From: Acidiphilium multivorum AIU301
GTDB lineage: Bacteria > Pseudomonadota > Alphaproteobacteria > Acetobacterales > Acetobacteraceae
Assembly: GCF_000202835.1 (NCBI RefSeq)
Contig: NC_015186.1
Span: 744,001-808,000 of the forward strand
Direction of reading: 5' to 3'
Length of the DNA: 64,000 nucleotides
The notes under the pieces were generated by a model. It had not been told where the DNA came from, searched no databases, and saw only the letters and a program-made list of their open reading frames with translations. A program made the position numbers and the translations under genes. Below are positions 1 through 64,000 of this stretch, one piece after another. Every line of letters begins with the position of its first letter. Position 1 is the stretch's first letter.

Positions 1-2
1 GC

Positions 3-191
3 GGCATCCTCGGCCGCACCACCCATGAAATGAGCCTCGAAAAGGTCGAGAGCGTCGAGGTCCGGCAGTCCATTGCCGGCCGGCTCTTCAATTACGGCAC
101 GGTCATCGTCCGCGGCACCGGCTCGACCTGGGAACCTTTCCCGCGAATCGCCGACCCCCTCGCGTTCCGCAGCAGCATCACCGCCGCCTGA
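3..191 (+). CDS. PH-domain (bPH2/YdbS-type) protein, C-terminal fragment
   Basis: The gene runs in from beyond the left edge; 62 codons remain before a TGA. The visible part reads GILGRTTHEMSLEKVESVEV, then a block on the pattern of a bacterial PH domain (residues ...RLFNYGTVIVRGTG...), the β-strand signature used by YdbS/YdbT-like membrane proteins. It ends PLAFRSSITAA, which suits the short tail of single-PH proteins. The function of such proteins is mostly unknown, and the transmembrane part that would support the call lies outside the window. Family assignment is moderately secure; the role cannot be stated. Confidence 0.6.
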   Translation, partial: GILGRTTHEMSLEKVESVEVRQSIAGRLFNYGTVIVRGTGSTWEPFPRIADPLAFRSSITAA

Positions 192-200
192 TCCCGCGCC

Positions 201-380
201 TCAGCCCCGGGGCGCCTGCCGGGCAAGCCGGGCGATCACGGCGTTCGCCTCGCGGATCGCGCGCCCCTCATCCCCGGTTCGCGCGAGGCACTCATTGGCG
301 ATCTTCGCCCAGAGTTCCCGCAATTCGGGCGTGTTCGCCCGGTGCGTATGGCGTTCGGCCTCCTCCGCGCTCCACGGCAT
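201..380 (-). CDS. small conserved hypothetical protein (59 aa)
   Basis: A short ORF starting MPWSAEEAERHTHRANTPEL. It matches the pattern of small proteins with an MPW start, an RHT-x-(K/R)-A segment, a W-A-x-x-A-N centre and a TGDEG-x-AIR-x-AN end, which are common in Rhizobiales and Acetobacteraceae genomes. It is hydrophilic with no signal peptide. Its ATG lies one base beyond the stop of the upstream L,D-transpeptidase gene, so the two are probably cotranscribed and translationally coupled. I know of no function for this family. The conserved pattern and the tight spacing make it a real gene rather than a chance ORF. Confidence 0.65.
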   Translation of the reverse strand: MPWSAEEAERHTHRANTPELRELWAKIANECLARTGDEGRAIREANAVIARLARQAPRG

Positions 381-381
381 C

Positions 382-1203
382 TCAGGCTCCCTCCGTCGAA
401 TCGATCACCACCAGCAATTCGCCCGCGAGCGGCGAGGGGGCGCGGTCGGCCGGCAGCGTCGCCGCGATCCGCGCATCGTCCCGGGAAGCCGCCTCCTGTT
501 CGGCGTCGAGCACGCCGTGGCGATCGAGGAACCGGTTCATCGCCGCCGATATCCGCACGCATCCCTGCGAGCCCGTCTGGCCGAGGCGCGGTTCCAGGTA
601 ATCCGGGTCGGTTGCATGCACCAGCAGCCGGATCTCGCCGGTCTCGCCATCGCTCCGCCAGCCCTTTTCCGCGACCCGCCAGCCGAAATCCCACACCCGC
701 ATCCCCTTCAGGCCCAGGCCGCGGATATGGTTCTCGTTGAACGTGCCGAGCGCCCGGTAGTCGAGAATGCCCGTCGTATGGGCAAACACGCCGACCGGGG
801 TGATGAAGTATCCCCGTCGCCCGGCCTGCCCGGTTGAAACGGCGTCGCACCCGACCACGTCCCACGCCCCGGCGGGCCGCGCCGCGACGATGCAGAGACG
901 CTGGACCCGCGGATTGCGATCGACGACGACGATGAGCTGGCTCCGGGTCACACCCACCCCGGCCGCCGCCAGCCCGCGCCGTGCCGCCGCGATCCATTGC
1001 GCCGCGGCCGCGGGCGCGGGCACGCTCGCCCGCGGCACCTCCCGGGCCAGTTCCGCCGCTGCCGCCGCGACCTCGGCGCGATACGCCGCATCCGCCGCGC
1101 GTTCCGGCGCCGGCGGGCGAATGGCGGCCCGCACCGGCGGCCGCGCGCAGCCGGCCAGCAGCACCACGAGACACAGCAGGGTTACGCCACCACGCGCCTT
1201 CAT
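382..1203 (-). CDS. L,D-transpeptidase (YkuD family) lipoprotein
   Basis: A 273-residue protein. Starting at the ATG at 1203 gives a classic lipoprotein signal: MKAR, a hydrophobic stretch, then LLAGC with the lipid-modified Cys at residue 19. An upstream in-frame ATG would put 19 charged residues before the signal and is less likely. The C-terminal half carries the YkuD catalytic signature: His196 in HATDP and Cys215 in GSQGCVRIS. Such enzymes form 3-3 peptidoglycan cross-links or attach proteins to the wall, here at the outer or inner membrane facing the periplasm. The Ala-rich residues 20-85 look like a flexible spacer. It is followed by the small gene at 201-380. A second YkuD enzyme lies at 23480. 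Confidence 0.85.
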   Translation of the reverse strand: MKARGGVTLLCLVVLLAGCARPPVRAAIRPPAPERAADAAYRAEVAAAAAELAREVPRASVPAPAAAAQWIAAARRGLAAAGVGVTRSQLIVVVDRNPRVQRLCIVAARPAGAWDVVGCDAVSTGQAGRRGYFITPVGVFAHTTGILDYRALGTFNENHIRGLGLKGMRVWDFGWRVAEKGWRSDGETGEIRLLVHATDPDYLEPRLGQTGSQGCVRISAAMNRFLDRHGVLDAEQEAASRDDARIAATLPADRAPSPLAGELLVVIDSTEGA

Positions 1204-1358
1204 CCGGCTCCTCCGCCGTTCCGCTCCGGCTGCGATAGACCCGCCGGGGCGATCGGTCATTGATCCAGCGCAGCCGCCCGGTTTGACGGCCTCCGCCGGG
1301 GCGGCTAGCGATCCGGAGGCTGCGTCCGAGCGGCCGCCGCGCGGGGCGGGCAGGGGGC

Positions 1359-2813
1359 GTGACCGAGCCCGAGGACCGTCCTTTGCGCGAACCCAAACTC
1401 TTCGCCGGCGCCAGGATCAGGCAGATCCGCGAGCAGCGCGGCCTGCAGCAGCGCGACATCGCCCGCCGCCTCGGCCTGTCGCCGAGCTACATGAACCAGA
1501 TCGAGAACGACCGCCGGCCCGTGCCGCCGCGCCTCGCGGCGCCGCTCTGCGACCTGCTCGGCATTCCCCTCGCCGAACTCTCCGGCGATGACGAGGTCCG
1601 TCGCGCCGGCGACCTGCTCGAAGCCGCGCTCGACCCCGCCCTCGGCCCCGGTCGCCTCACCTTCACCGAGGCCCGCGCCGCCGTGCGCGACACGCCCGAA
1701 CTCGCCCGCCGCTTCATCGCGCTCTACGCCGCCTACCGCGCCCAGCAGGCCCGCCTCGCGCGCGATCCCGCCCTCGGCCGCGACGAACCGGGCCCGCTGC
1801 CGCCTTATGACGAGGTGCGCGACTGGGTGCAGTCCGAGCGGAACTACTTCCACGAGATCGACCTCGCGGCCGAGCGCCTCGCCGCGCATATCCATGCGAC
1901 GCTGGGCCCCGATTCCGCCGCCCTCGAACGCCATCTCGCCGCCGGGCACCGGATCGAGGTCGTTCCCTCGGCCAATCTCCTCCCCGACGGCATCCTCTGG
2001 CAGATCGACCGCCGCAACCGCCGCCTCCTCATCGCCGAGGAAATGCGCCTCGAAACCCGCCGCTTCTCGCTCGCCCACGTGATCGGCCTGCTCAGCCACG
2101 GCCGGCTGATCTCGCGGCTGATCGAGCGGGCGAAAGTCTCGTCGGACGCCGCGCGCGGCATCGCCCGCGTCGCCCTCGCGAACTACTTCGCCGGCGCGCT
2201 GATCATGCCCTACGCCGCCTTCCTCGCCGAGGCGGAGGCCGAACGATACGACATCCAGCGCCTGCAGATCCGCTTCCAGGCGAGCTTCGAGCAGGTCTGC
2301 CACCGGCTCAGCACGCTGCAGCGCCCCGGCGCCCAGGGCATTCCGTTCTTCTTCCTCAAGACCGACACCGCCGGCAACGTGCTCAAGCGCAGCAGCGCCA
2401 CCCGCTTCCGGTTCGACCGCTTCGGCGGCCCGTGCCCGCTCTGGAACGTCTACCAGGCCTTCTCGCAGCCCGGGAAAATCTCCGTCCAGCTCGCCCAGCC
2501 GCCGGGCGAAACCACCTATATCAGCATCGCCCGCACGGTCGGCGGCGGCGGCACGTCCTACCTGTCGCGCCCGCGCGCCGTCGCGGTCGGCCTCGGCTGC
2601 GAGATCCAGTACGCGCCGCGCATCGTCTACGCCGCCGGGCTCGATCTCGACCGCCCCGGCGCGATCGACCCGATCGGCCCCGGTTGCCGCTCCTGCCCGC
2701 GCGTCGCCTGCCGCCACCGCGCCATGCCGCCGATCGACGGCACGATCGATGTCGGCACCGCCGAGCGTGGCGTGGTGCCCTACCGCGTCAGCCGCCCGCC
2801 GCCCGGCGCGTGA
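1359..2813 (+). CDS. XRE-family regulator with IrrE-like and C-terminal domains (ScfR/RamB type)
   Basis: A 484-aa cytoplasmic regulator. Residues about 12-70 form an XRE helix-turn-helix (IRQIREQRGLQQRDIARRLG). The middle is the IrrE/ImmA-like region and the C-terminal third matches the domain found in RamB and in short-chain acyl-CoA regulators, ending with a Cys-rich GPGCRSCPRVACRH segment. Relatives control propionate, 2-methylcitrate, acetate or glyoxylate genes in response to acyl-CoAs. In the IrrE-like region the spot usually read as HExxH is AHVIGLLSHG, so peptidase activity is unlikely. GTG start after a GGGGG run. It is followed 43 bases later by recF. Its target genes are not evident here. 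Confidence 0.85.
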   Translation: MTEPEDRPLREPKLFAGARIRQIREQRGLQQRDIARRLGLSPSYMNQIENDRRPVPPRLAAPLCDLLGIPLAELSGDDEVRRAGDLLEAALDPALGPGRLTFTEARAAVRDTPELARRFIALYAAYRAQQARLARDPALGRDEPGPLPPYDEVRDWVQSERNYFHEIDLAAERLAAHIHATLGPDSAALERHLAAGHRIEVVPSANLLPDGILWQIDRRNRRLLIAEEMRLETRRFSLAHVIGLLSHGRLISRLIERAKVSSDAARGIARVALANYFAGALIMPYAAFLAEAEAERYDIQRLQIRFQASFEQVCHRLSTLQRPGAQGIPFFFLKTDTAGNVLKRSSATRFRFDRFGGPCPLWNVYQAFSQPGKISVQLAQPPGETTYISIARTVGGGGTSYLSRPRAVAVGLGCEIQYAPRIVYAAGLDLDRPGAIDPIGPGCRSCPRVACRHRAMPPIDGTIDVGTAERGVVPYRVSRPPPGA

Positions 2814-2856
2814 GCGCCATCTGGCCGGAACGACCGGCCTCGACTATCAGGGCGCG

Positions 2857-3996
2857 ATGACGATCCCCGGCAGCCCCGTGAATCCCGCCGCGCCGCTGCG
2901 GATCGAGTCCCTGCGCCTCACGGATTTCCGCTCCTACGCCCGGCTCGACTGGCAGCCCGGCGGCATGGTCGTCGCCCTCGCGGGGCCGAACGGCGCCGGC
3001 AAGACCAACCTGCTCGAAGCCGTCTCGCTGCTCGCCCCCGGCCGCGGCCTGCGCGGCGCCCGCCTCGCCGAACTCGCCCGCCGCGCGCCCGGCGCCTCCG
3101 GCGGCTGGGCCGTCGCCGCCCGGATCGACGGGCCGGAAGGCCGGTTCGCGATCGGCACCGGGATCGAGGCGGGGCAGGGCGAGCGCCGCCGCCTGCTGCT
3201 CGATGGCGAACCGGCCGCCGCCGCCCGCGTCGCCGCCCGGTTTTCCTGCCTTTGGCTGACCCCGCAGATGGACCGCCTGTTCACCGAGGGCGCATCCGCC
3301 CGCCGCCGCTTCCTCGACCGCCTGGTCCTCGCCCTCGAACCCGGCCACGCCAGCGAGGTCGCCGCCTTCGAGGCCGCCTCGGCGAACCGCAACCGGCTGA
3401 TCGAGGCCGGCGGCTACGATCCGCTCTGGCTCGCCACGATCGAGGATTCGATGGCCCGCCACGCCGCGGCGCTCACCGCCGCGCGGCTGCACGTGATCGA
3501 GCGGCTGAACGCGCTGCTCGCCGCCGGCGCCGCCGATCCGTTCCCCGCCGCGCGGCTGTCGCTCGACTGTCCGATCGGCGCCGAACTCGCGCACCGCCCC
3601 GCCCTGGCGGTGGAGGAGTGGCTTCGCGGCCGCTACGCCGCGACCCGCGCCGAGCCGGTCGCCGCCCTCTCGCCGCAGCGCGCCGATCTCGGCCTCGAAC
3701 ACGCTTCCAGCGGCCTCGCCGCCGCGCTGGCCTCCACCGGCCAGCAGCGGGCGATGCTGGTCGCGATCGTGCTGGCCCACGCCGCCCTGGTTGCCATTTC
3801 CCGCGGCGCCGCCCCGGTCCTGCTGCTCGACGAACCCTTCGTGCATCTCGACGCCGCCCACCGCTCGGCGCTCGGCGAGGCCCTGCATCGCGGCGGCGCG
3901 CAGGTCTTCTGCACCGCGACCGAACGCGACCAGCTCGCCGCCCTCGGCGATGCCGCGATCTGGACGGTGGGGGAGGGCGTGCTCCACCGCGCCTGA
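2857..3996 (+). CDS. recF: DNA replication and repair protein RecF
   Basis: A 379-aa SMC-like ATPase that loads RecA at single-strand gaps with RecO and RecR. The Walker A motif GPNGAGKT is at residues 43-50 after the typical LRLTDFRSYARL opening. A signature-like region (SPQRADL...STGQQRAMLVAIVLAHA) and a Walker B segment (PVLLLDEPFVHLD) follow. The ATG at 2857 gives the expected N-terminus; an in-frame ATG farther upstream lies inside the preceding gene. Length is normal for alphaproteobacteria. The usual dnaA-dnaN-recF neighbourhood is absent: it sits between a metabolic regulator and convergent ribF. The recO partner is also in this window at 40839. Confidence 0.95.
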   Translation: MTIPGSPVNPAAPLRIESLRLTDFRSYARLDWQPGGMVVALAGPNGAGKTNLLEAVSLLAPGRGLRGARLAELARRAPGASGGWAVAARIDGPEGRFAIGTGIEAGQGERRRLLLDGEPAAAARVAARFSCLWLTPQMDRLFTEGASARRRFLDRLVLALEPGHASEVAAFEAASANRNRLIEAGGYDPLWLATIEDSMARHAAALTAARLHVIERLNALLAAGAADPFPAARLSLDCPIGAELAHRPALAVEEWLRGRYAATRAEPVAALSPQRADLGLEHASSGLAAALASTGQQRAMLVAIVLAHAALVAISRGAAPVLLLDEPFVHLDAAHRSALGEALHRGGAQVFCTATERDQLAALGDAAIWTVGEGVLHRA

Positions 3997-4045
3997 CGAG
4001 TCAGTCCAGGATATTTATCTAATCAATTGAGTTTGAACGATTGTT

Positions 4046-4975
4046 TCAGACCGTGCTCAGCAGGCGCCGCGCCTCGTCCGCGTCCGCCGCGATCTGCGCG
4101 CGCAACTCGTCGAAACTGGCGAAGCGCCGCTCGTCGCGGATGAACCGGTGGAGCGACACGGTGATCTCCTGGCCATAGAGGTCGCCGCTGAAGTCGAACA
4201 GATGCGCCTCCAGCCGCGAGATCGCCCCCTCCGCCACGGTCGGCCGCCGGCCGATATTGGCCACGCCCTTGACCATGCGCCCATCGGCCAGCCGCACCGT
4301 CACCGCATACACGCCGCGCGCCGGTTCGAGGTGCCGCCCGAGCGCGACATTGGCGGTGGGAAAGCCGATCGTTCGTCCCCGCGCGTCGCCATGCGCGACC
4401 ACGCCGCGAATCGCGTGCGGCCGGCCGAGCAGCGCCGCGGCGCGTTCGGGGTACCCGTCCTGCAGCAGCCGGCGGATCCGGCTGGAGGAGATCGGCCCTT
4501 CGGCATCGTCGAGATGCGGCACGATCGACAGCCCGATCCCGCGCGCCTCCGCCGCCGCCCGCAGCATGGCGACATCGCCGCCCCGCCGGTGGCCGAAGGC
4601 GAAATCCGCCCCGCAGGCGAGGTGCGCCGCCCCGATCCCGCGATCCAGCACCTCCTCGATGAATGCCTCGGCGCTCAGCAGCGAGAAGGCGCGGTCGAAC
4701 GTGAGTTCATAGAGGATCTCGATCCCCTCGGCCTCCAGCGCCGCCGCCCGCTCGGCCTCCAGCATCAGCCGGAATGGCGGATCGTCCGGGCGGAAGAACT
4801 CGCGCGGATGCGGCGCGAAGGTCAGCGCCGCGCGCGGTGCGTCCGGCCGCGCCGCATGCGCCGCCCGCAGCACCTCGACATGCCCGCGATGCATGCCGTC
4901 GAAATTCCCGAGCGCCACCGAGGCGCCGCGCGCCTCCGGAGGAATCCCGCTCCAGTCGTGGAAGACGCGGATCAT
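4046..4975 (-). CDS. ribF: bifunctional riboflavin kinase / FAD synthetase
   Basis: A 309-aa cytoplasmic enzyme that phosphorylates riboflavin to FMN and adenylates FMN to FAD. The N-terminal nucleotidyltransferase domain has GNFDGMHRGH (about residues 23-32) and SSSRIRRLL near 160. The C-terminal flavokinase domain (about 180-309) has RGVVAHGDARGRTIGFPTAN and the NIGRRPTV strand. The start ATG overlaps the stop of the upstream maoC-like gene as ATGA, so translation is probably coupled. It converges on recF with about 50 bases between; I see no clear hairpin-plus-U terminator there. Confidence 0.96.
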   Translation of the reverse strand: MIRVFHDWSGIPPEARGASVALGNFDGMHRGHVEVLRAAHAARPDAPRAALTFAPHPREFFRPDDPPFRLMLEAERAAALEAEGIEILYELTFDRAFSLLSAEAFIEEVLDRGIGAAHLACGADFAFGHRRGGDVAMLRAAAEARGIGLSIVPHLDDAEGPISSSRIRRLLQDGYPERAAALLGRPHAIRGVVAHGDARGRTIGFPTANVALGRHLEPARGVYAVTVRLADGRMVKGVANIGRRPTVAEGAISRLEAHLFDFSGDLYGQEITVSLHRFIRDERRFASFDELRAQIAADADEARRLLSTV

Positions 4976-5433
4976 TCGGCGGCGCGCTTCTCGTTCTGCG
5001 CCACGGCGACGACGGCCTCGGTCGGCGGAATCACGACCGCCTCGCCCTCGATCACCACCTTGCCGCGCACGAAGCAGCGCGTGCGCATGGTCGCCCGCTT
5101 TTTCTCGTGATCGAGCGAGGCAACCTCGACCTCTGCCGTCACCGTGTCGCCGATGCGCACCGGCGCGCGGAACCGCATCGACTGCGTGAGATAGATCGTC
5201 CCCAATCCCGGCAGCACGGTGCCGAGCACCGCCGAAATCAGGCTGCCGCACAGCATCCCGTGCGCGACCCGTCCCTTGAACAGCGTCTCGTCGGCGAGCT
5301 CCTGGTTCAGGTGAACCGGATTCGTGTCCATCGACACGGCGGAAAACAGCAGGATGTCGGCCTCGGTGATGGTCTTGCCGAGCGAGGCGGTCTGGCCGGG
5401 TTCGAGCTGGTCGAAGGGTACGCAGCTGGGCAT
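4972..5433 (-). CDS. MaoC-family (R)-specific enoyl-CoA hydratase
   Basis: A 153-aa single hot-dog domain protein. The MaoC/PhaJ signature is clear: ILLFSAVSMDTNPVHLN holds the Asp and His that activate water, followed by RVAHGMLCGSLISAV. Such enzymes hydrate trans-2-enoyl-CoA to (R)-3-hydroxyacyl-CoA, feeding polyhydroxyalkanoate or fatty-acid metabolism, or act on similar thioesters. The ATG at 5433 has a GGGAG site just upstream; a longer ORF form would add 27 Arg/Ala-rich residues that do not fit the fold. It is the first gene of a tight pair with ribF. The physiological substrate cannot be read from the sequence. Confidence 0.85.
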   Translation of the reverse strand: MPSCVPFDQLEPGQTASLGKTITEADILLFSAVSMDTNPVHLNQELADETLFKGRVAHGMLCGSLISAVLGTVLPGLGTIYLTQSMRFRAPVRIGDTVTAEVEVASLDHEKKRATMRTRCFVRGKVVIEGEAVVIPPTEAVVAVAQNEKRAAE

Positions 5434-5494
5434 GGGAACTCCCGTCGCGGTGGAACGTATCGCGGCGCACAAAGCGCCGGATCGGGGGGCGGGG

Positions 5495-6427
5495 TCAAGG
5501 CCCCGGCGCGGCATGCCGCAGATAGGCCAGCAACCGCGTCTCCCGCCGCCCGCGCGTCACCGTGTCGAGAATGATGCCGGTGGTCAGGCTCAGCGCCCCG
5601 GCGAGCACGATGCCGGTGGCCAGCACGGCGGTCGGCAGCCGCGGCACGAGGCCGGTGCGCAGATAGGTCGCGATCACCGGGGCGATCAGCACGGCGGCGA
5701 CCAGAAACGCGGCCCCGCCGAGCGCGCCGAAAAACGCCAGCGGCCGCTCGTGCCGCAGCAGGCGCAGGATCAGCCGCAGGATGCGCCAGCCATCGCGCCA
5801 GGTCCTGAGCTTGCTCTCCGAGCCCGCCGGGCGCGGCCGGTAATCGCCCTCGACATGGGCGATGGGCAGGGCGAGTTCGAGCGCATGCACCGCGAGTTCC
5901 GTCTCGATGTCGAATCCGGTGGCGAGCACCGGGAACGACTTCACGAACCGGCGCGACAGCACCTTGTAGCCCGACAGCATGTCCTCCACCCGGTCGCCGA
6001 AAATCGCCCGCACCGCCCCGGTCAGCAGCCGGTTGCCCAGCCTGTGGCCGCCGCGATAGGCGGCCGCGTCGGTCTCCCGCCGCACGCAGTTCACGAGATC
6101 GTAAGGCCCCCGCCGGGCCAGCTCGATCATCGCCGGCGCCAGCGCGGCGTCATAGGTGTCGTCGCCATCCGCCATCACGTAGAGATCGGCCTGGATGTCG
6201 CGAAACATCCGCCGGACCACGTGGCCCTTGCCCTGCAGCGCCTCCCGCCGGACGATCGCGCCCGCCCCGCGCGCGATCGCGGCGGTATCGTCGGTCGAAT
6301 TGTTGTCGAACACGTAGATGTCCGCGCCGGGCAGGGCGGTCCGGAAGGCGCGCACCACGGCGCCGATGGCCGCCGCCTCGTTATGGCAGGGCAGAAGAAC
6401 CGCAATCCTCGGTTCCGTCATCGTCAT
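5495..6427 (-). CDS. membrane-anchored family 2 glycosyltransferase
   Basis: A 310-aa protein. The N-terminal GT-A domain begins RIAVLLPCHNEAAAIG and carries DNNSTDD and the metal-binding ADGDDTYD motif. The C-terminal 80 residues contain two hydrophobic segments (about 228-250 and 262-285). This is the layout of polyprenyl-phosphate glucosyl or mannosyl transferases, or of GtrB-like enzymes, acting on the cytoplasmic face of the inner membrane. Two start codons (MTM...) are possible. It lies 61 bases upstream of maoC-ribF on the same strand and diverges from the gene at 6552. Donor and acceptor are unknown. Confidence 0.85.
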   Translation of the reverse strand: MTMTEPRIAVLLPCHNEAAAIGAVVRAFRTALPGADIYVFDNNSTDDTAAIARGAGAIVRREALQGKGHVVRRMFRDIQADLYVMADGDDTYDAALAPAMIELARRGPYDLVNCVRRETDAAAYRGGHRLGNRLLTGAVRAIFGDRVEDMLSGYKVLSRRFVKSFPVLATGFDIETELAVHALELALPIAHVEGDYRPRPAGSESKLRTWRDGWRILRLILRLLRHERPLAFFGALGGAAFLVAAVLIAPVIATYLRTGLVPRLPTAVLATGIVLAGALSLTTGIILDTVTRGRRETRLLAYLRHAAPGP

Positions 6428-6494
6428 CCGGCTCCCTGTTTCGCTTTCGGTTTAACCGCCGCCGCGCCGCCGGTAAACCGTGCGGCCCGCCGGT

Positions 6495-6524
6495 TTGGCC
6501 TTTGCCCGGCACCCCCGCTAGACT
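6495..6524 (+). promoter_or_regulatory. candidate sigma-70-type promoter for the DUF2125 gene
   Basis: TTGGCC (6495-6500) and TAGACT (6519-6524) are separated by 18 bases, 27 bases before the chosen start codon. The match to a housekeeping promoter is partial; the -10 resembles the one proposed upstream of the DUF190 gene at 33002. Based on sequence pattern only. Confidence 0.35.
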
Positions 6525-6551
6525 GGTCCCGCGCACATGAAAGGACGCAAG

Positions 6552-7727
6552 ATGCGGAGGCTTGTCCGTTTTCTCTCCCTCGTCGTCGTGCTCGCCGCCC
6601 TGGGCTGGCTCGGCCTGTGGTGGTATGCCGAAAGCCGTCTCGCCCTCGCCGTCGACCAGGCGGCGGCCCGCCTGCACGCGGCCGGCTGGACGGTCAGCCA
6701 CGGCGCCGTCACGCGCGGCACCTCGCCGTTCGTCGCCGATGTGCGGGTCGCCGATCTCCGCCTGACGCCGCCCGTCGCCGACGGCCCGGCACCGACGCTG
6801 GAAATCCCCGCGGTCGATCTCGTGGTGCATCCCGCCGCCCCGCTGACGCTCGATCTCGGTTTCGCCACCGTCTGGCGCATGGCCCTCGAAGGCGGCCCCT
6901 CCTTCACCCTGCGCTTCGGCAGCATCGCCGCCGATGACCGGTTCGATCTCGCGGACCTGCTGCACCACGCGCCGGATCCGCTGCGCGCCGGCGCCTTCCA
7001 CGCGACCGACCTGCGGGTCGACAGCGAGAACACCAATTTCACCCTGGTCAGCATCGCCGCGATCGATGCCAGCGGCACCCGCAATCCGGATGCCGGGCCG
7101 GATTCCATGGCCGCCACGCTGCACGAATCGCTGCGTGGCCTCGCGCTCTCGCCGCTCTTCGTCACCCTCGGCAACCTGCCGTTCGGCGGCAAGCTCACCG
7201 CGCTCAGCGTCGATCTCGCGCTCTCCGGCCCCGCCGCCGCGCTGCCGGCGCGGCTCACCCTGCCGCCCGGCGCCCGCTGGCTGGCCCCCGGCGCGGCCGC
7301 CAACCTCCCGGCGCTGTGGCGGCAGCTCGGCCCGGCGCTGCATCGCTGGGCGCAGGGCGGCGGCCACGGCACCTACGATTTCGGCCTCACGGTCGGCCCG
7401 CTCGATGCCCACGGCACGGGCAGCTTCGGCTTCGATGCCGGCGCCCAGCCGAAGGGAAGGCTGCATCTCGTCGCCGACGGACTCGGCGCCGCCCTCGGCG
7501 CGCTCTCGACGCATTATCCCTCCCTCACCGGCGACATCAGCGCCCTGACCACCGCCGCCGCGCCCTATTTCACCCGCGGGCCGAAGGGCGGCCAGCGCCT
7601 CGCGGTCGATTTCGTCCTCGCCCATGGCGCCGTTTCGGCCAACGGCACGAAGCTCACCACGGTCCCGCCGCTGGTCTGGCCCGCATCCCCGCAAGCGGTG
7701 CCCGGAAAGGCGGCGCCGAAGGGCTGA
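6552..7727 (+). CDS. DUF2125 family protein
   Basis: A 391-aa protein with an N-terminal membrane anchor or uncleaved signal (MRRLVRFLSLVVVLAALGWLGL) and then a long soluble domain typical of DUF2125, an alphaproteobacterial envelope family with an AsmA-like feel (GWTVSHGAVTRGTSPF, ...LDLGFATVWRMALEGG). The function is unknown; it probably lies in the periplasm. The ATG at 6552 is preferred because AAGGA lies six bases upstream; an ATG at 6537 has no such site. The MFS gene follows five bases after the stop, so the two are likely one transcript with the ABC exporter further down. Confidence 0.8.
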   Translation: MRRLVRFLSLVVVLAALGWLGLWWYAESRLALAVDQAAARLHAAGWTVSHGAVTRGTSPFVADVRVADLRLTPPVADGPAPTLEIPAVDLVVHPAAPLTLDLGFATVWRMALEGGPSFTLRFGSIAADDRFDLADLLHHAPDPLRAGAFHATDLRVDSENTNFTLVSIAAIDASGTRNPDAGPDSMAATLHESLRGLALSPLFVTLGNLPFGGKLTALSVDLALSGPAAALPARLTLPPGARWLAPGAAANLPALWRQLGPALHRWAQGGGHGTYDFGLTVGPLDAHGTGSFGFDAGAQPKGRLHLVADGLGAALGALSTHYPSLTGDISALTTAAAPYFTRGPKGGQRLAVDFVLAHGAVSANGTKLTTVPPLVWPASPQAVPGKAAPKG

Positions 7728-7732
7728 GGAGG

Positions 7733-9208
7733 ATGGACACCGAGCCCGAGGACGAAGCCGCCACGCTCAGCCCGAGCCAGATGCGCCTGACCGCGCTGAT
7801 CGTCGCCACCGCGCTGTTCATGCAGAATCTCGACGGCACGATCGTCGCCACCGCCCTGCCGGCGATGGCGAAGAGCTTCCACGCCGACCCGCTGCACATG
7901 AGCCTGGCGCTCACCTCCTACCTGCTGTCGCTCGCGATCTTCATCCCCGCCTCCGGCTGGTTCGCCGACCGCTTCGGCAGCCGCACGGTCTTCCGCGCCG
8001 CGATCCTGGTCTTCACCATCGGCTCGATCCTCTGCGGCCTGTCGCAGAGTCTCGGCCAACTCATCGCCGCGCGCATCTTCCAGGGGCTCGGCGGCGCGAT
8101 GATGGTGCCGGTCGGCCGGCTGCTGCTGCTGAAATCCGTCCGCCGGCGCGACATGATCGCGGCCACCTCCTGGCTCACCATGCCGGCGCTGCTCGGCCCG
8201 ATCATCGGCCCGCCGCTCGGCGGCTTCATCGTCACCTATCTCTCCTGGCGCTGGACCTTCGACATCAACGTTCCCATCGGCCTGATCGGCATCGTCGCCG
8301 TCACCCTCCACGTCCGCGAGGTGAAGGACGCCGAGCACGCCGGCCGGCTCGACATTGCCGGCCTCGTCTGGAGCGGCCTCGCCATGGCGTTGCTGATGTC
8401 CGGCTTCGAGACGATCGGCCGCGGACTCATCCCGCTCGGCTGGAGCCTCGGCTGCTTCGCCGCCGGCGCCGTCGCCTCGCTCGCCTACTGGCGCCATGCC
8501 CGCCGCCACCCGCACCCGATCCTCGATCTCACGCTGATGCGGATCGACACCTTCGCCAATTCCACCATCGCCGGCAGCTTCTTCCGCGTCCTCGCCGGCG
8601 CGATGCCCTTCCTGCTGCCGCTGATGCTCCAGCTCGGCTTCGGCGATTCGGCGGCGAAATCCGGCACCATCACCTTCGCCGCGGCGGTCGGCGCGCTGGC
8701 GATGAAGCCGCTCGCCGAGCCGATCCTCCGCCGCCTCGGCTTCCGCGTGGCGATGATGCTGTTCGGCGGCCTCGCCGTGGTCTTCACCGCCGCCTGCGCC
8801 GCCTTCCGCCCCGGCTGGCCCGAACTCGCGCTCGATGCCGTGCTGCTGGTCGGCGGCGTGTTCCGCTCCCTCCAGTTCACCGCCCTCAACACCATCGCCT
8901 ATGCCGACGTGCCGCGCAGCCGCATGAGCGCCGCCACCAGCTTCTACGCCACCTTCCAGCAGATCACCCTCACCCTCGGCATCTCGGTCGCCGCCGGCGC
9001 GCTGGAATTCACCACGATCTTCGCCGGCCACGCCGAGCCCTCGATCGCCGATTACGGCTGGGCCTTCCTCATCGTCAGCGCGATCGGCGGACTCTCGGTG
9101 CCGGTCTGCGCCAGGCTCTCGCCCGCCGCCGGCGACGATGTCAGCGGCCATCACGCGCCGCCGCCCGCCGGCCCGGCGATTGACGCGAACCCGGCGGCGC
9201 GCCAGTAA
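7733..9208 (+). CDS. DHA2-type MFS drug/compound exporter (EmrB/QacA family)
   Basis: A 491-aa inner-membrane protein with about 14 hydrophobic segments. Family features seen: MQNLDGTIVATALPAM with the conserved Asp in TM1, the loop GWFADRFGSRTVF (motif A), and the motif-C-like ALLGPIIGPPLGGFI. This is the pattern of proton-coupled multidrug exporters. The ATG has a strong GAGGAGG site five bases upstream. No membrane-fusion partner (EmrA) is adjacent, so it may work alone or with a partner elsewhere. The substrate cannot be predicted. Confidence 0.9.
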   Translation: MDTEPEDEAATLSPSQMRLTALIVATALFMQNLDGTIVATALPAMAKSFHADPLHMSLALTSYLLSLAIFIPASGWFADRFGSRTVFRAAILVFTIGSILCGLSQSLGQLIAARIFQGLGGAMMVPVGRLLLLKSVRRRDMIAATSWLTMPALLGPIIGPPLGGFIVTYLSWRWTFDINVPIGLIGIVAVTLHVREVKDAEHAGRLDIAGLVWSGLAMALLMSGFETIGRGLIPLGWSLGCFAAGAVASLAYWRHARRHPHPILDLTLMRIDTFANSTIAGSFFRVLAGAMPFLLPLMLQLGFGDSAAKSGTITFAAAVGALAMKPLAEPILRRLGFRVAMMLFGGLAVVFTAACAAFRPGWPELALDAVLLVGGVFRSLQFTALNTIAYADVPRSRMSAATSFYATFQQITLTLGISVAAGALEFTTIFAGHAEPSIADYGWAFLIVSAIGGLSVPVCARLSPAAGDDVSGHHAPPPAGPAIDANPAARQ

Positions 9209-9238
9209 CGGGGCATCGCAAGCGGAAATGGATCTCCC

Positions 9239-10976
<1,738 letters not shown>

Positions 10977-10978
<2 letters not shown>

Positions 10979-11025
10979 TGTCCCGAATCTGAATTCCATC
11001 GGATTTCAGATTCAAAGTGGACACT
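10977..11025. repeat. inverted repeat 1 of 3
   Basis: The outer arms AGTGTCC (10977-10983) and GGACACT (11019-11025) and the inner arms GAATCTGAA (10985-10993) and TTCAGATTC (11005-11013) pair exactly, leaving an 11-base loop. The first arm overlaps the stop of the ABC exporter. The downstream bases are A-rich rather than T-rich, so it is not a standard rho-independent terminator for that gene, though it could end or stabilise the transcript. Confidence 0.85.
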
Positions 11026-11041
11026 GGAAAAAACAATAGTT

Positions 11042-11095
11042 TAGTGGCCTGCCCCTGAAATTCGTGGGTGAATTTCAGGGACAAGCAGGCCACTA
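11042..11095. repeat. inverted repeat 2 of 3 (21-bp stem)
   Basis: TAGTGGCCTGC (11042-11052) pairs with GCAGGCCACTA (11085-11095), and CCCTGAAATT (11053-11062) with AATTTCAGGG (11071-11080). The result is a perfect 21-bp stem broken only by a four-base bulge (11081-11084), with an eight-base loop. It starts 16 bases after repeat 1. It is too long and too regular for chance. No T-run follows on the plus strand. Confidence 0.9.
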
Positions 11096-11103
11096 GCGCC
11101 CTT

Positions 11104-11123
11104 TCCGATCCTTCCGGATCGGA
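11104..11123. repeat. inverted repeat 3 of 3
   Basis: TCCGATCC and GGATCGGA form an 8-bp perfect stem with a four-base TTCC loop, eight bases after repeat 2. The three units together span 10977-11123. Confidence 0.8.
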
Positions 11124-11220
11124 CCGGGACGCCCCTGGCTGCGGCAGCAAGACGCATGTGACGTCAGTTCAACTGACAATTTCCTTGCCCACCCGGCGCC
11201 ATCCATGGTCTCTTCCCCCG

Positions 11221-11832
11221 GTGACCGCGCCCTCCGCCCCATCCCCCGGTCTTTTGCTCCGCCCCCGCTTCGACGCCTTCATCGAGGCGCTCTGCGCCCA
11301 TATCGCGGGGGAGGGCGCGAAACGCCGCATCGCCGGGCCGCTCATCATCCTCATCTGGCAGCGCCTCCGCCGCCTCGCCGCCCGCTTCGCCCGCCTCGTC
11401 ACCACCCCGCCCCGGGCGCGCGCCACCCCGCCCCGGGCGCGCATCACCCGGCCCGCCGGCCGCCCCGGCGCGCCGCACACCCTCCCGCGCGCCTTCGGCT
11501 GGCTCGCCCGCCTCATCCCCGGCACGGCCTCCGTCGCCGCCCCGTTCCGCGCCCTGCTCGACACGCCGGACATGGCCGCCCTCATCGCCGCCACCCCCGA
11601 AGCCGGGCGCATCCTCCGCCCGCTCTGCCACACGCTCGGCATCCGCCCGCCCGCACCGCTCCGCCGCCCGCGCCAGCCCCGCCTCGCGCCACCGCCCGAA
11701 GCGCCGTCCCCCGAGCTACCCCCACGCCCCGAACCGCCGGCGCACCATCCTGCGCCGCCGCCAAACCCCGCCTGGCCCCGCGCCCCCGGCGCCACCCGCT
11801 TCAACCCGCCCCGCCGCAAAAAACCCGCCTGA
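11221..11832 (+). CDS. hypothetical protein with Pro/Arg-rich tail
   Basis: About 203 residues if translation starts at the GTG at 11221. The start is uncertain: no good ribosome binding site is visible, and the open frame extends back to an ATG at 11068 inside the inverted repeats. The central part reads like a conserved acetobacterial protein: RPRFDAFIEAL, a hydrophobic IAGPLIILIWQRLRRLAARF stretch, then GWLARLIPGTA and TPEAGRILRPLCHTLGI. The last 60 residues are mostly Pro, Ala and Arg. A nine-base direct repeat, CCCCGGGCG, encodes the duplicated PPRAR. The function is unknown. Confidence 0.5.
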   Translation: MTAPSAPSPGLLLRPRFDAFIEALCAHIAGEGAKRRIAGPLIILIWQRLRRLAARFARLVTTPPRARATPPRARITRPAGRPGAPHTLPRAFGWLARLIPGTASVAAPFRALLDTPDMAALIAATPEAGRILRPLCHTLGIRPPAPLRRPRQPRLAPPPEAPSPELPPRPEPPAHHPAPPPNPAWPRAPGATRFNPPRRKKPA

Positions 11833-12026
11833 CGCCGCATCGCCCCGCCGCGCCATCAACGTTCCGTATTCAAAACAAAATACCGGCCCGCCAGCGGTTG
11901 CCTTCGTCCATGCCGCCAGCGCTCAGGGTGGTTTGACACGCGAACGGCTTTGCGGACAGGTTCCCATTTGTCGTGGCGTTACCTGTGGTTAGCTGAATAT
12001 TAGGAAATTGCCGGTAGAGTTCCGGC

Positions 12027-13169
12027 ATGGTTGAAAACAGGTCCAAAACCGTCGCGCTATCCTCCGCCGCGCTGGACGCCCCTTGGGAGAACGGCGCGTT
12101 ATGGCTGTTTTTCCCCGACTATCGGGGCAGTGTACCATACCAAAGCCTGCTTGCGGCGGCGCTCGCCGAGCGCGCCGAGGTGGAGTCCGGCACGATCGCC
12201 ATGGCGCTGGAGGCGGCGCCACGGCGGCGGACCGTGTTCCATCTGCACTGGGAAGACGCGCTTTACGCCGATGCCGGCGGCGACGGCGAGGCGGCAGCCA
12301 CGATTTCGGACGCTCTCGAACGTCTGGCCGCATTCCGCGCCCGCGGCGGGCGGCTGGTCTGGACGGTGCATAACGCGGCGCCGCACGAGGATCGCTTTCC
12401 GGCGCTGTCGCTCGGCTTGCGCCAGGGACTCGCGCGGCTTGCGGACGTCGTTCATGTGCACTGTCGCACCGGGGTGGACCTGGCGCTCGGTCTTGGCGCG
12501 CCGGCCGAGCGGATCGTCTTGATGCGGTGTCCGGATCTCGCCCCCGCCTATCCGGACGACATCACCGATGCGGCCGCCCGCCGCTATTTCGGATTCGCGG
12601 CCTCGGATATCGTGTTCGCCAATCTCGGCGCCAACCGCGGCTACAAGGATCTTGGCGGGCTGCATGACGGCTTCACCGCCCTCAACGCGCTGATACCGGC
12701 GGCCCGCCTCGTGCTGGCAGGGCGCCAGGGCGGCTATTTCGAGCAGCGCTATATCGAGCCAAGGCCGGGCATCCGGCTGATTCCGCGATTCGTCGACGAT
12801 GCGGTGGTGCAATATGTCGTGCGGGCGGCGGATTTCATGGTGCTGCCCTACCGCCGGATTCTGACCTCGGGTGCGCTTGCCCTCGCTTTCGGATTCGGCC
12901 GGCCGGCGATCGTTCCCGATCTGCCGGCACTGCTCGACGTGGTCCGCCCGGGCGAGGACGCGCTCGTCTATCGCGCCGACGATACGGGGGATCTGCTGCG
13001 GGCGATGATCGAGGCGGCCGAACTGCCGGCGGCGGAACGGCTGCGGATGCGCGCGCAGGCGTTGCAGGCGGGGCGGGAGGTCGGTTTCGACAGGCTCGCC
13101 GGCGCCCTGCTCGATGCGATCCCGCCGGCGCCAGGCAAATCCGCCCCCGCTGCCACGCCGTGCGGGTGA
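12027..13169 (+). CDS. GT4-like (GT-B fold) glycosyltransferase
   Basis: A 380-aa cytoplasmic or membrane-associated enzyme. The N-terminal half has the acceptor-domain pattern [11 protein letters not shown] and [12 protein letters not shown]. The C-terminal half has the donor-domain strand [15 protein letters not shown], a [10 protein letters not shown] strand and the [27 protein letters not shown] segment, in which GT4 enzymes place their nucleotide-sugar contacts. It opens the polysaccharide island, 4 bases before rfbF, and probably transfers a sugar onto a lipid-linked intermediate. Donor and linkage are unknown. Confidence 0.8.
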
Positions 13170-13173
13170 TATC

Positions 13174-13944
13174 GTGAAAGCGGTCATTCTCGCGGGAGGG
13201 CTGGGCACGCGCATCAGCGAGGAATCCTACCTCAAGCCGAAGCCGATGATCGAGATCGGCGGCAAGCCGATCCTCTGGCATATCATGAAGATATACGCCC
13301 ATCATGGCATCAATGATTTCATCATCTGCCTCGGGTACAAGGGATATGTGATCAAGGAATATTTCGCGAATTACTTCCTGCATATGTCCGACGTCACCTT
13401 CGACATGCGAAATAACCGGATGCAGGTGCATCACCGCCACGCCGAGCCGTGGCGGGTCACGCTGGTCGATACCGGGGCGGACACGCTCACCGCCGGACGG
13501 TTGCGGCGGGTTCGCGAATATCTTGGCAACGACACCTTCTGCCTGACCTACGGCGATGGCGTGACCGACCTCGATCTCGCGGCGCTGCTCGATTTCCATG
13601 CCGGGCATGGCAAGCTCGCCACGCTGACCGCGATCCAGCCGCCGGGCCGCTATGGCGCACTCAATCTGGATGACCGGACGGTGCGCAATTTCCAGGAGAA
13701 ACCAGCCGGCGACGGCGCCTGGATCAATGGCGGGTATTTCGTTCTCGAGCCAGGGGTTTTCGACTATATCGAAAGCGATATGACGCCCTGGGAAGGCGAG
13801 CCGTTGGAGCGGCTCGCGACAGACGGAGAATTGATGGCCTACCAGCATTCCGGGTTCTGGCAGGCGATGGATACGCTGCGCGACAAGAACCATCTCGAAA
13901 GCCTGTGGATGCGGCACGATCCGCCTTGGAAAGTCTGGGCATGA
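13174..13944 (+). CDS. rfbF: glucose-1-phosphate cytidylyltransferase
   Basis: A 256-aa enzyme making CDP-glucose from CTP and glucose-1-phosphate. The start is read at GTG 13174, giving the canonical [19 protein letters not shown]-terminus with [18 protein letters not shown]. The island signatures [10 protein letters not shown] and [17 protein letters not shown] fit RfbF rather than RmlA (which uses dTTP). An upstream ATG in frame lies inside the glycosyltransferase gene. Its stop overlaps the rfbG start as ATGA. This is the first committed step of the CDP-6-deoxyhexose branch. Confidence 0.93.
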
Positions 13945-15017
13945 TCCTCTTCGATGATGCCTATCGCGGTCGCCGGGTTCTGGTCACGGGGCACACGGGG
14001 TTCAAGGGCAGCTGGCTGAGCATGTGGCTCGCGCGCCTCGGCGCCGATGTCAGCGGGATCGCGCTCGATCCTGACACGTCGCCAAGCCATTGGGATCTGC
14101 TTGGGCTCGGGATCGACTCCCGTCGCCTCGACCTGCGTAACGCGGCAGCCCTGCGCGAGGCCGTGCGGGAGGTGCGTCCCGAGGTCGTCTTTCATCTCGC
14201 GGCCCAGTCCCTGGTGCGGCGGTCCTATCGCGATCCGCTCGGGACATGGAACACCAATGTCATGGGCACGGCAAATCTGCTCGAGGCCTGCCGTGATGTC
14301 GGCGGATTGCGAGCAGTCGTCATCGCGACCTCGGACAAATGTTACCAGAACAACGAATGGTGCTGGGGCTATCGGGAGACCGACCCGCTTGGTGGCAATG
14401 ATCCCTACAGTGCGTCGAAGGCGGCAACCGAACTGCTGGCGGCGAGTTACCGGCGATCATTCTTCGCTGGCGGCGAGGCGGCGCTCATCGCCACGGCACG
14501 GGCGGGCAATGTGATCGGCGGGGGGGACTGGTCGGAGGACCGGCTGGTGCCCGATATCGTGCGCGCCATCGCGGCGGGCGCCGAGGTGCAGATCCGCTCG
14601 CCGCGCGCGACACGGCCATGGCAGCATGTGCTTGAGCCGCTCAGCGGGTATCTGCTGCTGGGCGCCCGGCTGCTGCGAGGCGACGACATGTTCGCGACCG
14701 CATGGAATTTCGGGCCGGGGCCGGAGGCGAATCTGGAGGTTGCCACGTTTCTCGAAGCCTTTGCCGCCCTTTGGCCCGATCTTCGCTGGCGCGCGGAAGA
14801 CATGCAGGGGCCGCACGAGGCCGGGCAACTCAACCTCGACAGCGCGCGGGCACGCACCGAACTCGGCTGGCGTCCGGTCTGGGAGATTGGCGAGGCCATC
14901 GAACGTACTGTGGCCTGGTACCGGCACCACGCGACCCACGGGTTAGCGTGCAGCGAAAACCAGGTCGATGAATTCGAACAGGATGCCGCGCGCGGCGATG
15001 CTGTGTGGTGCCGGTAA
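13941..15017 (+). CDS. rfbG: CDP-glucose 4,6-dehydratase
   Basis: A 358-aa NAD+-dependent short-chain dehydrogenase that converts CDP-glucose to CDP-4-keto-6-deoxyglucose. Seen: [18 protein letters not shown] (Rossmann glycine motif with the RfbG-specific [10 protein letters not shown]), [10 protein letters not shown] and YSASKAATE (Tyr-x-x-x-Lys catalytic pair). The start overlaps the rfbF stop and its TAA stop shares a base with the next ATG. The length is standard. Together with rfbF it commits the island to CDP-linked sugars, independent of the dTDP-rhamnose operon at 34-37 kb. Confidence 0.93.
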
Positions 15018-15568
15018 TGGATATCCGTCAGACGGCGTTGCCCGGCGTGGTGGTTGTCGAGAGCCCGGTCGTCGCCGATGCGCGGGGGGCGTTCCAGCGC
15101 TGCTTCTGTTCGCGCGATCTTGCACCGTTGCTGGGCACGCGAGAGATCGCGCAGATCAACCGCTCGCTGACAGCGCGCTCAGGCACTGTCCGGGGGTTGC
15201 ATTTCCAGTTTCCGCCGCATGCCGAAATGAAGCTGATCCGCTGCCTGCGTGGAAGGGTCTGGGACGTCGCGGTCGATCTGCGCGCGGGGTCGCCGCAACT
15301 CCTGCGGTGGCACGCCGAGGAACTGTCTGCGGCCAACGGCAGGATGCTGGTGATCCCCGAGGGGGTCGCGCATGGGTTTCAGGCGCTCGAAAATGACAGC
15401 GAGTTATTGTATATCCACACCGCACATTACGCGCATGCGGCCGAAGGAGGCGTGCGCTGCGACGATCCGCAACTTGGCATAGACTGGCCGATGATGGTCG
15501 GCGGACTTTCCGATCGCGACCGCGCTCTGCCGATGCTGCCTGCCCTGTTCACGGGATTTCCACAATGA
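15017..15568 (+). CDS. RmlC-like nucleotide-sugar 3,5-epimerase
   Basis: A 183-aa cupin enzyme. RmlC landmarks are present: TVRGLHFQFPP (base His), LRGRVWDVAVDLR, NGRMLVIPEGVAHGFQ and the closing CDDPQLGIDWP. Classic RmlC epimerises dTDP-4-keto-6-deoxyglucose; here the location directly after rfbG and before a sugar C-methyltransferase implies a CDP-linked 4-keto substrate. The start overlaps the rfbG stop (TAATG) and its stop overlaps the next ATG. It differs clearly from the true rfbC at 34919. The substrate is inference. Confidence 0.82.
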   Translation: MDIRQTALPGVVVVESPVVADARGAFQRCFCSRDLAPLLGTREIAQINRSLTARSGTVRGLHFQFPPHAEMKLIRCLRGRVWDVAVDLRAGSPQLLRWHAEELSAANGRMLVIPEGVAHGFQALENDSELLYIHTAHYAHAAEGGVRCDDPQLGIDWPMMVGGLSDRDRALPMLPALFTGFPQ

Positions 15569-16788
15569 TGTGCCGCCACTGCGCCGCCGATCTCGATCAG
15601 GGTTTTCTCGATCTCGGCTTCGCTCCGCCTTCGAATGCCTATCTGACACCCGAACAGCTGCGGCGACCGGAAATCACGTTGCCACTCAGGCTCTTCGTAT
15701 GCACCAGGTGCTGGCTGGTCCAGACCGAGGATTTCGCCGCACCGGAAGACCTTTTCGCGGCCGATTACGCCTATTTCTCCTCGACCTCGTCGAGTTGGCT
15801 CGACCATGCGCGACATTATGCGCAGATGATCACCACGCGTCTTGCCCTGGACGGAGACAGCCTTGTCGTCGAAGTCGCATCGAACGACGGCTATCTGCTC
15901 CGCAATTTCGTTGCAGCCGGCATTCCCTGCCTCGGGATCGAGCCGACGAGGGACACGGCGGAAGCGGCGGAACGCCTTGGAATTCCGGTCCTGCGTGCCT
16001 TTTTTGGGCGCGGACTCGGCGAACGGCTCGCGGCCGAGGGGCGCCGGGCGGACCTGATCATCGGCAACAACGTCTACGCCCATGTCTCCGACATCAACGA
16101 TTTCACCGCCGGACTGCAGGCAGCCCTCAAGCCGGACGGGGTCATCACGCTGGAGTTTCCTCATCTCCTGCGGATGATTGCCGGGCGGCAATTCGATACC
16201 GCCTATCACGAGCATTTCTCCTATCTCTCACTCACCACTGTCGCGCGGATCTTTCACAGCCACGGGCTGCGGATCTGGGATGTCGAGGAACTGCCGACCC
16301 ACGGGGGAAGTCTGCGGATCTACGGCTGTCACGCCGAGGACGCGCGCCCCGAGGCTGAAAGCGTCGGCCGGATGATGGCGACCGAACGCGCCTTCGGCCT
16401 GTTCGAGCGGACGACATATGCGGAATTTCAGGCGATTGCGGACGGTATCAGGAACAATCTGCTGGGCTTTCTGGTCGACGAGCGGCGGCGGTCGACCCGT
16501 ATCGCTGCATACGGGGCGGCGGCGAAGGGCAACACGCTGCTGAATTTCGCCGGCATACGACCGAATCTTCTCCCCTATGTCGTTGATGCTGCGGAATCGA
16601 AGCAGGGGAAATTCCTGCCGGGAAGCCACCTGCCTGTGGTCCCGCCGGCGGCCCTGCGCGAGCGACGACCGGATATTGTCCTCATCCTGCCGTGGAACAT
16701 CGCGGATGAGATCGTCGAGCGTCACAGCTATGTTCGCGACTGGGGAGGACGATTCGCCGTGGCTGTGCCGGAGATCACATTTCTATGA
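15565..16788 (+). CDS. SAM-dependent sugar C-methyltransferase (NovU/TylC-III type)
   Basis: A 407-aa three-domain enzyme: an N-terminal zinc domain (CRHCAADLDQGFLDLG with the second pair in FVCTRCWLVQ), a central Rossmann methyltransferase domain (VVEVASNDGYLLRNF, the SAM motif; IGNNVYAHVSDINDF), a YHEHFSYLS segment carrying candidate catalytic His residues, and the C-terminal C-MeT domain (IAAYGAAAKGNTLLNF). Relatives put a methyl group on C3 or C5 of 4-keto sugars to make branched-chain deoxysugars. It starts ATGATG overlapping the epimerase stop. Its place after rfbF, rfbG and the epimerase suggests a CDP-linked branched sugar. Confidence 0.88.
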   Translation: MMCRHCAADLDQGFLDLGFAPPSNAYLTPEQLRRPEITLPLRLFVCTRCWLVQTEDFAAPEDLFAADYAYFSSTSSSWLDHARHYAQMITTRLALDGDSLVVEVASNDGYLLRNFVAAGIPCLGIEPTRDTAEAAERLGIPVLRAFFGRGLGERLAAEGRRADLIIGNNVYAHVSDINDFTAGLQAALKPDGVITLEFPHLLRMIAGRQFDTAYHEHFSYLSLTTVARIFHSHGLRIWDVEELPTHGGSLRIYGCHAEDARPEAESVGRMMATERAFGLFERTTYAEFQAIADGIRNNLLGFLVDERRRSTRIAAYGAAAKGNTLLNFAGIRPNLLPYVVDAAESKQGKFLPGSHLPVVPPAALRERRPDIVLILPWNIADEIVERHSYVRDWGGRFAVAVPEITFL

Positions 16789-16970
16789 CTGTCCTTTCGA
16801 ACAGGATCCGTGGGGGCGACGGAGGGCCGGTGCTGTTGCGGATCTGCGCGATGGCGCGTCGAGTACCGTGCGGCGACGGCCGTGGCATGATCGTTCCTGC
16901 ACATCTGGCGGCTTCCAGAAGGATGGTGACCACGCCATGCGGGGAGAGCGAAGGGAAGTGGGCGATATGA
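16785..16970 (+). CDS. possible small ORF between coupled genes (61 aa)
   Basis: This ORF fills the gap between the methyltransferase and the next glycosyltransferase. It starts with ATGA overlapping the upstream stop and ends in ATATGA overlapping the downstream start. Its product (MTVLSNRIRGGDGG...) resembles no family I recognise and has no signal peptide or membrane segment. It could be a true small gene, a translational-coupling leader, or the remnant of a gene deleted from the island. Another ATG for the downstream gene at 16937 would overlap it. Low confidence that the product matters. Confidence 0.3.
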   Translation: MTVLSNRIRGGDGGPVLLRICAMARRVPCGDGRGMIVPAHLAASRRMVTTPCGESEGKWAI

Positions 16971-17953
16971 GTTGCGAGGATGGGCTGACACTGATTCTGC
17001 CGACGAGAGGGGAGCGGGATATTTCAGCCTGGATCGAATATCACGTCGATCTCTTGGCCGGTGAGTATGGCGAGGACTTTTCCATCATCGTCGCCAGTGA
17101 AATCGAACCTGGCTACCGGCGCGCGCTCGAAAACAGGTTCGTCAGGCATTTTCGACTGGAGGAGTGTTTCTTCCGGAGAATCGAGCGGGCGCTCGACATG
17201 ACCACGACAAGGAATTTCGTATTGGTTGCGGACGACGACTTCCTGTTGAGTCTCGACCGACGTGAAATCGAGGACATGCCCGACGACGTGATCTCCATCA
17301 GTCCGAAGACGCTGCGTTCCACGGGCACGACGGTTAATGAACTGATCGAGAACATCCATACGGTTGCGATATCGTCGCATTTCGAGTTCTGCCACGATAC
17401 GAAGGAAGAGCGGCTTGTTCGTTATCTCTCGGCGCCACTGCCGTCGGACAACAGCATTTTTTACGGAATATTCAATAAAGATAAATATAGGACTGTACTT
17501 AGTAAACATATGCCATTCATGGCCTGTCTTTTCCCTGCCTGTGATTGGACTTTCGTTGCCGCACTCATGGCTGAATACAAATTCAGATCATCGGAAACCT
17601 CAGTACTATTGCGCGATACGACGAACGTCCTCGATCTCATCGCCCGCGAGCTACGGGACATCAAGACGATGCCCTTCCAGGCATTCATGCCATGGGCAAA
17701 GGCAATTCCGCTACACCTGAGCTTGTCTTATATCCGTGATGTCATCGCACCGGACCTTCTTCCGTTGCTATCCAAAGAAATCGTGCGGCTTAATATGGAA
17801 CGATATGATGGTCTTGTGTATGCGAATCTATTGGATCCGGAAGTAGGCCTGAATCGAGACGATATTGCAGATGTCGTCAATAATTCGAAGTGGTTGAACT
17901 CGGAGGGATGTGTCATGTTTCAGAATTTGTTCAATCAGACGATGACATTGTGA
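16967..17953 (+). CDS. putative glycosyltransferase (TIGR00180-like GT-A domain)
   Basis: A 328-aa protein beginning SCEDGLTLILPTRGERDISAWIEY, as in small GT2-like domains. A VADDDFLLSL motif gives the metal-binding DxD site, followed by EDMPDDVISISPKT and, later, FPACDWTFVAAL. These features match the TIGR00180 family of sugar transferases seen in O-antigen clusters. An in-frame ATG at 16937 is possible; 16967 has the better GGGAAG site. The second half of the gene is visibly richer in A and T (ACGGAATATTCAATAAAGAT around 17463), unlike the flanking chromosome, which suggests recent transfer. Confidence 0.65.
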   Translation: MSCEDGLTLILPTRGERDISAWIEYHVDLLAGEYGEDFSIIVASEIEPGYRRALENRFVRHFRLEECFFRRIERALDMTTTRNFVLVADDDFLLSLDRREIEDMPDDVISISPKTLRSTGTTVNELIENIHTVAISSHFEFCHDTKEERLVRYLSAPLPSDNSIFYGIFNKDKYRTVLSKHMPFMACLFPACDWTFVAALMAEYKFRSSETSVLLRDTTNVLDLIARELRDIKTMPFQAFMPWAKAIPLHLSLSYIRDVIAPDLLPLLSKEIVRLNMERYDGLVYANLLDPEVGLNRDDIADVVNNSKWLNSEGCVMFQNLFNQTMTL

Positions 17954-18103
17954 GCTTCGAATATCCAGCTGGGCTGCTTTTGTGAAGACGCAAATACTGG
18001 AGGTCGGGCGTGGGTCTCCTGTTACAGGATCGGGACGACCGGAAAATGTGGCGTTCAGCAGGGCGTGGATTGTGCAGTCCGATGAGGGGGGCGGAATTTT
18101 CTG

Positions 18104-18946
18104 ATGGCTCGGATTCTGCTGACGGGTGCGACAGGTTTTGTTGGCAGGGCGGCGGCTCAGGTCCTGAAAGCACGGGGGAACGATCTTCGCTGTGTGGTGC
18201 GGACCGGGACCGTGGGGCGCCTGGTTGGGCTCGGAATTAGTGATGAAGTGGTGGAGACGCCGGATCTTTTTGCCGAAACTTCTGAATGGTGGTCCGAAGT
18301 GGCTGCCGAGACTGACATTGTCCTGCACGCGGCTTGGTATGCGGAGCCGGGGAAATACCTGACGTCCGGGAAGAATGTCGACTGCCTCGCAGGCACCCTG
18401 CGCATAGCCCAGGGAGTCGCACGTGCGGGCGTAGGGCGATTTGTCGGCGTCGGAACATGCTTCGAATACGATCTTTCCCCTGGCTATCTCACACATATGA
18501 CGCCATTGGACCCGACGACGCCATACGCGGCTGCCAAGGCCGCAGCCTATTTGACGTTGCGCGAGTGGCTGCCAAGACAGGGAGTTTCGTTTCTTTGGGC
18601 ACGACTTTTCTATCTTTACGGGCCCGGGGAGGATGAACGACGACTGGTGTCTTATCTTCACCGACAGTTGGCCCTCGGCAAGCCGGTGGAATTGACGAGG
18701 GGAGAGCAGGTGCGCGACTTCATGGATGTGCGTGAGGCGGCGCGTCTGCTGGTCGACGAACTTGAGAGTACGCGTATCGGGGCAGTTAACATATCGAGTG
18801 GGCAAGGAATTACGGTGCGCGCGCTGGCGGAGAGTATCGCTGACATCTACGACCGCAGAGATCTCCTGCATTTTGGCGCCCGTCCGGAAAACTTGACCGA
18901 CCCGCCATTGGTCGTCGGCTTGCGCGACTCCGGGGCGGAGGCGTGA
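18104..18946 (+). CDS. NAD(P)-dependent nucleotide-sugar epimerase/reductase
   Basis: A 280-aa short-chain dehydrogenase: ILLTGATGFVGRAAAQVL (nucleotide site), VGTCFEYDL (Ser/Thr position) and TPYAAAKAAAYL (Tyr-x-x-x-Lys). It resembles RfbJ/RfbE-like enzymes that reduce the 4-keto group of CDP-deoxysugars. The protein ends soon after LTDPPLVVGLRDSGAEA; family members usually continue about 20-35 residues to close the C-terminal domain, so it may be slightly truncated. It is separated from the previous gene by 150 bases of lower-GC sequence. It is a candidate for the last reduction of the CDP-sugar made by the 13.2-16.8 kb genes. Confidence 0.72.
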   Translation: MARILLTGATGFVGRAAAQVLKARGNDLRCVVRTGTVGRLVGLGISDEVVETPDLFAETSEWWSEVAAETDIVLHAAWYAEPGKYLTSGKNVDCLAGTLRIAQGVARAGVGRFVGVGTCFEYDLSPGYLTHMTPLDPTTPYAAAKAAAYLTLREWLPRQGVSFLWARLFYLYGPGEDERRLVSYLHRQLALGKPVELTRGEQVRDFMDVREAARLLVDELESTRIGAVNISSGQGITVRALAESIADIYDRRDLLHFGARPENLTDPPLVVGLRDSGAEA

Positions 18947-19072
18947 GGGGCGCGGTTGCCATCGGAGGCTGCCACCTTCCGAAATATTGGCGACGACGAC
19001 AGGGGAGTTTTGCAATCGTGCGGAGGTCGGAGTGGTGGAGTGGAGCAGATGCATTAATGTCGAGATATCGCC

Positions 19073-19843
19073 ATGAGTGATTTCAAATCCGAGATTCCCG
19101 ATCGCGTTGCAGCGATGCAAGCCAATGGGCGTCTGCCCGCGGCGGCGGCTGAATTTCTCCGCGCCTCGGTGCCTTGCCAATATTCGTATAATTTTCATTG
19201 GTTGGGGCGACCGATCATCCAGTACCCGACCGACGTGATCGCGATGCAAGAGTTGATCTGGGAGGTAAAGCCTGACCTAATTGTCGAGTGCGGTATCGCT
19301 CATGGGGGGTCCCTCATCTTCTCAGCGTCGATGCTGGCGCTTCTGGATATGTGTGAGGCGATCGAGGCAGGCGAGCCACTGGAGCCGGCTGTATCCCGCA
19401 GGAAAGTCCTCGGTATCGATATCGACATTCGCGCCCATAATCGGACGGCCATCGATGCGCATCCGATGCGATCGCGGATCGAGATGATCGAGGGATCATC
19501 GATTTCGGCGGACGTGATTGCCGAGGTGGGCCGCATCGCGTCGGCGCATCGGAATGTGCTCGTGTGCCTCGACAGCAATCACACCCACGACCATGTCTAT
19601 GCCGAGCTTGAGGCCTATGCATCGCTCGTTTCCGTCGGTAGTTACTGCGTGGTTTTTGATACACTGATCGAGGATATGGAACCGGACGCCTGTCCTGACC
19701 GGCCTTGGGGGGTGGGTAATAATCCGAAGACCGCTGTCCATGCCTACCTAAAGAACCATCCCGAGTTCCAGATTGATAAATTGATCCCCGACAAGCTTAT
19801 GATTACTGTTGCCCATGATGGTTGGCTCAGACGCACATGTTGA
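19073..19843 (+). CDS. CmcI-family SAM-dependent methyltransferase
   Basis: A 256-aa protein of the cephalosporin-hydroxylase/rhamnosyl O-methyltransferase family. PDLIVECGIAHGGSLIFSA is the SAM-binding loop; RKVLGIDIDIRAHN and LVCLDSNHTHDHVYAEL give the acidic and metal-binding positions. The C-terminus is typical (MITVAHDGWL). In polysaccharide clusters such enzymes O-methylate a sugar, often rhamnose, sometimes capping the chain. An ATG at 19073 lies 126 bases after the preceding gene. Codon use is less GC-rich than the flanks. Substrate not known. Confidence 0.8.
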   Translation: MSDFKSEIPDRVAAMQANGRLPAAAAEFLRASVPCQYSYNFHWLGRPIIQYPTDVIAMQELIWEVKPDLIVECGIAHGGSLIFSASMLALLDMCEAIEAGEPLEPAVSRRKVLGIDIDIRAHNRTAIDAHPMRSRIEMIEGSSISADVIAEVGRIASAHRNVLVCLDSNHTHDHVYAELEAYASLVSVGSYCVVFDTLIEDMEPDACPDRPWGVGNNPKTAVHAYLKNHPEFQIDKLIPDKLMITVAHDGWLRRTC

Positions 19844-20703
19844 TGATCCTGGTAGCGAGTGTTGTCGGGCAATGATCTGAATATCACACGGTCGTATGGT
19901 GTGTCTTGGTTGAAATCGGGTTTGAAGGTGATGCGATTATCAGATTTTGACGGCTGGAAGCATAATCATCGAGTGGGTCGATTGTAGTCAAATTTTTGCT
20001 GGTGAGTTTAAATCGCTTGATAAATATTTTTATAGCCTGCGGCACATGAGCATCAACGCTGTGTTTCAATGCTAACGGCTTGTTGCGTGTCAAACGGAAC
20101 TGAATTGGAATCGGGGCTCGGCGTGGAATAGGGGCTCTGGCGCGATGTTGGTCGGGCCTGGTTCACATTAGACCGATGAGATGTGCTTGGAGCAAGCCGA
20201 GCTCTCCGATGCCGTACATCTCCGGCTTTACAGGCTCGAGCTTGGTGATCTGGCCATCCGCCGGATGGTTACGGATGGTGAAGGGACCGCCCGGCATTGC
20301 GAGCTTCGCGGGGCCGCAGGCCGTTCGTGGCACTCGTTTACGCCCATGCCGGATATGCCGGTGATCGCGTTGCCTCCGATAGTTCAATCACGATCGACAC
20401 GGTGTGCAAACCCAAGGACTAAGTCGCTTCGCCGTCCAAGCTTGGCGGTTGGTCGGTGAATGCTACTTCGCGCCTAACAATCGGAACGGGCAGCTTGCCA
20501 AGGACTTCGAGGCAACCGTCACCTCAGCCGAAATCCCCCTCTATGCCGCCTCCGTCATGCTCCTTGTCCGAGGGTTTGCTCGTTGCATGTCCGAGTCGGA
20601 ACAGAATGTAACACACGGAAATTTTGGCCCTTTTACCTAACGTTAAAATGGTTGGCTCTATCAGATTGACTGAGTTATTTATCGAAACAAGTAGATAATA
20701 TTT
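19844..20703. other. 860-base low-GC stretch without an intact gene
   Basis: It follows the polysaccharide island and is distinctly A/T-richer at 19860-20110. ORFs of 60-92 codons on either strand at 20160-20460 show no recognisable family. The only identifiable content is the transposase remnant at 20404-20640. It looks like the decayed edge of an acquired segment. Confidence 0.7.
20404..20640 (+). pseudogene. IS5-family transposase, C-terminal remnant
   Basis: In one frame the DNA reads ...RFAVQAWRLVGECYFAPNNR and then NGQLAKDFEATVTSAEIPLY, AASVMLLVRGFAR. This follows the C-terminal end of IS5-type transposases: a block ending in RWVVERTFAWLGRNRRLAKD, then FEATIASAE, then a hydrophobic AS-x-x-LL-x-RRLAR tail. 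Several conserved residues are changed (the WVVERT block is scrambled) and everything upstream of about 20400 is lost. No terminal inverted repeats were found. It is an old fragment. Confidence 0.7.
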
Positions 20704-21027
20704 ATGGCTTCTCGTCTGATTCAATGGCTTCCCGGGCTCGGACTTATGGTGATTTCGGCGCTGGCGTGTATCTGGCTGGAACTAAGGCCTGTGCCGGGTA
20801 GTCGTACGGTCGCGCTTCTGTATCCGCCGTGGTGGACCACAACACACATCTTTCTTGCCGCCATGAAGGCGGGATCTGTGGTCCGGTTTGGGCTGTCCAA
20901 GAATATCGTCGTCCTCGCGCCGGCGTCTGGCGGGATGGCGCCTCTTTCAACCGGTGCGTGGGCCGTACTCGATTCGCGTTATCTCGGCGGGTGTTCGGTC
21001 ATCCCCGTGAAGGACACTCGGTCATGA
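20704..21027 (+). CDS. small membrane-anchored protein, coupled to the chemoreceptor gene
   Basis: A 107-aa protein with one N-terminal hydrophobic segment (IQWLPGLGLMVISALACIWL) and a soluble domain beginning RTVALLYPPWWTTTHIFLAAMKAG. The pattern LL-x-PPWW, then a short Ala-rich helix, a VV-L strand and a closing GGC resembles small proteins found in other alphaproteobacteria, but I know of no function for them. The stop overlaps the chemoreceptor start as ATGA, so the two are translated together. It may act in the same periplasmic sensing pathway. The position just after the IS remnant suggests a fresh promoter region around 20640-20700, where the DNA is A/T-rich. Confidence 0.6.
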   Translation: MASRLIQWLPGLGLMVISALACIWLELRPVPGSRTVALLYPPWWTTTHIFLAAMKAGSVVRFGLSKNIVVLAPASGGMAPLSTGAWAVLDSRYLGGCSVIPVKDTRS

Positions 21028-22637
21028 CTGACAAGATCAGTACCTTGCGCCTTTCCGTCAGCCGCCTTCTGGTCATCTGGATGTGGGCGAATGCCGGCGC
21101 TGCAGCTCTCACCGGATATCTCTCGGACAATGGCTGGATTGCGCCGCTGATCATGGGCATCGTGCTTGCCGGCATCTGCCACATTTGCTGGAAAGTGGCG
21201 CCATTGGGCAAGTCCTCGCGCCTGACGACCGCGGTCGCATTCGTTGCGGTCATTTCGGTGATGGTTGCGGCCGCGCGAGGCAGCGAAATGCAGATTGATC
21301 TGCACATGTACTATTTTGCAGCCCTTGCTGTCATTGCGGCCAGCTGCGACCGCGACGCAATCATCATGGCGACGGGTGCTGTCGCGGTTCATCACCTCTT
21401 GTTGAACTTTATCGCTCCGGCTTTGGTGTTTCCTGACGGTACGGATTTCCGGCGGGTTATTCTGCATGCCTCGATCCTCGTCGCCGAAGCGGCTTCGCTC
21501 ATACTGATGTCAAATTCGATCAATGCCCTGTTCGAGGACAGCGAAAACAGCGTCAGACGGGCCGAATTGGCCACGCAGGAAGCTGAACGAGCAGGACGGG
21601 AGGCACTGGATGAACGTTCTGCCCGCGCAACCGAACAGGCGGCGCAGGCAAGAGCCCGCGAGCAGGAGGCCGCACGGCTTCAGGACGTTGTCGATGCGCT
21701 GGCCGGCGGATTATCCGGCCTTGCGCACGGCAAGTTGAACGAGAGGCTGACTGATGCGTTTCCTTCCGAATACGATGTCCTGCGTCGTGATTTCAACTCT
21801 GCGGCGCAGCAGTTGAATGACGTGATTCGTGACCTGGTGGTTCAGGCGGGAACGGTCGAAAGTGGCTCAGCAGAGATTGCCACTGCCGTGGAAGACATGG
21901 CGCGGCGGACCGAACGGCAGGCCGCTTCGCTTGAGGAAACTGCGGCGACGGTCGCCGAAGTTTCGCAGGGGCTCAGCCGGACTCTGGATGACGTGGTGAG
22001 CACGCGCGATCTGGCCGGCAAGGCGCATGAAATGACCCGTGCGTCAAGTGAAGTCGTGAATGAGGCGATGACAGCGATGGGACGGATCGATGAATCGTCC
22101 CGGCAGATCGCGCAAATTATCGGTGTGATCAACGACATCGCCTTCCAGACCAACTTGCTGGCATTGAATGCCGGTGTGGAGGCCGCACGCGCAGGCGATG
22201 CGGGACGGGGCTTCGCGGTGGTCGCTTCGGAAGTACGCGCTCTTGCCCAACGGACCTCCGATGCCGCCAAGGAAATCAGGGAGCTGATCGCCACGGCCGA
22301 AACCCAGGTCAGATCAGGTGTTGAATCCGTCGACAGAACCGGTGCCGTGCTGGCGAGCCTGGCGTCGCAGGTCAACGACATCGACAAAATGGTCCGGCGG
22401 ATCAGCGATACCGCGAACGAACAGGCCTCGTCACTGAAAATGGTCAGCCAGGCCGTCGGCGACATGGATCAGGTAACGCAGCAGAATGCCGCTATGGTGG
22501 AAGAGGCGAACGCCGCGGCCAATAGCCTTCTTGCGGAGGCGCGGCATATGATGACACTTCAGCAACGCTTCGTTGTCGACGATGCCGCGGCTCCCCCATC
22601 GCGGTATTGGCCGGCGGCAGCGAAGGAAATGGCCTGA
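21024..22637 (+). CDS. methyl-accepting chemotaxis protein with multi-pass membrane sensor
   Basis: A 537-aa receptor. Residues 1-170 hold about six hydrophobic segments instead of a periplasmic loop, with clustered polar residues inside the membrane: His94-x-Tyr96, His123-His124, Asn128 and His148. A coiled-coil linker (175-230) and a HAMP-like stretch follow. The conserved signalling hairpin tip is IAFQTNLLALNAGVEAARAGDAGRGFAVVASEVRALA. A metal or haem-type ligand in the membrane is plausible from the histidines but is inference. The start overlaps the small membrane gene; the stop overlaps the SCO1 gene (TGATG). No C-terminal CheR/CheB pentapeptide is present. Confidence 0.9.
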   Translation: MTDKISTLRLSVSRLLVIWMWANAGAAALTGYLSDNGWIAPLIMGIVLAGICHICWKVAPLGKSSRLTTAVAFVAVISVMVAAARGSEMQIDLHMYYFAALAVIAASCDRDAIIMATGAVAVHHLLLNFIAPALVFPDGTDFRRVILHASILVAEAASLILMSNSINALFEDSENSVRRAELATQEAERAGREALDERSARATEQAAQARAREQEAARLQDVVDALAGGLSGLAHGKLNERLTDAFPSEYDVLRRDFNSAAQQLNDVIRDLVVQAGTVESGSAEIATAVEDMARRTERQAASLEETAATVAEVSQGLSRTLDDVVSTRDLAGKAHEMTRASSEVVNEAMTAMGRIDESSRQIAQIIGVINDIAFQTNLLALNAGVEAARAGDAGRGFAVVASEVRALAQRTSDAAKEIRELIATAETQVRSGVESVDRTGAVLASLASQVNDIDKMVRRISDTANEQASSLKMVSQAVGDMDQVTQQNAAMVEEANAAANSLLAEARHMMTLQQRFVVDDAAAPPSRYWPAAAKEMA

Positions 22638-23191
22638 TGCCTGGCCGTCGGGCGCTTCTTGCCGGACTGGCTGGTTGGCCCGCCGCCTGCATTGCGGCAC
22701 CGCCGCCGGCTTTCAGATTCGCCCTGCAGGACGGCGCCGGGAAGGTGGTGACGCAGGCGCGGTTCCGTGGGCGATATCTGCTGGTGGTCTTCGGCTATAC
22801 GAAATGCACAGATCGTTGCCCGACAACCTTGACGCACCTCGCGCGGGCGCTGGAAATGGCAGATCCGCGCAACAGGATTTTCGATGCGGTCTTCATCACG
22901 GTGGATCCCCGGCATGATCGTCCGAAGGCCGCGGCGCATTACGCCTCTTTGTTTTCTCCTCGTATTGAAGGCCTTGGCGGGAGCAAACGGCAGGTAAACG
23001 AAGCGATCGCAGCATTCCATGTGTATGTGGCCTGGCCGAACGGACCGAATGGGCAGCCGACCCATGGCGGCCTGATCTATCTCCTGTCGCCGTCGGGGCA
23101 ACTGGCAACCGTGCTGCCCGACGGGCTTTCCGCCGATGCGCTCGCCAGCGCGCTGCGGCGATATCCGGTTCCGAAGCCCGGCAGGGAGTGA
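22637..23191 (+). CDS. SCO1/SenC copper chaperone / thiol-redox protein
   Basis: A 184-aa thioredoxin-fold protein. The copper site is complete: Cys57 and Cys61 in KCTDRCP (CxxxCP) and His143 in QPTHGGLIYLL. The N-terminus (PGRRALLAGLAGWPAACIA) is a signal or anchor with a twin-arginine-like start. SCO proteins carry copper to the CuA centre of cytochrome oxidase or act as periplasmic redox sensors. The start codon overlaps the stop of the chemoreceptor, an uncommon pairing, and no oxidase genes are nearby. That context favours a sensing or copper-handling role for this copy. Confidence 0.85.
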   Translation: MPGRRALLAGLAGWPAACIAAPPPAFRFALQDGAGKVVTQARFRGRYLLVVFGYTKCTDRCPTTLTHLARALEMADPRNRIFDAVFITVDPRHDRPKAAAHYASLFSPRIEGLGGSKRQVNEAIAAFHVYVAWPNGPNGQPTHGGLIYLLSPSGQLATVLPDGLSADALASALRRYPVPKPGRE

Positions 23192-23479
23192 ACCCTGGTC
23201 GATGCCATGATCTGATCCGCTGCCGTCCGTCTCCGAGAGGTCGTTCATCGTCCTGACCGCACCTCGGCCGCCACCAGGTGCGCCAGCCCGTGACGCCCCC
23301 GGTTGGTCTCAACACCATGTTGCTCTCGGACAGGGATGGAACGCCCGCTTTTGCGATCATCCGCAAGGGGCGTGCCGGGCATTTGTTCGCGCCTACCCGC
23401 CGGCTGAACTTGATGTGGCCGGCGGAGATGCCGATCTCCCACAGGTTGTGGTGATTCCGTAGGGTTTCGGGGCGAGGTG

Positions 23480-24289
23480 ATGAGGCTTCGGGCGATCGGA
23501 TATGGACTGGCAGTTGCGCTGGCGCTGGGATCCGCCGGAAGCGCGTTGGCGGTGCCCGCGCGGCGGAGTGGGGGGCCGGAAGCGGCGGCGGGCGAGGCGC
23601 GGGTTGCGGAACGGCGGTTGCCGGCGCGGGTTCGGCGCGACCTTGCGGTGCTGCGCGCGCGATGGCGGCGGCGGGCCTTCGCGGCCGACTGGCGCCGGCT
23701 GGCGCGGCGGTATCCGGCGCCGGGCGATCGGGATTTCATCGTCGTCGATATCGCGCGCGAGCGGCTCGACCTGTTTCGCGACGGGCGGTATCGCGCCGGC
23801 TGGCGGGTTTCGACCTCCCGTTTCGGGGTCGGCCAGCGCCGCGGCAGCGACCGGACGCCGGTTGGGGTATTTCGCGTCGTCGGCGAACTCGGGCGGGGCG
23901 GGCCGGCGGACCAGGTCCTGAATGCCGCAGGGCCAACCGGCCGGTTCGCGAAGCCGGTCCTCGCGCCGGGTCACCTTGCCGCGAGCCGGCTGATCGTCGG
24001 GCGAATCCTGCTGCTCGAGGGTTTGCAGCCGGGCTGGAACCAGGGCGGCGATGTCGACACGCTGGCGCGCGATATCTTCATCCACGGGACGGCCAATGTC
24101 GGCATGCTCGGCCGGCCGGCATCGCGGGGGTGCGTGCAGATGGCGCCCGGCGCGGTCATTCGCCTCGCGCGGATGATCCTGCCGGGCGCGCTGGTGATGA
24201 TCACGCGGGGGGTGGGCGGCCTGCGCCGCATTCCCGGCCCCAGCACGGGGCCAGGCAATCTTGATTTTTCAGAAATTGCTAAAAAATGA
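23480..24289 (+). CDS. L,D-transpeptidase (YkuD family), exported
   Basis: A 269-aa protein with a signal peptide (MRLRAIGYGLAVALALGSAGSALA, cut after about residue 24), an Arg/Ala-rich spacer, and a C-terminal YkuD domain from about residue 84 (DFIVVDIARERLDLF, TPVGVF). His202 in IFIHGTANV and Cys218 in PASRGCVQM are the catalytic pair; the usual Arg two residues after the Cys is Gln220 here. Substrate binding may therefore differ. A GTG one codon earlier is an alternative start. It is the second YkuD enzyme in the window and differs strongly from the lipoprotein at 382-1203. Confidence 0.82.
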   Translation: MRLRAIGYGLAVALALGSAGSALAVPARRSGGPEAAAGEARVAERRLPARVRRDLAVLRARWRRRAFAADWRRLARRYPAPGDRDFIVVDIARERLDLFRDGRYRAGWRVSTSRFGVGQRRGSDRTPVGVFRVVGELGRGGPADQVLNAAGPTGRFAKPVLAPGHLAASRLIVGRILLLEGLQPGWNQGGDVDTLARDIFIHGTANVGMLGRPASRGCVQMAPGAVIRLARMILPGALVMITRGVGGLRRIPGPSTGPGNLDFSEIAKK

Positions 24290-24337
24290 TAATGAATGTT
24301 TCAAAGTTAACACCAGCCCCGTTCGCGGAGGACAAGC

Positions 24338-25159
24338 ATGACCGCCAGCATCATCGGGCCCGAGGATATCGACGCCGTTCTGGCGACCGTTCCGCGGCAG
24401 CGCATCCGGCCGCTCGATGCGGTGCGCGCGCTGATCCGCCTGGCCCGCGACCCGGAGGACACCCAGCAGGTGGCGCTGATGGGCATCGCGCTGGCCGGGC
24501 GTTCGCAGCGCCGGGTGTTCCGCCGCTTCGTATCGTTCCCCGCCGGGCAGGCGGTGATCCGCGAGAAGCGGTCGCTCGCCCGCACGCTCGATGATCACGA
24601 CTACCTGCGTACCCTGAAGCCGAATTCGCTCGGGCGGCACTATCTCGCCTTCATGGAGCGCGAGGGGCTGTCCGCGCGCGGCCTGATCGAGGCGACGCCG
24701 GCGGTGACCCGGAAGCTCAGCGAACTGCCCGAGCCGATCAGGCTCTTTTCCAGCTACACGTCGCGCGACATGCATGATCTCTATCATGTCCTCACAGGCT
24801 ATGGCCGCGACGAACTGGGCGAGGTCTGTGTGCTCGCGGTGAGTTACGAGCAGCTTCGCATCCGCGCCTTCCGCCTGATCAGCACGACCGGCCCGTTCGT
24901 GGTGCGGCGCTATCTGCGCAAGGCCGGGATCGACGGCGATGGTGTGTTCGCCGCCGTGCGCGAGGCGCGGCGGATCGGGCGCGCGGCGGCGTGGATCCCG
25001 AGCCTCGATATCGAGGCGCTGCTGGCCGAGGATCTCGACGAACTGCGCGCCCGGCTCAACCTCGCCGAACCGGTGGCCTATCGCGCGGTGATCGCCCGCA
25101 TCCGAACGGCGACGGGTTGGAACAGCGGGCCGTTCACCGCGCTGGCGCGGACGGTCTGA
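24338..25159 (+). CDS. COQ4 family protein (ubiquinone biosynthesis)
   Basis: A 273-aa protein with the COQ4 zinc-ligand motif: His146-Asp147-x-x-His150, then 11 residues to Glu162 in HDLYHVLTGYGRDELGEV. Eukaryotic COQ4 organises the ubiquinone synthesis complex and takes part in ring decarboxylation-hydroxylation; bacterial homologues occur mainly in alphaproteobacteria. A GCGGAGGA site lies just upstream of the ATG. The intergenic region before it (24290-24337) is A/T-rich and may hold a promoter. The role is inferred from the family only. Confidence 0.82.
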   Translation: MTASIIGPEDIDAVLATVPRQRIRPLDAVRALIRLARDPEDTQQVALMGIALAGRSQRRVFRRFVSFPAGQAVIREKRSLARTLDDHDYLRTLKPNSLGRHYLAFMEREGLSARGLIEATPAVTRKLSELPEPIRLFSSYTSRDMHDLYHVLTGYGRDELGEVCVLAVSYEQLRIRAFRLISTTGPFVVRRYLRKAGIDGDGVFAAVREARRIGRAAAWIPSLDIEALLAEDLDELRARLNLAEPVAYRAVIARIRTATGWNSGPFTALARTV

Positions 25160-25517
25160 TTTCTGATCCGCCGGCGCTGGCGCGGCCTCCCGCGGAAGCG
25201 GTCGGTGCGCAGCCGACCGGGCTGATCGCGGATCCGCCACATTGATGACGGTGCGTTGCGGTAGAGGACAGGCCAAGAGATCGCGCTGTCCGGCCCCCCT
25301 GTGCTTCGGCCTCGACGATTCCGATTGACAGGCGTGGGCGGACAGGCGAGGGTTGGATTGTATCGCATTCCGATGCCGGTGATGGAGTTCACCGTGTAAC
25401 CGCCCGTGGGGCCGATGACTCCTGTTCATATCCGCTACAGCGGAAGAGGACGGGTGTCATGGTGCGTATTGGCCGGAACTGCCTTCATTCAGCCCGACGG
25501 AACCATCGGTTGCGCTC
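25160..25517. other. 358-base intergenic region before the hydrogenase-like operon
   Basis: It contains a 7-bp hairpin (CGGTCGG at 25199-25205 with CCGACCG at 25213-25219), not followed by a T-run, which may lie in the coq4 3' end. A TTGACA hexamer at 25325-25330 has no good -10 at 16-18 bases. No coding sequence is convincing. The operon promoter probably lies here but I cannot point to it. Confidence 0.5.
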
Positions 25518-26471
25518 ATGACCGTGCGCGACGCCATTCTGCAGGCCTGCCAGGTGGCGTTCACGATCGCGGCGGCGCCGTTCATCCAGGGGTGCATCGT
25601 CCAGTTCGAGGAGCGGATCCAGCGCGGGCACGGCCCGGGGGTGCTGCAGCCCTACCGGGATCTGTGGAAACTGTTCCACAAGGACATCGTCGTGCCGGAG
25701 ACCGCCTCGTGGCTGTTCTGGGTGACGCCCGTTGTCGCCTTCACCTGCATGATGACGGTGCCGATCCTCATTCCGGTGCTGACAAACTATCCGCTGCCGC
25801 TCTCGAACATGGGGGACATTCTCGGCGGCGGGCTGATCCTGACGCTCGGCTCCTTCATGATCACCCTGGCCGGGCTCGATACCGGCAGTGCCTATGGCGG
25901 GATCGGGTCCAGCCGCGCGGCGGTCATTGGCATTCTCGCGGAGCCGACGCTGATCCTCGTTTTCGTCGGCATCACCCTGTTCGCGCGGTCGATGCTGCCC
26001 TTCGTGGTGAACCACCTGCTGGTGGCGAGCCCGGCGGTCTATCTCGGTCCCGCGCACCTGTTCCTGGTCGCCGCGTTCTTCATCCTGCTGACGGTCGAGA
26101 CCGACAGGCTGCCGATCCATTCCAGCACGCATATCGAGGTCTACATGATCGAGGAGGCGCGCGTGCTCGAATATGCCGGCCCGCTGCACGCCCTGCTCAA
26201 ATGGGCGTCGATGATGAAGCAGTTCATCCTCTACACGATCTTCTGCAACGTGCTGACGATGCCGTGGTTCCTCTCCACGCGCGGGCTGGCGCCGGGCGTG
26301 CTCGGCAGCGCGGCCGGCGTGATCGTGAAATTCGTCATCGTCGCCTGTGCCATCGTGACGGTCGACACGATCCAGGCGCGGTTGCGCTTCTACCGCTATC
26401 AGGAACCGCTCGCGGTTTCGTTCCTGCTGGCGGTCCTCGCCATTATCGGCACGCAGATCGGACTCGGGTGA
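25518..26471 (+). CDS. HyfC/HycD-like (NuoH-related) membrane subunit
   Basis: A 317-aa integral membrane protein with about eight hydrophobic segments. It matches the quinone-channel subunit of complex I and group-4 hydrogenases: FIQGCIVQFEERIQRGHGPG opens the protein, PYRDLWKLFHK follows, and the loop SSTHIEVYMIEEARVLEYAGP holds the conserved acidic cluster near the quinone/proton entry. It is the first gene of a six-gene run; its stop overlaps the next ATG (TGATG). No strong ribosome binding site is seen before it. Confidence 0.88.
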   Translation: MTVRDAILQACQVAFTIAAAPFIQGCIVQFEERIQRGHGPGVLQPYRDLWKLFHKDIVVPETASWLFWVTPVVAFTCMMTVPILIPVLTNYPLPLSNMGDILGGGLILTLGSFMITLAGLDTGSAYGGIGSSRAAVIGILAEPTLILVFVGITLFARSMLPFVVNHLLVASPAVYLGPAHLFLVAAFFILLTVETDRLPIHSSTHIEVYMIEEARVLEYAGPLHALLKWASMMKQFILYTIFCNVLTMPWFLSTRGLAPGVLGSAAGVIVKFVIVACAIVTVDTIQARLRFYRYQEPLAVSFLLAVLAIIGTQIGLG

Positions 26472-27151
26472 TGCACGGGTTTCACGCGACGCCGGTCGAA
26501 GCCTCGCTGTTCGGCGTTCTCGCCATCGCGAGCCTGCTGCTTGCCTTCGTCATGCTCGGCTCGCGCTGGCTGCGGCATTACCTCATCGCCTTCGCCGCGG
26601 AATCGTGGGCGATCGCGCTGCTCTCGGCGGCGGTCGGGTATATCGACCATTATCCCGAACTCTATGTCATCGCGCTGCTGACCCTGGCGTTCCGGGGAAC
26701 GCTGCTGCCCTACCTGCTGCTCCGCATCATCCGGCGGCTGACGATCGAGCGGGAACTCGAGCCGCTGCTGCGACCGGGGTCGAGTCTGGTGCTGGGCGCC
26801 GGCGCCGTCGTGTTCTCGCTCGTCGTCGCCGCGCGGATGACGCAGGCGCTGCACCTGACGGCCGAGGTCGTCGTGCTGGCGCTGACGGTCATGCTGTCGA
26901 TGAAGCTGATCGGCTATCTGATGCTCGCGGTGCGGCACGAGGCGGTCAGTCACGTTCTCGGGCTGCTGGTCCTCGAGAACGGCATTTTCCTCGGCACGCA
27001 GATTCTCGTGCCCGGCATGCCGATGCTGCTCGAACTCGTGATCCTGTTCGACCTGCTCATCGTCGTCGTCTGCTTCGGCGTGCTGGTGCGTTATCTCGTC
27101 GGGCAGGTCGGCAGCACGAGTGCCTTGCAACTGCGGCGGCTGGTGGGCTGA
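26471..27151 (+). CDS. HyfE-like membrane subunit
   Basis: A 226-aa protein with about seven hydrophobic segments, the size and pattern of HyfE, the hydrogenase-4 subunit related to the NuoK/MrpC type (RHEAVSHVLGLLVLENGIFLG, then LLELVILFDLLIVVVCFGVL). Such subunits take part in ion movement through the membrane arm. It is coupled to hyfC-like by TGATG and to the next gene by a one-base gap. Confidence 0.82.
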   Translation: MHGFHATPVEASLFGVLAIASLLLAFVMLGSRWLRHYLIAFAAESWAIALLSAAVGYIDHYPELYVIALLTLAFRGTLLPYLLLRIIRRLTIERELEPLLRPGSSLVLGAGAVVFSLVVAARMTQALHLTAEVVVLALTVMLSMKLIGYLMLAVRHEAVSHVLGLLVLENGIFLGTQILVPGMPMLLELVILFDLLIVVVCFGVLVRYLVGQVGSTSALQLRRLVG

Positions 27152-27152
27152 G

Positions 27153-28673
27153 ATGACCGGGATCGCGACATCGGTCCTGATCGGCGCGCCGGCACTCGCG
27201 GTGCTGGCGATGCTGGCCGCGCCGCGGCCGCGTCTCGCGGAGCGGCTCAACCTCGCCGCGGCCGGGCTCTGCTTCATCGCCGCGGTCGCGATGACGGTTT
27301 CCGCCCCTGCCGCCGGCGCCCGCTATCTCGGGCGCTACCTGATCGTCGATCCGCTCGGCGCCTGGATCATCCTGTGCGCCGCGGTGGTCTATCTGCTCGC
27401 CTCGATCCATGCCTGCGGCTACATGCGGATGCCGGGAGAGGAAGCGCGGCTGCCGCGGTTCTACCAGCTCTTCGCCCTGTTCGCGCTGACCATCTTCATC
27501 GCGCCGCTGATGAACAATCCCGGGCTTTACTGGATCGCGATCGAGATGACGACCGTGGTCAGCACCTTCCTCGTCGCGTTCGAGCAGGCGGCGGAGGCGA
27601 TCGAGGCAGGGTGGAAATACATCATCATTGTCTCGGCCGGGATCACGCTGGCGCTTCTTGGCACTGTGATCTTCTACTGGGCCGGGACGTTCAGCCTGGG
27701 GCCGACCTACGACATGACCTGGCGCGTCCTGCGGCATGCCGCGCCGCACATGGACCGCGCGCTGCTCGTGCTCGGGTTCCTGCTCGTGCTGGTGGGCTAC
27801 GGCACCAAGGTCGGGCTGGCGCCGATGCACACCTGGCTGCCGGATGCGCACAGCGAGGGGCCGGCGCCGGTCTCGGCGATGCTCTCCGGCGCGCTGCTGA
27901 ACGCGGCGATGGCGGGCATCGTGCGCTATCTCGCGGTGCTGCACCGGGCCGGGCTGTTCATGCTGCCCGACCAGATCCTTGCGGTGTTCGGCACCGCCTC
28001 GCTCCTGGTGGCGGCGCTGTTCATCGTGCGCCAGCGCGGGGTGAAGCGGCTGATGGCGTATTCCAGCGTCGAGCACATGGGCATCGTCGCCCTCGGCTTC
28101 GGTTTCGGCGGGCCGTTCGGCGTCGCGGGCGCGATGTATCACATGCTCAACCACAGCCTGAACAAGTCGCTGATGTTCTTCGGCGCCGGCAACGCGATGC
28201 GCAGTTTCGGCACCCGGTCGATGACGCGGATCCGCGACTATGCGCGCCACTTTCCGGTCGCCGCAGCACTCTGGCTGGCCGGTGCCGTCGCGATCACCGG
28301 CGCGCCGCCCTTCGGCCTGTTCGCCAGCGAGCTGACCATCCTGCGCGCCGGTTTCCGCGGCGCCGGGCTCTGGGCGGCGATCGTGATGCTGGTTCTGCTG
28401 ATCCTGATCTTCATCGGCTTCCTCGATCATTTTCGCGTCATGTATTTCGAGCCGGCCGGGGATGACGCGCCGAGGCCGGCGCGGCTCGGGGCCTGGACCG
28501 TCGCGCCGATGTGGCTCGCGCTGATCCCGTTGCTGGTGCTGGGCCTGTGGTGGCCGCGCGCGATGTGGCGCGATTTCCAGACGGTCGAACAGGTGATCGA
28601 GCGTCCGGCCGCCGCGCCGGGGCCTGCGGCGCGCGCCTCGGCCCGCATGCCGGATGCGCGGAGGGCGTCGTGA
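27153..28673 (+). CDS. HyfF-like (NuoL/M/N-related) antiporter-type subunit
   Basis: A 506-aa membrane protein with about 13 hydrophobic segments. Proton-channel features of the NuoL/M/N and MrpA/D group are seen: YWIAIEMTTVVSTFLVAFEQ (conserved Glu), GYGTKVGLAPMHTWLPDAHS (Lys in TM7 region with the HTWLPDAH motif) and MAYSSVEHMGIVALGFGFGG, MYHMLNHSLNKSLMFF. The C-terminal about 30 residues form a polar Ala/Arg-rich tail. The stop overlaps a GTG start for the large subunit. Confidence 0.9.
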   Translation: MTGIATSVLIGAPALAVLAMLAAPRPRLAERLNLAAAGLCFIAAVAMTVSAPAAGARYLGRYLIVDPLGAWIILCAAVVYLLASIHACGYMRMPGEEARLPRFYQLFALFALTIFIAPLMNNPGLYWIAIEMTTVVSTFLVAFEQAAEAIEAGWKYIIIVSAGITLALLGTVIFYWAGTFSLGPTYDMTWRVLRHAAPHMDRALLVLGFLLVLVGYGTKVGLAPMHTWLPDAHSEGPAPVSAMLSGALLNAAMAGIVRYLAVLHRAGLFMLPDQILAVFGTASLLVAALFIVRQRGVKRLMAYSSVEHMGIVALGFGFGGPFGVAGAMYHMLNHSLNKSLMFFGAGNAMRSFGTRSMTRIRDYARHFPVAAALWLAGAVAITGAPPFGLFASELTILRAGFRGAGLWAAIVMLVLLILIFIGFLDHFRVMYFEPAGDDAPRPARLGAWTVAPMWLALIPLLVLGLWWPRAMWRDFQTVEQVIERPAAAPGPAARASARMPDARRAS

Positions 28674-30106
28674 ACATGCCGTCGAGGCGCGGCATGGACC
28701 CCTCGTCCATCGAGGCCGCGGCCGGCGCGCTGCGCGCTGCGGGGGGCCGGATGATCATGGTCTATGCGGCCCCGGAGGCTGACGGGCGGCAGACGCTGCG
28801 CTACGTGTCGTCGCGCCCGGGGATCGCCGGCTTCGAGGTCTGGAGCGTTCCGGCCGGGGGAACGGTGCCGAGCATCGCCACGATCTGGCCGCTGCTGGGA
28901 TGGTATGAGCGGGAGACGGCCGATCATCGCGGCATCGCCTTCAGCGGGCAGCCGGAGCCGTTTTCGCTGATCGCGCCGCTGCGAGCCGATGAGGAGGCGG
29001 ATCTGCGCCGGCTGCCGGGGCTGTCCGGCGATGCCGTGCAGGTGCTGCCGTTCGGGCCGGTGCGGGCCGGCGTGGTCGAATCGGCCGAGTTCAGCTTCTT
29101 CTATGTCGGCGAGGCGATCCTGCATTACGTGCCGCACCTGTTCCTCAAGCATCGCGGCATGGAAGACCGCTTCGTCGACCAGACGCCGGAGACCGGGCTC
29201 GTGTTGGCCGAGCGCGTTTCGGGGGTCGGCAGCGTGGCGCATGCCCTTGCCTATGCGCAGGCGATGGAGGCCGCCGCGCAGGTGGCCGTTCCCGGCCGCG
29301 CGCGCTACCAGCGGGTGATCGTCGCCGAGCTCGAGCGGCTTTACAATCATCTTCATTATCTCGGCCATCTTGCCGATACGACGACGCTGAAGGTGGCCCA
29401 TGCCGAAGGCGCGCTGCTTGCCGAGCGGGTCAAGCAGATCGGCGCCCGGGTGACGGGCAGCCGGTTCCTGCGCGGCGTGATCGCGCCGGGCGGGCTGCGG
29501 CGGGAGCTGCGCGTCGAGGGTCTTGCCGGGGCGCTCGATGCCCTGCGCGCGCCGATCCGCCGCTACATCGCGCGGCTGGACGCCTCGGAAAGCCATTTCG
29601 ACCGGCTGGCGACGACCGGCGTGCTGCCCCGCGAGGTGGCGTTCGACCAGGGCGCGACCGGGCCGGTTGCCCGTGCCTCCGGCCTCGACCGCGACCTGCG
29701 GCGCGACCATGCCTATGCCGCCTACGACGATCCCGACCTCGCCCTCGCCGTCGCCACCGGGACCGACGGCGATGCCCACGCCCGTGCTCGCGTGCGGATC
29801 GCCGAGATCGAGAATGCGCTGCTGATGATCGAGCGCGCCATCGCGCTGACGCCCGGCGGCGCAATCCGGGTCGCCTGCGCGCCGGCCGCCGGCGCCGAGG
29901 CGATGGGCTGGGCGGAATCGCCGCGCGGCACGCTGATCTATGCCGTGCATGTCGGGCCCGACGGGCGGCTCGCGCGGGTCAAGATCAAGTCGCCCTCCTT
30001 CTCCAACTGGCGGGTGTTTCCCTACACCGTGCACGGCACGAACATGATGGACTACGCGATCAACGAGGCGAGTTTCGGCCTGACCATCGCCGGATGCGCG
30101 CGATGA
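28670..30106 (+). CDS. large subunit of hydrogenase-like complex (HyfG/HycE-type) lacking Ni ligands
   Basis: A 478-aa fusion of a NuoC-like domain (about 1-120) and a NuoD/hydrogenase large-subunit domain (about 125-478). In group-4 [NiFe] hydrogenases the first nickel motif is RVCGICGFAH; here it is RVSGVGSVAH (Ser184 and Gly187 in place of both Cys). The C-terminal DPCxxC motif is also gone: the protein ends EASFGLTIAGCAR with a single, shifted Cys. A [NiFe] site therefore cannot form. GTG start with GGAGG five bases upstream, overlapping the previous stop; ATG 28676 is an alternative. This is the pattern of energy-converting hydrogenase-related (Ehr) complexes. Confidence 0.88.
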   Translation: MNMPSRRGMDPSSIEAAAGALRAAGGRMIMVYAAPEADGRQTLRYVSSRPGIAGFEVWSVPAGGTVPSIATIWPLLGWYERETADHRGIAFSGQPEPFSLIAPLRADEEADLRRLPGLSGDAVQVLPFGPVRAGVVESAEFSFFYVGEAILHYVPHLFLKHRGMEDRFVDQTPETGLVLAERVSGVGSVAHALAYAQAMEAAAQVAVPGRARYQRVIVAELERLYNHLHYLGHLADTTTLKVAHAEGALLAERVKQIGARVTGSRFLRGVIAPGGLRRELRVEGLAGALDALRAPIRRYIARLDASESHFDRLATTGVLPREVAFDQGATGPVARASGLDRDLRRDHAYAAYDDPDLALAVATGTDGDAHARARVRIAEIENALLMIERAIALTPGGAIRVACAPAAGAEAMGWAESPRGTLIYAVHVGPDGRLARVKIKSPSFSNWRVFPYTVHGTNMMDYAINEASFGLTIAGCAR

Positions 30107-30119
30107 GGGGGAGGTGCGG

Positions 30120-30914
30120 ATGGCACTCTGGACGCTGATCGGCCTGCTTGAGGGATCCGCGACCACGTCCTGGCCGCTGAAGCCGGGGCCGGACGGCCAG
30201 GATGGCGTGGTCGGGATGCCGCGGCTCGACCCTGGGCGCTGCGAGGCGGGATGCGAGGTATGCGCGGCATCCTGCCCGACCGGGGCGATCGGTCTCGCCG
30301 GCGCGCGGATCGCGCTCGATTACGGGCGCTGCGTCGTCTGCCAGCGTTGCGTCGAAACCTGCCCGACCGGCGCGCTGGCCGAGAGCAGGGACTGGGCGTT
30401 CGGCGCGCGGACGCGCGACGATCTCAGGACCGGCATCGAAGCCGCCGGCATGGCGGCGCTGGCCGCGGCGGATGGTCCGGGGCGCGGCTTCCGGCGCAGC
30501 CTGCATGTGCGGCATGTCGATGCCGGCTCCTGCAATGGCTGCGAATCCGAGCTGCAGGCCCTGAACAACCCATTCTACAACCTGCACCGTCTGGGCATCT
30601 TCTTCACGCCCTCGCCGCGCTTCGCCGATCTGCTGCTGGTGACCGGCCCGGTCACCCGGGCGATGCTGGAGCCGCTGCGCCGCACCTGGGAGGCGATGCC
30701 GGCGCCGCGCTGGGTCATGGCCAGCGGCACCTGCGCGGTATCCGGCGGCATCGCGCCGGGCGGGCCGTGCCTGTCCGGCCTCGAGGAGGCGCTGCCGGTC
30801 GACCTGTACCTGCCGGGGTGCCCGCCCAATCCGGCGGCGATCATCGAGGCGCTGCTGATGTTCCTCGGGCGCCGGGCGCAACGCGTGCGCGGAGGACGGA
30901 TCGATGGCGAATGA
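30120..30914 (+). CDS. fused ferredoxin / NuoB-like subunit (HyfH-HyfI type)
   Basis: A 264-aa protein joining two subunits that are separate in hydrogenase-4. Residues 37-85 form a two-cluster ferredoxin: Cys41, 45, 48, 52 and Cys71, 74, 77, 81 with the usual CP ends (the first has CxxxC instead of CxxC spacing). Residues 125-240 form the NuoB/small-subunit domain with all proximal-cluster ligands kept: Cys138 and Cys141 (GSCNGC), Cys205 (GTC) and Cys234 (PGCPPNP). Electron-transfer wiring is thus intact although the partner large subunit has no Ni site. ATG 30120 has GGGGAGG six bases upstream. The 3' end overlaps the next gene by 11 bases. Confidence 0.9.
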   Translation: MALWTLIGLLEGSATTSWPLKPGPDGQDGVVGMPRLDPGRCEAGCEVCAASCPTGAIGLAGARIALDYGRCVVCQRCVETCPTGALAESRDWAFGARTRDDLRTGIEAAGMAALAAADGPGRGFRRSLHVRHVDAGSCNGCESELQALNNPFYNLHRLGIFFTPSPRFADLLLVTGPVTRAMLEPLRRTWEAMPAPRWVMASGTCAVSGGIAPGGPCLSGLEEALPVDLYLPGCPPNPAAIIEALLMFLGRRAQRVRGGRIDGE

Positions 30915-32880
30915 CCTGATCGGCCTCGCCACCCTGTTCTGGCTGGTCGCCGGCCTCATCGCGCTGGCGGGCAGGGGGGTCGTGCTCGGCCGCGGGCTGG
31001 CCGGGCTGGGCTGCCTGGCCGGCATGATCGCCGCGATCCTGACGCTGCCGGGGGCCAGTCCGCCGGTGGCGCTGCCCGTCTTCCGCATCGCCGACGAAGG
31101 CTCCGGCTTCACGCTCTCCCCGGCCGCGCTCTGGCTGTTCGGCTTCGGGCTGGCGCCGGCGATGCTGGCGGCCTGGCTCGGCTCGCCGGGGCGGGGCGGG
31201 CGGTTCTGGCTATTCGGACTGTCGATGAGCCTGATCGGCGCGCTCGGCGTCTTCGGGGTGACGCAGGGAGCCGCATTCCTCGTCGCCTGGGAGGTCATGA
31301 GCCTGGGCGGCGCGGCGATGATCCTTGGCGAACGGCTGGCCGAAGGGGCGGGAAGCCGCGCGCTGTTCATGCTCGGCCTGCTCGAGGTGGGGGCCGTGGC
31401 GCTGCTCGCGGCGGTTCTGGTCCTGGGGACTGCGTCCGGCTCCCTGGGCTTCGCGGGGTTCGCCGGGGCCTGGCGCGGGGCGGCGCTCTATGGTCCGGCG
31501 ATCGCCGGCGGGCTCCTGCTCGTCGGGTTCGGCGCCAAGCTCGGGCTGCTGCCGTTCTACGAATGGTTTCCGGGCGCCTATGGGGCGGGCTCGGGCGCGA
31601 CCGGGGCGGTGCTGTCCGGCGTCGTGCTCAACGCGGCGTTCTTCGGCCTGGCGCGAGGCCTGCTGGTCTGGCTGCCGGGCGGGGTGGACGAGGGGTTCGG
31701 CATCGCGCTGTGCGCCATCGGCGTGATCAGCGCGATCCTCACCACGCTCTACGCCTTCCAGCAGGAGGACTGGCGGGCGCTGCTCGCCTTCTCCTCGGCG
31801 GAGAACGCGTCGGTGGCGGTGACCGCACTCGGCGCTTCGCTGCTGTTCGAGGCGGGGCACCTGCCCCTGTTCGCCGGGCTGGCGTTCACGGTCGCGCTGC
31901 TGCATCTCGCCGCCCATGCGCTCGCCAAGGGCGCGCTGTTTCTCGCCGCGGATGGCGTGTTCGCCGCCACCGGCGGCTACGCCATCCGGCAGGACGGCGT
32001 GCTGCGCGCGAACACGCCCCTGTTCGGCATGGGGGCGCTGTTCGCCGCGATGAGCCTGGCGGCGATGCCGCCCCAGGCCGGGTTCGTCTCGGAATGGTTC
32101 ATGTTCCAGACCGTGTTCCAGGGGTTCCACCTGCCGGGATTGGCGGAGCGCCTCACGCTTGTGCTGACCGGCGCGGGGCTTGCGCTGACGGCGGCGATCG
32201 CCTTCGCCACCTTCGTCAAGCTGTTCGGCGTCGGCCTGCAGGGGCGCGCGGCAGACGGCGGCGCGCGGCTTCCCGCGCGGCATCAATCCGCGGTCGGCGC
32301 GCTCGGCCTGGCCGTGCTCGCGCTGGCCGTGGGCATGCCGGTCTGGCTCGGCGCGCTTGCCCGCGTCTGGCCCGCGCACGATGCCATCGACGCCGCGGCG
32401 CACATGACCGACGGATGGATCCTGGTGCCGCTGAGCGCCGGCTTCGCCTTCATCTCGCCGTCGAAGCTGGTCATCGTGATGCCGCTGCTGGCCCTGGTGC
32501 CGGTGGCGGCGATCCTGCTGTGCAGACGCCGGCCCGCGCGGCGCGTTCCCGTCTGGTATGGCGGCTCGCCGCGCCTCGACCGGCGAAATGCGACCACGGC
32601 CCTGACCTTCTCGAATTCGCTCAGGACGTTCTACAGCTTCGTCTATCGTCCGCGCGCGGAAACCGGCGTGGAAACCAGCCTGTCGCCGTATTTCGTGAAG
32701 CATCTGCGTTTCGAGCACGATGTTGCCCCGATCTTCGGCCCCGCCCTGTTCGGCCCGGTGGTGCGGCTGGTGCATGGCCTCGCCCGGCGGGGCCGGGTTT
32801 TGCAGTCCGGCTCCCTCAATCTCTATCTCGGCATCATCGGCCTGTTGCTCGTCGCCATTCTCGTTGTCGCCCTGTTCTGA
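30904..32880 (+). CDS. HyfB-like (NuoL/M-type) large membrane subunit
   Basis: A 658-aa membrane protein with about 15-16 hydrophobic segments. Antiporter-subunit motifs are present: FLVAWEVMSLGGAAMILGE (conserved Glu), GFGAKLGLLPFYEWFPGAYG (Lys before the broken helix) and LLHLAAHALAKGALFLAADG (His/Lys in TM8-12 region). After residue about 540 a cytoplasmic loop (RRRPARRVPVWYGGSPRLDR...) leads to one last C-terminal helix, as in HyfB. It is the last gene of the six-gene core; two DUF190 genes follow after 121 bases. Confidence 0.88.
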   Translation: MANDLIGLATLFWLVAGLIALAGRGVVLGRGLAGLGCLAGMIAAILTLPGASPPVALPVFRIADEGSGFTLSPAALWLFGFGLAPAMLAAWLGSPGRGGRFWLFGLSMSLIGALGVFGVTQGAAFLVAWEVMSLGGAAMILGERLAEGAGSRALFMLGLLEVGAVALLAAVLVLGTASGSLGFAGFAGAWRGAALYGPAIAGGLLLVGFGAKLGLLPFYEWFPGAYGAGSGATGAVLSGVVLNAAFFGLARGLLVWLPGGVDEGFGIALCAIGVISAILTTLYAFQQEDWRALLAFSSAENASVAVTALGASLLFEAGHLPLFAGLAFTVALLHLAAHALAKGALFLAADGVFAATGGYAIRQDGVLRANTPLFGMGALFAAMSLAAMPPQAGFVSEWFMFQTVFQGFHLPGLAERLTLVLTGAGLALTAAIAFATFVKLFGVGLQGRAADGGARLPARHQSAVGALGLAVLALAVGMPVWLGALARVWPAHDAIDAAAHMTDGWILVPLSAGFAFISPSKLVIVMPLLALVPVAAILLCRRRPARRVPVWYGGSPRLDRRNATTALTFSNSLRTFYSFVYRPRAETGVETSLSPYFVKHLRFEHDVAPIFGPALFGPVVRLVHGLARRGRVLQSGSLNLYLGIIGLLLVAILVVALF

Positions 32881-32917
32881 CCGGCGGCTCGCACGATCGG
32901 GAGGATGTCATTTCTTG

Positions 32918-32947
32918 CTGACAGGGCCGGCGGATCGGCGCTAGTCT
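32918..32947 (+). promoter_or_regulatory. candidate promoter for the DUF190 pair
   Basis: CTGACA (32918-32923) and TAGTCT (32942-32947) are 18 bases apart, 54 bases before the ATG. It would let the two DUF190 genes be expressed apart from the upstream complex. Based on pattern only; no consensus fluoride riboswitch is visible in the leader. Confidence 0.3.
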
Positions 32948-33001
32948 CGGTGTAGCGTCGTTGTCCGGGCCGGTTCGACCCGAACGCCGAGGAGGACCTC
33001 G

Positions 33002-33349
33002 ATGCGCATCATGGAAGATGCCCTGCTGCTCAGGGTTTTCCTGGGCGAGGACGACATGGCCGGCGGCCAGCCGCTCTATCGCGCGATCCTCGAGGCGGCG
33101 ATGCGGGCCGGGCTGGCCGGCGGCACGGCGCTGCCGGCCCCGATGGGCTTTGGCGGCTCGCGCGGAATCAGGACGGGCATCAACGTTGATGCCGGGGCGC
33201 ATCAGCCCATCGTCGTCGAGATCATCGACCGGCCGGACCGGATCGAGGCGTTCCTGCCGCTGATCGAGCCGATGATTCCGTCGGGCGTGGTCACGCTGGA
33301 GGCACTCAAGATGCGGAAGATCGTTCCCGGTTCGCCGGCCCCGGCCTGA
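33002..33349 (+). CDS. DUF190 family protein (PII-like fold), copy 1
   Basis: A 115-aa protein matching DUF190: LLLRVFLGEDD, GQPLYRAILEAAMRAGLAGGTALPAPMGFG and QPIVVEIIDRPDRIEAFLPLIEPMI. The family has a ferredoxin-like, PII-resembling fold and often accompanies ion transporters such as CrcB or membrane complexes; its ligand is not established. An ideal GAGGAGG site precedes the ATG. It is followed 30 bases later by a divergent paralogue. Confidence 0.85.
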   Translation: MRIMEDALLLRVFLGEDDMAGGQPLYRAILEAAMRAGLAGGTALPAPMGFGGSRGIRTGINVDAGAHQPIVVEIIDRPDRIEAFLPLIEPMIPSGVVTLEALKMRKIVPGSPAPA

Positions 33350-33379
33350 GGCGGACGAGAAAGCGAGGAGGACACGGCG

Positions 33380-33796
33380 ATGGATGTTCCACACGAGGCT
33401 TCACTGCTGCGGATCTATACCAGCTCGGCCGACCGCCATGGCGGGACGCCGCTGTTCATCGCGATCGTTCACGCGGCGCGGGATCACGGGCTTGCCGGCG
33501 CCACCGTGCTGCGCGGCCCGCTCGGCTTCGGCCATACGGGGCGCCTGCATGAGGGGCATCTTCTGCCGTTCTCCGACGATCATCCCGTCATCATCGAGAT
33601 TGTCGATGCCACCGACAGGATCGAGGCCTTCCTGCCGGTTCTGGATTCGATGATGCAGAGCGGCCTGGTCACCATCGAACGCGCGCGCGTCCTGCAATAC
33701 GGGCGCCACAGGCCGGGCTGGCTTGAACGTGTCCGCCAGCAGTTCTTCCCGGCCTCTCCCCCGCCGGCGGCACAGGCGCGGGTCGGGCTGAACTGA
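33380..33796 (+). CDS. DUF190 family protein, copy 2
   Basis: A 138-aa paralogue of the upstream gene: LLRIYTSSADRHGGTPLFIA, GLAGATVLRGPLGFG, HPVIIEIVDATDRIEAFLPVLDSMM. It has an extra basic C-terminal tail of about 30 residues (RHRPGWLERVRQQFF). The first β-strand differs (YTSSADRHGG instead of FLGEDDMAGG), so the two copies may bind different partners or form a heteromer. GAGGAGG site before the ATG. Both probably serve the hydrogenase-like complex by position, which is inference. Confidence 0.85.
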   Translation: MDVPHEASLLRIYTSSADRHGGTPLFIAIVHAARDHGLAGATVLRGPLGFGHTGRLHEGHLLPFSDDHPVIIEIVDATDRIEAFLPVLDSMMQSGLVTIERARVLQYGRHRPGWLERVRQQFFPASPPPAAQARVGLN

Positions 33797-34011
33797 CCTC
33801 CGGCGTCTCGCGCCCGCGCCCGCAACGCAGGATCAGGGCCGCGCGATCCTTTCTGCCGGTATCGCGGAGGCAGCCTACGCGCGCCCGCGGATGGAATGTC
33901 AGTTGCCGGCGCACGGGCTGAAACGCGTGAATGACGGCACGGAATTTCGGTGCCGGCGGGCATTCCGAGAGTCGCGCCGCGCCGAACAATACGGTCTGTC
34001 GAGGATGGTGA

Positions 34012-34917
34012 TCACGGTGTTTCGTCCTGCGCGAGGATTGCGGGGACGATGCGGGCGGTGGCGTCTTTCCAGTGTGGGAGGGCGAGGGCGAAGGTTTGGT
34101 TGAGTTTTGTGGTGTCGAGGCGGGAGTCGGCGGGTCGGCGGGCTGGGGTGGGCCAGTCTGCGGTGGCGATGGGGATGATGTCGGGGTGTGGTGTGCCGTG
34201 GCGAGCGGCGAGGGCGAGGATTTCGGTGGCGAAGCCGTGCCATGAGGTGTCGCCGGCGCTGGTGGCGTGGAAGATGCCGGCGAAGCCGGGCTGCCAGCCT
34301 TCGGCGAGGATGCGAGCGGCGATGGCGAGGATGGCGTCGGCGAGGTCTTCGGCGGCGGTGGGGGCGCCGCGCTGGTCGGCGACGACGCGCAGCGCCGGCA
34401 GGCGGCGGGCGGCGGCGATCATGGTGCGGGCGAAGTTCTTGCCGGTGGCGGAGAAGATCCAGGCGGTGCGGAGGATGATGGCGTCGGCGCCGGCGGCGAG
34501 GATGGCTTCCTCGCCGGCGGCCTTGCTGTGGCCGTAGACGCCGAGCGGGGCGATCGGGTCGGTTTCGGTGTAGGGCGCGCCCTTGGTGCCGTCGAAGACA
34601 TAGTCGGTCGAGACGTGGATGAGGGGGATGCCGCGGCTGCGGCAGAGGGTGGCGAGGGTTGCGGGGCCGTCGCGGTTGGCGCGGAAGGCGGCGTCGGCGC
34701 TGGTCTCGGCGGCGTCGACGGCGGTCCAGGCGGCGGCGTTGACGACGAGGGCGGGATCGGCAGCGGCGAGGGCCCTGGCGATCGTTTCCGGGGCGTCGAA
34801 GTCGAAGCCGGGGCGGCCGATGGCGCGGGCGGGGAGCCCGGCGGCGGGCGCGCGGGCGGCGAGGGCGTGGCCGAGCTGGCCGCTCGCCCCGGTGATCAGG
34901 ATCGGGCGGGGCGGCAT
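34012..34917 (-). CDS. rfbD: dTDP-4-dehydrorhamnose reductase
   Basis: A 301-aa NADPH-dependent SDR, last step of dTDP-L-rhamnose synthesis. Seen: ILITGASGQLGHALA, VSTDYVFDGTKGAPYTETD (the RmlD signature), YGHSKAAGE (Tyr-x-x-x-Lys) and ILRTAWIFSATGKNF. It is the last gene of the rfbB-rfbA-rfbC-rfbD operon with one base between its ATG and the rfbC stop. The gene is unusually rich in G on the plus strand (C on its coding strand), matching its operon neighbours. Confidence 0.95.
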   Translation of the reverse strand: MPPRPILITGASGQLGHALAARAPAAGLPARAIGRPGFDFDAPETIARALAAADPALVVNAAAWTAVDAAETSADAAFRANRDGPATLATLCRSRGIPLIHVSTDYVFDGTKGAPYTETDPIAPLGVYGHSKAAGEEAILAAGADAIILRTAWIFSATGKNFARTMIAAARRLPALRVVADQRGAPTAAEDLADAILAIAARILAEGWQPGFAGIFHATSAGDTSWHGFATEILALAARHGTPHPDIIPIATADWPTPARRPADSRLDTTKLNQTFALALPHWKDATARIVPAILAQDETP

Positions 34918-34918
34918 G

Positions 34919-35473
34919 TCAGAGCCTGAACCAGGGTTCGGCCTCGGCCAGGCGGGGCAGGAGATTGTCCTTGTCGGAGAGGAGGGCGGTGCCGGCGGGG
35001 ACGGGCCAGGGCAGGGCGAGATCGGGATCGTTCCAGATGACGCCGCGTTCGGAGGCTTTGTCGTAGGGGGCGGTGACCTTGTAGACGACCTCGGTATCGG
35101 GCTCGGTGGTGCAGAAGCCGTGCAGGAAGCCGGGCGGGATCCAGAGCTGGCGCCCGTTGGCGGCGGAGAGCTCGGCGGCGGCGTGGCGTCCGAAGCTGGG
35201 CGAGCCGTGGCGGATGTCGACGGCGACGTCCCAGATCGCGCCGCGGATGCAGCGGACGAGCTTGCCCTGGGCGAAGGGGGCGAGCTGGCAGTGCAGGCCG
35301 CGGATGGTTCCTGGGCGGGTGGAGGAGGAGTGGTTGTCCTGCACGAAGGTTTCGGTGAAGCCGAGGGCGGCGAGCCTTGCCTGGTTCCAGGTTTCGCTGA
35401 ACCAGCCGCGGGAATCGGCGAAGCGGGGCGGGGTGATGAGCATGACGCCGGGCAGGTCGAGCGGCTCGATCAT
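34919..35473 (-). CDS. rfbC: dTDP-4-dehydrorhamnose 3,5-epimerase
   Basis: A 184-aa cupin epimerase. RmlC signatures: [21 protein letters not shown] (base His), [31 protein letters not shown] and the closing [18 protein letters not shown]. The start ATG overlaps the rfbA stop (ATGA). It acts between RfbB and RfbD. Compared with the epimerase at 15017 it keeps the canonical dTDP-rhamnose residues throughout. Confidence 0.95.
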
Positions 35474-36351
35474 GCGGCCTCTCCGTCGGCGAGTTCGCGC
35501 AGGACGCGGCCGAGCTCGGTCTTGCCGAGGCGGGCGGCGTGGCGGCGCAGGGTGTCGGCGTCGATGAAGCCCATGCGGAAGGCGACTTCCTCGGGGCAGC
35601 CGACGAGCTGCCCCTGGCGGGCCTGGATGGTCTGCACGAAGGTTGCGGCCTGGAGCAGGGAGTCGGGGGTTCCGGCGTCGAGCCAGGCGGTGCCGCGGCC
35701 GAGGCGCTCGACGGCGAGGGAGCCGTCGTCGAGATAGAGGCGGTTGAGATCGGTGATCTCGAGCTCGCCGCGGGCGGAGGGTCGGATGCGGCGGGCGAAT
35801 TCGGTGACCCGGCGGTCGTAGAAATAGAGGCCGGTGACCGCCCAGCTGGAGGCGGGGGCGGCGGGTTTCTCGACGATGTCGATGGCGCGGCCGGCATCGT
35901 CGAAGGTGACGACGCCGTAGCGCTCGGGATCGCGCACCTGGTAGGCGAAGACGGTGGCGCCGGCCTCCCGGCCGGCGGCCTGGCGCAGCGCGAGCGAGAG
36001 ATGATCGGCGTGGATGAGGTTGTCGCCGAGGGCGAGGGCGCAGGCCTCGCCGGCGAGCCAGTCCGCGCCGATCAGGAAGGCCTGGGCGAGGCCGTCGGGC
36101 GATGGCTGGGCGGCATAGCCGATGCGGATGCCGTATTGGCCGCCGTCGCCGAGCAGGCGGCGGAACTGGGGCAGGTCCTGCGGGGTGGAGATCAGCAGCA
36201 GGTCGCGGATGCCGGCGAGCAGCAGGGTCGACAGCGGATAGTAGACCATCGGCTTGTCGTAGACGGGGAGGAGCTGCTTCGAGGCGGCGAGGGTGGAGGG
36301 GTGCAGGCGGGTGCCGGAGCCGCCGGCGAGGATGATGCCCTTGCGGATCAT
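35470..36351 (-). CDS. rfbA: glucose-1-phosphate thymidylyltransferase
   Basis: A 293-aa enzyme forming dTDP-glucose. Seen: [17 protein letters not shown] (nucleotide site), [46 protein letters not shown] and [11 protein letters not shown]. It overlaps rfbB (ATGA) and rfbC (ATGA), so the operon is translationally coupled. Length is normal. Confidence 0.95.
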
Positions 36352-37403
36352 GCGGCGGTACCGAGGCGCTGGCCGGCATAGCGGCGGGCGCGGATGGCGC
36401 GCCACCAGGGCTCGTTGGCGAGATACCAGTCGACGGTGCGGGCGAGTCCGGCCTCGAAATCGTGGGCGGCGCGCCAGGCGAGGGCGGCCTCGCTGCGGGC
36501 GGGGTCGATCTCGTAGCGGAAATCGTGGCCGGGGCGGTCGGCGACGAAGGTGATCAGCCGCTCGCGCGGGCCGGCGGGATCGGGGCGGCGGGCATCGAGC
36601 AGGCGGCAGATGGCGCGGACGACGTCGAGATTGGAGCGGGGCTGGCGGGCGCCGATGGCGTAGGTCTCGCCGGGCGTGCCGGTGAGGGCGATGGCGAGGA
36701 GCGCCTCGGCGTGATCCTCGACGAAGAGCCAGTCGCGCAGGTTGGAGCCGTCGCCATAGACGGGCAGGGGGCGGCCCTCGAGGGCGTTGATGAGCACCAG
36801 CGGGATGAGTTTCTCGGGGAACTGCCAGGGGCCGTAATTGTTGGTGGTGTTGGAGACGATGGCGGGCAGGCCGTAGGTGTGCCGCCAGGCGCGGACGAGA
36901 TGGTCCGAGGCGGCCTTGCTGGCGGCGTAGGGGCTGCGGGGGTCGTAGGGGGTGGTTTCGGTGAAGGGGGGATCGCCTTGTTCGAGGGCGCCGAACACCT
37001 CGTCGGTGGAGATGTGGTGGAAGCGGAAGCGGCGGCGGGCGGGCTCGTCCAGGGTGGCGAACCAGGCGCGGGCGGCCTCGAGCAGGACGAAGGTGCCGGT
37101 GATGTTGGTGTCGATGAAATCGCGCGGCCCGTCGATCGAGCGGTCGACATGGGATTCGGCGGCGAGATGCATGACGATGTCGGGCCGGTGCGCCTCGAAG
37201 ACGGCGCGCATCGCCGCGGCATCGGCGATGTCGGCGCGGATCAGGCGATGGCGCGGATGCCCCAGCGCAGCGCCCAGCGCGTCCTCCGAGGCGGCGTAGG
37301 TCATCTTGTCGACGGTGACGACCTCGTGCGGCGTGCTCGCCACAAGCCGACGGACAACCGCAGAACCAATGAAGCCGCAGCCCCCGGTGATCAGAAATCG
37401 CAT
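36348..37403 (-). CDS. rfbB: dTDP-glucose 4,6-dehydratase
   Basis: A 351-aa NAD+-dependent SDR making dTDP-4-keto-6-deoxyglucose. Seen: [56 protein letters not shown] (Tyr-x-x-x-Lys) and [17 protein letters not shown]. The ATG at 37403 gives the normal N-terminus; an upstream ATG would add MDKKFTRQA. First gene of the operon, preceded by a candidate promoter and then a decayed IS element. Confidence 0.95.
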
Positions 37404-37447
37404 TGCTTGCCTTGTAAATTTTTTGTCCAAAAAGCGAACTCACGAAC

Positions 37448-37477
37448 AATAAACGCTACCATGATTGGCGTTGACAA
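37448..37477 (-). promoter_or_regulatory. candidate promoter of the dTDP-rhamnose operon
   Basis: On the minus strand TTGTCA (37477-37472) is followed after 18 bases by TTTATT (37453-37448), 44 bases before the rfbB start. The surrounding 100 bases are clearly richer in A and T than the genes, and the motif TTTATTGT occurs twice in this stretch, once across each element. Pattern evidence only. Confidence 0.4.
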
Positions 37478-37628
37478 TAAACACAGCCGGATATGGCGTT
37501 GCGGCCAACGGGCCCGAGAGCCGGGTCGTAAAAGATAGTTGAGTGATTTCAGAAGATTATAATTCTGCCGGCTTGCAACAACAGACGGGGTCGCGGTGAT
37601 CTGGACTGAAATCGCTTGGATTTTTCGC

Positions 37629-38300
37629 ATGAAGGAGGGCCGGGATGGAAGGAATCACAAGCCGGAAGAGATTATCGACAAGCTTCGTGAGCCTGAGATT
37701 GCGTTGGCGGAAGGCGGGACGGTTGTGGATGCGTGCCGTTGGATCGGTATCACCGAGCCGAGCTACGACCGCTGGCGCAAGGAGTATGGCGGGCTGAAGA
37801 TGGGCCAGGCACGTCGGACTCGTCATGCCGACATCCTATTTGGAAGTTGGAGCCTCCTGTCTTTCGGAATCCGCCATGAAGGATGAGGCAGGCGGCATCC
37901 CGCGAGCCTCTGGGACCATCAACGAAGCCCGCTTGCCGGGTCGCGCGGGAACTGACCCGTCTGATCGGGTGCCGCGGCCGGCCCGGCATGACCGTTTCCG
38001 GCCACGGCACCGAGTTCACCTCGGACGCCACCCTCGTCTGGTCGAAGGATCACGGGGTGGAATGGCACTAGATCGGGCCCGGCAAGCCGATGCAGAACGG
38101 CGATGTCGAATCCTTCAGCGGCCGCATGCGCGACGAGCTTTTGAACGAGAGCCTGTTCTTCGGCCTCGATCATGCCCGCGCCGCCATCGCTGATTGGGTG
38201 GCGCATTTCAATGCCGCGAGGCCGCACTCCTCGCTCGGCTACCAGACCCCGGCGGACTATGCCGAGGGCCTCACCACAACCGGCACCGAACGGCGTAACA
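37629..38300 (+). pseudogene. decayed IS3-family element (orfA and orfB fragments)
   Basis: 37629-37822 encodes an OrfA start (NHKPEEIIDKLREPEIALAE, GGTVVDACRWIGITEPSYDR, WRKEYGGLKM). Similarity stops abruptly, a segment of about 100 bases unrelated to IS3 follows, and then from about 37930 comes the OrfB integrase end: RVARELTRLIGCRGRPGMTV, GHGTEFTSDATLVW, then an in-frame TAG at 38069-38071, then [20 protein letters not shown] and [20 protein letters not shown]. The second catalytic Asp (normally VSDNGTEF) is Gly, so the enzyme is dead. Most of OrfB and both clear ends are missing. It may separate the rhamnose operon from the genes to its right. Confidence 0.85.
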
Positions 38301-38373
38301 GAAGCGGCCGAGACTCCAATCGCACACGGATGAAAGTTCGGGGACGGGTCAGAGACATTCTTTTCAGGCCATT

Positions 38374-38400
38374 CGCGCGCCCCCTTGCCGCAGGGGCGCG
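38374..38400. repeat. GC-rich hairpin upstream of the M20 hydrolase gene
   Basis: CGCGCCCCCT and AGGGGCGCG can pair over nine bases with one bulge and a TTGCCGC-type loop. It sits between the IS3 remnant and the hydrolase gene, 44 bases before the ATG. It could be an attenuating or terminating structure, but no T-run follows. Confidence 0.4.
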
Positions 38401-38444
38401 GCGGCGCATACTCTGGACCGAGAGCTCATACAGGTGATCGATCC

Positions 38445-39599
38445 ATGCCCGACACGCACGCCCAACGCATCGCGCCCACGCTCACCGAATGGCGCCGATA
38501 CCTGCATCAGCACCCCGAACTCTCGCTGCGCGAGGAAAAGACCGCCGCCTTCGTCTGCGAGAGGCTGAAGGAACTCGGCATCCCCTTCGAGTCGGGCATT
38601 GGCGGGCATGGGGTCGTCGCCACCCTGCGGCGCGGCGGCAATCGCAGCGTCGGCCTGCGCGCGGATATGGACGCGCTGCCGATCACCGAGGCGACGGGGC
38701 TGCCTTACGCCTCGAAAACGCCGGGCGTGATGCATGCCTGCGGGCATGATGGCCACACCACCTCGCTCCTCGGCGCGGCGATGTTGCTGCGAGACGATCC
38801 GGACTGGTCGGGTACGGTGCATTTCGTCTTCCAGCCGGCCGAGGAGGGCTTCGGCGGCGCCCTGGCGATGATGGAAGACGGGCTCTTCCGCCGCTTCCCG
38901 ATGGAGCGCATCTTCGGCTACCACAACTGGCCGGGGGTCGAGGCCGGCGCGATCATGATCCATGACGGGCCGATGATGGCCCAGGGCGAGCGCATCGGCA
39001 TCACCATCCATGGCCATGCCGGCCACGCCGCGATGCCGAACCTAACCGCAGACCCGGTGGTTTGCGCCGCGCAGATCATCGTCGCGCTGCAATCGGTGGT
39101 CTCGCGCAACATCAACCCGCTCGATGCCGCGGTGATTTCGATCTGCGTGCTGCGCGGTGCCGAGGCCGACAACCAGATTCCGGACACGGTGACGCTGCGC
39201 GGCACGGTCCGCGCCTTGCTGCCGGAGGTATTCGACCATGTCACCGGCCGCATTCGCGAGATCGTCGCCCATACGGCCTCCGCGATGGGCTGCCGCGGCG
39301 AGGTGATATTCGAGCGCCGCCTCGCCGCGACGATCAACCACAAGGACGAGGCCGCACTCGGCCGCCGCGTGGCGCGGGACCTTGGCATGCCCGTGCTGAC
39401 CGATCTGCCGCCAACCATGGCAAGCGAGGATTTCGGGTGGTATCTGCGGGAAATTCCTGGCGCCTATGCCTGGATCGGCAACGGGCCGGCCACCGAGGGA
39501 GCCTTCCTGCACAACCAGAACTACAATTTCAACGACGAGATCCTGCCCATCGCTGCCGGCTATCTCGCATCGACGGCGAAGGCCGCCCTGGCGGGCTGA
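38445..39599 (+). CDS. M20 family metallo-amidohydrolase (HipO/IAA-amino acid hydrolase type)
   Basis: A 384-aa cytoplasmic zinc peptidase. Seen: LHQHPELSLREEKTA, GLRADMDALPITEATG, VMHACGHDGHTTSLLGAA (metal-binding Cys/His), HFVFQPAEEGFGGA (catalytic Glu) and TMASEDFGWYL. Family members release amino acids from N-acyl forms such as hippurate, N-acetyl amino acids or indole-acetyl conjugates; the substrate cannot be told. The ATG at 38445 gives the expected N-terminus. The next gene starts three bases after the stop. Confidence 0.9.
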   Translation: MPDTHAQRIAPTLTEWRRYLHQHPELSLREEKTAAFVCERLKELGIPFESGIGGHGVVATLRRGGNRSVGLRADMDALPITEATGLPYASKTPGVMHACGHDGHTTSLLGAAMLLRDDPDWSGTVHFVFQPAEEGFGGALAMMEDGLFRRFPMERIFGYHNWPGVEAGAIMIHDGPMMAQGERIGITIHGHAGHAAMPNLTADPVVCAAQIIVALQSVVSRNINPLDAAVISICVLRGAEADNQIPDTVTLRGTVRALLPEVFDHVTGRIREIVAHTASAMGCRGEVIFERRLAATINHKDEAALGRRVARDLGMPVLTDLPPTMASEDFGWYLREIPGAYAWIGNGPATEGAFLHNQNYNFNDEILPIAAGYLASTAKAALAG

Positions 39600-39602
39600 C
39601 GC

Positions 39603-40826
39603 GTGCCTGCGCCGGACGATTTCCGCTCGCACACGTCCGCTCCGCTTCCGGCTGGAACCCGCCGCGACATCGCCCGCCGGCTGGCCGGCGGTCCGACCGG
39701 CCCAGACGACCCGGCTTCGGGATCGCCGGCCGGCGACGCGGCCGCATCGGTGCGCGCGGCAGTGGCCGGGCGGATCGGGCTCGTGTGTGTCGCCTGGCCG
39801 GGTTTCGCGCATCCACTCTGGCTGCGCGCCGGGAGTGGCGATGCCGAAGCGGCCATCACCGCGCTGCGGGATGGCGTGGCAGGACTCGATCTGCCGTTCC
39901 TGCCGCACCGGATCATGGTGATTGGCGATGGATATCTTGCCGTCGCCCTCGCCGCGGCGTTTCCGGCCGCCGCCGTTGCCAGCATCGAACCGGTGCCCGG
40001 GCGCGCCCGGCTGCACGCGCTGAATACGCTGCCCTGGCGGCGGATCTCCGCCATCCATAACCCGGTCGGCATTGCCGGCGCCCGCCTCGCCGTGATGACC
40101 GATCCGGCAACCGGCGCCGAGCGGCTGGTGCCCGATCCACGGGGCGATATCGTCACGCTCGGCTTCGAGCCTGTGTTGCGGCATCTCGGCTGGGGCGAGG
40201 CCGATCTGCTGATCGTCGATCCCGCAGCCTGCCCCGATCTCGCCAACCCAGCGATCGATGGCGTGCTGGCCGCCTTCCGCCGCGTGATGATCCATACGGG
40301 CGGAACAACGATTCCGTCCGATCTGATCGCCCGGTTCCCGCCGCCCGCCTGGCGGGCCGGCACCGTGCCGAGCCATGCCGTGTTCGACCGTGCTGCCTTC
40401 GGCCCGCAACCGGTATCGCGTCGGCAACCGGTTTTCGACATCGCTGGCGATCCGCTGGCCTGCACGCTGCCCGGGCGCGGCTGGAGGCCGGTGGGCGACA
40501 CGGGATTCTGCCTCGCTCCTGCCGGCGAAGCCCCGGTCCGGCTCACGCTGCGCTGCTTCGCCGCCGGTCCCGCAGCCTTCGAGGCGCAGCTGCGCCTGCT
40601 GCCCGCGCCGGGCCCGGCGCTGCGTCTGGCGATCGGCTTCGCGGCGGCCGGCAGCGGGCGGGAGATCCATCGTGCCGCCCACGAGATCCGGCCCGGTGAA
40701 ACCCGGCACTGGCGCTTCGACCTGCCGGTCTATTTCGGCGAGGTCGACATCTCGTTCGAGGTCGCGGCGCGCGATGGAACCGGGGAAGGCGGCTGGCTCG
40801 AAATTCGCGACCCGGCTTTTCTCTGA
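39603..40826 (+). CDS. unknown protein, possibly with a degenerate methyltransferase-like domain
   Basis: A 407-aa protein with GTG start, three bases after the M20 gene. Residues about 100-260 look Rossmann-like (RIMVIGDGYLAVALAAAFPA, ASIEPVPGRARLHALN, GWGEADLLIVDPAACPDLAN, VLAAFRRVMIHTGG), resembling FkbM-type methyltransferases without a clear SAM motif. Residues about 300-405 form a β-rich domain (PVRLTLRCFAAGPAAFEAQL, ...TRHWRFDLPVYFGEVDISFE). No signal peptide or membrane segment. I do not recognise the family. Its codon use matches that of its neighbours, so it is a real native gene. Confidence 0.6.
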   Translation: MPAPDDFRSHTSAPLPAGTRRDIARRLAGGPTGPDDPASGSPAGDAAASVRAAVAGRIGLVCVAWPGFAHPLWLRAGSGDAEAAITALRDGVAGLDLPFLPHRIMVIGDGYLAVALAAAFPAAAVASIEPVPGRARLHALNTLPWRRISAIHNPVGIAGARLAVMTDPATGAERLVPDPRGDIVTLGFEPVLRHLGWGEADLLIVDPAACPDLANPAIDGVLAAFRRVMIHTGGTTIPSDLIARFPPPAWRAGTVPSHAVFDRAAFGPQPVSRRQPVFDIAGDPLACTLPGRGWRPVGDTGFCLAPAGEAPVRLTLRCFAAGPAAFEAQLRLLPAPGPALRLAIGFAAAGSGREIHRAAHEIRPGETRHWRFDLPVYFGEVDISFEVAARDGTGEGGWLEIRDPAFL

Positions 40827-40838
40827 GCAGGGCTGCGC

Positions 40839-41594
40839 ATGGAATGGAGCGAACCCGCGATCGTCCTCAGCGTTGCCGCGTTCGGCGAGAGCGATCTGCG
40901 GACCATCGTCCTGGCCGAGACGCATGGCGCCTGGCACGGGCTGGCGCGCGGCGGGGCGGGGCGGCGCGGGGCGCCGATCTGGCAGGAAGGCAATCTGATC
41001 AACGCCCGCTGGGTCGCGCGCCTGCCGGAACAGCTCGGCAGCATCAGCGGGGAGCTGGTGCATCCCGCCGCCGCGATCGCGATGGCGGACCCGCTGGCGC
41101 TGGCGGTGCTGCGCGCGGCCTGTGCCGTCGCGGCGGGTGCGCTGCCGGAGCGCGAGGCGCATCGCGGCGCGTTCATCCGGCTTGCGCGGCTGCTGGGCGG
41201 CATCGGCATCGCCGGCACCGCGCTGCCGGCGCTGGTGCGCTTCGAACTCGAATTGCTGCGCGAGCTCGGCTACGGGCTCGATCTGTCGTCCTGCGCGCTG
41301 TCCGGGGCGGCCGAGGATCTCGCCTTCGTTTCGCCGCGCACCGGCCGCGCGGTGGCGCGCGGCGCAGCCGGCGATTGGGCGCCGCGGCTGCTGAAGCTGC
41401 CGGCCTTCCTGCTCGACGAGGATGCCGCGGACGATGAGGCCGACCTTGCTGCCTGCCGCGACGGGCTGGCGCTGACCGGCCATTTCCTCGCCCGCGATGC
41501 GTTCGGCGCGCGCCATGCCCCGCTTCCCACGGCCCGGCTCGGCCTCTATGACCGGCTGACCCGCAGACTGAACGGAGACGACGATGCCCGATGA
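40839..41594 (+). CDS. recO: DNA repair protein RecO
   Basis: A 251-aa protein with the N-terminal OB-fold opening ([38 protein letters not shown]) and an all-helical C-terminal domain. The alphaproteobacterial pattern [20 protein letters not shown] is clear. It works with RecF (2857-3996) and RecR in gap repair. The 3' end overlaps parC by 11 bases, the usual arrangement in this group. Confidence 0.92.
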
Positions 41595-43818
41595 CCTCCT
41601 GGGCAATGTTCAGGACACGAAACTCGCCACCGCCCTTTCCGAGCGGTACCTTGCCTATGCGCTGTCGACCATCATGGCGCGGTCGCTGCCGGATGTGCGC
41701 GACGGGCTGAAGCCGGTCCATCGCCGGCTGATCTTCGCGATGCGCCAGCTCCGGCTCGATCCGGGCTCGGGCTTCAAGAAATGCGCCCGCGTGGTGGGCG
41801 ACGTGATGGGCAAGTTCCACCCGCATGGCGACATGTCGATCTACGAGGCGCTGGTTCGCCTCGCGCAGGATTTCGCCTCGCGCTACCCGCTGATCGAGGG
41901 CCAGGGCAATTTCGGCAATATCGATGGCGATAACGCCGCGGCGATGCGCTACACCGAAAGCCGGCTGACCGAGGTTGCCGCCGCGTTGCTGGAGGGGATC
42001 GACGAGGACGCCGTCGATTTCCGCCCGACCTATGACAACGAGGATACCGAACCCGTCGTCCTGCCCGGCGCGTTTCCCAACCTGCTGGCCAATGGCGCGG
42101 CCGGCATCGCGGTCGGCATGGCGACGTCGATCCCGCCGCACAACGCGGCCGAGCTGTGCGCCGCCGCGATCCACCTGATCCGCCATCCCGAGGCCGACAC
42201 CGCGGCCCTGCTCGATTTCGTGCAGGGGCCGGATTTCCCGACCGGCGGCGAGCTGGTGGAGGACCGCGCGACCCTGCTCTCCGCCTACGAGACCGGCCGC
42301 GGCTCGCTGCGCGTGCGGGCGCGCTGGAGCCGCAGCGATCTCAAGGGCGGGGCTTGGCAGATCGTGGTCACCGAAATTCCCTATCAGGTGCAGAAATCCC
42401 GGCTGATCGAGCAGGTCGCGCAACTGATGGCGGAGCGCAAGCTGCCCTTGCTGGGCGATATCCGCGACGAAAGCACCGAGCGCGTGCGCATCGTGCTCGA
42501 GCCGAAATCGCGCACCGTCGATCCGGACATGCTGATGGCGAGCCTGTTTCGCGCCACCGCCTTCGAGCAGCGTTTCAGCATGAACATGAATGTGCTGGAC
42601 GCCGACCGCACGCCGCGGGTGATGGGACTGCGGGAGATGCTGCGCGCCTGGCTCGATCACCGGCACGAGGTGCTGGAGCGGCGCTCGCGCCACCGCCTCG
42701 CCGCGATCGCCCGCCGGCTGGAAATCCTCGAAGGCTATCTCGCGGTCTTTCTCAATCTCGACGAGGTGATCCGCATCATCCGCACCGAGGACGAGCCGAA
42801 ACCCGCCCTCATCGCCGCCTTCACCCTGACCGACACCCAGGCCGAGGCGATCCTCAACATGCGGCTGCGCAGCCTGCGCAAGCTCGAGGAGATGGAAATC
42901 CGCAAGGAGCACAAGGCGCTGACCGCCGAGCGTAAGGCGCTGGATGCGATGCTGGCCGACCCGGCCAAGCGCTGGGCGCGGATCGAGACCGAAATCGAGG
43001 CGACGGCGAAGACATTCGGCGGCGGTCCGGGCGCGCGGCGCACCACGATCAGCGGTGCTGTGCCGGTGACCGAGGTGGCGGTCGAGGCGCTGGTGGAGCG
43101 CGAACCGCTCACCGTGATCCTGTCGGAAAAAGGGTGGATCCGCGCGCTCAAGGGCCATGCCGTGGCCGAGGCCGAGCTGAAGTTCAAGGAAGGCGACCGG
43201 CTGAAGGCGCTGTTGCGCTGCTCCAGCCTCGACCGCGTGACGGTTTTCGCGACCAATGGACGCGTCTACAGCCTGCGCGCCGCCGACCTGCCGCGCGGGC
43301 GCGGCGATGGCCAGGCGATCCGGCTGATGGTCGATCTCGGCAACGAGGACGAGGTGGCGGCGCTTTTCATCGCCGATCCCGAGGCGCGCTATCTCGTTGC
43401 CGGCACTGACGGACGGGGCTTCATCATCGCCGGTGCCGAGCTTGGCGCGGAAAAACGCACCGGCAAGCAGATCCTCACCGTCCGGCCGGGGCAGGAGGCA
43501 ATGCTGTGCCGGAAGGTCGCAGGCGATCATCTCGCGGTAATCGGGCAGAACCGCAAGCTGCTGGTCTTCCCGCTCGAGCAGGTGCCGGAGATGGCGCGCG
43601 GTGCCGGCGTGATCCTGCAGAAATACAAGGATGGCGGGCTGGCCGACGCCAAGGCCTTTACCCTTGCGTCCGGGCTGAGCTGGCGGCTGGGCGACAAGCA
43701 GCGGACGGAAACGCGGCTCGCCGAATGGCTCGGCGCGCGCGGCCAGGCCGGAAGGCTGCCGCCGACGGGCTTCCCGCGGTCGGGCACGTTCGGCCCGCCG
43801 GACGATGACGCCGGCTGA
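41584..43818 (+). CDS. parC: DNA topoisomerase IV subunit A
   Basis: A 744-aa type IIA topoisomerase subunit. The breakage-reunion domain runs to about residue 480, with catalytic Tyr123 in [11 protein letters not shown] and the helix [17 protein letters not shown]; the position equal to Ser80 of E. coli ParC is Met84. The C-terminal β-pinwheel (about 495-744) is shortened relative to GyrA and lacks a GyrA box, which separates ParC from GyrA. It overlaps recO at the start and the FUSC gene at the end (14 bases). Confidence 0.94.
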
Positions 43819-45871
43819 TGCGCCCTCCCGGCTGACCGATCGTGCAGGGTTGCCGCTTACGGGCGGCAGCCTCGCGCTGAACTTCCGCGCCGTCTCCCTG
43901 CTCGAGGGAATTCGTGCCGCGATTGCGGTCGCCGGCACGCTCGCGGCGGGCGCCCTGCTGGACCAGCCGCAACTCGCCCTCGCGGCGCTCGGCGCGCTGC
44001 TCGCCTGCTTTACCGATCCAGGCGGCGCGCTGCCGGCGCGCCTGCCGCCGATGCTGATCTTCGGCGTGGCCGGCGCGATCTGCCTCGGAGGTTTCGGGCT
44101 GCTGGACGGCGCCAGCCCGTTGCTTGCCATTCCCGTCGCGGGGCTCACCATCTTCTGCTGCAGCCTTGCCCGCATCTACGGGCAGGGCGGATTGCTGACC
44201 GGCAACCTGCTTGCCGTCACGATCGTGCTGGCGCTCGACATGCCGACCGGCTCGCCGGTCGCCGCATTGCATGCGGCCTTCGGCTTCTGGGCCGGCGCCG
44301 CGGAAGCCGCGATCCTGACCCTTGCGCTCTGGCGCATCCGTCCGTTCGGCCCGGCGCGCGCGGCCCTGGCGGATGCGGCGCTCGCGCTGGCCGAGCTCGC
44401 CCGCGATCTTGCCGAACGCGAGGCCGATGCCGGCGGCGAGACCGGGTTCGATTTGCACGCCCGCGGCCATCGCCGGGCCGTGCGCGAAGCGATCGAGCGC
44501 GCCCGCGCCGTCACCCAGGCCACCCTGCGCCGGCGCGGCGTGGCAAGCCAGCGGGCGAACGCGCTCGTTCTTCGCCTGGCCACTTTTGACCAGCTGTTCG
44601 GCGCGCTGATCGCGCTGGGTGAGGAAATGGCCGCGCGCGGCGCCGACGATCCCGCCGCTCGCCGCGCCCTCGCCGGCATCGGCGACCTGCTGGGAGCGAT
44701 GGCGCCCGAACTCGAAGCCGGCCGCACGCTGGATACGGCGCCGCTCCGTGCCGGGCTGGAGGCTCTGCGCGGCACGGTCTCCTCGGCGAAGGGCGATCCC
44801 GCGCTGCGCCGTCCGCTGGCCGCCGCGCTCGACCGCCTTTCGGTGCTCATCACCGTCTCGAATGCGCCGGGCGTCACGGCCGCCGACGAGATCGTGCCGC
44901 CCGACCTGATGGCCACGATCCTTGGCCCGTTGCGGTCCAATCTCAGCCTGGCCTCGGTGCCGCTGCGCCACGCCCTGCGCTCCATGCTGGTCGCAATCCC
45001 GGCGCTCGCCTTCGTCGCCTGGCTCGGCAACCCGTTCGGCCATTGGCTCGCCATCACCGTGATCCTTGTGCTGCAGCCGCATTTCTCGGCCACATGGATC
45101 CGCGCGATCGAACGCGTCGGCGGTACCGCGGCGGGCGGGCTGGTTGCCGCCGCCATCGGCCTGCTGGTTCACACCAGGCTGGAACTCGCGGTGGCGATGG
45201 TGCCGCTCACGCTGTTCGCCTTCGCCGTGCGCGGGGTGAACTACAGCGCCTGGGTCGTTCTGCTCACGCCGATGATCGTGCTGCTGATCGAGCAGATCGA
45301 TCCGGGGGCGAATCAGTGGGTCGTCGCCGCCTCGCGCGTCGGTTTCACGCTGGCCGGCGGCATCCTCGCGGTTGCCGCCAATCTCGTGCTCTGGCCGAGT
45401 TTCGAGGGTAACCGGCTTGGCGCGGCGCGGCGCGACGCCATTGCCGCGCACCGCGCCTATCTCGTCGCGGCCTTCGCGCATCTGACCGCCGACGCGCCGC
45501 CGCCTGAGGCCGCGCGCCGGCAGGCGGGGCTGGCCAGCAACAATCTCGAAGCCTCGATTGCGCGGGTGATGATGGAGCCGCATCGCGACGACGACCCGCT
45601 GCTGCGCGCCGCGATCGTCACCGATGCCGCCCTGCGCCGCACGGCCGGCAGGCTGGCGGCACTCGCCCTCGAGCCCCGCCCGGAGGCAGCGGCCCGGGCC
45701 GGCTGCCGGGCCTGGGCCGAGGCGCTCGCCGCCTGGTTCGATCCCGACCTGCCGGACCCGCCGCCCTTGCCGCCGCCGGTGGGCCTGCCCGCGATCGATG
45801 ACGGGCTTGCGCGGCTGGCCCGGCAGGCGGAACTTGTCCGTGAACCCGTGACTTCGGAGACCATCGCATGA
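43805..45871 (+). CDS. FUSC-family inner-membrane transporter (AaeB/YccS-like)
   Basis: A 688-aa protein with two sets of hydrophobic segments (about residues 30-185 and 385-520), separated and followed by soluble, Ala/Arg-rich helical regions. This is the fusaric-acid-resistance/AaeB architecture used for efflux of aromatic acids or envelope stress relief. Conserved segments: [20 protein letters not shown] and [20 protein letters not shown]. No fusion-protein gene accompanies it. It is coupled at both ends: 14-base overlap with parC and ATGA overlap with the UPF0114 gene. Confidence 0.85.
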
Positions 45872-46395
45872 GCGATCAAGGCCCAACCCGCCGCAATGGT
45901 GGCGTGGTGCGCATTATCGAGGCGCTGCTGTTTGGCGGGCGCTGGCTGCTGGCGCCGCTCTATCTCGCGATGCTGGTGCTGCTGGCGCTGATCGTCGCCC
46001 GTTTCATCGTCGAACTCATCCATGCGGCACCCGGACTGATCGCGATGAGCGAGACGCAGGTGATCATGGCGACGCTGTCGCTGATCGACCTCTCGCTCAC
46101 CGCCAACCTGATCGTGCTCGTGATTCTCTCGGGCTACGAGAATTTCGTCGCCCGCATCACCCTGGCGGAGGGCGACCGCCGGCCGGAATGGATGGGCAGC
46201 ATCGATTTCGGCGCCCTCAAGCTGAAAATGCTGGGGTCGATCACGGTCATCGCCGCGGTCCATGTCACCCGCGTCTTCCTCGAGGTGCGCACCGAATCAG
46301 ACCGCGTCGTGCTGTTCCAGTCCGGGCTGATGCTCGCGCTGGTGCTCACCGGCGTGCTTCTCGCGCTGACCGACCGGCTCGCCGGTCACGACTGA
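45868..46395 (+). CDS. UPF0114 family membrane protein (YqhA-like)
   Basis: A 175-aa protein with four hydrophobic segments and the family pattern IEALLFGGRWLLAPLYLAML, LTANLIVLVILSGYENFV and MGSIDFGALKLKMLGSITVI. The function is unknown. Its start overlaps the FUSC gene (ATGA). Its 3' end overlaps the convergent GT61 gene by 10 bases, so no terminator can separate them. Confidence 0.88.
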   Translation: MSDQGPTRRNGGVVRIIEALLFGGRWLLAPLYLAMLVLLALIVARFIVELIHAAPGLIAMSETQVIMATLSLIDLSLTANLIVLVILSGYENFVARITLAEGDRRPEWMGSIDFGALKLKMLGSITVIAAVHVTRVFLEVRTESDRVVLFQSGLMLALVLTGVLLALTDRLAGHD

Positions 46396-47402
46396 AGCAG
46401 CGCCGCGAGGAAGCGGCGGAACCGGTCGGGCTCGACCCTGTAGGCCTGCGGCGCGGTCTCGTGGATGCCTTCGCTCAGCAGGCCGATCCGCTGGCCGCGC
46501 AGTGCGGCGATCGCCGACTGGTCGAGCGCGTGGCAGCGGATCACCCCGGTCACGCAGTCCGGCCCGGCGAAGATCGCATTGTGCAGGCCCGAGCCCATTG
46601 GCCCCACGATCGCCCGCGCGCCGGCGAACAGCCCGACCTGTTCGGCGAAGGGCAGGGTTTCCGGCCGCAGCACGGCGAAGCCGAATTCGTCGCGGGCGAT
46701 GGCGGCGATCTCGCTCTCGTTGACGTAGCGGCGTTGCGGCGCATCGGGATTGGCGAAATCGCCGCGGGCGACGAAGATCCGTGGCACGGGTGCTGCTGGC
46801 GGGCGGGTTGTGCGGGCGATGAAATCGTCGATCAGCGATCCGGTCAGCGGATGATACCCGCCGCGCCGGCCGAGCAGCGGGAGGATGATGGCGCGGTCGA
46901 GATCGAGTCGCTCGTGCGCCGAGTCGAACCAGATGGCCTGTTCGGGATCGATGCCGAGATGATCGTGCAGGATCGTGATGAACCAGTCCGGCATCTGGCG
47001 GTCGAGCACCGGGAGGGCGCCAGACAGCAGCGGCGAAAACCGGGCGGCGAGCAGCAGCTTCGGCAGCATCTCGATCAGAAGGTGGCCGTAGACCCGAACG
47101 CCCCAGCCGTGAAAGACGAAGGCCGGCCGCGCCTCGCGCCGCGGCGGCAGGGTGGCGAGGCGCGCCGGCATCGCCCCGTCATCCTCATGCACGATGCGGC
47201 GGACATAGACGGGCATGACGCTTTCGTCATCGAGCAGCGCGCCGCCATGCCATACCAGCCCCGGCCCGGCGAGGCGCGCCCGCATCGGCCCGAGCAGGGC
47301 GAGATCGAAGGCCTCGCGCGGCGCCTCGGCGTGGAGCCGGATCCATTCCGGCGCAATGAATTCCGGGTCCGCCGGGCGTGGCATGGGAAGCGGCGCCGGC
47401 AT
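46386..47402 (-). CDS. GT61-family (DUF563) glycosyltransferase
   Basis: A 338-aa protein with the GT61 layout: VFHGWGVRVYGHLLIEMLPK mid-protein (the conserved HxxxE/D-type region), RIFVARGDFANPDAPQRRYV (the R-R-x-x-N-E-x-E motif) and FAEQVGLFAGARAIVGPMGSGLHNAIFAG near the C-terminus. Bacterial members add sugars to capsules or exopolysaccharides. A start upstream of 47402 is possible, as the frame stays open. It lies 64 bases downstream of pepA on the same strand. Substrate unknown. Confidence 0.82.
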   Translation of the reverse strand: MPAPLPMPRPADPEFIAPEWIRLHAEAPREAFDLALLGPMRARLAGPGLVWHGGALLDDESVMPVYVRRIVHEDDGAMPARLATLPPRREARPAFVFHGWGVRVYGHLLIEMLPKLLLAARFSPLLSGALPVLDRQMPDWFITILHDHLGIDPEQAIWFDSAHERLDLDRAIILPLLGRRGGYHPLTGSLIDDFIARTTRPPAAPVPRIFVARGDFANPDAPQRRYVNESEIAAIARDEFGFAVLRPETLPFAEQVGLFAGARAIVGPMGSGLHNAIFAGPDCVTGVIRCHALDQSAIAALRGQRIGLLSEGIHETAPQAYRVEPDRFRRFLAALLQS

Positions 47403-47466
47403 CGCCGCGGCGGCGAGGCGGATCCGCGGGATCGCGCCGCCCGCCGCGCGCAGCAGGCCGGACGGT

Positions 47467-49011
47467 TCAGCGCTCGTAATGGTCCGCCACCAGCCGGTCG
47501 AGCAGGCGGACGCCGAAGCCGGTCGCCCCCTTCGGGCCGACGGCGCCGTCCTTGGTCGCCCAGGCCATGCCGGCGATGTCCAGATGCGCCCAGGGCACCT
47601 TGTTGACGAAGCGCTGGAGGAACTGCGCCGCGGTGATCGAGCCGCCGGCGCGGCCGCCGCCGATATTCTTCATGTCGGCGATGTCGCAGTTGATCAGCTT
47701 GTCATAGGCCTCGCCCATCGGCATGCGCCATACGCCCTCGCCGGTGATCTTCGCCGCCTCGGCGAGCTGCCCGGCCAGCGTGTCGTCGTTCGAGAACAGG
47801 CCGGCATTCTCGTGGCCGAGCGCCACGATGATGGCCCCGGTCAGCGTCGCGAGGTCGATCATGAAGCGCGGCTGGAACCGCTCCTGCGCGTAGGCCAGCA
47901 CGTCGGCCAGCACCAGCCGGCCCTCGGCGTCGGTGTTGAGCACCTCGATCGTCTGGCCGGAATAGGAGGTCACGACATCGCCCGGCCGCTGCGCGCTGCC
48001 GGAGGGCATGTTCTCGACCAGGCCGACCAGCCCGACCGCGTCGACCCGCGCCTTGCGCCCGGCGAGTGCCGCCATCAGGCCGATCACCGTGCCGGCGCCG
48101 GCCATGTCCCATTTCATGTCCTCCATCCCGGCGGCGGGCTTGAGCGAGATGCCGCCGGTATCGAAGGTCACGCCCTTGCCGATGAAGACCAGAGGATCGT
48201 GCGGGACGGCGCGCTCCTTGCGCGCGGGTTTCGCCGCCTGCTTCGCCTGTGCCTTGCGGCCGCGCGCCGGCGCCTCGGGCTCGGAGGCGCCGAGCCATTG
48301 CATGACCACCACGCGCGGCTCGTTCACGCTGCCGCGGGCGACGCCGAGCAGCGCGCCGAAGCCAAGTTTCTCAAGGTCGCGCTGGTCCATCACCTCGACC
48401 TTTACGCCGAGCGATTTCAGCGTCTTCGCGCGGTCGGCCATCTCGGCCGGGGTGAGGATGTTGGCGGGCTCGGAAACGAGATCGCGGGTCAGCTCCACGC
48501 CGGCGGCAAGGGCGGCGAGCGGGGCGAAGGCGGTGCGCGTCGCCGCCGTATCGGACGCCAGCACGGCGAGGTTCGCGAGTTTCGGCTTCTGTTCCTCCTT
48601 CTGGCGGGTGCGGTAGCGGTCGAACCGGTAGCTGCGCAGCCGCGCGCCGAGGGCGGCATGGGCGAGCAGGGCAGGGTCGAGCGCGTCGGCGGCGAGCGAG
48701 GCGGACGGCTCCTTCAGCAGTGCCGCGGCGGCGGTCGCCCCGGCGCTCTCGGCGCGGTGGGGGGTGACGTCGTCGGCGGCGCCGAGGCCGACCAGCACCA
48801 CGCGGTCGAGACCGGCGCCGGGCGCGATCAGGGTTGCGGTCTGCCCGCGCTTGCCGGTGAAGCGCGCCGCCGCCATCGCGCGGGTGAGCCCACCTTCGAG
48901 GGCGGCGTCCAATGCTGCTGCAACACCGTCGAGCGCCGCGCCCTCGGCCAGCAGCAGGGCGAGCGCACCGCTTTCGGGCAGCGCGGGCTTTGCAAATCCG
49001 ATATCGATCAT
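47467..49011 (-). CDS. pepA: leucyl aminopeptidase (M17)
   Basis: A 514-aa cytoplasmic enzyme. The catalytic C-terminal domain has GKGVTFDTGGISLKP, MKWDMAGAG, and the metal/bicarbonate-binding NTDAEGRLVLADVL. An unusual Ala/Lys/Arg-rich insert (about residues 250-275, ARGRKAQAKQAAKPARKER) separates the N-terminal domain from the catalytic one at the usual linker. Start ATG 49011 diverges from cysQ by 92 bases. PepA can also bind DNA in Xer recombination (cer-type), and xerC lies at 61858, but there is no evidence of a link. Confidence 0.94.
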   Translation of the reverse strand: MIDIGFAKPALPESGALALLLAEGAALDGVAAALDAALEGGLTRAMAAARFTGKRGQTATLIAPGAGLDRVVLVGLGAADDVTPHRAESAGATAAAALLKEPSASLAADALDPALLAHAALGARLRSYRFDRYRTRQKEEQKPKLANLAVLASDTAATRTAFAPLAALAAGVELTRDLVSEPANILTPAEMADRAKTLKSLGVKVEVMDQRDLEKLGFGALLGVARGSVNEPRVVVMQWLGASEPEAPARGRKAQAKQAAKPARKERAVPHDPLVFIGKGVTFDTGGISLKPAAGMEDMKWDMAGAGTVIGLMAALAGRKARVDAVGLVGLVENMPSGSAQRPGDVVTSYSGQTIEVLNTDAEGRLVLADVLAYAQERFQPRFMIDLATLTGAIIVALGHENAGLFSNDDTLAGQLAEAAKITGEGVWRMPMGEAYDKLINCDIADMKNIGGGRAGGSITAAQFLQRFVNKVPWAHLDIAGMAWATKDGAVGPKGATGFGVRLLDRLVADHYER

Positions 49012-49103
49012 GCCGTCTTGTCCCGTTTTCCGTTTCGTTTAGCGACGCAATCCAGCATGCTCGCCAATTTGGTGTTTTCCAAGCCCCGGGATATCAGGCG
49101 GGC

Positions 49104-49874
<771 letters not shown>

Positions 49875-49883
49875 AGGCGTGGC

Positions 49884-50780
49884 TCAGGGCGCCGGCCAGA
49901 GCCAGGCCGCGCCCCGCACGCCCGAGGAATCGCCGTGCTTGTTGCGGACCACCGGCGTGTCGAACGTGTCGCTGATGATGTAGGGTTTCATCAGCCCCGG
50001 CAGGTCGGTGTAGAGATGGTCGAGATTCGACAGTCCGCCGCCCAGCACGATCACGTCCGGATCGAGGATGTTGACGATCATGGCGAGGCCGCGCGCCAGC
50101 CGGTCCGCATGGATGGCGAGGGCGCGGATGGCGCGTTCCTCGCCGGCGGCGGCGCGTGCCGGCACCGAGCCGGCATCCCGGGCGCCCGGCCCGTCCGCCT
50201 CTGCGGCCAGTGCCGGGCCGGCGATGTAAGTCTCGAGGCAGCCCGGCTTGCCGCACCAGCAGCGCCGCAACGGCATTTCCTCCATGCGTGGCCAGGGCAG
50301 CGGGGTATGGCCCCATTCGCCGGCGATGTGATGCCGCCCTTCCAGCACCTTGCCGTCGATCACGATGCCGCCGCCGCAGCCGGTGCCGATGATCACGCCG
50401 AAGACGCAATGCGCGCCCGCGCCCGCGCCGTCCGCCGCCTCGCTCATCGCGAAACAGTTCGCGTCGTTCGAGACGCGGACGGGCCGGCCGAGCTTCGCCT
50501 CGAGGTCCTTGTCGAACGGGTTGCCGTTCAGCCGCTCGGAATTGGCGTTCTTCACGAGGCCGGTGGCCGGGCTGATCGTCCCTGGAATGCCGATGCCGAT
50601 GCCATGCGCCGGGCCGAGCCTGGCCTCGGCATCCTGAACGAGGCCGGCGATCGTGTCGATCGTCCGACCGTAATCCTGCGGTGTCGGAACCCGCACGCGA
50701 TGCGCCAGCGAGCCGTCGGGCATCAGCGCCGCGATCTCGATTTTGGTCCCGCCCAGGTCGATGCCGATGCGATAGGTCAT
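49884..50780 (-). CDS. ROK-family sugar kinase (fructokinase/NAGK-like)
   Basis: A 298-aa kinase. Seen: RIGIDLGGTKIEIAALM (ATP site), GIGIPGTISPATG, VSNDANCFAMSEAADGAG, VIIGTGCGGGIVIDGK, GEWGHTPLPW (ROK His) and the zinc motif CWCGKPGCLETYIAGPAL. The closest pattern is Mak/fructokinase or N-acetylglucosamine kinase of proteobacteria. It converges on cysQ with nine bases between and diverges from the TusA-like gene. Confidence 0.9.
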   Translation of the reverse strand: MTYRIGIDLGGTKIEIAALMPDGSLAHRVRVPTPQDYGRTIDTIAGLVQDAEARLGPAHGIGIGIPGTISPATGLVKNANSERLNGNPFDKDLEAKLGRPVRVSNDANCFAMSEAADGAGAGAHCVFGVIIGTGCGGGIVIDGKVLEGRHHIAGEWGHTPLPWPRMEEMPLRRCWCGKPGCLETYIAGPALAAEADGPGARDAGSVPARAAAGEERAIRALAIHADRLARGLAMIVNILDPDVIVLGGGLSNLDHLYTDLPGLMKPYIISDTFDTPVVRNKHGDSSGVRGAAWLWPAP

Positions 50781-50865
50781 GATCTGTCCCGTCCGTTACG
50801 TCCGGCGCCTCTATCACGCCATTGGGCCTATTGCTCAAGAGGCGGCGAGGCGTCACCATGTTCCC

Positions 50866-51144
50866 ATGGCGGACAGACAGCTCGACGCGCGCTATCTGAA
50901 AGGGCCGATGCCGGTGCTGCGGGCGGCCCGCGAACTGCGCTCCATTGCCCCTGGCACGCGGCTGCGCGTGCTCGCGACAGATCCCCGCGCTGTCGTCGAT
51001 TTTCGCGATTTCTGTCGCGATGCCGGCCACGCGCTGATCTCGTGGAGCGAGGTAAAGGGCGTCTTCAGCTTCACCATCCGCGCCGGCGGCGCGAAACAGG
51101 AGGCCGCCGCGAAAGAAGCGGCCCGGCACGACACCGCCAGATAA
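50866..51144 (+). CDS. TusA-like protein lacking the sulfur-carrying cysteine
   Basis: A 92-aa protein with the TusA fold signature RQLDARYLKGPMPVLRAARE. In TusA the motif is L-x-CP-x-PVL; here the Cys is Gly13 (KGPMPVL). The rest of the fold is kept (GTRLRVLATDPRAVVDFRDF, then VFSFTIRAGG). It cannot carry persulfide at the usual site; a Cys remains at DFCRDAGH, as in the second conserved position of some family members. The start chosen gives the normal N-terminus. Could be a regulatory or binding variant. Confidence 0.8.
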   Translation: MADRQLDARYLKGPMPVLRAARELRSIAPGTRLRVLATDPRAVVDFRDFCRDAGHALISWSEVKGVFSFTIRAGGAKQEAAAKEAARHDTAR

Positions 51145-51172
51145 GCAAACCAACAGGGAGACTCCGAGACAG

Positions 51173-52102
<930 letters not shown>

Positions 52103-52140
52103 TCCGGCGCTATCGCGGGGAAAACCTGGGAGTTTCGATC

Positions 52141-52407
52141 ATGGCCGCAGCCAAGCCGGACGCCGGCGCCCCGGAGTCGGGACCGGACATCGACAAGTTG
52201 TCCTTCGAGGATGCCCTGGCCGAGCTGGAGCGCATCGTGCGCGGGCTCGAAACCGGGCAGCAGAAGCTCGAGGACGCCATCGCCGCGTATGAGCGCGGCA
52301 GCCGTCTGAAGCAGCATTGCGAGGCGCGGCTGGCCGAGGCCGAGAGCCGCGTGCAGTCGATCGTCGCCCGCGCCGACGGCTCCCTTGCCCTGAAGGACGA
52401 CCAATGA
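52141..52407 (+). CDS. xseB: exodeoxyribonuclease VII small subunit
   Basis: An 88-aa protein with the XseB pattern KLSFEDALAELERIVRGLET, GQQKLEDAIAAYERGSRLKQ, CEARLAEAESRV. It forms coiled-coil oligomers around the XseA catalytic subunit. The stop overlaps the ispA ATG (ATGA), a conserved arrangement. Confidence 0.93.
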   Translation: MAAAKPDAGAPESGPDIDKLSFEDALAELERIVRGLETGQQKLEDAIAAYERGSRLKQHCEARLAEAESRVQSIVARADGSLALKDDQ

Positions 52408-53309
52408 CCGCCACCGAGTCCGACGCCGCTCTCGCCGCTGCCCTCAGGGACGCGGCTGCCCTGATCGAGACCGAACTCGACGTGCTGCTGCCCCTGCCCG
52501 AGGGTGAGGAGCGCCCGCTGGTCGAGGCGATGCGCTATGCCGTGCTCGGCGGCGGCAAGCGGATGCGCGGCTTCCTCGTGATCGAGACGGCACGGTTGTT
52601 TTCGGTCAACATCACCTGCGCGGTACGCGTTGCCGCCGCGGTCGAGATGCTGCACGCCTACTCGCTGGTGCATGACGACCTGCCGGCGATGGACGATGAC
52701 GATCTGCGCCGCGGCAAGCCGTCCTGCCACAAGGCCTTCGACGAGGCGACCGCGATCCTGGCCGGCGATGCGCTGCAAACCCGCGCCTTCGAGGTGCTGG
52801 CCGAGCCGGACACCCATTCCGATCCCGAGGTGCGCTGCGAACTGGTGCTGGCCCTCGCGGCCGCCTCCGGCGCGCGCGGCATGGTCGGCGGCCAGATGAT
52901 CGACATCGTCTCGGAAGGCCGGCAGCTCGAACCGCCGGTGATCACCCGCCTGCAGGCGCTCAAGACCGGGCGGCTGATCCAGTTCAGCGCCGAGGCCGGT
53001 GCCATTCTCGGTCGCGCGCCGGGGCCGCAGCGGCACCATATCGCCGGCTACGGCCGGGATCTCGGCGCCGCCTTCCAGATTGCCGACGACATTCTCGACG
53101 AGGAGGGCTCGGATGCCAGCCTCGGCAAGACCGCCGGCAAGGACGCTGCCCAGGGCAAGGCGACGATGGTCGCGGTGATGGGGATCGAGCGCGCGCGCAC
53201 CCATGCGGCGCATCTCGCGAGCCAGGCCGCCGCCTATCTCGACAGTTTCGGCGCGAAGGCCGATCTGCTTCGCGCGCTGGCCGCCTTCACGGTCAACCGC
53301 CGGAACTGA
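52404..53309 (+). CDS. ispA: (2E,6E)-farnesyl diphosphate synthase
   Basis: A 301-aa prenyltransferase. The first Asp-rich motif is LVHDDLPAMDDDDLRRGKPSCH (two extra residues before the last Asp, the bacterial FPP form), the second FQIADDILDEEGSDASLGKT. GGGKRMRGFLVIETARLF and LKTGRLIQFSAEAGAILG complete the site. It condenses IPP with DMAPP and GPP. In related genomes dxs follows; here a glycosyltransferase does. Confidence 0.94.
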   Translation: MTATESDAALAAALRDAAALIETELDVLLPLPEGEERPLVEAMRYAVLGGGKRMRGFLVIETARLFSVNITCAVRVAAAVEMLHAYSLVHDDLPAMDDDDLRRGKPSCHKAFDEATAILAGDALQTRAFEVLAEPDTHSDPEVRCELVLALAAASGARGMVGGQMIDIVSEGRQLEPPVITRLQALKTGRLIQFSAEAGAILGRAPGPQRHHIAGYGRDLGAAFQIADDILDEEGSDASLGKTAGKDAAQGKATMVAVMGIERARTHAAHLASQAAAYLDSFGAKADLLRALAAFTVNRRN

Positions 53310-53319
53310 CCGGCGGACG

Positions 53320-54282
53320 ATGCGGATCGTCATCGCCAGCCGGATCCTGAACGAGGAGGACATCGTCGAGGCCTTCGTGCGGCACAACGCGAGCTTCGCG
53401 GCGCACATGCTCTTCCTCGACAATGGCAGCACCGACCGCACGCTCGCGATCCTGCGGGCGCTGCGCGACGAGGGGCTTCCATTGTCGGTGTTCCAGGCCC
53501 GCGCCGTCGGGTTCGACGAGGCGCGGGTGAATTCATGGCTCTACGAGACCGCCGACGGGCTGCACCACCCGGATTGGGTGGCGTTTCTCGATGTCGATGA
53601 ATTCATCGTCGCGGGCGAGGGCGGGCTGGGCGGCGCGCTTGCCGCGACGGTGGCGGGCGCGGCGACGGTGCCGCTCGTGCATTATTTCGACACCGTGGAC
53701 GACGACCCGGCCGAACCGGTCGTCCCAAGGCGGATGCGCTGGCGCGCGCGGCAGACCCCGCCGGTGCCCAAGGTCATCGTGCGCGGCGGCTTCGGCGCGC
53801 GCTGTGCCGTGGCACCCGGCAATCATGGTGCGTCGGTCGATGGCGTCGCGCTGCCGCAAATCGGCCTGCCCGGCGCCGCACTCGCGCATTATCCCCGCCG
53901 CTCCGGCTGGCACGACCTGCAGAAATGCGGGATCGGCTGGCTCAAGGTGCTGGCGGCCGGCGCGGCTGCGCTGCAAAACCGCTATTCGGAACACTATCAA
54001 GTGCCGTTCGAGCGTTTGCGTGATGCTCCCGCGAGCCTGATCGGCGACCCGGCCTATCTCGCCCAGCCCGTGGACCCGGCGCGGATGGTGTTCGACCCGA
54101 TCGACTATCGCGGTGGCGAGCTGCGCCATACGGTGCCGTCCGACCCGGCGATGCGCGCGCTCGCGGCGGCGTTGCACCATGCCGAGGCGCTGGCCCGTGC
54201 CCATGGCCGCCTGCTTGACGTGTCGGCCGAGGCGCGCGGCCTGGTCGCGCGATGGAACGCGGAGCGCGAATTCCTGTTCTGA
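53320..54282 (+). CDS. GT2/GT92-like glycosyltransferase
   Basis: A 320-aa protein beginning RIVIASRILNEEDIVEAFVR, HNASFAAHMLFLDNGSTDRT, with the metal site VAFLDVDEFIVAGEG (DVDEF, the pattern of domains grouped as glycosyltransferase 2 family/GT92). The rest includes KVIVRGGFGARCAVAPGNHG and LPGAALAHYPRRSGW. No membrane segment. It starts 10 bases after the ispA stop. Such stand-alone enzymes often act on cell-surface glycans; substrate unknown. Confidence 0.8.
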   Translation: MRIVIASRILNEEDIVEAFVRHNASFAAHMLFLDNGSTDRTLAILRALRDEGLPLSVFQARAVGFDEARVNSWLYETADGLHHPDWVAFLDVDEFIVAGEGGLGGALAATVAGAATVPLVHYFDTVDDDPAEPVVPRRMRWRARQTPPVPKVIVRGGFGARCAVAPGNHGASVDGVALPQIGLPGAALAHYPRRSGWHDLQKCGIGWLKVLAAGAAALQNRYSEHYQVPFERLRDAPASLIGDPAYLAQPVDPARMVFDPIDYRGGELRHTVPSDPAMRALAAALHHAEALARAHGRLLDVSAEARGLVARWNAEREFLF

Positions 54283-54314
54283 CCGGAGCCGCGGCGACCG
54301 GCATGGAGGGCGGC

Positions 54315-54932
54315 ATGGACCATGAGGCGAGGGGTGGAGCGGGGCGCCGGCGCATGGATCGCGATCGCCTTGCCGCGTTCAGCGACGGGGTGCTCGCCAT
54401 CATCATCACGGTGATGGTGCTCGAGCTGAAGACGCCGTCCGGCCCCGAGCTTGCCGCGCTGTCCGCCAGCTTGCCGACGCTCGCCGGCTACGTGCTGAGC
54501 TTTCTCTATGTCGCGATCTACTGGAACAACCACCATCATCTCTTCCAGCTGGTCGAGCGGGTGAATGGCACGATTCTCTGGGCCAACATCCACCTGCTGT
54601 TCTGGCTGTCGCTGATCCCCTTCGCCACCGGCTGGCTCGGCGAGTACCCCCGCGCCTCGGGCCCGGCGGCGCTCTACGGCTTCGTCCTATTGATGCCGGC
54701 GATTGCCTGGAAGATCGCGCAGGCGGCGATCATCCACGCGCAGGGTCCAGACTCCCCTCTGGCGACGGTGCTTGGTCGCGACATCAAGGGGAAGATTTCA
54801 CCGCCGCTCTATCTCGCCGGCCTGGTCCTCGCCTTCGTCTCGCCCTGGATCGCCGATGGACTTTACGCTCTGGTCGCCTTGTTGTGGTGCGTGCCGGACC
54901 GTCGGATCGAAGCGTTGTTCGACGGGCGCTGA
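54315..54932 (+). CDS. TMEM175/DUF1211 family membrane protein
   Basis: A 205-aa protein with six hydrophobic segments and the TMEM175 signature RLAAFSDGVLAIIITVMVLE (the FSDGV motif in TM1) and YVAIYWNNHHHLF (TM3 region, W-x-NHHH). Bacterial members are potassium channels formed by four subunits. GGAGG lies five bases upstream of ATG 54315; an upstream ATG (54303) adds four residues. It converges on the acyl-CoA synthetase remnant. Confidence 0.85.
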   Translation: MDHEARGGAGRRRMDRDRLAAFSDGVLAIIITVMVLELKTPSGPELAALSASLPTLAGYVLSFLYVAIYWNNHHHLFQLVERVNGTILWANIHLLFWLSLIPFATGWLGEYPRASGPAALYGFVLLMPAIAWKIAQAAIIHAQGPDSPLATVLGRDIKGKISPPLYLAGLVLAFVSPWIADGLYALVALLWCVPDRRIEALFDGR

Positions 54933-54939
54933 GCGCCGC

Positions 54940-56090
54940 TCAGCCGGCCCGCGCCCGCTCGCGCAGTACGTATTTCTGGATCTTGCCGGTCGAGGTCTTC
55001 GGCAACTCGCTGAACACGATGCGCTTCGGCGCCTTGAAATGGGCCATGTTCTGCCGGCAGAAGGCGATGATCTCCTCGGCCGTGGCCGTCATGTCCGGCC
55101 GCAGCACGACGAAGGCACACGGCACTTCGCCCCATTTCTCGTCCGGCGCGGCCACGACCGCCGCTTCCAGGACCGCCGGATGGCGATAGAGCACGGTCTC
55201 GATCTCGATCGTCGAGATGTTTTCCCCGCCGGAAATGATGATGTCCTTCGAGCGGTCCTTGAGCTCGATGTAGCCGTCGGGGTGCATCACGCCGAGATCG
55301 CCGGTCGCGAACCAGCCGCCGGCGAAGGATTTTTCCGTGGCGGCCGCATCCTTCAGGTAGCCCATCATCACGATGTTGCCGCGCAGGAACACCTCGCCCA
55401 TCGTCGTCCCGTCCGCCGGCACCGGCGCGCGGGTGGCCGGATCGGCGACCATCGCCCCTTCCTCGACCGCATAGGTCACGCCCTGTCTTGCCCGCAGCGC
55501 CGCGCGCTCCGCCGCCGGGCGGCCGTTCCAGTCCTCCTGCCAGGCGCAATAGGTCACCGGGCCGTAGGTTTCGGTCAGCCCGTAGACATGGGTGAGATCG
55601 ACACCGAGCCCTTCCATCGCCTCGATCACGGCGGCAGGCGGCGGCGCGCCGGCGGTCATCATCGCGACGCCGCGCCCGGCATAGACGGCACGCTGCGGTT
55701 CCGGCGCGTTGATCATCATGTTCATGATCACCGGTGCGCCGCAGAGATGTGTCACCCCATGCCGCTCCACGGCGGCGGCGATACTCGCCGCGTCGATCCG
55801 CCGCAGGCAGACATGCGTTCCGGCCAGCGCGGTGATGGTCCAGGGGAAGCACCAGCCGTTGCAGTGGAACATCGGCAGCGTCCAGAGATAGACCGGATGC
55901 TGGCGCATGTTCCAGGTGATGGCGTTGCCGAGCCCGTTCAGATAGGCGCCGCGATGATGATAGACGACGCCCTTGGGCTTGCCCGTGGTGCCCGAGGTGT
56001 AGTTGAGCGCGATGGCCGACCATTCGTCATCGGGGAAGCGCCAGTCGAAATCCGCCGTGCCGGTGGCGAGGAAATCCTCGTAGTCCATTG
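54940..56090 (-). pseudogene. acyl-CoA synthetase, C-terminal part (cut by IS)
   Basis: This holds about 381 codons of an AMP-dependent acyl-CoA synthetase: the P-loop ALNYTSGTTGKPKGVVYHHR, YGLTETYGPVTYC, TGDLGVMHPDGYIELKDRSK and the catalytic Lys in KTSTGKIQKYVLRE. The N-terminal part is at 57171-57653. Removing the IS and one 8-bp copy rejoins the frame exactly, giving one 541-aa protein. The residual frame is open through the IS end to an ATG at 56139 in the element, so a 399-aa truncated product (17 IS-coded residues) could be made; it lacks the N-terminal substrate domain. Confidence 0.9.
56083..56090. repeat. 8-bp target-site duplication, left copy
   Basis: GTCCATTG borders the left end of the IS element and is repeated exactly at 57171-57178. 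An 8-bp duplication is what IS1595-family transposases generate. Confidence 0.9.
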
Positions 56091-57170
56091 CTTGCCTATC
56101 CGGTTGACTCCCATACCTACTAGATCTAGTGTTGGGCATGGATGTCCTGGCCCGTGAAGACCTGCCGTTCCCGCAGTCTCTGCCGGAATTCCAGCGTATT
56201 TTCCCGAACGACGCGGCCTGTGCCGCCTATCTCGAAAGCGCCCGCTGGAATGGAGGGTTCGCCTGCCCAAGGTGCGGCGTCGTTGGCGAGCCGTTCCGTT
56301 TCGAGGCGCGCCCGGGCGTTCTGCGCTGCCGGGCCTGTCGCAAAGACGTAAGCCTGATGGCTGGGACCGTTATGGAACGCAGTCACACGCCGCTGTCGAC
56401 TTGGTTCTGGGCGGCTTACTTGATCGCCAGCCAGACGCCCGGAATGTCGGCCGTCCAATTTCAGCGGCAACTCGGCCTGTCGCGCTACGAGACCGCCTTC
56501 GGCATCCTTCATAAGCTGCGCGCCGGGATGGTGCGCCCCGAGCGCGACAAGATTGGCGACACGCCGCAAGAACACGTCGAAGTGGATGAAACGTGGGTTG
56601 GAGGACGAACCCGAGGCGATGGACGGGGTGTCCATCACAAGGTTCTCGTCGCCTGTGCCGTGGAGGTGCGCCACCGGAAACCGGGAACCAAGCTCGACAA
56701 TCGGAAAGACGGTCGCTACGCGGGACGCGTTCGTCTCGCTGTTGTCCCCGACCGTAGCGCCAATTCGCTCTGCGGATTCGTCGAAAACGCCGTTGCTCCC
56801 GGATCGCTGATCGTTACCGACGACTGGAGCGGCTATGCCGGTCTCGGAAGGCGCGGGTTCGACCACCATGCAATCGCCGAATGCGGCGACCCGGAGGTGG
56901 CAGAAGAATTCCTGCCGATCGTCCACTTGGTCTTTACCAACCTGAAGACCTGGATCAACGGCATCCATCACGGGGTCAGCGCCAAACATCTACAAGCCTA
57001 CCTCAATGAATTCACGTTTCGGTTCAACCGGCGCCTCTATCCCTTCAACGCGTTCCGCTCGCTGCTCGGAATCGCGGGTAGGGCAGCCGCACCAACCTTT
57101 GACGAGCTTTATTCCGGGGAATGGACACACCCTACATTTAGTGGGTGTGGGTAACAACCGGATAGGCAAG
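56091..57170 (+). mobile_element. complete IS1595-family insertion sequence (1080 bp)
   Basis: Bounded by 31-bp imperfect inverted repeats: 56091-56121 and 57170-57140 share CTTGCCTATCCGGTTG exactly, then CCCA-x-ACC-x-ACT with five mismatches. It is flanked by the 8-bp duplication GTCCATTG (56083-56090, 57171-57178). It encodes one intact transposase on the plus strand and interrupts an acyl-CoA synthetase gene of opposite orientation. All parts are intact, so the insertion is recent and the element may still move. Confidence 0.92.
56138..57154 (+). CDS. IS1595-family transposase (ISXO2-like)
   Basis: A protein of 338 residues from ATG 56138 (a GTG three codons earlier is possible). The N-terminal zinc ribbon has CPRCG and CRACRKD. 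The ISXO2-type catalytic domain has the first Asp in HVEVDETWVGGRTRG, the second in LIVTDDWSGYAGLG and the late segment VFTNLKTWINGIHHGVSAKH (Asn/His/Lys region replacing a classic Glu) followed by YLNEFTFRFNRRLYP. No frameshift or stop. Codon use is less GC-rich than in the interrupted gene, as expected for a mobile gene. Confidence 0.93.
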   Translation: MDVLAREDLPFPQSLPEFQRIFPNDAACAAYLESARWNGGFACPRCGVVGEPFRFEARPGVLRCRACRKDVSLMAGTVMERSHTPLSTWFWAAYLIASQTPGMSAVQFQRQLGLSRYETAFGILHKLRAGMVRPERDKIGDTPQEHVEVDETWVGGRTRGDGRGVHHKVLVACAVEVRHRKPGTKLDNRKDGRYAGRVRLAVVPDRSANSLCGFVENAVAPGSLIVTDDWSGYAGLGRRGFDHHAIAECGDPEVAEEFLPIVHLVFTNLKTWINGIHHGVSAKHLQAYLNEFTFRFNRRLYPFNAFRSLLGIAGRAAAPTFDELYSGEWTHPTFSGCG

Positions 57171-57178
57171 GTCCATTG
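57171..57178. repeat. 8-bp target-site duplication, right copy
   Basis: GTCCATTG, identical to 56083-56090 on the other side of the IS. Confidence 0.9.
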
Positions 57179-57653
57179 CTCCCAACCGGGCGCCGCCTGG
57201 GCCCTCGGGATCGTCGATATCGATCACCGGAGGAGCATTGTCACTGAGCTCGGCCAGGGCCGCGGCGATCACCGGGGCGAATTCGGTGTCGCTCAGCAGG
57301 AGTTTCGCCTCGCCGTGGCGCAGGATGTAGGCGATGGTCGGCGCATCCAGCCGGGTGTTCAGCGTGTTCAGCACCGCGCCCGCCATGGCGACGCCGAAAT
57401 GCGCCTCGACCATTGCCGGTATGTTGGGCGCCATGACGGCGACGACGTCGCCCGGTCCGATTCCCCGTGCCGCCAGTGCCGCGCCCAGCCGCTTGCAGCG
57501 CTCGAAGGTTTCCGCCCAGGTGCGCCGGATCGAGCCGTGAACAATCGCCGTTCGCTCCGGCCAGACTTTCGCTGTCCGCGCGAGGAAGGAGAGTGGCGAC
57601 AGCGCCTGGTAGTTCGCTTCCGTCTTCTCGAGGCCGGTGATGAAATCGGTCAT
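57171..57653 (-). pseudogene. acyl-CoA synthetase, N-terminal part (cut by IS)
   Basis: 161 codons from the ATG at 57653, with GAGGA upstream: MTDFITGLEKTEANYQALSP, LSFLARTAKVWPERTAIVHG, YILRHGEAKLLLSD. The frame runs on 10 codons into the IS to a TAA at 57140-57138, giving at most a 171-aa fragment with no catalytic site. At the junction ...LGAMD continues as YEDFLATG at 56082 once the IS is removed. The family activates medium or short-chain fatty acids; the substrate of this one is unknown. Confidence 0.9.
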
Positions 57654-57855
57654 GGTCGTGTCCTCGGCGTGGTGTGGCGTTTCGTTGCGGACAGGATACC
57701 AGCCGCCCCATGCTACCGCCATCCCGGCGGCGCGCGACGATGTGAACGAACGCGTCGCCTTCCGCGCTGGACTTCCGCGCGTCGCGCACCAAGATCCGCA
57801 CCACGCGGCAATGACGCCCGCCGAAGCTGAATTCCGAGTTCGAGGAGTCGCGTTG

Positions 57856-58413
57856 ATGAACCGCAAGATCCTGCCCCTTGCAGCTGCCGTGGTCGCATTG
57901 CCGGCCGTGGCGCTTGCCGCCTCGCCCGCCGCCGTGCCGGCGGAAATCGTTGTTGTTCCGGTTGCGATGGCGCCGGTGCCGTTCATGGCCGCGCCGGCGA
58001 TCCCGGTGGCCCTGATTCGCCAGATGAACGAGATGCAGCGCGCGATGCAGGTTCAGATGGCGGCCCTTGAGCAGATGGCCGCCGCCCCGCTCGCCCCGAC
58101 CCTGGCGATGGCCGGCCCTGCCGCCCTGCAGGGCGGCACCACACGCATCACCATGGTCAGTTCCGGCGGTCCCAGCGGCGTGTGCAGCGAGCAGATGGAG
58201 ATCATGCCCGGAAACAACGGCCGGATGCACGTCTTCGTCCGCCGCAGCGCCGGATGCACGCCTCAGGCGGCGGCCCTTCCGGGTCCCCATGAAGGGCCGA
58301 AAGCCCTTCATCCCTCGGCCCACGCGCATCTGCCGCCGAATGCCCTGCCGCCGCCCTCGAAGATCATCGAGGCGGATTACGCCGTCCCCGGCCGGGCGCG
58401 CGCCGAAGGCTGA
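57856..58413 (+). CDS. secreted Met/Ala/Pro-rich hypothetical protein
   Basis: A 185-aa protein with a signal peptide (MNRKILPLAAAVVALPAVALA, cleaved near residue 22). The mature part starts with a hydrophobic V/A/P-rich segment, then a Met/Gln-rich helix (QMNEMQRAMQVQMAALEQMA) and a Pro/His-rich tail. Two Cys (GVCSEQ and GCTPQ) are spaced about 27 residues apart and could form one disulfide. GAGGAG lies 10 bases before the ATG; a TTG just before is an alternative. I do not recognise a family. Diverges from the interrupted acyl-CoA synthetase gene. Confidence 0.6.
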   Translation: MNRKILPLAAAVVALPAVALAASPAAVPAEIVVVPVAMAPVPFMAAPAIPVALIRQMNEMQRAMQVQMAALEQMAAAPLAPTLAMAGPAALQGGTTRITMVSSGGPSGVCSEQMEIMPGNNGRMHVFVRRSAGCTPQAAALPGPHEGPKALHPSAHAHLPPNALPPPSKIIEADYAVPGRARAEG

Positions 58414-58442
58414 ACCTTCAAGGTAGGATGAACCTTCAAGGT
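58411..58442. repeat. tandem direct repeats TGAACCTTCAAGGT
   Basis: Two identical 14-base copies (58411-58424 and 58429-58442), starts 18 bases apart. Each contains the palindrome ACCTTCAAGGT. The first overlaps the stop of the upstream gene; guaB starts 100 bases downstream. Two spaced identical palindromes in front of a gene fit a regulator binding site, though they could also be a short duplication. Confidence 0.6.
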
Positions 58443-58505
58443 CCGGCGCTGCGCGGGCTGCCCTGCGCCGCCGGCCTTGCCGGATTGCCGGGAGCCGGAT
58501 AGTAG

Positions 58506-60041
<1,536 letters not shown>

Positions 60042-60044
60042 GCC

Positions 60045-61325
60045 TTGACCCCCGCGGGCCGGCTGCAGGCGGCGATCGAGCTGCTCGGCACGATCGAGGC
60101 CGATCGCCGGCCGGCCGATGCCATCGCCAACGACTTCCTTCGCACGCGCCGCTTCATCGGCGGCGGTGACCGGCGCGAGATCGGCGAGATCGTCTGGTCG
60201 GTGCTGCGTGCCCGCCGCCGGCTCGGCTGGTGGCTGGAGCGGGTCGGCGCCGAGGCGACGCCGCGCCTGCTCATCGCCTCCCTGCGCGTGCTCACCGGCA
60301 TGCCGGCGCCGCGCGTCGCCGGGCTGTTCGGCGTGATGCGGTTCGCCCCGCCGCCGCTCGAAGCTGCCGAGCGGCGCGCGCTCGACCGGCTCGACACCCA
60401 TACGCTCGACCATCCGTCGATGCCCGAGGCGGTGCGGCTGGAAATGCCCGATTTCGTGCTGCCTTTGCTGCGCGAGCGCTTTGGCGACAAGCTCGAGTCG
60501 GAATGCGCGGCGCTGATGCAGCCCGCGCCGCTCGATCTGCGGGTCAACCTGCTCAAGGCCACGCGCGATGAGGCGCTCGCCGCCCTGGCCGCCGCCGGGC
60601 TGAAGGCCGAGCCAACGCGGCTCAGCCCCTGGGGCCTGCGCCTTCCTGGCCGTCAGAACGTCACTGTTGCGGCACCGTTTCGCGACGGGCTCGTGGAAAT
60701 CCAGGACGAGGGCAGCCAGCTCGTCGCCCTGCTCGCCGGGGCGCAGCCGGGTATGCGCGTCGCCGATTACTGCGCTGGCGCTGGCGGCAAGACGCTGGCT
60801 CTGGCGATGACGATGGCCAACAAGGGCCACATCATTGCCTGCGACGTGTCCGCGCCGCGGCTCGATGGGGCGATCCGCCGGCTGCGCCGCGCCGGTGTGC
60901 ACAATGCCGAGCGACACCTGCTCGAATCCGGCGACAAATGGGTGAAGCGGCAGGAGAAGAAATTCGACCGCGTGCTGGTCGACGCCCCCTGCACCGGCGC
61001 CGGCACCTGGCGCCGCAACCCCGATGCACGGCTGAAGCTGACCGAGACAGATCTCGCCGAACTCACCGCCAAGCAGGCGGCGATCCTGGATGCCGCGCAA
61101 CGCCTGGTCAAACCCGGCGGCCGGCTGGTTTATGCCACCTGCTCGGTGCTGCGCCCGGAAAACGAGGCGCAGATCGAGAGTTTTCTCGCGCGGCATTCCG
61201 ATTTCGCGATCGTCCCCGTCGCCGACGGCCTGCCGGCCTATCTGCATGGGGACATGCTGCGCCTGTCCCCCGCGCGCGACGGCACCGACGGGTTCTTCGC
61301 CTGCCGGATGGAGCGGCGCGGATGA
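60045..61325 (+). CDS. RsmB-like 16S rRNA (cytosine-C5) methyltransferase
   Basis: A 426-aa protein with TTG start. N-terminal NusB-like helical domain (GRLQAAIELLGTIEADRRPA, ... GDRREIGEIVWSVL), then the SAM domain: RVADYCAGAGGKTLALAM (motif I), DAPCTGAGTWRRNPDARLKL (motif IV, catalytic-assisting Cys) and YATCSVLRPENEAQIESFL (motif VI with the second Cys). Matches the RsmB/NOL1 family; alphaproteobacteria often have two members, so I do not name it RsmB outright. Overlaps the GNAT gene by ATGA. Confidence 0.88.
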   Translation: MTPAGRLQAAIELLGTIEADRRPADAIANDFLRTRRFIGGGDRREIGEIVWSVLRARRRLGWWLERVGAEATPRLLIASLRVLTGMPAPRVAGLFGVMRFAPPPLEAAERRALDRLDTHTLDHPSMPEAVRLEMPDFVLPLLRERFGDKLESECAALMQPAPLDLRVNLLKATRDEALAALAAAGLKAEPTRLSPWGLRLPGRQNVTVAAPFRDGLVEIQDEGSQLVALLAGAQPGMRVADYCAGAGGKTLALAMTMANKGHIIACDVSAPRLDGAIRRLRRAGVHNAERHLLESGDKWVKRQEKKFDRVLVDAPCTGAGTWRRNPDARLKLTETDLAELTAKQAAILDAAQRLVKPGGRLVYATCSVLRPENEAQIESFLARHSDFAIVPVADGLPAYLHGDMLRLSPARDGTDGFFACRMERRG

Positions 61326-61855
61326 TCGCCATCCGCCGCGCCCGCACCGCGGATGCGCCGGGCATCGGCGCCGTCCATGTCGCGAGCTGGCGCAGCGCCT
61401 ATGCGGGCGTATTACCGGAGCCGGTGCTCACCGGTCTCTCGGCGCCGGATCAGGCCGGCTATTACGACCGGGTGATCCGCAGCGGTGCGGTGGTGCATGT
61501 TGCGGTCGCTTCCGGCACCGATCTTTCCTCCGCCGTGGGCCGCGGCGAGGTCGTCGGCTTCGTCACCGGCCGCCGCCGCCGCCGCGCTCTCGCCGATGCC
61601 GAGATCGAAACGCTCTACGTCCTCGATGATTATCGCGAGCGCGGGCTCGGACGCGAGCTCCTCTCGGCTGCGATGGCCCATCTCGCCGGACGTGGCTGCG
61701 CCTCCGCGGTCCTCTGGGTGCTGGCGGACAATCCCGCCCGCTGGTTCTATGAGCGCATGGGCGGGCGCCGCGTTGCCGAAGGCAGCGTCGAGGTTGGCGG
61801 CGTCGACGTGCCGCAGATCGCCTATCGCTGGGACGGCATCGAGCGTTTCATCTGA
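61322..61855 (+). CDS. GNAT-family N-acetyltransferase
   Basis: A 177-aa acetyltransferase: IRRARTADAPGIGAVHVASW opening, IETLYVLDDYRERGLGRELL (acetyl-CoA loop RxxGxG), VLADNPARWFYERMGG. The overall form resembles the RimI/YhhY-like groups, substrate unknown. The start overlaps the methyltransferase stop (ATGA). Converges on xerC with two bases between. Confidence 0.88.
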   Translation: MIAIRRARTADAPGIGAVHVASWRSAYAGVLPEPVLTGLSAPDQAGYYDRVIRSGAVVHVAVASGTDLSSAVGRGEVVGFVTGRRRRRALADAEIETLYVLDDYRERGLGRELLSAAMAHLAGRGCASAVLWVLADNPARWFYERMGGRRVAEGSVEVGGVDVPQIAYRWDGIERFI

Positions 61856-61857
61856 CG

Positions 61858-62799
61858 TCAGGTCTTCGCTCGCGGATGCGCCGCCTGCCAGACCGCCATC
61901 AACCGGTCGGCATCCACCGCTGTATAGCGCTGCGTGGTGGAGAGGCTGGCGTGGCCGAGCAGTTCCTGGATCGCCCTGAGGTCGGCGCCATTGGCCAGCA
62001 GATGTGTCGCGAAGGAATGCCGGAGCGCGTGCGGCGTGGCGTGTTCGGGAAGGCCGTTGAGCCGGCGGAAATCCCGCAGCCGCCGCTGGACCACGCCGGG
62101 ATTGAGCCGCGCCCCGCGCGCACCGAGAAAGAGCGGCGCGTCCGGCGTGGGGGCGGGGTGGTGCCGCAGCCAGGAAGCGATCTCCCGTCGCAGCACCGGC
62201 AGCAGCGGCACGATCCGTTGCCGCCCGCCCTTGCCGCGCACCGAAAGCGGCGCGCCCTCCGGCGGCAGATCACCGATATTGAGCCCGAGCGCCTCGTGTA
62301 TCCGCAGCCCGGCGCCGTAGAGCAGCGCCATCAGCGCGGTGTCGCGCGCCGCGAGCGCCGGGCTCGCCGCATCGTCGCCCAGGCTGTCCACCACGGCGGC
62401 GGCGTCCGGCGCGGTCAGCGCGCGGGGGAGGGGGCGGCGCGATTTTGGCGTGCGCAGCAGCCCCGGCGCCTCGTTGATCATGCCGTGACGCTGCCGCAGC
62501 CAGCGGAAAAAGCTGCGTACCGCGGAAAGTTTCTTCGCCCGTGTTGCGTTGCCGACGCCATCGCTCGCCGCCTTCGCCAGCCAGGCCCGGAAATCGGCGA
62601 GACTCAGCGCCGCGAGATCGGCGCCGGTTGGCTCGGCGCCGATATGCCGGGTGACGAAGCCGAGAAATTCCGCGAGATCGGCACCATAGGTCGATACCGT
62701 CAGCGCCGCGGCCCGCCGCTCCCCGGCGAGAAAGTCGAGAAATTCGACCCGCAGCGCCTGGGCGTCAGCCGCCGGGCCGCTTGGTCGCGAGCCCGACAT
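61858..62799 (-). CDS. xerC: tyrosine recombinase XerC
   Basis: A 313-aa recombinase that resolves chromosome dimers at dif with XerD. N-terminal SAM-like core-binding domain (about 15-105), then the catalytic domain with Arg in LLYGAGLRIHEALGLNIGDL, Lys in VRGKGGRQRIVPLLP, the H-x-x-R of PHALRHSFATHLLANGADLR, His in LLGHASLSTTQRYT and the nucleophile Tyr in that last motif. XerC rather than XerD is preferred from the N-terminal form; not certain. Overlaps exbD by 35 bases. Confidence 0.88.
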   Translation of the reverse strand: MSGSRPSGPAADAQALRVEFLDFLAGERRAAALTVSTYGADLAEFLGFVTRHIGAEPTGADLAALSLADFRAWLAKAASDGVGNATRAKKLSAVRSFFRWLRQRHGMINEAPGLLRTPKSRRPLPRALTAPDAAAVVDSLGDDAASPALAARDTALMALLYGAGLRIHEALGLNIGDLPPEGAPLSVRGKGGRQRIVPLLPVLRREIASWLRHHPAPTPDAPLFLGARGARLNPGVVQRRLRDFRRLNGLPEHATPHALRHSFATHLLANGADLRAIQELLGHASLSTTQRYTAVDADRLMAVWQAAHPRAKT

Positions 62800-63178
62800 T
62801 GACGATCCCGGATTTGCGCACGGTGTCCATCACCTGCATCAACCGCTGGTAGCGGATATCCTTGTCCCCGGCGATGACGACATCGACCTTCCTTTTCGCG
62901 GCCACGACCTGGCCGAGATAGGTCTGCAGCCCCGCCAGCGTGACCATCTGGTTCTTCACGTGCAGTTTGCCGGCAGCGTCGATCATCACCACCACCTGGG
63001 CCGGTTTCATCTCCTTCGCCGTCTGCGCGCCCGGCAGCTTCAGCGCGACGCCGGAATCGGGGATCATCTTGAGCACGATCATCACGAAGAACACGAGCAG
63101 GAACATCATGATGTCGATCATCGGCACGATTTCGAGCCGGGGGCGTTCGCGCTCCAGATGATCGCGTCTGCGGCGCAT
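62765..63178 (-). CDS. exbD: ExbD/TolR-family biopolymer transport protein
   Basis: A 137-aa protein with a single N-terminal membrane helix (VPMIDIMMFLLVFFVMIVLK) carrying the conserved Asp (PMIDIMM) that takes protons, and a periplasmic domain. With ExbB it forms the energising motor for TonB or Tol. Here the downstream end overlaps xerC. No tonB gene is visible. Confidence 0.92.
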   Translation of the reverse strand: MRRRRDHLERERPRLEIVPMIDIMMFLLVFFVMIVLKMIPDSGVALKLPGAQTAKEMKPAQVVVMIDAAGKLHVKNQMVTLAGLQTYLGQVVAAKRKVDVVIAGDKDIRYQRLMQVMDTVRKSGIVNVGLATKRPGG

Positions 63179-63181
63179 CGC

Positions 63182-63853
63182 TCAGACCCTGGCCATGCTG
63201 GCAGCGCGCCGCTTGGGCGGATCCTCCACCGCGTCGTCGCCGGCCAGCCCGCGCCCGTGCAGACGGTTGATCAGCACCACCTTGATGAGTTCGAGCTGCA
63301 GGACGATCTGGCGGCTGAGATTGTTGAAATAATTGACCAGATATACGGCGATGATCGCGATCAGCAGGCCCGCGCCGGTCGAGACCAGCGCATCGGCGAT
63401 CCCGCCTGTCACCTTCGCCGGCCCTCCGTTGCTCGACAGCACGTCGAAGGCCTGGATCATGCCGATGATCGTGCCGAACAGCCCGAGCAACGGCGCGATC
63501 GTCACCGCGGTATCGAGAATCCACAGGCCCCGGGTGATCCGCGGCATGGCGTCCATGATCTCTTCCTCGAGGTGATTGTCGAGTTCGTCGGCGTTTTCCC
63601 CGCGCGAGGCCAGCGCGGTTGCGATCAGGTGGCCCTGCAGCGTGGCGCCGTTCGTCTCGGCGAGCTGGCGCAGCCCGGCCGGATTGCCATAACCCACGGC
63701 GCGCAGCGCGGCATGGATGCGCCGCCCGGCGCCGAGCGTGCGCTTGAGCAGCCAGAACCGTTCGAGCCCGACGACGAGTGTCACCAGCAGCAGAACCGGC
63801 ATCACCGCCAGCAGACCACCCGTCATCATGACGAGGCGGACGATTTCATTCAT
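63182..63853 (-). CDS. exbB: ExbB/TolQ/MotA-family proton channel
   Basis: A 223-aa protein with three membrane helices: an N-terminal helix (VMPVLLLVTLVVGLERFWLL), the TM2 block ITRGLWILDTAVTIAPLLGL, FGTIIGMIQAFDVLS and the TM3 block GIADALVSTGAGLLIAIIAV. The conserved Thr/Glu-type channel residues occur in those two blocks. Its ATG overlaps the stop of the upstream ABC ATPase gene (ATGA), so it belongs to an operon that begins outside the window. Substrate system unknown. Confidence 0.92.
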   Translation of the reverse strand: MNEIVRLVMMTGGLLAVMPVLLLVTLVVGLERFWLLKRTLGAGRRIHAALRAVGYGNPAGLRQLAETNGATLQGHLIATALASRGENADELDNHLEEEIMDAMPRITRGLWILDTAVTIAPLLGLFGTIIGMIQAFDVLSSNGGPAKVTGGIADALVSTGAGLLIAIIAVYLVNYFNNLSRQIVLQLELIKVVLINRLHGRGLAGDDAVEDPPKRRAASMARV

Positions 63854-64000
63854 GAGCTAAGCTCCTCGGTGTGTTCGGGCCCGCGCCAGCGCGCGGACGC
63901 GCCGGCAGCGATCAGTTCCTTCGTATAGTCGGATTTCGCACCGGCAAGTAAATCCCCCGCGACCCCGGCCTCGATGACGTGGCCTTCCCGCAGCACGAGC
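63850..64000 (-). CDS. ABC transporter ATP-binding protein, C-terminal fragment
   Basis: Only the last 49 codons are in the window: LVLREGHVIEAGVAGDLLAG, AKSDYTKELIAAGASARWRG. The strand VLREGHVIEAG and the YTKELIAAG segment match the C-termini of ABC ATPases for dipeptides/oligopeptides and related nickel or nutrient importers. It is coupled to exbB by ATGA. The Walker motifs lie outside the window. Confidence 0.7.
   Translation of the reverse strand, partial: LVLREGHVIEAGVAGDLLAGAKSDYTKELIAAGASARWRGPEHTEELSS

What the first reader, a model, noticed from the sequence alone, without database searches (positions are those of the whole stretch)
25518..32880. Hydrogenase-4-like complex with no nickel site: an Ehr-type energy-converting complex
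Six adjacent genes encode HyfC-, HyfE-, HyfF-, HyfG-, HyfH/I- and HyfB-like subunits. In the large subunit both Ni-binding motifs are lost: RVCGICGFAH reads RVSGVGSVAH (28670 gene, residues 182-191), and the C-terminal DPCxxC is replaced by an EASFGLTIAGCAR ending. The small subunit keeps all its cluster cysteines, and the antiporter-type subunits keep key Glu/Lys residues. So electron input and ion pumping seem intact but H2 chemistry is impossible. Energy-converting hydrogenase-related (Ehr) complexes with this feature are known in Geobacter and others, with partner redox chemistry unresolved; finding one in an acidophile-like alphaproteobacterium with a fused ferredoxin/NuoB subunit is of interest.
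Basis: partly seen in the sequence, partly recalled or inferred. Interest (0 to 1): 0.78.

Follow-up and report, generated by a model that had tools for sequence, protein, structure and literature searches.

The report
Fluoride-defence complex from a dead hydrogenase
Behind a predicted fluoride-sensing RNA switch lies an operon for a relative of hydrogenase and respiratory complex I that has lost all four nickel-binding residues; it likely helps the bacterium survive fluoride by moving ions across the membrane, so genes that were read as a hydrogen-making enzyme probably serve fluoride defence instead.

Summary
In detail: six adjacent HyfC/E/F/G/(H+I)/B-like genes whose large subunit has lost all four Ni ligands. 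A predicted fluoride riboswitch (RF01734, 48.5 bits, cut-off 34) lies 86 nt before the first gene and two DUF190 genes follow the last. The genome has only two such matches; the other precedes crcB, the fluoride channel gene. Of 80 homologous loci, 68 of 68 assessable operons have the riboswitch, often amid CrcB, enolase, MutS or CLC genes; 0 of 27 other Hyf/Ehr-like genes do. The riboswitch-linked large subunits form one clade. Papers call such genes 'formate hydrogen lyase', but here there is no Ni site and no formate-dehydrogenase neighbour. In the mycobacterial form the proximal iron-sulfur ligands are gone too (121 of 121 examined). I read it as a fluoride-induced, H2-dead, ion-moving complex; the fluoride link rests on context, the transport chemistry is inferred.

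The parts
25369..25431 (+). Fluoride riboswitch aptamer (RF01734, crcB motif), predicted
   Evidence: cmscan 48.5 bits, cut-off 34, E 2.2e-10, full-length model 1-64; the only Rfam match in the window at gathering score
25518..26471 (+). HyfC/NuoH-like membrane subunit
   Evidence: PF00146 106 bits; E142, E207, E218 stand in columns where E. coli NuoH also has Glu
26471..27151 (+). HyfE-like membrane subunit
   Evidence: NF008556 hydrogenase 4 membrane subunit, E 4e-12, below its curated cut-off; no Pfam match
27153..28673 (+). HyfF-like antiporter-type subunit
   Evidence: PF00361 170 bits; E131, K219, E393 kept
28676..30106 (+). HyfG-like large subunit without Ni ligands (possible GTG start 28670)
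   Evidence: PF00346, PF00329 and the N-terminal part of PF00374; ligand columns S/G/T/G, GPxH His replaced by Arg
30114..30914 (+). Small subunit: two-cluster ferredoxin domain fused to NuoB/HyfI-like domain
   Evidence: PF01058 and Fer4; 12 ligand Cys present
30904..32880 (+). HyfB-like antiporter-type subunit
   Evidence: PF00361 97.6 bits, NF005086 hydrogenase 4 subunit B E 3e-81, below its cut-off; E130, K212, H338, E397 kept
33002..33349 (+). DUF190 protein
   Evidence: PF02641 93.4 bits
33380..33796 (+). DUF190 protein
   Evidence: PF02641 116.9 bits

Best explanation
Window 25369-33796 holds an operon behind a predicted fluoride riboswitch that encodes a nickel-less hydrogenase-4/complex I-like membrane complex (an Ehr relative) and two DUF190 proteins, and it likely helps the cell survive fluoride by moving ions across the membrane. 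Inferred mechanism: HF enters at low pH and dissociates, so F- and H+ rise inside; F- binding to the aptamer would turn the operon on; the antiporter-type subunits HyfF, HyfB and HyfC would translocate H+ (or Na+), restoring membrane potential and internal pH, on which F- export through the CrcB encoded behind the genome's other fluoride riboswitch would depend. In this proteobacterial form the drive is probably electrons passing through the ferredoxin and proximal clusters to an unidentified acceptor in a rebuilt large-subunit cavity. H2 chemistry is not expected without the Ni ligands. Shown: genes, ligand loss, riboswitch match, clade and neighbours. Inferred: induction by fluoride, ion movement, energy source, acceptor.
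For: Riboswitch match 86 nt before the first gene; two such matches in the genome, the other before the only PF02537 (crcB) gene found. 68 of 68 assessable homologous operons (66 genomes) have it within 800 nt upstream: 58 by model R1, the other 10 by Rfam; 12 of 80 loci were not assessable. 77 of 77 host genomes have RF01734, 76 above cut-off, up to 34 copies. MutS, enolase, DUF190, CrcB, CLC or pyrophosphatase clusters in 59 of 80 loci, 52 of 59 loci of 15 kb or more (each cluster named by one representative). 0 of 27 other Hyf/Ehr-like large-subunit matches in 60 genomes have RF01734 within 100 kb on their contig. One clade, support 100/98, holds the riboswitch-linked large subunits, including Mycobacterium branderi and Alicyclobacillus. 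Ion-path Glu/Lys kept. The 12 ligand Cys of the small subunit are kept in 79-80 of 80. A 2024 review says that F- export depends on the proton-motive force and that HF entry acidifies the cytosol (PMC11139923, passages).
Against: No expression, phenotype or transport data. Neither the Ni ligands nor the complex I quinone His/Tyr are present, so no electron acceptor can be named. In the mycobacterial form the proximal-cluster ligands are lost in 121 of 121, so electron drive is not general to the clade. 21 of 80 loci (7 of 59 of 15 kb or more) show none of the fluoride genes counted. The complex is rare: 1 of 152 genomes drawn from the class, the window's own. No terminator was found behind the aptamer and the leader fold is unremarkable (z -1.62), so the expression platform is unknown. 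R1 was built from such sites, and seven of its 58 matches are weak (E 0.0008-0.01): five of these (L041, L047, L069, L079, L089) coincide with Rfam matches of 49.8-56.7 bits, but L068 and L094 rest on R1 alone in what I saw. In the 27-gene control the contigs are often short and one search used stricter filters.
Confidence: 0.62

Rival explanations
1. The complex is a redox-free exchanger: the antiporter-type membrane arm uses the ion gradient to move F- or HF out, directly, and the large/small-subunit cavity binds the ion rather than an electron acceptor.
For: Mycobacterial small subunits lack all four proximal ligands (C140 to D107/N14, C143 to D 121/121, C207 to D 121/121, C236 to A90/S29/G1/T1) yet the 120 listed relatives stay 67-90% identical to the M. 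branderi query; the one record whose context I saw has the riboswitch, enolase and DUF190. An Arg replaces the GPxH His in 243 of 243 sequences of the clade and in none of 11 Ehr-II, 2 hydrogenase or 2 Nuo sequences.
Against: In the window's own type the 12 ligand Cys are kept in 79-80 of 80, which speaks for electron transfer there. Riboswitch context of the mycobacterial form was seen in one record only. The Allomeiothermus Ehr-II small subunit also lost these Cys, with no riboswitch in its 19-kb locus, so the loss is not specific to fluoride. No transport data.
Confidence: 0.25
2. An ordinary Ehr-type redox valve: when fluoride blocks enolase and metabolism shifts, the complex disposes of low-potential electrons; ion movement is secondary and not aimed at fluoride export.
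For: An enolase cluster is in 24 of 80 loci; a review places the riboswitch-linked 'formate hydrogen lyase' under metabolic acclimation (passage); ferredoxin and proximal ligands kept; [quoted passage not shown]
Against: No formate dehydrogenase partner in the loci (FdhF 0 of 80; other dehydrogenases were not searched for); no acceptor site recognisable; the mycobacterial form lacks the proximal ligands on this route.
Confidence: 0.2
3. A working formate hydrogenlyase or hydrogenase-4, as database names and the fluoride literature suggest.
For: Source names such as 'formate hydrogenlyase subunit 5'; crcB-motif genes described as formate hydrogen lyase (PMC2864571, passage).
Against: No Cys at the four Ni-ligand columns in 121 of 121 of the window's type; no FdhF, HypA, HypB, HypD, HypF or HycI match in 80 loci, while FdhF, HypA and HycI of E. 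coli are found in the Pantoea FHL locus used as positive control (the HypB, HypD and HypF queries came from that locus, so their hits there prove nothing); outside the NiFe clade.
Confidence: 0.01

Closest known systems
Ehr (energy-converting hydrogenase-related) complexes
   Same: Hyf-like subunits and a large subunit without Ni ligands; described in PMC6349859 (passages) as group-4 relatives lacking the residues that coordinate Ni and Fe
   Different: Fluoride riboswitch, DUF190 partners, Arg for the GPxH His, separate clade from the 11 Ehr-II sequences in hand; Geobacter Ehr was not available to compare
'Formate hydrogen lyase' of the crcB/fluoride riboswitch regulon (Weinberg 2010; review 2024)
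   Same: Probably the same genes under another name: hyf-like genes behind crcB RNAs (passages; the papers' gene lists were not seen)
   Different: No Ni site, and no formate dehydrogenase or hyp match in the 80 loci, so the name and the fermentation reading do not fit this clade
E. coli hydrogenase-4 / formate hydrogenlyase
   Same: Subunit families
   Different: Ni ligands absent; no HyfA-like gene and only two antiporter-type genes among the operon's ORFs (E. coli has HyfB, D, F); HyfH and HyfI fused
Complex I (NDH-1)
   Same: 49-kDa, 30-kDa and 20-kDa domains, NuoH/L/M/N-like subunits, ion-path Glu/Lys
   Different: No NADH module among the operon's ORFs; quinone His and Tyr absent (which residues these are is recalled)
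Mrp cation/H+ antiporters
   Same: Redox-free precedent for the antiporter-type subunits (recalled)
   Different: Here a hydrogenase-like peripheral arm is kept

Membership tests
Fluoride riboswitch (RF01734) | Score above the Rfam gathering cut-off, full-length aptamer upstream of a gene | tested here: met
   48.5 against 34 bits, model 1-64 of 64
Fluoride riboswitch (RF01734) | Binds fluoride and raises expression | not testable with these tools
   Needs in-line probing or a reporter
Group 4 [NiFe] hydrogenase / formate hydrogenlyase | Four Cys Ni ligands (CxxC ... CxxC) | tested here: not met
   S, G, T, G; no Cys at these columns in 121 sequences
Group 4 [NiFe] hydrogenase / formate hydrogenlyase | Formate dehydrogenase and hyp/HycI maturation genes nearby | tested here: not met
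   0 of 80 loci at E 1e-6; E. coli FdhF, HypA and HycI find the Pantoea control locus. A HypD gene exists elsewhere in the genome, 7 kb from the group 1-like hydrogenase gene
Ehr complex | Hyf-like subunits with large subunit lacking Ni ligands, outside active hydrogenases | tested here: met
Ehr complex | Falls with Geobacter Ehr in a tree | not tested
   No Geobacter Ehr sequence was in hand; the 11 Ehr-II sequences used instead form a neighbouring clade (98/93)
Complex I (NDH-1) | Quinone-site His and Tyr of the 49-kDa subunit | tested here: not met
   Mostly Leu/Val, and Gly/Ala, in their place
Fluoride-responsive regulon | Shares riboswitch and neighbourhood with CrcB, CLC, enolase, pyrophosphatase, MutS | tested here: met
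   68 of 68 assessable operons with riboswitch; 59 of 80 loci with such neighbours
Redox complex (electron path to large subunit) | Four Cys of the proximal [4Fe-4S] cluster | tested here: met
   80 of 80 in the window's type; 0 of 121 in the mycobacterial type

The most novel reading that the evidence does not exclude
A complex I-type machine turned into a dedicated fluoride pump: the former hydrogenase/quinone cavity, now marked by an invariant arginine, binds F- (or HF) and its passage is coupled to ion flow through the antiporter subunits; the mycobacterial line has exchanged three of the four proximal iron-sulfur ligands for acidic residues (Asp, or Asn at one site), possibly a Mg2+ site, and runs without electrons.
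Probability: 0.2. Interest if true: 0.94.

Novelty: new variant of a known kind. Interest (0 to 1): 0.79.

Why it matters
Ehr complexes lack an established role; this clade has one suggested by its leader RNA. It also recasts an entry in the fluoride literature, 'formate hydrogen lyase' as a common riboswitch-linked enzyme, as a Ni-less and probably ion-moving complex, with a direct prediction (fluoride phenotype, no H2). If the mycobacterial form really works without a proximal cluster, complex I-like coupling could run without electron transfer to the cavity, which would bear on how complex I couples redox to pumping.

Tried and rejected
CO2/bicarbonate pump (DabAB-like) idea: dropped once the neighbours proved to be fluoride genes; two paper searches on it gave nothing useful. 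Coq4 at 24338-25159 as a quinone clue: no Coq4 match in any of 80 loci (E 1e-8), so it looks like a chance neighbour. Invariant C474 as a metal ligand: invariant in 121 of 121 of the window's type, but Val in the M. branderi and Alicyclobacillus sequences; dropped as a clade-wide feature. Terminator/antiterminator: not resolved. Orphan large subunit on the Alicyclobacillus plasmid: one search found no other subunit in its 19-kb locus (one short weak HyfC hit apart); the annotation of the whole plasmid names none, but that gene table is incomplete and the chromosome is not in hand.

Literature: that I found nothing in print joining Ehr and fluoride rests and on this library only. Baker 2012, the review's source, was not read; I know it through the review's passages and recall. 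Passages only were read of PMC2864571, PMC11139923, PMC12595759, PMC6349859 and PMC8004769; PMC12361115 was searched for five terms with no hit; all other papers were seen as search listings.
Full report
WHAT IS THERE. The window is G000:C6:744001-808000; C6 is 3,749,411 bases, the length I recall for the Acidiphilium multivorum AIU301 chromosome; a named relative, A. iwatense, has a 73% identical large subunit. Six + strand ORFs at 25518-32880 encode HyfC-, HyfE-, HyfF-, HyfG-, ferredoxin+HyfI- and HyfB-like proteins. Two DUF190 genes follow at 33002 and 33380.

THE SWITCH. cmscan of the whole window at gathering scores gives a single Rfam match: the fluoride riboswitch, 25369-25431, 48.5 bits against a cut-off of 34, 86 nt before hyfC. 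The genome search gives two such matches. The other precedes the only PF02537 (crcB) gene found, which is followed by a DUF190-like ORF (my reading of the translation, no profile run).

THE FAMILY. A scan of one genome for each of 84,980 species found 208 stretches that encode a relative of the large subunit and kept the best 80 as loci; they lie in 77 genomes. All 77 have RF01734 and 76 pass the cut-off; copy numbers run from 1 to 34. With model R1, built from 19 sites at such loci including the window's, 58 of 68 loci with an assessable hyfC start have a match within 800 nt upstream on the coding strand. The other 10 have one by Rfam's own model. The 68 loci come from 66 genomes; L092 and L093 are the same stretch on two contigs of one genome. 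Twelve loci could not be assessed (hyfC missing, incomplete or at a contig end). Three distances are long (L031 472, L045 535, L048 490 nt). Seven R1 matches are weak (L041, L047, L068, L069, L079, L089, L094); five coincide with Rfam matches of 49.8-56.7 bits, L068 and L094 do not in the rows shown, and L094's genome has no Rfam match better than E 3.3e-6.

CONTROL. In 60 related genomes I counted 27 other Hyf/Ehr-like large-subunit matches (29-36% identity, E 1e-34 to 1e-57). Seven of them were read and are Ni-less (L011-L016 and L103); the other 20 were not inspected. 0 of 27 have an RF01734 match within 100 kb on their contig (which used stricter filters; many contigs are short). Of six fluoride-type matches in the same set, the three with upstream sequence (G000, G008, G010) have it; the other three lie at contig ends.

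OTHER COMPLEXES IN THIS GENOME. A second Ni-less complex lies at about C6:1620900-1627900, and a third, very divergent one near C6:1383600-1386800; neither is near the two riboswitch matches.

NEIGHBOURS. Clustering the ORFs of the 80 loci and naming each cluster by the Pfam match of one representative gives MutS in 32 loci, enolase 24, DUF190 22 and 17 (two clusters), MFS 21, CrcB 16, dynamin 14, CLC 10, cyclopropane synthase 7, pyrophosphatase 4. 59 of 80 loci have at least one of MutS, enolase, DUF190, CrcB, CLC, pyrophosphatase, and 52 of 59 loci of 15 kb or more; 21 of 80 have none. An annotated Burkholderia multivorans plasmid shows such a set in one 25-kb stretch with seven riboswitch matches. 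FdhF, HypA, HypB, HypD, HypF and HycI queries find nothing in the 80 loci; as positive control E. coli FdhF, HypA and HycI find the Pantoea FHL plasmid locus, from which the HypB, HypD and HypF queries were themselves taken.

LIGANDS. At the four Ni-ligand columns the window's type (window and 120 listed relatives) has S 121, G 121, T 118/S 3, G 121; the GPxH His is Arg in 121 and the quinone Tyr is Gly 98/Ala 23. The mycobacterial type (M. branderi and the 120 listed of 2824) has E 120, A 87/S 31/C 2, C 74/S 45/G 2, G 113/A 8, and Arg in 121: single Cys remain at one column in many, never the full set. Arg is also in Alicyclobacillus; His is in all of 11 Ehr-II, HyfG, HycE, NuoCD and NuoD. 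That Arg thus marks the fluoride clade (243 of 243). Its anion-binding role is speculation.

TREE. Of 31 large subunits, the 14 fluoride-type rows form one clade (100/98), next to 11 Ehr-II rows (98/93) and apart from 3 NiFe and 3 Nuo rows; the root is a midpoint, for drawing only. M. branderi and Alicyclobacillus are long branches; leaving out either keeps the clade (99/93 and 99/96). Their loci have riboswitch matches, before the large-subunit gene in Alicyclobacillus and before a NUDIX gene that leads into the operon in M. branderi, which supports the placing independently. Geobacter Ehr was not available.

CLUSTERS. In the small subunit the four proximal-cluster Cys are present in 80 of 80 of the window's type (window, B. 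multivorans, 78 of 80 loci; 2 loci dropped because the match was not near full length). In 121 of 121 mycobacterial-type sequences (M. branderi and the 120 listed of 5037 hits) all four are replaced: D/N, D, D, and A/S/G/T, while four ferredoxin-type Cys remain in 120-121. The alignment is ungapped around each site in the 15 sequences printed. The change is conserved, so it is not decay. Riboswitch context for this form was seen in one record. A similar loss occurs in an Allomeiothermus Ehr-II complex, apparently independent on this tree (its row is a long branch), with no riboswitch in the locus searched (L112). This argues against a fluoride-specific reason and for redox-free Ehr-like complexes in general.

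MECHANISM. Glu/Lys residues of the membrane arm are kept. Passages of a 2024 review say that HF entry acidifies the cytosol, that Fluc/CrcB export uses the membrane potential, and that Na+/H+ antiporters are the next most common riboswitch-linked class after the exporters (PMC11139923). A fluoride-induced ion pump fits that list. I commit to ion translocation in the service of fluoride defence, with electrons as the likely drive in the window's type; the redox-free reading is the main rival.

KNOWN AND NEW. Genes behind crcB RNAs were described in 2010 as including formate hydrogen lyase (PMC2864571) and are still read so in 2024. Ehr complexes are known as Ni-less (PMC6349859). I found no paper in this library joining the two. 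New here: the identity of the riboswitch-linked complex, its single clade and Arg marker, and the cluster-less form.

LIMITS. The complex is patchy: 5 of 12 same-genus genomes and 1 of 152 of the class, the window's own.

Noticed in passing
own genome G000:C6:1620900-1627900 (L103:3939-10946): A second Ni-less HyfB/C/E/F/G/I-like complex (RVSGDSTVAYA; C-terminus SFNAAYSGCDL) without a fluoride riboswitch nearby.
   Followed up: partly
own genome near G000:C6:1383600-1386800 (L107:7601-10757, - strand): A third, very divergent Ni-less large-subunit-like reading frame beside a NuoB-like small subunit (43% identical to the window's over residues 126-262).
   Followed up: partly
own genome G000:C6:418723-420312 (L104): A hydrogenase large subunit with the Cys ligands and a small subunit beside it (group 1-like by my reading), and a HypD gene at C6:410330, so the host can probably make NiFe sites.
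   Followed up: partly
L112 and L122 (Allomeiothermus silvanus pMESIL01): Two copies on one plasmid, sharing most protein accessions, of an Ehr-like complex whose small subunit has lost the proximal-cluster Cys.
   Followed up: partly
L111 (Alicyclobacillus sp. ALC3 plasmid) 8863-10359: A fluoride-type large subunit directly behind a riboswitch match with no other subunit gene annotated on the plasmid, near CrcB and DUF190 genes.
   Followed up: partly
G125 (L084, Paraburkholderia sp. DHOC27) and G078 (L036, Ancylobacter dichloromethanicus): 34 and 24 fluoride riboswitch matches in one genome; those listed lie mostly on one contig: large fluoride islands.
   Followed up: no
window 37596-38193: Transposase-like fragments downstream of the sugar-nucleotide (rfb-like) genes, as judged from the translations.
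   Followed up: no
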